A stretch of 10,632 bases of DNA from NCBI GenBank assembly GCA_001304015.1, contig LJUY01000073.1, positions 1 through 10,632 of the forward strand, given 5' to 3'. This DNA is from a candidate division Zixibacteria bacterium SM23_81 (GTDB taxonomy: Bacteria; SM23-81). Shown here one piece after another: positions 1 to 10,632 of the stretch. Under the pieces are notes generated by a model. That model ran no database searches and was not told the DNA's origin. It saw only the letters and a program-made list of their open reading frames with translations. Within the stretch, counting starts at the first letter, position 1. Each line of letters opens with the position of its first letter. The position numbers and the translations under genes were made by a program.

Positions 1-2
1 AG

Positions 3-2108
3 ATTGATGCCACTGAGTCTAAGTTCGGTGCTGAGCCTTTTTTCAAGTTCCTGAGCCATTTGGAGCTGAGAGGCATCGGGTTCCATAGAGGTCTCCCTGA
101 GCAAGCGTTGGAGGTTTTGCTGGAGGCCTTCTGTCGCGTTAATCCAAAGATGATCGACCCCAGCTTCTGGCAAAGCTTCTCTGCTGAACACGACCTGACA
201 CATATCTATTTGAAACAGGTGCGTTACTCCATGACAGGGGGTCCGCAAGGCCGTGCGGTGGATGAAAAAACTCTTGAGAAGACCGACACGCCCGCCTCTC
301 TGGAAATCTCTTCTCAACCGCACGCTGATGAACAGAAGCTAGATCAAGAAGAGTTGTCCCAGATCCCTGAAATCATACAGGGCCTGCTTAGGGCGGCCAA
401 AACTATAAAGTTATACCCCTTGGAGAGCAAAGCCATTTCCGACTCAGTCGAGCAGCTCATGGAGGCCCTGCAAAGCATCCTAACCAGGCGCCCGGTTCTC
501 GCGCTGGCGCTGGTACGTAGCTCACTGCTGATCAATGGCATAAGGATAGATACCTCTGACTTTAAGACGCTGGCTGATACTTTCACAAAATTTCTCGACA
601 CTATCGAGATCAACAGTATCTGCTTTTTACAGCACATTACTTCCCACGAGCTGGAAACATTTGTCAGGGCGCTCGGTGAGTTTTCGCATGCGAAGGTGGA
701 TAGCGAGTTCTGGAAGCGTTTTGCCGAGGACAAGAGGCTCTCCAGCATCCTCTTAAACAAGCATCTCTACGAGATTCTAGAAGAGATTGGAGCGGAAGCT
801 GCCTTGGAGGATTCCGAAAGAGACCTGGCCGAACAGGAGCCTATGGAAAAAATTCCCAAGGAGGAGGAAGCCGAGCCGCCTACTAAGAAACCTTTCGAAA
901 CCTTTCTGGAAGTACTAGAGGACCGGTTGCCGGACCTTTTGCTCAAGGGCGACGAGAAGATGGTTCAGCACATGGTCAAGCGGCTTTTCGAGGGATTTCA
1001 GGTTCGCGATCACTCGACCCGTCAAAAGGTTATCGATGTCTGTCGGGGCACGCTGGAAAGCCTGACTCTGGCGACAAAACACCAGCTATCGAGACTGCTG
1101 GCAGATCCACTTCTCGTCGCCTTTTCGGAAGAAAAGGAACCCAAAGTTCTCGTGGAGATTGCTTCCCTTCTCAAGCTTATGGCCATCAGCTTCATCCAGT
1201 TTGCCGAATATCCATCCGCCAGCCGGGTTCTCTTTCATCTCCAACGGCGCTATCGACAACTCGATGAGGCCAAAGACGAGCGTGTCCCGCTGCTCTCAAA
1301 GGCCCTTGACATAAAGTTGGAGCCGCCAACACAGAAACTGATAGTGGATGATCTGAAATCCAGCGATCCATCCAGGCAAAAGGAGGCTGCCCAACTGGTT
1401 GGCAGCCTGGGGCAGGTGGCGGTACCAATGCTCATTGATATCATCAAACAGGAAGAGGGCTACAGGGCCAGAAAGATCGCTACCATTCTGCTGGAGGAGC
1501 TGGGGCCGAAGGCAGCCAAACGCCTCAAGCGTGAGCTGGTCCTGGAGATCAGCGCCGAGGAACGATTGCGGATTCTGGAAGTCATCGATACTCTGACCAG
1601 CGATCTAAGGGATGAGCTTCTTCTTCTCCTGGGTGACGAGGATCCTCAAGTACGGGAGGCCGCCTTTCGACTCGCTGAACGCCTCAACGAAAGCTATGTG
1701 GTGGAACTGCTCCTGGATTACGCAAAGTGCCAGGAAAGCAGCCTGGCGACGGCCGCGATCAAATGCTTGGGAAGGCTGAAGATGCAATCAGCAGTGGGGG
1801 AGCTCTTCTCCCTGTTGAATTCGACCAAGGAGGAGGAGCAGCTCATCGCGTGCTGCCGGGCCCTGGGGCAGATAGCGGACCCCGCCAGCGTCGAACATTT
1901 AGCCAAAATACTGGCTCCAAAAAGCCGCTTTGGCCTGCGTAAAGGACGCAGTGCACGGGTTCGTGCTGCCGCGGCTTTTGCCCTAGGACAGATCGCTCAC
2001 CCTAGTGTGGCTGAAGTGCTTGCGCCCTTTGTGGAAGACCGCGACCCGAGGATCCGAGAGATCGCCCGGACCGTTGTGAACAACGCCGAATCATCTGCCC
2101 CATCATAA
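3..2108 (+). CDS. HEAT-repeat protein, 5' end cut by the window edge
   Basis: This is the C-terminal 701 residues of a larger protein. The frame is open to the first base of the window, so the TTG at position 60 is not a credible start. Two parts are visible. Residues 1-260 or so hold two divergent copies of an alpha/beta-like module (3-236 and 546-779) that align without gaps over 78 residues. They are separated by an acidic linker, and a charged Glu/Lys/Pro-rich stretch follows (about 810-890). From about base 1320 to the end the protein is a solenoid of HEAT / PBS-lyase-type helical repeats, with motifs such as DEDPQVREAA, LGQIADPASVEHLA and ALGQIAHPSVAEVLAPF. No signal peptide, transmembrane segment or catalytic motif is seen. 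HEAT solenoids usually serve protein binding, so a scaffold role is likely, but the partner is unknown. It is transcribed towards the minus-strand operon and shows no evident functional link to it. Confidence 0.85.
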   Translation: MDATESKFGAEPFFKFLSHLELRGIGFHRGLPEQALEVLLEAFCRVNPKMIDPSFWQSFSAEHDLTHIYLKQVRYSMTGGPQGRAVDEKTLEKTDTPASLEISSQPHADEQKLDQEELSQIPEIIQGLLRAAKTIKLYPLESKAISDSVEQLMEALQSILTRRPVLALALVRSSLLINGIRIDTSDFKTLADTFTKFLDTIEINSICFLQHITSHELETFVRALGEFSHAKVDSEFWKRFAEDKRLSSILLNKHLYEILEEIGAEAALEDSERDLAEQEPMEKIPKEEEAEPPTKKPFETFLEVLEDRLPDLLLKGDEKMVQHMVKRLFEGFQVRDHSTRQKVIDVCRGTLESLTLATKHQLSRLLADPLLVAFSEEKEPKVLVEIASLLKLMAISFIQFAEYPSASRVLFHLQRRYRQLDEAKDERVPLLSKALDIKLEPPTQKLIVDDLKSSDPSRQKEAAQLVGSLGQVAVPMLIDIIKQEEGYRARKIATILLEELGPKAAKRLKRELVLEISAEERLRILEVIDTLTSDLRDELLLLLGDEDPQVREAAFRLAERLNESYVVELLLDYAKCQESSLATAAIKCLGRLKMQSAVGELFSLLNSTKEEEQLIACCRALGQIADPASVEHLAKILAPKSRFGLRKGRSARVRAAAAFALGQIAHPSVAEVLAPFVEDRDPRIREIARTVVNNAESSAPS

Positions 2109-2123
2109 AACCATGGAAGGCTG

Positions 2124-2150
2124 ATCGAGCGGGCACAATGCGCGATTTTT
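2124..2150 (+). terminator. weak rho-independent terminator candidate
   Basis: ATCGAGC (2124-2130) pairs with GCGCGAT (2140-2146) with one internal mismatch and a 9-nt loop, and a run of five T ends at 2150. It lies 16 bases after the stop codon of the HEAT-repeat gene. The stem is short, so the call is tentative. Confidence 0.35.
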
Positions 2151-2214
2151 CAGCGTGATAGCCAGAGTGGTTTGTTGCAGTCTGAAAGGCTCTCTACCGT
2201 TTAAACTGGGTATC

Positions 2215-2275
2215 AAACAGCCTCTAGCTTGGAATATAGAATCCTCGATAGTTACACGTTCAAACGAGGCTGTTT
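2215..2275. repeat. 10-bp inverted repeat spanning the end of the dehydrogenase gene
   Basis: AAACAGCCTC at 2215-2224 is the exact reverse complement of GAGGCTGTTT at 2266-2275, with 41 bases between. The right arm covers the last sense codons of the Ldh_2-family gene and the left arm lies in the convergent intergenic region. A transcript of the minus strand could fold into a stem here with a large loop, followed by only a few U. It might help end the operon transcript, but the loop is too long for a normal intrinsic terminator. No better terminator is seen for the operon in 2109-2259. Confidence 0.35.
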
Positions 2276-3354
2276 TCCTTGATCTCCAGGCTATGGTCCC
2301 GTAAACTCTTGAAAAACCTGGCTAGCTCTGACTCACGAACCGGAATCCCTGTTCTTGTCCGTTTTGCCTCTTCCATGGCCTCCAACTCTCCAGGAAAGTA
2401 AACCCGTTCAAAGCCCTCCATAGGTGGACACGTGATACAATCCTCTATGAGTCTGTCCACCTTCTCCTTGAAAACATCAATTCCTGCAAAACAACCCGGG
2501 TCCAGGGCAAGCATAAAGAATGAGGCTCCGTAAGGTGTTGTCAGATCGTCCAGAGGAGGGACCTCTTTCCCGCAAAAGGAGCCCGTGAGAGCTCCGGTTA
2601 GGATATCCACGATCAAGCCCAGTCCATACCCCTTGTGACCTGCCATGGGAAGGAGAAACCCTTGCAGGGCCTTCTCTGGGTCGCTTGTTGGGTTTCCGTC
2701 TCGGTCGAGGGCCCACCCTTCAGGGATCCTTTCGCCCTTTTTCAGAGCCTTGTTGATTTTCCCGGCCGAGGAGGCACTCGTAGCAATATCGACCACGAGG
2801 GGTGGGTACTTCTTTGCCGGAATGGCGAAACTCATGGGATTTGTCCCATGAACGCCCTCACGTCCCCCGTAGGGTACAACTCTCGGCGTGGCATTGCCAA
2901 AAGTTAATCCTATCAGATCCTGCTTGACGGCCTGAAATCCATAGAATGAAGCAGCACCGAAATGGTAACAGTTGTAGGCGGACACCGCCCCTATCCCGCT
3001 TTCACGACATAGTCTTATGGCCTCTTTCATGCTTTGAGAAGCGGCAACAGGGCCCGGCCCGCTGCACCCATCGATCAACAGGGTGGAAGTCTTTGCTTTG
3101 ACGATCCGAACATCGGCCTTGGGATCGATCATGCCTGCCCGGATTTCTCTCACCAATCTGGGAAGGAGTGCGAAAAAACCATGGCTGTCAATTCCCCTGA
3201 GGCTCCCGAAAAGAAAGGCCTCAATGCATATCTCCCCTTTTTCCGAAGGGACCTCCAGTTGACTCAACACATCCATCCCGAATGCTGTGGCCTTCCCTGG
3301 TTCAATGGTTATTTCAGCCGCCCCGCTCTCCCTATCCATAGTAGCCCCGTTCAT
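2260..3354 (-). CDS. Ldh_2 family NAD(P)-dependent 2-hydroxyacid dehydrogenase
   Basis: The product is a cytoplasmic oxidoreductase of the malate/L-lactate dehydrogenase (Ldh_2) family. Known members interconvert 2-hydroxyacids or related substrates with 2-oxoacids using NAD(P), for example malate, sulfolactate, ureidoglycolate and 2,3-diketogulonate enzymes. Family motifs occur in order: RGIDSHG (53-59), the YHFG segment with His131, GTNPMSFAIP (170-179), DIATSASSAGKI (189-200), GWALDRDGNPTSDP (213-226) and GHKGYGL (239-245). The length of 364 residues is normal. The ATG at 3354 is chosen because AGGAGG lies six bases upstream (3361-3366); a second ATG five codons in is too far from it. It is the last gene of the operon, 17 bases after the dehydratase gene. 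Its likely job is to supply the 2-oxoacid used by the ferredoxin-dependent oxidoreductase encoded upstream. The substrate cannot be read from the sequence. Confidence 0.9.
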   Translation of the reverse strand: MNGATMDRESGAAEITIEPGKATAFGMDVLSQLEVPSEKGEICIEAFLFGSLRGIDSHGFFALLPRLVREIRAGMIDPKADVRIVKAKTSTLLIDGCSGPGPVAASQSMKEAIRLCRESGIGAVSAYNCYHFGAASFYGFQAVKQDLIGLTFGNATPRVVPYGGREGVHGTNPMSFAIPAKKYPPLVVDIATSASSAGKINKALKKGERIPEGWALDRDGNPTSDPEKALQGFLLPMAGHKGYGLGLIVDILTGALTGSFCGKEVPPLDDLTTPYGASFFMLALDPGCFAGIDVFKEKVDRLIEDCITCPPMEGFERVYFPGELEAMEEAKRTRTGIPVRESELARFFKSLRDHSLEIKENSLV

Positions 3355-3371
3355 CTCAATCCTCCTGCTCC

Positions 3372-4823
3372 TTACAAACTCCCCGAGCCTTCCTTGATAC
3401 CTGCCAGATTCTTGGCCAGCTTCTTCTTTGACTCGATATCCGCATTCCGCAGAACGGTCATCCTGTGTGTTTCTGGTGAGCCGGCGCCATGGATGTTGGA
3501 GACGATATCCCGGCTCTCAAACGCCAGCTTCTCGATGAACCTGAACAGGCGCATCCTATCTTCTGTAGGCACGTTGTCTGCGCCCTTGAGATATTTTTTG
3601 AGCAAGGGACCAATGTCGGGATTCTCCATGTCTTTCTCTGAAGGCATATCAGCCACCATGCCACCGGCAATCTCAATCATCAGCCGGATTGCCTCATGCA
3701 GCTCCTTGCCCTCATAGAGCTTCGATGTATTGGAAAGAACCGGATCAACCATGTAGATGCCCGACTCTGTAGGTTCAGCCTCCACTGAGGCGGCTATAGA
3801 GCAGCCATAGATTGCCTCAACGGTCTTCAGCATCTCCGCCAACTTGGAGTTGATATGTGACACCCCAGTCAGACCGTTGTATTCAGCAGCTGCCGCTGCT
3901 GCACCCACGAGAACGTCGCCAACGCCGCACTTGCAGCCGCCGTGTGAATGACGGTGGTAGTTACCAAAGTTCCTCACCATGGGCCCAGCAAACTCATATT
4001 CCCCACACAGAAACACCCGCTCCCACGGCACAAAAACGTCGTTAAAGATGACCATGGGCGCAAACTTGCTGTATTCAACATTACCGAGGTCACAATCCTC
4101 GAGGGCTCTGGCCTCCAGGGTGCCCCTGCCGTAGACGTGAATCACGCCCTCGGCATCTACCGGGACGGCAAAACAGACGGCATAGTCTTTGTCTGGCTCG
4201 CGCATCTCCCTGGTGGGAACAATCAGCCCCCAGTGAGCGCACAGAGACCCTGTCTGGTGTATCTTGGCACCTCTGACCACAATACCGCCGCTGTCCTTAT
4301 CCACCACGTGCAAGTACATGTCCGGATCTTTCTGCTCAGATGGGCGGAGCGACCTGTCACCCTTGACATCCGTCACACCGCTAAAGACCACAAAGTCGTT
4401 CTTCTGGATGAGCTTAACGAAATTCAGGAGCCTCTCCCAGTAATTGGTGCCGTACTTCTTGTCACAGTTGTATACCTCTACCCCCACGGAGTTTATGGCA
4501 TCCATACCGGTACACCGCATAACGCAGGTGCCAATTCTCTGGGTGAGGAATTTTAGCATTCTGACCTTGGCCAGGAGGTCATCCGGGCTCTCAAAGAACT
4601 TGACGAAGCGGCTCACCTCTTCTCCAATCAGCTTGGATTCAGCCACCAGATACCTTTTGCCCTCCGGTTCATGAGACAGCCCATAGGTCTTGGCTACCCC
4701 AGCCAGCATGTGCTTGATCAAAGGGTGTTCGTGGGGATTTTGTACCTTTTCTCCCAGAATATAGGTGGTTGGATGTAGGACCTTCAGTGAGTCGTAATAC
4801 TGTTCGGAAGTCTTGACAGCCAT
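3372..4823 (-). CDS. 4-hydroxybutyryl-CoA dehydratase-like Fe-S flavoprotein (HpaB/AbfD superfamily)
   Basis: This 483-residue protein matches AbfD (4-hydroxybutyryl-CoA dehydratase / vinylacetyl-CoA delta-isomerase, about 490 residues), an oxygen-sensitive FAD enzyme with a [4Fe-4S] cluster that dehydrates an unactivated beta position by a radical route. The Clostridium aminobutyricum ligands Cys99, Cys103, His292 and Cys299 correspond to Cys100, Cys104 (CVMRC), His290 and Cys297 (HRHSHGGCKCG) here. Catalytic Lys300 corresponds to Lys298. The HQTGS motif (189-193) and the VFVPWERVF segment (263-271) are also family features. The odd point is His294, where AbfD has the active-site Tyr296. There is also an extra Cys299 beside the cluster. 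The cluster ligands argue against a 4-hydroxyphenylacetate monooxygenase, and no flavin reductase gene is nearby. The start has AGGAG upstream (AAAGGAGAGAACG then ATG). It sits 48 bases after the gamma-subunit gene. The substrate may differ from 4-hydroxybutyryl-CoA, so no symbol is given. Confidence 0.85.
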   Translation of the reverse strand: MAVKTSEQYYDSLKVLHPTTYILGEKVQNPHEHPLIKHMLAGVAKTYGLSHEPEGKRYLVAESKLIGEEVSRFVKFFESPDDLLAKVRMLKFLTQRIGTCVMRCTGMDAINSVGVEVYNCDKKYGTNYWERLLNFVKLIQKNDFVVFSGVTDVKGDRSLRPSEQKDPDMYLHVVDKDSGGIVVRGAKIHQTGSLCAHWGLIVPTREMREPDKDYAVCFAVPVDAEGVIHVYGRGTLEARALEDCDLGNVEYSKFAPMVIFNDVFVPWERVFLCGEYEFAGPMVRNFGNYHRHSHGGCKCGVGDVLVGAAAAAAEYNGLTGVSHINSKLAEMLKTVEAIYGCSIAASVEAEPTESGIYMVDPVLSNTSKLYEGKELHEAIRLMIEIAGGMVADMPSEKDMENPDIGPLLKKYLKGADNVPTEDRMRLFRFIEKLAFESRDIVSNIHGAGSPETHRMTVLRNADIESKKKLAKNLAGIKEGSGSL

Positions 4824-4871
4824 CGTTCTCTCCTTTCCTCAAGAGATATATCTTCTTTTCTCTCACCAACA

Positions 4872-5417
4872 TTAGTCCATGGGTTCCCGCACAGCCTCAA
4901 ACCCCAGATTAAATGCATCCAGGTTTAGCTGCTCTTGCTCCTTGGACACGGCGTCTACAATGGCCTTCTCCAGGGCCTCACGGCTTACAACCCGCCTCAC
5001 CCTGCACAGGGCCCCCAGCATGATGATATTTGCCGTGACAGGGGCCTTGAGTCGATTACGGGCAATTGATGTGGCCGGTATCCTGAAAATATGACCAATG
5101 TTGTCTGGTGGCGTGGGGACCATATCGCTGTCTACAATCAGAATGCCATCCGGTTTCAGGGTATGACTGAAACGATTGATAGAGTCCTGGGCCTGAGCCA
5201 TGAGGATGTCCGGACGTGTGACCCGCGGAAAAACCACTGGCTCATCGGAGACAACCACCCAGGTAGCAGCATACCCCCCGCGAAGCTCAGATGAATATGC
5301 CTGCGTCTGCACAGCATACTTCCCATCATAGGTAACCGCCGCAGAGCCCAAGACTGTACCGGCCAGAATGGATCCCTGACCCCCGACGCCCGCTATGGTC
5401 AACTCAGTCCGGGTCAT
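4872..5417 (-). CDS. korC: 2-oxoacid:ferredoxin oxidoreductase gamma subunit (KorC type)
   Basis: The 181-residue product is the gamma subunit of a four-subunit 2-oxoacid:acceptor oxidoreductase of the 2-oxoglutarate (Kor/Oor) type, which turns a 2-oxoacid plus CoA into acyl-CoA, CO2 and reduced ferredoxin. It shows the N-terminal GVGGQG motif (10-15) followed by LAGTVLGSAA and the conserved QTQAYSSELRGG segment (37-48). The length is typical. The start ATG lies three bases after the beta-subunit stop, and its ribosome site (GGAGG) is inside the last codons of the beta gene, so the two are translationally coupled. The gene order delta-alpha-beta-gamma matches korDABC. The substrate is not settled by sequence: 2-oxoglutarate is the default for the family, but the neighbours leave room for another 2-oxoacid. 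Confidence 0.9.
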   Translation of the reverse strand: MTRTELTIAGVGGQGSILAGTVLGSAAVTYDGKYAVQTQAYSSELRGGYAATWVVVSDEPVVFPRVTRPDILMAQAQDSINRFSHTLKPDGILIVDSDMVPTPPDNIGHIFRIPATSIARNRLKAPVTANIIMLGALCRVRRVVSREALEKAIVDAVSKEQEQLNLDAFNLGFEAVREPMD

Positions 5418-5420
5418 GAC

Positions 5421-6248
5421 CTACACCTCCATCACTTCTTGCTTGAGACGGGCCCATTCCGAAGCCAGCTCTGCTTTTTCTATGTCCACAAACTCCCCTA
5501 CGACGATCTTGCCCTTCAAGGCCTCTTCGTCAAGGTTCCTGGCCTTATCAATCCTGATGCTGTTTTCCTTAAAATGTTTGAGCATGTCTACCGCCTTGCC
5601 GAGCTTGGCAGCCCTTCCAAACTGCACAGGGCATTGACTGATGGCCTCCACCAGCGCAAAACCCTTTTTTACGATGGCCTTCTTGATGGAACGCGTCATC
5701 TGACGGGGATGATAGGTAGTCCATCGTGTCACATATGAGGCCCCGGCCGCAGCAACCATGGCGCAGATATCAAAGGTATGCTCGAGCGTTCCATGGGGGC
5801 TGGTAATGGTGGTCAACCCCCGGGGAGTTGTGGGAGCGGTCTGCCCGCCGGTCATCCCATAAATGCCATTATTCACAAGGACAACTGTCATATCGATGTT
5901 GCGCCGGGCCGCGTGAATAAGATGGTTGCCACCTATTGCCGCCAGGTCACCGTCGCCACTGGCCACAAGGATGTTTTTCTCAGGCAGACACAACTTTATG
6001 CCGGTGGCAAAGGCAATAGGTCTCCCATGAGTTGTGTGCAGGGTGTCCGCTGCAAAGAGAGGACTTGGAATCCAGGCCGAACAGCCAATCCCCGAGACAA
6101 AGATAAAATCATCCATATCCAGACCCAGCTCGTCAATAGCCCTCAGGATGGCCTGGGTGATGATTCCATTTCCACAGCCCGGGCAGGTGGTCGTCCGGGT
6201 CACGTGGTTCCGCATGTATCTTCTGAAAGGGTGAGCCGAGACACTCAT
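5421..6248 (-). CDS. korB: 2-oxoacid:ferredoxin oxidoreductase beta subunit, thiamine diphosphate-binding (KorB type)
   Basis: This 275-residue subunit carries the thiamine diphosphate site. The motif series is complete: CPGCG (22-26), GIGC (53-56), THGR (73-76), GDGD (98-101) and NNGIYGMTGGQ (126-136) followed by a PTTPRG segment. The GDGD to NNGIYG span is the Mg/thiamine diphosphate fold, and the YGMTGGQ-PTTP form is characteristic of the 2-oxoglutarate (KorB/OorB) branch rather than pyruvate oxidoreductases. Cys22, Cys25 and Cys56 are likely Fe-S ligands of this subunit. The start overlaps the alpha-subunit stop by four bases (ATGA at 6248-6245), and a purine-rich AGGGAG lies upstream. 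Together with the alpha subunit it forms the catalytic core. Confidence 0.93.
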   Translation of the reverse strand: MSVSAHPFRRYMRNHVTRTTTCPGCGNGIITQAILRAIDELGLDMDDFIFVSGIGCSAWIPSPLFAADTLHTTHGRPIAFATGIKLCLPEKNILVASGDGDLAAIGGNHLIHAARRNIDMTVVLVNNGIYGMTGGQTAPTTPRGLTTITSPHGTLEHTFDICAMVAAAGASYVTRWTTYHPRQMTRSIKKAIVKKGFALVEAISQCPVQFGRAAKLGKAVDMLKHFKENSIRIDKARNLDEEALKGKIVVGEFVDIEKAELASEWARLKQEVMEV

Positions 6249-7402
6249 TTAATCATCTCCCTGATGCGAGCCAGGATATATTCTGGATCATGGATCTGTC
6301 CCAGGGTTTCAGGTCCTAATAATTCAATCCGACAGGCATGGGCGGCTTCAGCCTTGATGTAAGGATAGAGCTGGCCTCTATTGTTTTCCAGAACAACAAT
6401 GAAATCCACACTCTCTGCCACCTGTCGTATCTCCCTGTCTGGAAACGGCCAGCACGTGATCAGGCGCACATTCCCGGTTCTGAGTCCCTGTGCCTGGGCA
6501 AGGTGTGCAGCAGCCCTGGCTGATCGACCGACTGTTCCATAGCTCACCAACACAATACTGGCCCCGGAATAGTCAGCCTCTACCTGGATGATGTCGTCCC
6601 GATGGTTGAGAATCTTATCGATGGGTCTCGATATATATCGATGCATGACCTCGGGATCACTCAAGTTGCGCATACCGTGCTCGTCATGGCAGGAGCTGGT
6701 AACATGAGCCTTGAAACCCCGTCCAAAGACCGGCATAGGTGCTACATCCACACTCAGGAAGTCCTGGCGGTCCATGGGATCATTTCCGCCCTTGGGGATC
6801 TTACGGCTTTCAATCTCCAACTGCTTCTCCTCAGGTATGATGACCTGCTCGCGCATGTGTCCCACAAACGCATCTGCCAGGAGGAATACAGGCACCCGAT
6901 ACTTCTCAGCCAGATGAAAGGCCCGAACTGTCAGATCGAACATCTCTTGGGGGCTTTCAGGACAGAGTGCAACAATCTGGTAATCGCCGTGGGACCCGCG
7001 GGCCACCTGAACCATATCTCCTGCCAGCCCGACTGAGGGGGCCCCTGTGGATGGACCCAGGCGCTGCACGTCCACAATCACCAGTGGCGTCTCTGTGGCA
7101 ACGGCAAAGCCTATGTTCTCTTGCATCAGGCTGATGCCCGGGCCTGAGGTAGCTGTCAGCGCCTTTTGTCCCGCCCAGGAAGCACCAATGGCAGAGCATA
7201 TAGCAGCTATCTCGTCTTCTGTCTGGAGGAAGATACCCCCTACCTCGGGGAGTCTCTTGGCAAGGCGGTTGACGACTTCGCTTGCAGGGGTAATGGGATA
7301 TCCGGAGACGAATTCACACCCAGCTGCGATCGCGCCCTCGGCGCAGGCCAGATTGCCCATCATGAAATGGGTACCTGTCATGATCTTTTTCCCCCTACCC
7401 AT
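6245..7402 (-). CDS. korA: 2-oxoacid:ferredoxin oxidoreductase alpha subunit (KorA type)
   Basis: The 385-residue product is the alpha subunit, which in this family shapes the active site with the beta subunit. It has the substrate-contacting GYPITP motif (34-39), LQTEDEIAA (59-67) and the TATSGPGISLM segment (83-93). The C-terminal part is a transketolase-like domain II with VSYGTVGRSARAA and ENNRGQL. Length and motifs fit the separate-subunit 2-oxoglutarate type. The open frame runs upstream to 7453, but the ATG at 7400-7402 is preferred: AGGAG lies six bases before it (7409-7413), and conserved family sequence begins just after it. The longer form would add 17 basic residues inside the ferredoxin gene. 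The ferredoxin stop TAG falls only three bases past this ATG, so translation is coupled. Confidence 0.92.
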   Translation of the reverse strand: MGRGKKIMTGTHFMMGNLACAEGAIAAGCEFVSGYPITPASEVVNRLAKRLPEVGGIFLQTEDEIAAICSAIGASWAGQKALTATSGPGISLMQENIGFAVATETPLVIVDVQRLGPSTGAPSVGLAGDMVQVARGSHGDYQIVALCPESPQEMFDLTVRAFHLAEKYRVPVFLLADAFVGHMREQVIIPEEKQLEIESRKIPKGGNDPMDRQDFLSVDVAPMPVFGRGFKAHVTSSCHDEHGMRNLSDPEVMHRYISRPIDKILNHRDDIIQVEADYSGASIVLVSYGTVGRSARAAAHLAQAQGLRTGNVRLITCWPFPDREIRQVAESVDFIVVLENNRGQLYPYIKAEAAHACRIELLGPETLGQIHDPEYILARIREMIK

Positions 7403-7649
7403 CTTCCTCTCCTCTTTCAGCCGCAGGCTTCGAAGCGTCTTTTTCCACCACAATGCTAAAGTCAGGGCAGGATATCATGCAGTTCTGACAACCTGTACAG
7501 AGGCTCTCATCCTTCACCTGGGGAGGTAAATACCCAACCTCGTTCATCTCGTCTGATCCGATGAGTACCTGCTTTGGGCATACAAAGATACAAATGCCGC
7601 AGTCTTCCACACCTTTGCATGCCTGGCGGAATATGGTTATCTTAGACAT
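7395..7649 (-). CDS. korD: 2-oxoacid:ferredoxin oxidoreductase delta subunit (2x[4Fe-4S] ferredoxin, KorD type)
   Basis: This 84-residue dicluster ferredoxin carries electrons from the thiamine site to the external acceptor. The second cluster motif is canonical, CTGCQNCMISCP (C-x2-C-x2-C-x3-C-P). The first is altered: CKGVEDCGICIFVCP has five residues, not two, between the first and second Cys. The usual KorD form is close to CKGCGLC. The start is the ATG at 7647-7649, with AAGGA six bases upstream (7656-7660); a TTG two codons earlier lies too close to that site. The C-terminal tail is charged and overlaps the alpha-subunit start by eight bases. It is the first of the four oxidoreductase genes and follows the ATPase gene by 24 bases. 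Confidence 0.9.
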   Translation of the reverse strand: MSKITIFRQACKGVEDCGICIFVCPKQVLIGSDEMNEVGYLPPQVKDESLCTGCQNCMISCPDFSIVVEKDASKPAAERGEEDG

Positions 7650-7673
7650 GATCAATCCTTGGAGGCTTCCCCT

Positions 7674-8780
7674 TCAATCCCCTATTCTTCGGTGGGGAGA
7701 GTTGGCTTCAAAGACATGCATCTTTTCCATGTTGAAGATGAGCTTGATCTCCTGGCCCAGCTCCGTCTCAACCCGTGGGTCCACCCGTGCTACAAAACTG
7801 CTCTCACCACATCTGATATCCAAAAGGATCTCGGGGCCAAGAGGCTCGATCACCTCCACTATCCCATTAACTGGGGCTTCTTCACCAAGCTCTTTCATGA
7901 AATCAGAGCTGTGGATGTCCTCGGGACGAATCCCGAAAATCACCTCTCTCCCCGAAAGATTCTGGTACTGATGATGCATTTCCCGGGGGACAGGCACTCT
8001 GAAGGATTCAGTTTCAATAAGGATTTCAGAATTGGCGGAAACGATACGAGCCGGGAAGAAGTTCATTGAAGGGCTTCCAATAAAACCGGCAACAAACATA
8101 TTCAGCGGGCGCTTGTAAATCTCCATGGGCCGCCCTACCTGTTGAATCTCTCCGTCTTTCATGATGACGATCTTTGTCCCCATGGTCATGGCTTCAACCT
8201 GATCATGGGTGACATAGACAATCGTACTCTTCAGGCTATGGTGAAGCTTGCTGAGTTCAGCCCGCATTTGAACCCGAAGTTTAGCATCAAGGTTGCTGAG
8301 AGGCTCATCAAAGAGAAATGCGGCTGGCTTTCGAACAATCGTTCTTCCCAGAGCAACTCTCTGCCTCTGCCCCCCTGAGAGTTCCCGTGGTTTCCGATCC
8401 AGAAGTTCGGTGATGCCCAGGATTCCGGCAGCTTCCTTTACCCTCCGATCGATCTCATCCTTGGGAAAACCTCTCATCTTCAGACCAAAGGCCAGGTTCT
8501 TGTAAACGGTCATATGGGGGTACAGGGCGTACTCCTGAAAAACCATGGCAATATCTCTGTCTTTCGGAGCAAGGCCACTAACACTGCGGTCCCCTATGTA
8601 GATCTTCCCTGAGCTGGGCTCTTCCAGACCCGCGATCATTCGCAATGTAGTTGACTTTCCGCACCCAGACGGACCGACCAGAACCAGGAGTTCTCCGTCT
8701 TCAACCTCCAGGCTTACATTCCTGACCGCTTCGATTTTTGCGAATTTCTTGCTCAAGTTTTCCAGTATAATTCTAGCCAC
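7674..8780 (-). CDS. ABC transporter ATP-binding protein, MalK/UgpC family
   Basis: This is a cytoplasmic ATPase that powers import by a carbohydrate-type ABC transporter. Numbered from the GTG at 8780 (368 residues) it shows Walker A GPSGCGKST (36-44), the Q-loop VFQEYALYPHM (80-90), signature LSGGQRQRVALGR, Walker B FLFDE, the D-loop SNLDAKLR and the H-loop His in YVTHDQ. A C-terminal TOBE/MalK-like domain of about 130 residues includes IGSPSMNFFPARI and FGIRPEDIH. The start is uncertain. GTG at 8807 overlaps the upstream stop as GTGA. GTG at 8780 has AGGGG seven bases upstream and gives the usual family N terminus (ARIILENLSKKF), so it is preferred. No permease or binding-protein gene accompanies it here. 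Relatives act on sugars, polyols and glycerol phosphate. Confidence 0.9.
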   Translation of the reverse strand: MARIILENLSKKFAKIEAVRNVSLEVEDGELLVLVGPSGCGKSTTLRMIAGLEEPSSGKIYIGDRSVSGLAPKDRDIAMVFQEYALYPHMTVYKNLAFGLKMRGFPKDEIDRRVKEAAGILGITELLDRKPRELSGGQRQRVALGRTIVRKPAAFLFDEPLSNLDAKLRVQMRAELSKLHHSLKSTIVYVTHDQVEAMTMGTKIVIMKDGEIQQVGRPMEIYKRPLNMFVAGFIGSPSMNFFPARIVSANSEILIETESFRVPVPREMHHQYQNLSGREVIFGIRPEDIHSSDFMKELGEEAPVNGIVEVIEPLGPEILLDIRCGESSFVARVDPRVETELGQEIKLIFNMEKMHVFEANSPHRRIGD

Positions 8781-8803
8781 CTTCAGACCCCTGTAAGTAT
8801 CCC

Positions 8804-9550
8804 TCACTTAAGGCTAAACCCTCCATCTACCAAAAGAACCTGACCGGTGATGAAGTCGGCATCATTCGAGGCCAAAAAAAGAATTGCCTTTGCTATGTCT
8901 TCTGGTTCCGCCATTCGCTTGAGGTACGACCCCTCTATCATGTTTCGTTTAATTTCTTCGGGCAGTGATTTGGTCATCTCGGTAGCTGTGTGTCCTGGCG
9001 CAACCGTATTCACATTGATATAGGGGGCCAGCTCTTTGGCCATCGTCTTGGTCAGGTTGATCACCGCTGCCTTGGAAGCACTGTAGTCCATGATTCCTTC
9101 CCGGCCACAGTGATCGATCCCCCGGATTGAGGAGATGTTAATAATCTTGCCTGATCTCTGCTCCACCATGTATCTCGCTGCGGATTGGGAGCACAGGAAT
9201 ACACCGATCAGATTGACATCCAGGGTCTTCACCCAATCCTCCACACTCTTTTCCAGAAAAGGCCTGGATATGGCGATCCCTGCATTGTTCACCAAGACAT
9301 CGATTCGCCCGAACCCCTGGATGAATTCCTCCATTATCCTTTCAATCTGGTCCTTCTTCGAAACATCCCCACCAAAGGTCTTGAACTCAAAACCCTTTTG
9401 TTTGGCCTGGGCTGCAACCTCTTTGAGGCCCTCATCTCGGATATCGACAATTCCAACTCTGGCCCCTTCCTCTGCGAACAAAAAGGCTGTCGCCGCGCCA
9501 ATGCCTCTGCCCCCACCAGTGATGAGGGCTGCCTTATCCTCGAGTCTCAT
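8804..9550 (-). CDS. short-chain dehydrogenase/reductase (FabG-like SDR)
   Basis: This 248-residue classical SDR is an NAD(P)-dependent alcohol/ketone oxidoreductase. It has the cofactor motif TGGGRGIG (11-18), NNAG (88-91), structural Asn113, catalytic Ser in NISSIRG (around 140-141), and Tyr156 and Lys160 in YSASK, ending with the usual VDGGFS. Asp36 at the end of the second strand (IVDIRD) favours NAD(H) over NADP(H). The ATG at 9548-9550 is chosen because AGGAGGT (9558-9564) sits seven bases before it; the GTG at 9568 lies just upstream of, and in effect within, that site. It is the second gene of the operon, 36 bases after the regulator, and its stop overlaps the longer ATPase start. FabG-like sequence alone does not fix the substrate. 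In this context a sugar, polyol or hydroxyacid dehydrogenase role is more likely than fatty acid synthesis. Confidence 0.9.
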   Translation of the reverse strand: MRLEDKAALITGGGRGIGAATAFLFAEEGARVGIVDIRDEGLKEVAAQAKQKGFEFKTFGGDVSKKDQIERIMEEFIQGFGRIDVLVNNAGIAISRPFLEKSVEDWVKTLDVNLIGVFLCSQSAARYMVEQRSGKIINISSIRGIDHCGREGIMDYSASKAAVINLTKTMAKELAPYINVNTVAPGHTATEMTKSLPEEIKRNMIEGSYLKRMAEPEDIAKAILFLASNDADFITGQVLLVDGGFSLK

Positions 9551-9586
9551 GCCTTCTACCTCCTCCACAAAGTCCCAATCTCTGCC

Positions 9587-10324
9587 TTACGTTTGCATCT
9601 TTTCCATGTCTTCTTTGATCTTTTTTTCAATGAAGTCCAGGTGGCCTACGATCCTCCGCTTGGCCAACAAAGGATCTCGCTGGCTGATCGCTTCGAAGAT
9701 TTCATTGTGGTGCTGTAAGATGAGGCCTTTTTTGTCAGGTTTTGTGATGACCTGTCGAAATCTAAAAAAGGCATTAAAGGTATCTTTGAGTGCATCCATA
9801 ATATGCATGGCAATAACATTGTGGGTAGCTGCTGCGATAGAGAGGTGGAACTCAACATCCACCTTTTCCCACTCCTCATCCGCCAGACCGATGCTCTCCA
9901 TCTTTGCCAGTATTTCCCCCATCTTTTTCAGATCCTCGGCAGTAGCCTCTGTGGATGCCTTTTCAGCACACCATCCCTCGATCAGCTTTCGGACCTCCAG
10001 AAATTCAAATATCCTCTCTGCCTCCTCTTCCAGCAAAACCGTCAGGGGAGACTTCAAGCATTCCAGGACAGATGACAGAACGAAACTCCCCTCTCCCTGG
10101 CGGACTTCGATCAACCCCATGGTCTCTGCTCGATAGAGGGCCTCCCTGATTGACTGCCTGCTGATACCGAGATCAGATGCCATTTCCCTCTCGGGTGGGA
10201 GCTTCTGGCCAGGTTTAAGCTGGCCGCTGCTGATCATAGAGACAATCTGTTTATATACTTCGTCGGGTATCTTGCTCGTTTTGATGGGAGAGAATATCCC
10301 CTTTTTGCCTTCGTTCTTCTTCAA
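9587..10324 (-). CDS. GntR-family transcriptional regulator, FadR/FCD subfamily
   Basis: The protein is a ligand-responsive DNA-binding regulator of 245 residues. The N-terminal winged helix (about 15-83) contains KLPPEREMASDLGISRQS, then REALYRAETMGLIEVRQGEGSFV. The C-terminal FCD domain carries the expected metal and ligand residues: Asp156 and His160 in DVEFH, His206 in QHHNEIF, and His228 in GHLDF. Family ligands are usually organic acids or sugar acids. No ATG fits. The TTG at 10322-10324 has GGAGGG six bases upstream (10331-10336) and gives a normal family length. The open frame continues 86 more codons to 10582, but those translate the GC-rich hairpins and lack family similarity. As first gene of the operon it probably controls the genes behind it and itself. 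Confidence 0.88.
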   Translation of the reverse strand: MKKNEGKKGIFSPIKTSKIPDEVYKQIVSMISSGQLKPGQKLPPEREMASDLGISRQSIREALYRAETMGLIEVRQGEGSFVLSSVLECLKSPLTVLLEEEAERIFEFLEVRKLIEGWCAEKASTEATAEDLKKMGEILAKMESIGLADEEWEKVDVEFHLSIAAATHNVIAMHIMDALKDTFNAFFRFRQVITKPDKKGLILQHHNEIFEAISQRDPLLAKRRIVGHLDFIEKKIKEDMEKMQT

Positions 10325-10330
10325 AATGTT

Positions 10331-10336
10331 CCCTCC
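10331..10336 (-). promoter_or_regulatory. ribosome binding site deciding the TTG start of the regulator
   Basis: On the minus strand GGAGGG is followed by six bases and then TTG (10324-10322). It is the best-spaced Shine-Dalgarno sequence near the conserved winged-helix start and supports the 245-residue protein over the 331-residue open frame. Confidence 0.6.
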
Positions 10337-10364
10337 AGCAGACCCTTCTCTATCTAGCAAAGCC

Positions 10365-10400
10365 TTGCCTTCCCGGCCCGTGCCGGCCAGGGACGGGCAA
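10365..10400. repeat. REP-like GC-rich hairpin, copy 1
   Basis: TCCCGGCC (10371-10378) pairs with GGCCAGGGA (10385-10393) around a 6-nt loop with one bulged A. The outer bases TTGCC (10365-10369) and GGCAA (10396-10400) extend the stem. It shares the octamer GGGACGGG (10390-10397) and the overall layout with the second hairpin about 110 bases away. It lies in the untranslated leader of the regulator gene. Confidence 0.6.
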
Positions 10401-10491
10401 ACCGACGAGGCAGAAGGCCTTAAGAAAATCCGAAATACTGAGTCACGGTCGTGGGTTACGGTTACGATGCCCGTTTCGTCTTTCGGCCCGC

Positions 10492-10526
10492 CCTCCCCGT
10501 CCCGAGACCGGGACGGGATCGGGAGG
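10492..10526. repeat. REP-like GC-rich hairpin, copy 2
   Basis: CCCGTCCCG (10496-10504) and CGGGACGGG (10509-10517) are perfect 9-bp arms around a 4-nt loop. Flanking CCTCCC (10492-10497) and GGGAGG (10521-10526) add further symmetry. On the minus strand both copies read roughly CCCGTCCC, then GG, then CGGG, then GGGC/AGGC in the same direction, so they look like one repeat family in tandem orientation. Confidence 0.6.
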
Positions 10527-10533
10527 CACGACA

Positions 10534-10544
10534 TTGTTGGACCA
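10534..10544. promoter_or_regulatory. candidate FadR-type operator TNGTNNNACNA
   Basis: TTGTTGGACCA at 10534-10544 fits the FadR-subfamily operator consensus TNGTNNNACNA at all six fixed positions. It sits inside ACATT (10531-10535) and AATGT (10546-10550), which add partial symmetry about a slightly different centre. It lies upstream of the first operon gene, where an autoregulatory site is expected. Six fixed bases occur by chance about once per 4 kb, so the site is plausible, not proven. Confidence 0.45.
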
Positions 10545-10632
10545 TAATGTGGTCGTCGTAGTATTTCAAAAGCAAGGTCCATATATGTATGCTTTGCAGG
10601 CCAGGTCTGGGCCAGGGTAACGTCATTCGTCT

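Follow-up and report, generated by a model that had tools for sequence, protein, structure and literature searches.

A candidate acyl-CoA operon pairing a 2-oxoacid:ferredoxin oxidoreductase with an AbfD-like flavo-[4Fe-4S] protein of altered catalytic residues

We analyzed the entire 10,632-bp contig LJUY01000073.1 (referred to here as the window) and found one compact minus-strand operon (positions 10582 to 2260) that encodes a 2-hydroxyacid dehydrogenase, a four-subunit 2-oxoacid:ferredoxin oxidoreductase (KorDABC), and an AbfD-like flavo-[4Fe-4S] protein. We give about an even chance to the interpretation that this operon serves catabolism through an acyl-CoA pathway not yet described, in which the AbfD-like step is constant and the supply of acyl-CoA is exchangeable between Kor and a SucCD-like ligase.

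The genes of the operon are arranged in the order GntR, SDR, MalK-type ATPase, KorD, KorA, KorB, KorC, AbfD/HpaB-fold flavoenzyme, and Ldh_2. Because they are separated by 3 to 48 bp or overlap slightly, the operon reads as a single transcription unit. The Pfam scores of the encoded proteins far exceed the cut-offs, and gene order and Pfam matches together confirmed the three chemistries (i.e., Ldh_2, Kor, and AbfD-like) that a sequence-only reading had placed in one operon. A HEAT-repeat gene (3 to 2108) was rejected as a component of the system, as it lies on the opposite strand and has no conserved partner. Contamination was ruled out by the G+C content and tetranucleotide composition of the contig, which are typical of its genome (rank 11 of 32). 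Genomes of a large phylum (G060) share the operon; the window's own genome belongs to a phylum with very few sampled genomes, and a Desulfobacterota origin of the window itself is thus unconfirmed.

The AbfD-like protein (483 aa; 3372 to 4823, minus strand; Pfam HpaB_N, 278 bits; HpaB, 217 bits) is 43 to 46% identical over its full length to AbfDs of solved structure (458 bits to 1u8v and 431 bits to 6vjr), so that its fold is already fixed. The [4Fe-4S] ligands C99, C103, H292, and C299 are all kept and are invariant over the subfamily, and K300 is kept as well. Three other positions are altered in the window protein (Tyr296 to His, Glu455 to Ser, and Glu257 to Ala); in its own numbering, the new residues are His294, Ser442, and Ala255. 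Among 41 aligned members of the subfamily, His296 and Ser455 were each present in 41/41, and position 257 was Cys, Ala, or Ser in 40 (the remaining one was unread), whereas Tyr296, Glu455, and Glu257 were retained in 19/19 canonical AbfD rows of the same alignment. Phylogenetically, the subfamily formed a 42-row clade (99/95) apart from an 11-row clade containing 1u8v and 6vjr. The three residues reportedly constitute the catalytic radical starter of AbfD that was proposed by Zhang et al. in 2015. As judged from its residues, the AbfD-like enzyme cannot use this proposed starter, and the subfamily is predicted not to be an ordinary 4-hydroxybutyryl-CoA dehydratase. The radical might be started otherwise (e.g., by Kor-reduced ferredoxin), or the chemistry might proceed without a radical.

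The sequence-only reading had described the protein as a dehydratase of the 4-hydroxyacyl-CoA mechanistic type, an assignment that conflicts with the loss of Tyr296, Glu455, and Glu257. It had also offered a route from 2,5-dihydroxypentanoate through 5-hydroxy-2-oxopentanoate and 4-hydroxybutyryl-CoA to crotonyl-CoA, with a true 4-hydroxybutyryl-CoA dehydratase as the last enzyme. Homology to AbfD and the retained cluster ligands are consistent with this route, as are a KorB pocket without a residue suited to a distal carboxylate and the crotonase and 3-hydroxyacyl-CoA dehydrogenase genes of the genome, which could use crotonyl-CoA; moreover, no other, canonical AbfD was found elsewhere in the window's genome. 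However, the missing residues, together with five genomes in which a canonical AbfD is coresident with the altered gene, make 4-hydroxybutyryl-CoA a disfavored substrate, and we regard the route as quite unlikely. Its starting point in 2,5-dihydroxypentanoate, which to our knowledge is not a common metabolite, also counts against it, and the whole route is conjectural. The protein could instead be a mere double-bond isomerase or a slow remnant, with flux ending at the acyl-CoA made by Kor. Such a role would suit the loss of three residues needed by the dehydratase and the retention of the isomerase framework, but conservation over two phyla, the invariant His296 and Ser455, and the constant pairing point to selection on a defined activity, making this alternative unlikely.

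Conservation was assessed by comparing 42 loci from Desulfobacterota-type and Chloroflexota genomes, all carrying a member of this AbfD-like subfamily, with 11 canonical AbfD loci. Complete KorDABC was present at 15 of the 42 loci and a SucCD-like ligase was present instead at 21, with both at none; four loci had neither (L004, L009, L010, and L011). None of the 11 canonical loci had KorDABC or SucCD. The pairing of Kor with AbfD is more than chance (Kor or SucCD versus neither, Fisher p = 1.6e-7, which is only indicative because related loci are not independent). The sequence-only reading had staked itself on a conserved neighborhood, and co-occurrence was indeed observed in relatives, with Kor-AbfD at 15 loci and Ldh_2 at 8. 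In the AbfD tree, Kor and SucCD labels were interleaved, with Kor requiring at least three changes on well-supported branches, and each module occurred in both deep subclades of the AbfD-like tree. The whole is best read as a mobile catabolic module. Fixed roles were rejected for other neighbors, namely, OYE-like reductases, AFOR, LarA, and DHDPS and HpcH aldolases, as well as TRAP, TTT, and MFS transporters, each of which recurred in few loci only.

All four Kor subunits are encoded on the minus strand, and the TPP site is present: the ferredoxin-like delta subunit KorD (2x[4Fe-4S], 86 aa; 7395 to 7655; Fer4 matches and weak OorD/KorD matches), the alpha subunit KorA (about 385 aa; 6245 to 7402, with ATG at 7402 and the open reading frame open to 7453; Pfam POR_N, 210 bits), the TPP-binding beta subunit KorB (275 aa; 5421 to 6248; Pfam TPP_enzyme_C, 112 bits), and the gamma subunit KorC (181 aa; 4872 to 5417; Pfam POR, 125 bits). 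KorA keeps the YPITP motif and the equivalents of Arg344 and Thr349, the Arg serving the 2-oxo carboxylate. KorB has a Trp at the position of StOFOR1 Lys49b, and this Trp is invariant in 15/15 linked KorB sequences, which form one clade (99/96); 2-oxoglutarate enzymes, in contrast, have Lys or Arg there. The K49I mutant of StOFOR1 lost its 2-oxoglutarate activity (PMC5020499), and the Trp therefore disfavors 2-oxoglutarate specificity, which the sequence-only reading had named as the rival assignment for this enzyme. A sister Trp-type Kor clade, inspected for substrate hints, yielded none.

No CoA ligase is encoded in the window, as the sequence-only reading had stated, and relatives carry the SucCD-like ligase exactly where Kor is missing, which fits Kor as the supplier of acyl-CoA. 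The linked SucC was judged as a succinate-CoA ligase by the cut-off of the beta-subunit model and by the loops NGAGLAM and GGI(V/T)R; it scored 330 against a cut-off of 370 bits and had the invariant loops SGAGLGM, FLETGG, and YGGINPIH in 21/21 sequences. These features bear on a route from 2-hydroxyglutarate via 2-oxoglutarate to succinyl-CoA, with the ligase as a plain succinate-CoA ligase. Although the closest counterparts of Kor and SucCD are 2-oxoglutarate and succinate enzymes, the KorB Trp, the loss of 2-oxoglutarate activity in the K49I mutant of StOFOR1, the altered acid-site loops of SucC, and its low model score make this route highly improbable. A dicarboxylate reading in general (i.e., 4-hydroxyglutaryl-CoA or succinyl-CoA) was weakened by the same Trp and loops. 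That reading had been prompted by SucCD, the OGOR-like Kor, and a dicarboxylate-type CoA transferase. The substrate is likely to be a small acyl group, other than succinyl and not formed from 2-oxoglutarate.

The Ldh_2 protein (364 aa; 2260 to 3354, minus strand), an NAD(P)-dependent dehydrogenase of 2-hydroxyacids, scored 363 bits for PF02615 (gathering score, 38.8 bits), which places it in the family, and 267 bits for the L-sulfolactate dehydrogenase model NF040650 (cut-off, 500 bits); its closest solved structure is L-sulfolactate dehydrogenase 2x06. A homologue adjoins 8 of the 42 loci, 7 of which have Kor, SucCD, or both expected neighbors. Given this frequency and the low identity of some neighboring copies to the window protein (29 to 38%), Ldh_2 is not a fixed part of the system. 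The hydroxyacid dehydrogenases adjoining Kor-type loci are either Ldh_2 or PGDH-like D-2-hydroxyacid dehydrogenases (L100, L111, and L113).

These dehydrogenases are relevant to two further routes. In a C2 hydroxyacid route, which is a concrete case of the pathway that we prefer, glycerate would be converted to hydroxypyruvate and then by Kor to glycolyl-CoA, or glycolate would be converted to glycolyl-CoA by the ligase, and the AbfD-like enzyme would reduce or rearrange glycolyl-CoA. Common acid pairs one carbon apart suit the interchange of Kor and ligase; dehydrogenases of the Ldh_2 and PGDH/hydroxypyruvate-reductase-like types are present, and the bulky Trp of KorB suggests a small 2-oxo acid. 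Removal of the glycolyl-CoA hydroxyl, however, requires two electrons, and we know of no enzyme for this step; we assign the route a low probability. In a sulfonate route, sulfolactate would yield sulfopyruvate and, by Kor, sulfoacetyl-CoA, or sulfoacetate would yield sulfoacetyl-CoA by the ligase, with reductive splitting to acetyl-CoA and sulfite by the AbfD-like enzyme. All tested Ldh_2 proteins matched the L-sulfolactate dehydrogenase model best, though under its cut-off, PGDH-like dehydrogenases occur too, and in the active site Lys255 and His296 are new while two acidic residues are gone, a change that suits an anionic group. The sulfonate reading was pursued through the presence of DsrA and was not supported: DsrA was found neither in the window's genome nor in any of the 7 positive genomes in the sample of the class Dehalococcoidia (0/7 versus 11/386). 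With KorB also lacking Lys or Arg at the known site, this route is very unlikely.

The remaining genes, likewise on the minus strand, encode a MalK/UgpC-type ABC-importer ATPase (CUT1; 377 aa; 7674 to 8807; NF008653, 478 bits versus a cut-off of 432; Pfam OB_MalK and TOBE_2), an SDR-family oxidoreductase (254 aa; 8804 to 9568; Pfam adh_short_C2, 222 bits), and a GntR/FCD-family regulator (9587 to 10582 as the longest open reading frame; Pfam GntR and FCD), the true start of which is probably internal, with the conserved part beginning at about residue 95. One related locus (L096) has copies of the SDR (83% identical) and the regulator (68%) and carries SBP-MalF-MalG genes matching the MalK-type ATPase; another (L097) has an SDR copy that is 93% identical over 88 aa.

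Gene content, conservation, module exchange, and residue changes are established at the sequence level; from them, we infer the direction of flux and the order of steps as follows. A sugar-like or polyol-like compound would be imported by the CUT1-type importer and turned, with the SDR, into a 2-hydroxy acid, which Ldh_2 would oxidize to a 2-oxo acid. KorDABC would convert this to an acyl-CoA by oxidative decarboxylation, reducing ferredoxin, and the AbfD-like enzyme would catalyze an elimination or isomerization of the acyl-CoA that feeds central metabolism. In relatives, the SucCD-like ADP-forming ligase would make the acyl-CoA from the free acid. The exchange of modules suggests that Kor and SucCD produce the same acyl-CoA, which would make the AbfD-like step the constant core. 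Against this preferred pathway, Kor may run reductively, Ldh_2 may serve a side reaction and is present at a minority of loci, and four loci have neither Kor nor SucCD. More tentatively, we suggest as a possible but doubtful extension that the subfamily is a new class of enzyme with the AbfD fold, namely, a flavo-[4Fe-4S] acyl-CoA lyase or dehydratase that initiates catalysis without the Tyr296/Glu455/Glu257 relay. It would possibly use electrons of Kor-reduced ferredoxin and be central to an undescribed anaerobic pathway of sediment Desulfobacterota and Dehalococcoidia fed by 2-oxo or free acids.

AbfD-type genes are counted in metagenomes as markers for 4-hydroxybutyrate carbon-fixation cycles; for example, K14534 was used in this way in a study covering Dehalococcoidia and Desulfobacterota (PMC10645885). 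Should the subfamily serve a different function and be picked up by that marker model, counts in precisely these two groups may be wrong. The subfamily also provides a natural variant set at the residues thought to start the AbfD radical, and three independent assayable handles on one acyl-CoA (Kor, the SucCD ligase, and the AbfD-like enzyme) make this orphan anaerobic pathway directly testable.

Compared with known systems, the window's Ldh_2 resembles the L-sulfolactate, malate, and ureidoglycolate dehydrogenases in matching Pfam Ldh_2 across its full length but falls under every NCBIfam equivalog cut-off. The Kor proteins share with KorDABC/OorDABC (8ys5, 6n2n, and StOFOR) the four subunits, the TPP and [4Fe-4S] motifs, YPITP, and the Arg, whereas KorB differs by the Trp and a one-residue insertion in the pocket, replacing Lys/Arg, and by its own clade. 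The relatives' ligase matches SucCD in domain composition, with an alpha subunit that is about 40% identical; its differences lie in the beta-subunit loops and model score. BbuA, the gamma-butyrobetainyl-CoA TMA-lyase, is similarly a flavin enzyme with a proposed C4 elimination from an acyl-CoA, but it has an acyl-CoA dehydrogenase fold, is about 10% identical to AbfD (PMC8364193), and was rejected as a homologue of the AbfD-like gene. With AbfD itself (1u8v and the Nitrosopumilus-type 6vjr), the subfamily shares full-length homology, the cluster ligands and K300, and the FAD-site motif TDxKGDR; it differs by Y296H, E455S, E257C/A/S, M149V, G255K, and T394D and forms a separate, well-supported clade with other gene neighbors.

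The window is an entire contig of 10,632 bp whose GC content (0.528, versus 0.534 for the genome) and tetranucleotide make-up fit the genome. Its nine tightly packed minus-strand genes encode, from the 5' end, a GntR/FCD regulator, an SDR, a MalK-type ATPase, the four subunits of a 2-oxoacid:ferredoxin oxidoreductase (Kor; KorD, KorA, KorB, and KorC), an HpaB-fold protein (3372 to 4823), and Ldh_2. The HpaB-fold protein was 43 to 46% identical to 4-hydroxybutyryl-CoA dehydratase (AbfD; 1u8v) and 6vjr and much further from HpaB oxygenases. With this similarity and the nine genes recovered as called, the re-run gene calling, family assignment, and AbfD homology bore out the gene calls and coordinates of the sequence-only reading. 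A plus-strand HEAT-repeat gene (3 to 2108; 701 amino acids, open at the contig start) was unrelated to the operon, and among the searched genomes it had no close relative.

A scan of genome contigs yielded 36 relatives of the AbfD-like protein. Further relatives came from two whole-genome searches, with matches at E < 1e-150 in 7 of 393 genomes of a Dehalococcoidia-type class (that of genome G064) and 33 of 395 genomes of a large phylum (that of genome G060), the weakest of these matches being canonical AbfD. Partners were counted by direct tblastn over 42 subfamily loci, for which wider regions were fetched. The association of enzyme types first suggested from the sequence alone recurred in other genomes: KorA, KorB, KorC, and KorD occurred together at 15 of the 42 loci, and Ldh_2 adjoined the AbfD-like gene at 8. 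SucC and SucD (a succinyl-CoA-synthetase-like ligase) occurred together at 21 loci and never alongside Kor (0/42); 6 loci had neither, 2 of which (L101 and L110) run out after a short distance on the expected partner's side. None of the Kor, SucCD, or Ldh_2 partners was present at any of 11 canonical AbfD loci. The nearest relative, L002 (88%), has the same KorDABC-AbfD-Ldh_2 order as the window (a scaffold gap hides part of its KorD); L096 has, in addition, counterparts of the SDR (83%) and regulator (68%), and SucC, SucD, and AbfD form one operon in L118.

In an AbfD tree of 54 rows, the subfamily split into two deep sub-clades, one of 14 rows including the window and one of 28 rows (~50% identical). 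Because each contains both Kor-linked and SucCD-linked members, Kor and SucCD have been exchanged for one another on more than one occasion, with a minimum of three changes for Kor on well-supported branches. This pattern is most simply explained if the two supply one kind of acyl-CoA. The linked KorB proteins formed a single clade (support, 99/96), in which those of the window and L002 grouped with those of L092 and L100, although the AbfD-like proteins sit in different sub-clades. The window's operon proteins (2260 to 7655) were 77 to 88% identical to counterparts in G060, a genome of another, much larger phylum, which points to recent horizontal transfer. G060 also holds a 46-residue AbfD-like fragment (C1:1946073-1946210; 83% identical), likely a remnant of a second copy, with none of the examined partners adjoining. 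L010 and L011, which diverge furthest within the window's sub-clade, have a pair of acyl-CoA dehydrogenase genes plus a LarA-like racemase in place of Kor or SucCD. Another subfamily member (L009:8062-16820) lies with a class III CoA transferase, an mmdA-type carboxyltransferase, and TAXI/TRAP transport genes, possibly a third way of supplying acyl-CoA.

By our own criteria, only 14 columns separate 41 altered from 19 canonical sequences. The altered group keeps the [4Fe-4S] ligands (Cys99, Cys103, His292, and Cys299), Lys300, and the flavin-site motif; Tyr296 is His and Glu455 is Ser in all rows, Glu257 is Cys, Ala, or Ser, and Met149, Gly255, and Thr394 become Val, Lys, and Asp. According to Zhang et al. 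2015, Tyr296, Glu455, and Glu257 reportedly form the proposed relay generating the flavin radical in AbfD, and changing any of them is said to abolish or nearly abolish activity. Since all three are replaced, the subfamily cannot use this proposed relay. A summary of Zhang et al. 2015 is given in PMC13101534. The lost catalytic residues disfavor the route of the sequence-only reading, from 2,5-dihydroxypentanoate through 4-hydroxybutyryl-CoA to crotonyl-CoA, as does the coexistence of altered and canonical AbfD in five genomes (G062, G066, G067, G070, and G496). The window's genome has the altered type only, without canonical AbfD.

All 15 linked KorB proteins have Trp, followed by a one-residue insertion, at the position of StOFOR1 Lys49b, where 2-oxoglutarate enzymes have Lys or Arg. 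In StOFOR1, the K49I mutation abolished activity with 2-oxoglutarate but not with pyruvate (PMC5020499), so 2-oxoglutarate is probably not the substrate of the linked Kor, and a small or uncharged side chain is likely. A sister KorB clade (paralogues L134 and L137-L140; loci L158-L162) also has the Trp pocket, without an AbfD-like partner, and adjoins a GltD/NfnB-like oxidoreductase and, in some cases, LamB/YcsF and 5-oxoprolinase-type carboxyltransferase genes. At some Kor-type loci, a PGDH-like D-2-hydroxyacid dehydrogenase replaces or accompanies Ldh_2. The Ldh_2 proteins best matched an L-sulfolactate dehydrogenase model, but well below its cut-off. Two features had made a sulfonate route, yielding acetyl-CoA and sulfite, attractive: the AbfD-like active site has become more positively charged, and the dehydrogenases are similar to sulfolactate dehydrogenases. 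Against it, DsrA was absent from the window's genome and present in 0 of 7 positive Dehalococcoidia versus 11 of 386 others in the class sample.

In the route that we propose, import and SDR action would give a 2-hydroxy acid, which Ldh_2, judging from its family, would convert to a 2-oxo acid; Kor would likewise form an acyl-CoA, CO2, and reduced ferredoxin, and the constant pairing suggests this acyl-CoA as the substrate of the AbfD-like enzyme. With its genes for enoyl-CoA hydratase and 3-hydroxyacyl-CoA dehydrogenase, the genome could support the use of an enoyl-CoA product. Directly upstream of GntR-SDR-KorDAB-AbfD in L096 lies a CUT1-type ABC importer (14519-17145; binding protein and two permeases); similar genes are therefore predicted beyond the window's edge, and the window's MalK probably belongs to such an importer lying off the contig. 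In L097, the region that comes after the Kor-AbfD-Ldh_2 operon (296-2920) encodes a URO-D-family protein together with a DHDPS-family aldolase and a B12-binding corrinoid protein.

No description of the AbfD-like/Kor pairing was found in the literature searched, which is weak evidence of absence because subscription journals were mostly outside the search. The linked SucCD beta subunit scored below the succinate-CoA ligase cut-off, and all 21 linked SucC proteins have SGAGLGM, FLETGG, and YGGINPIH, whereas E. coli has NGAGLAM, FLDVGG, and FGGIVRCD. We place the AbfD-like enzyme as a new subfamily of a known enzyme family within an undescribed, conserved pathway.
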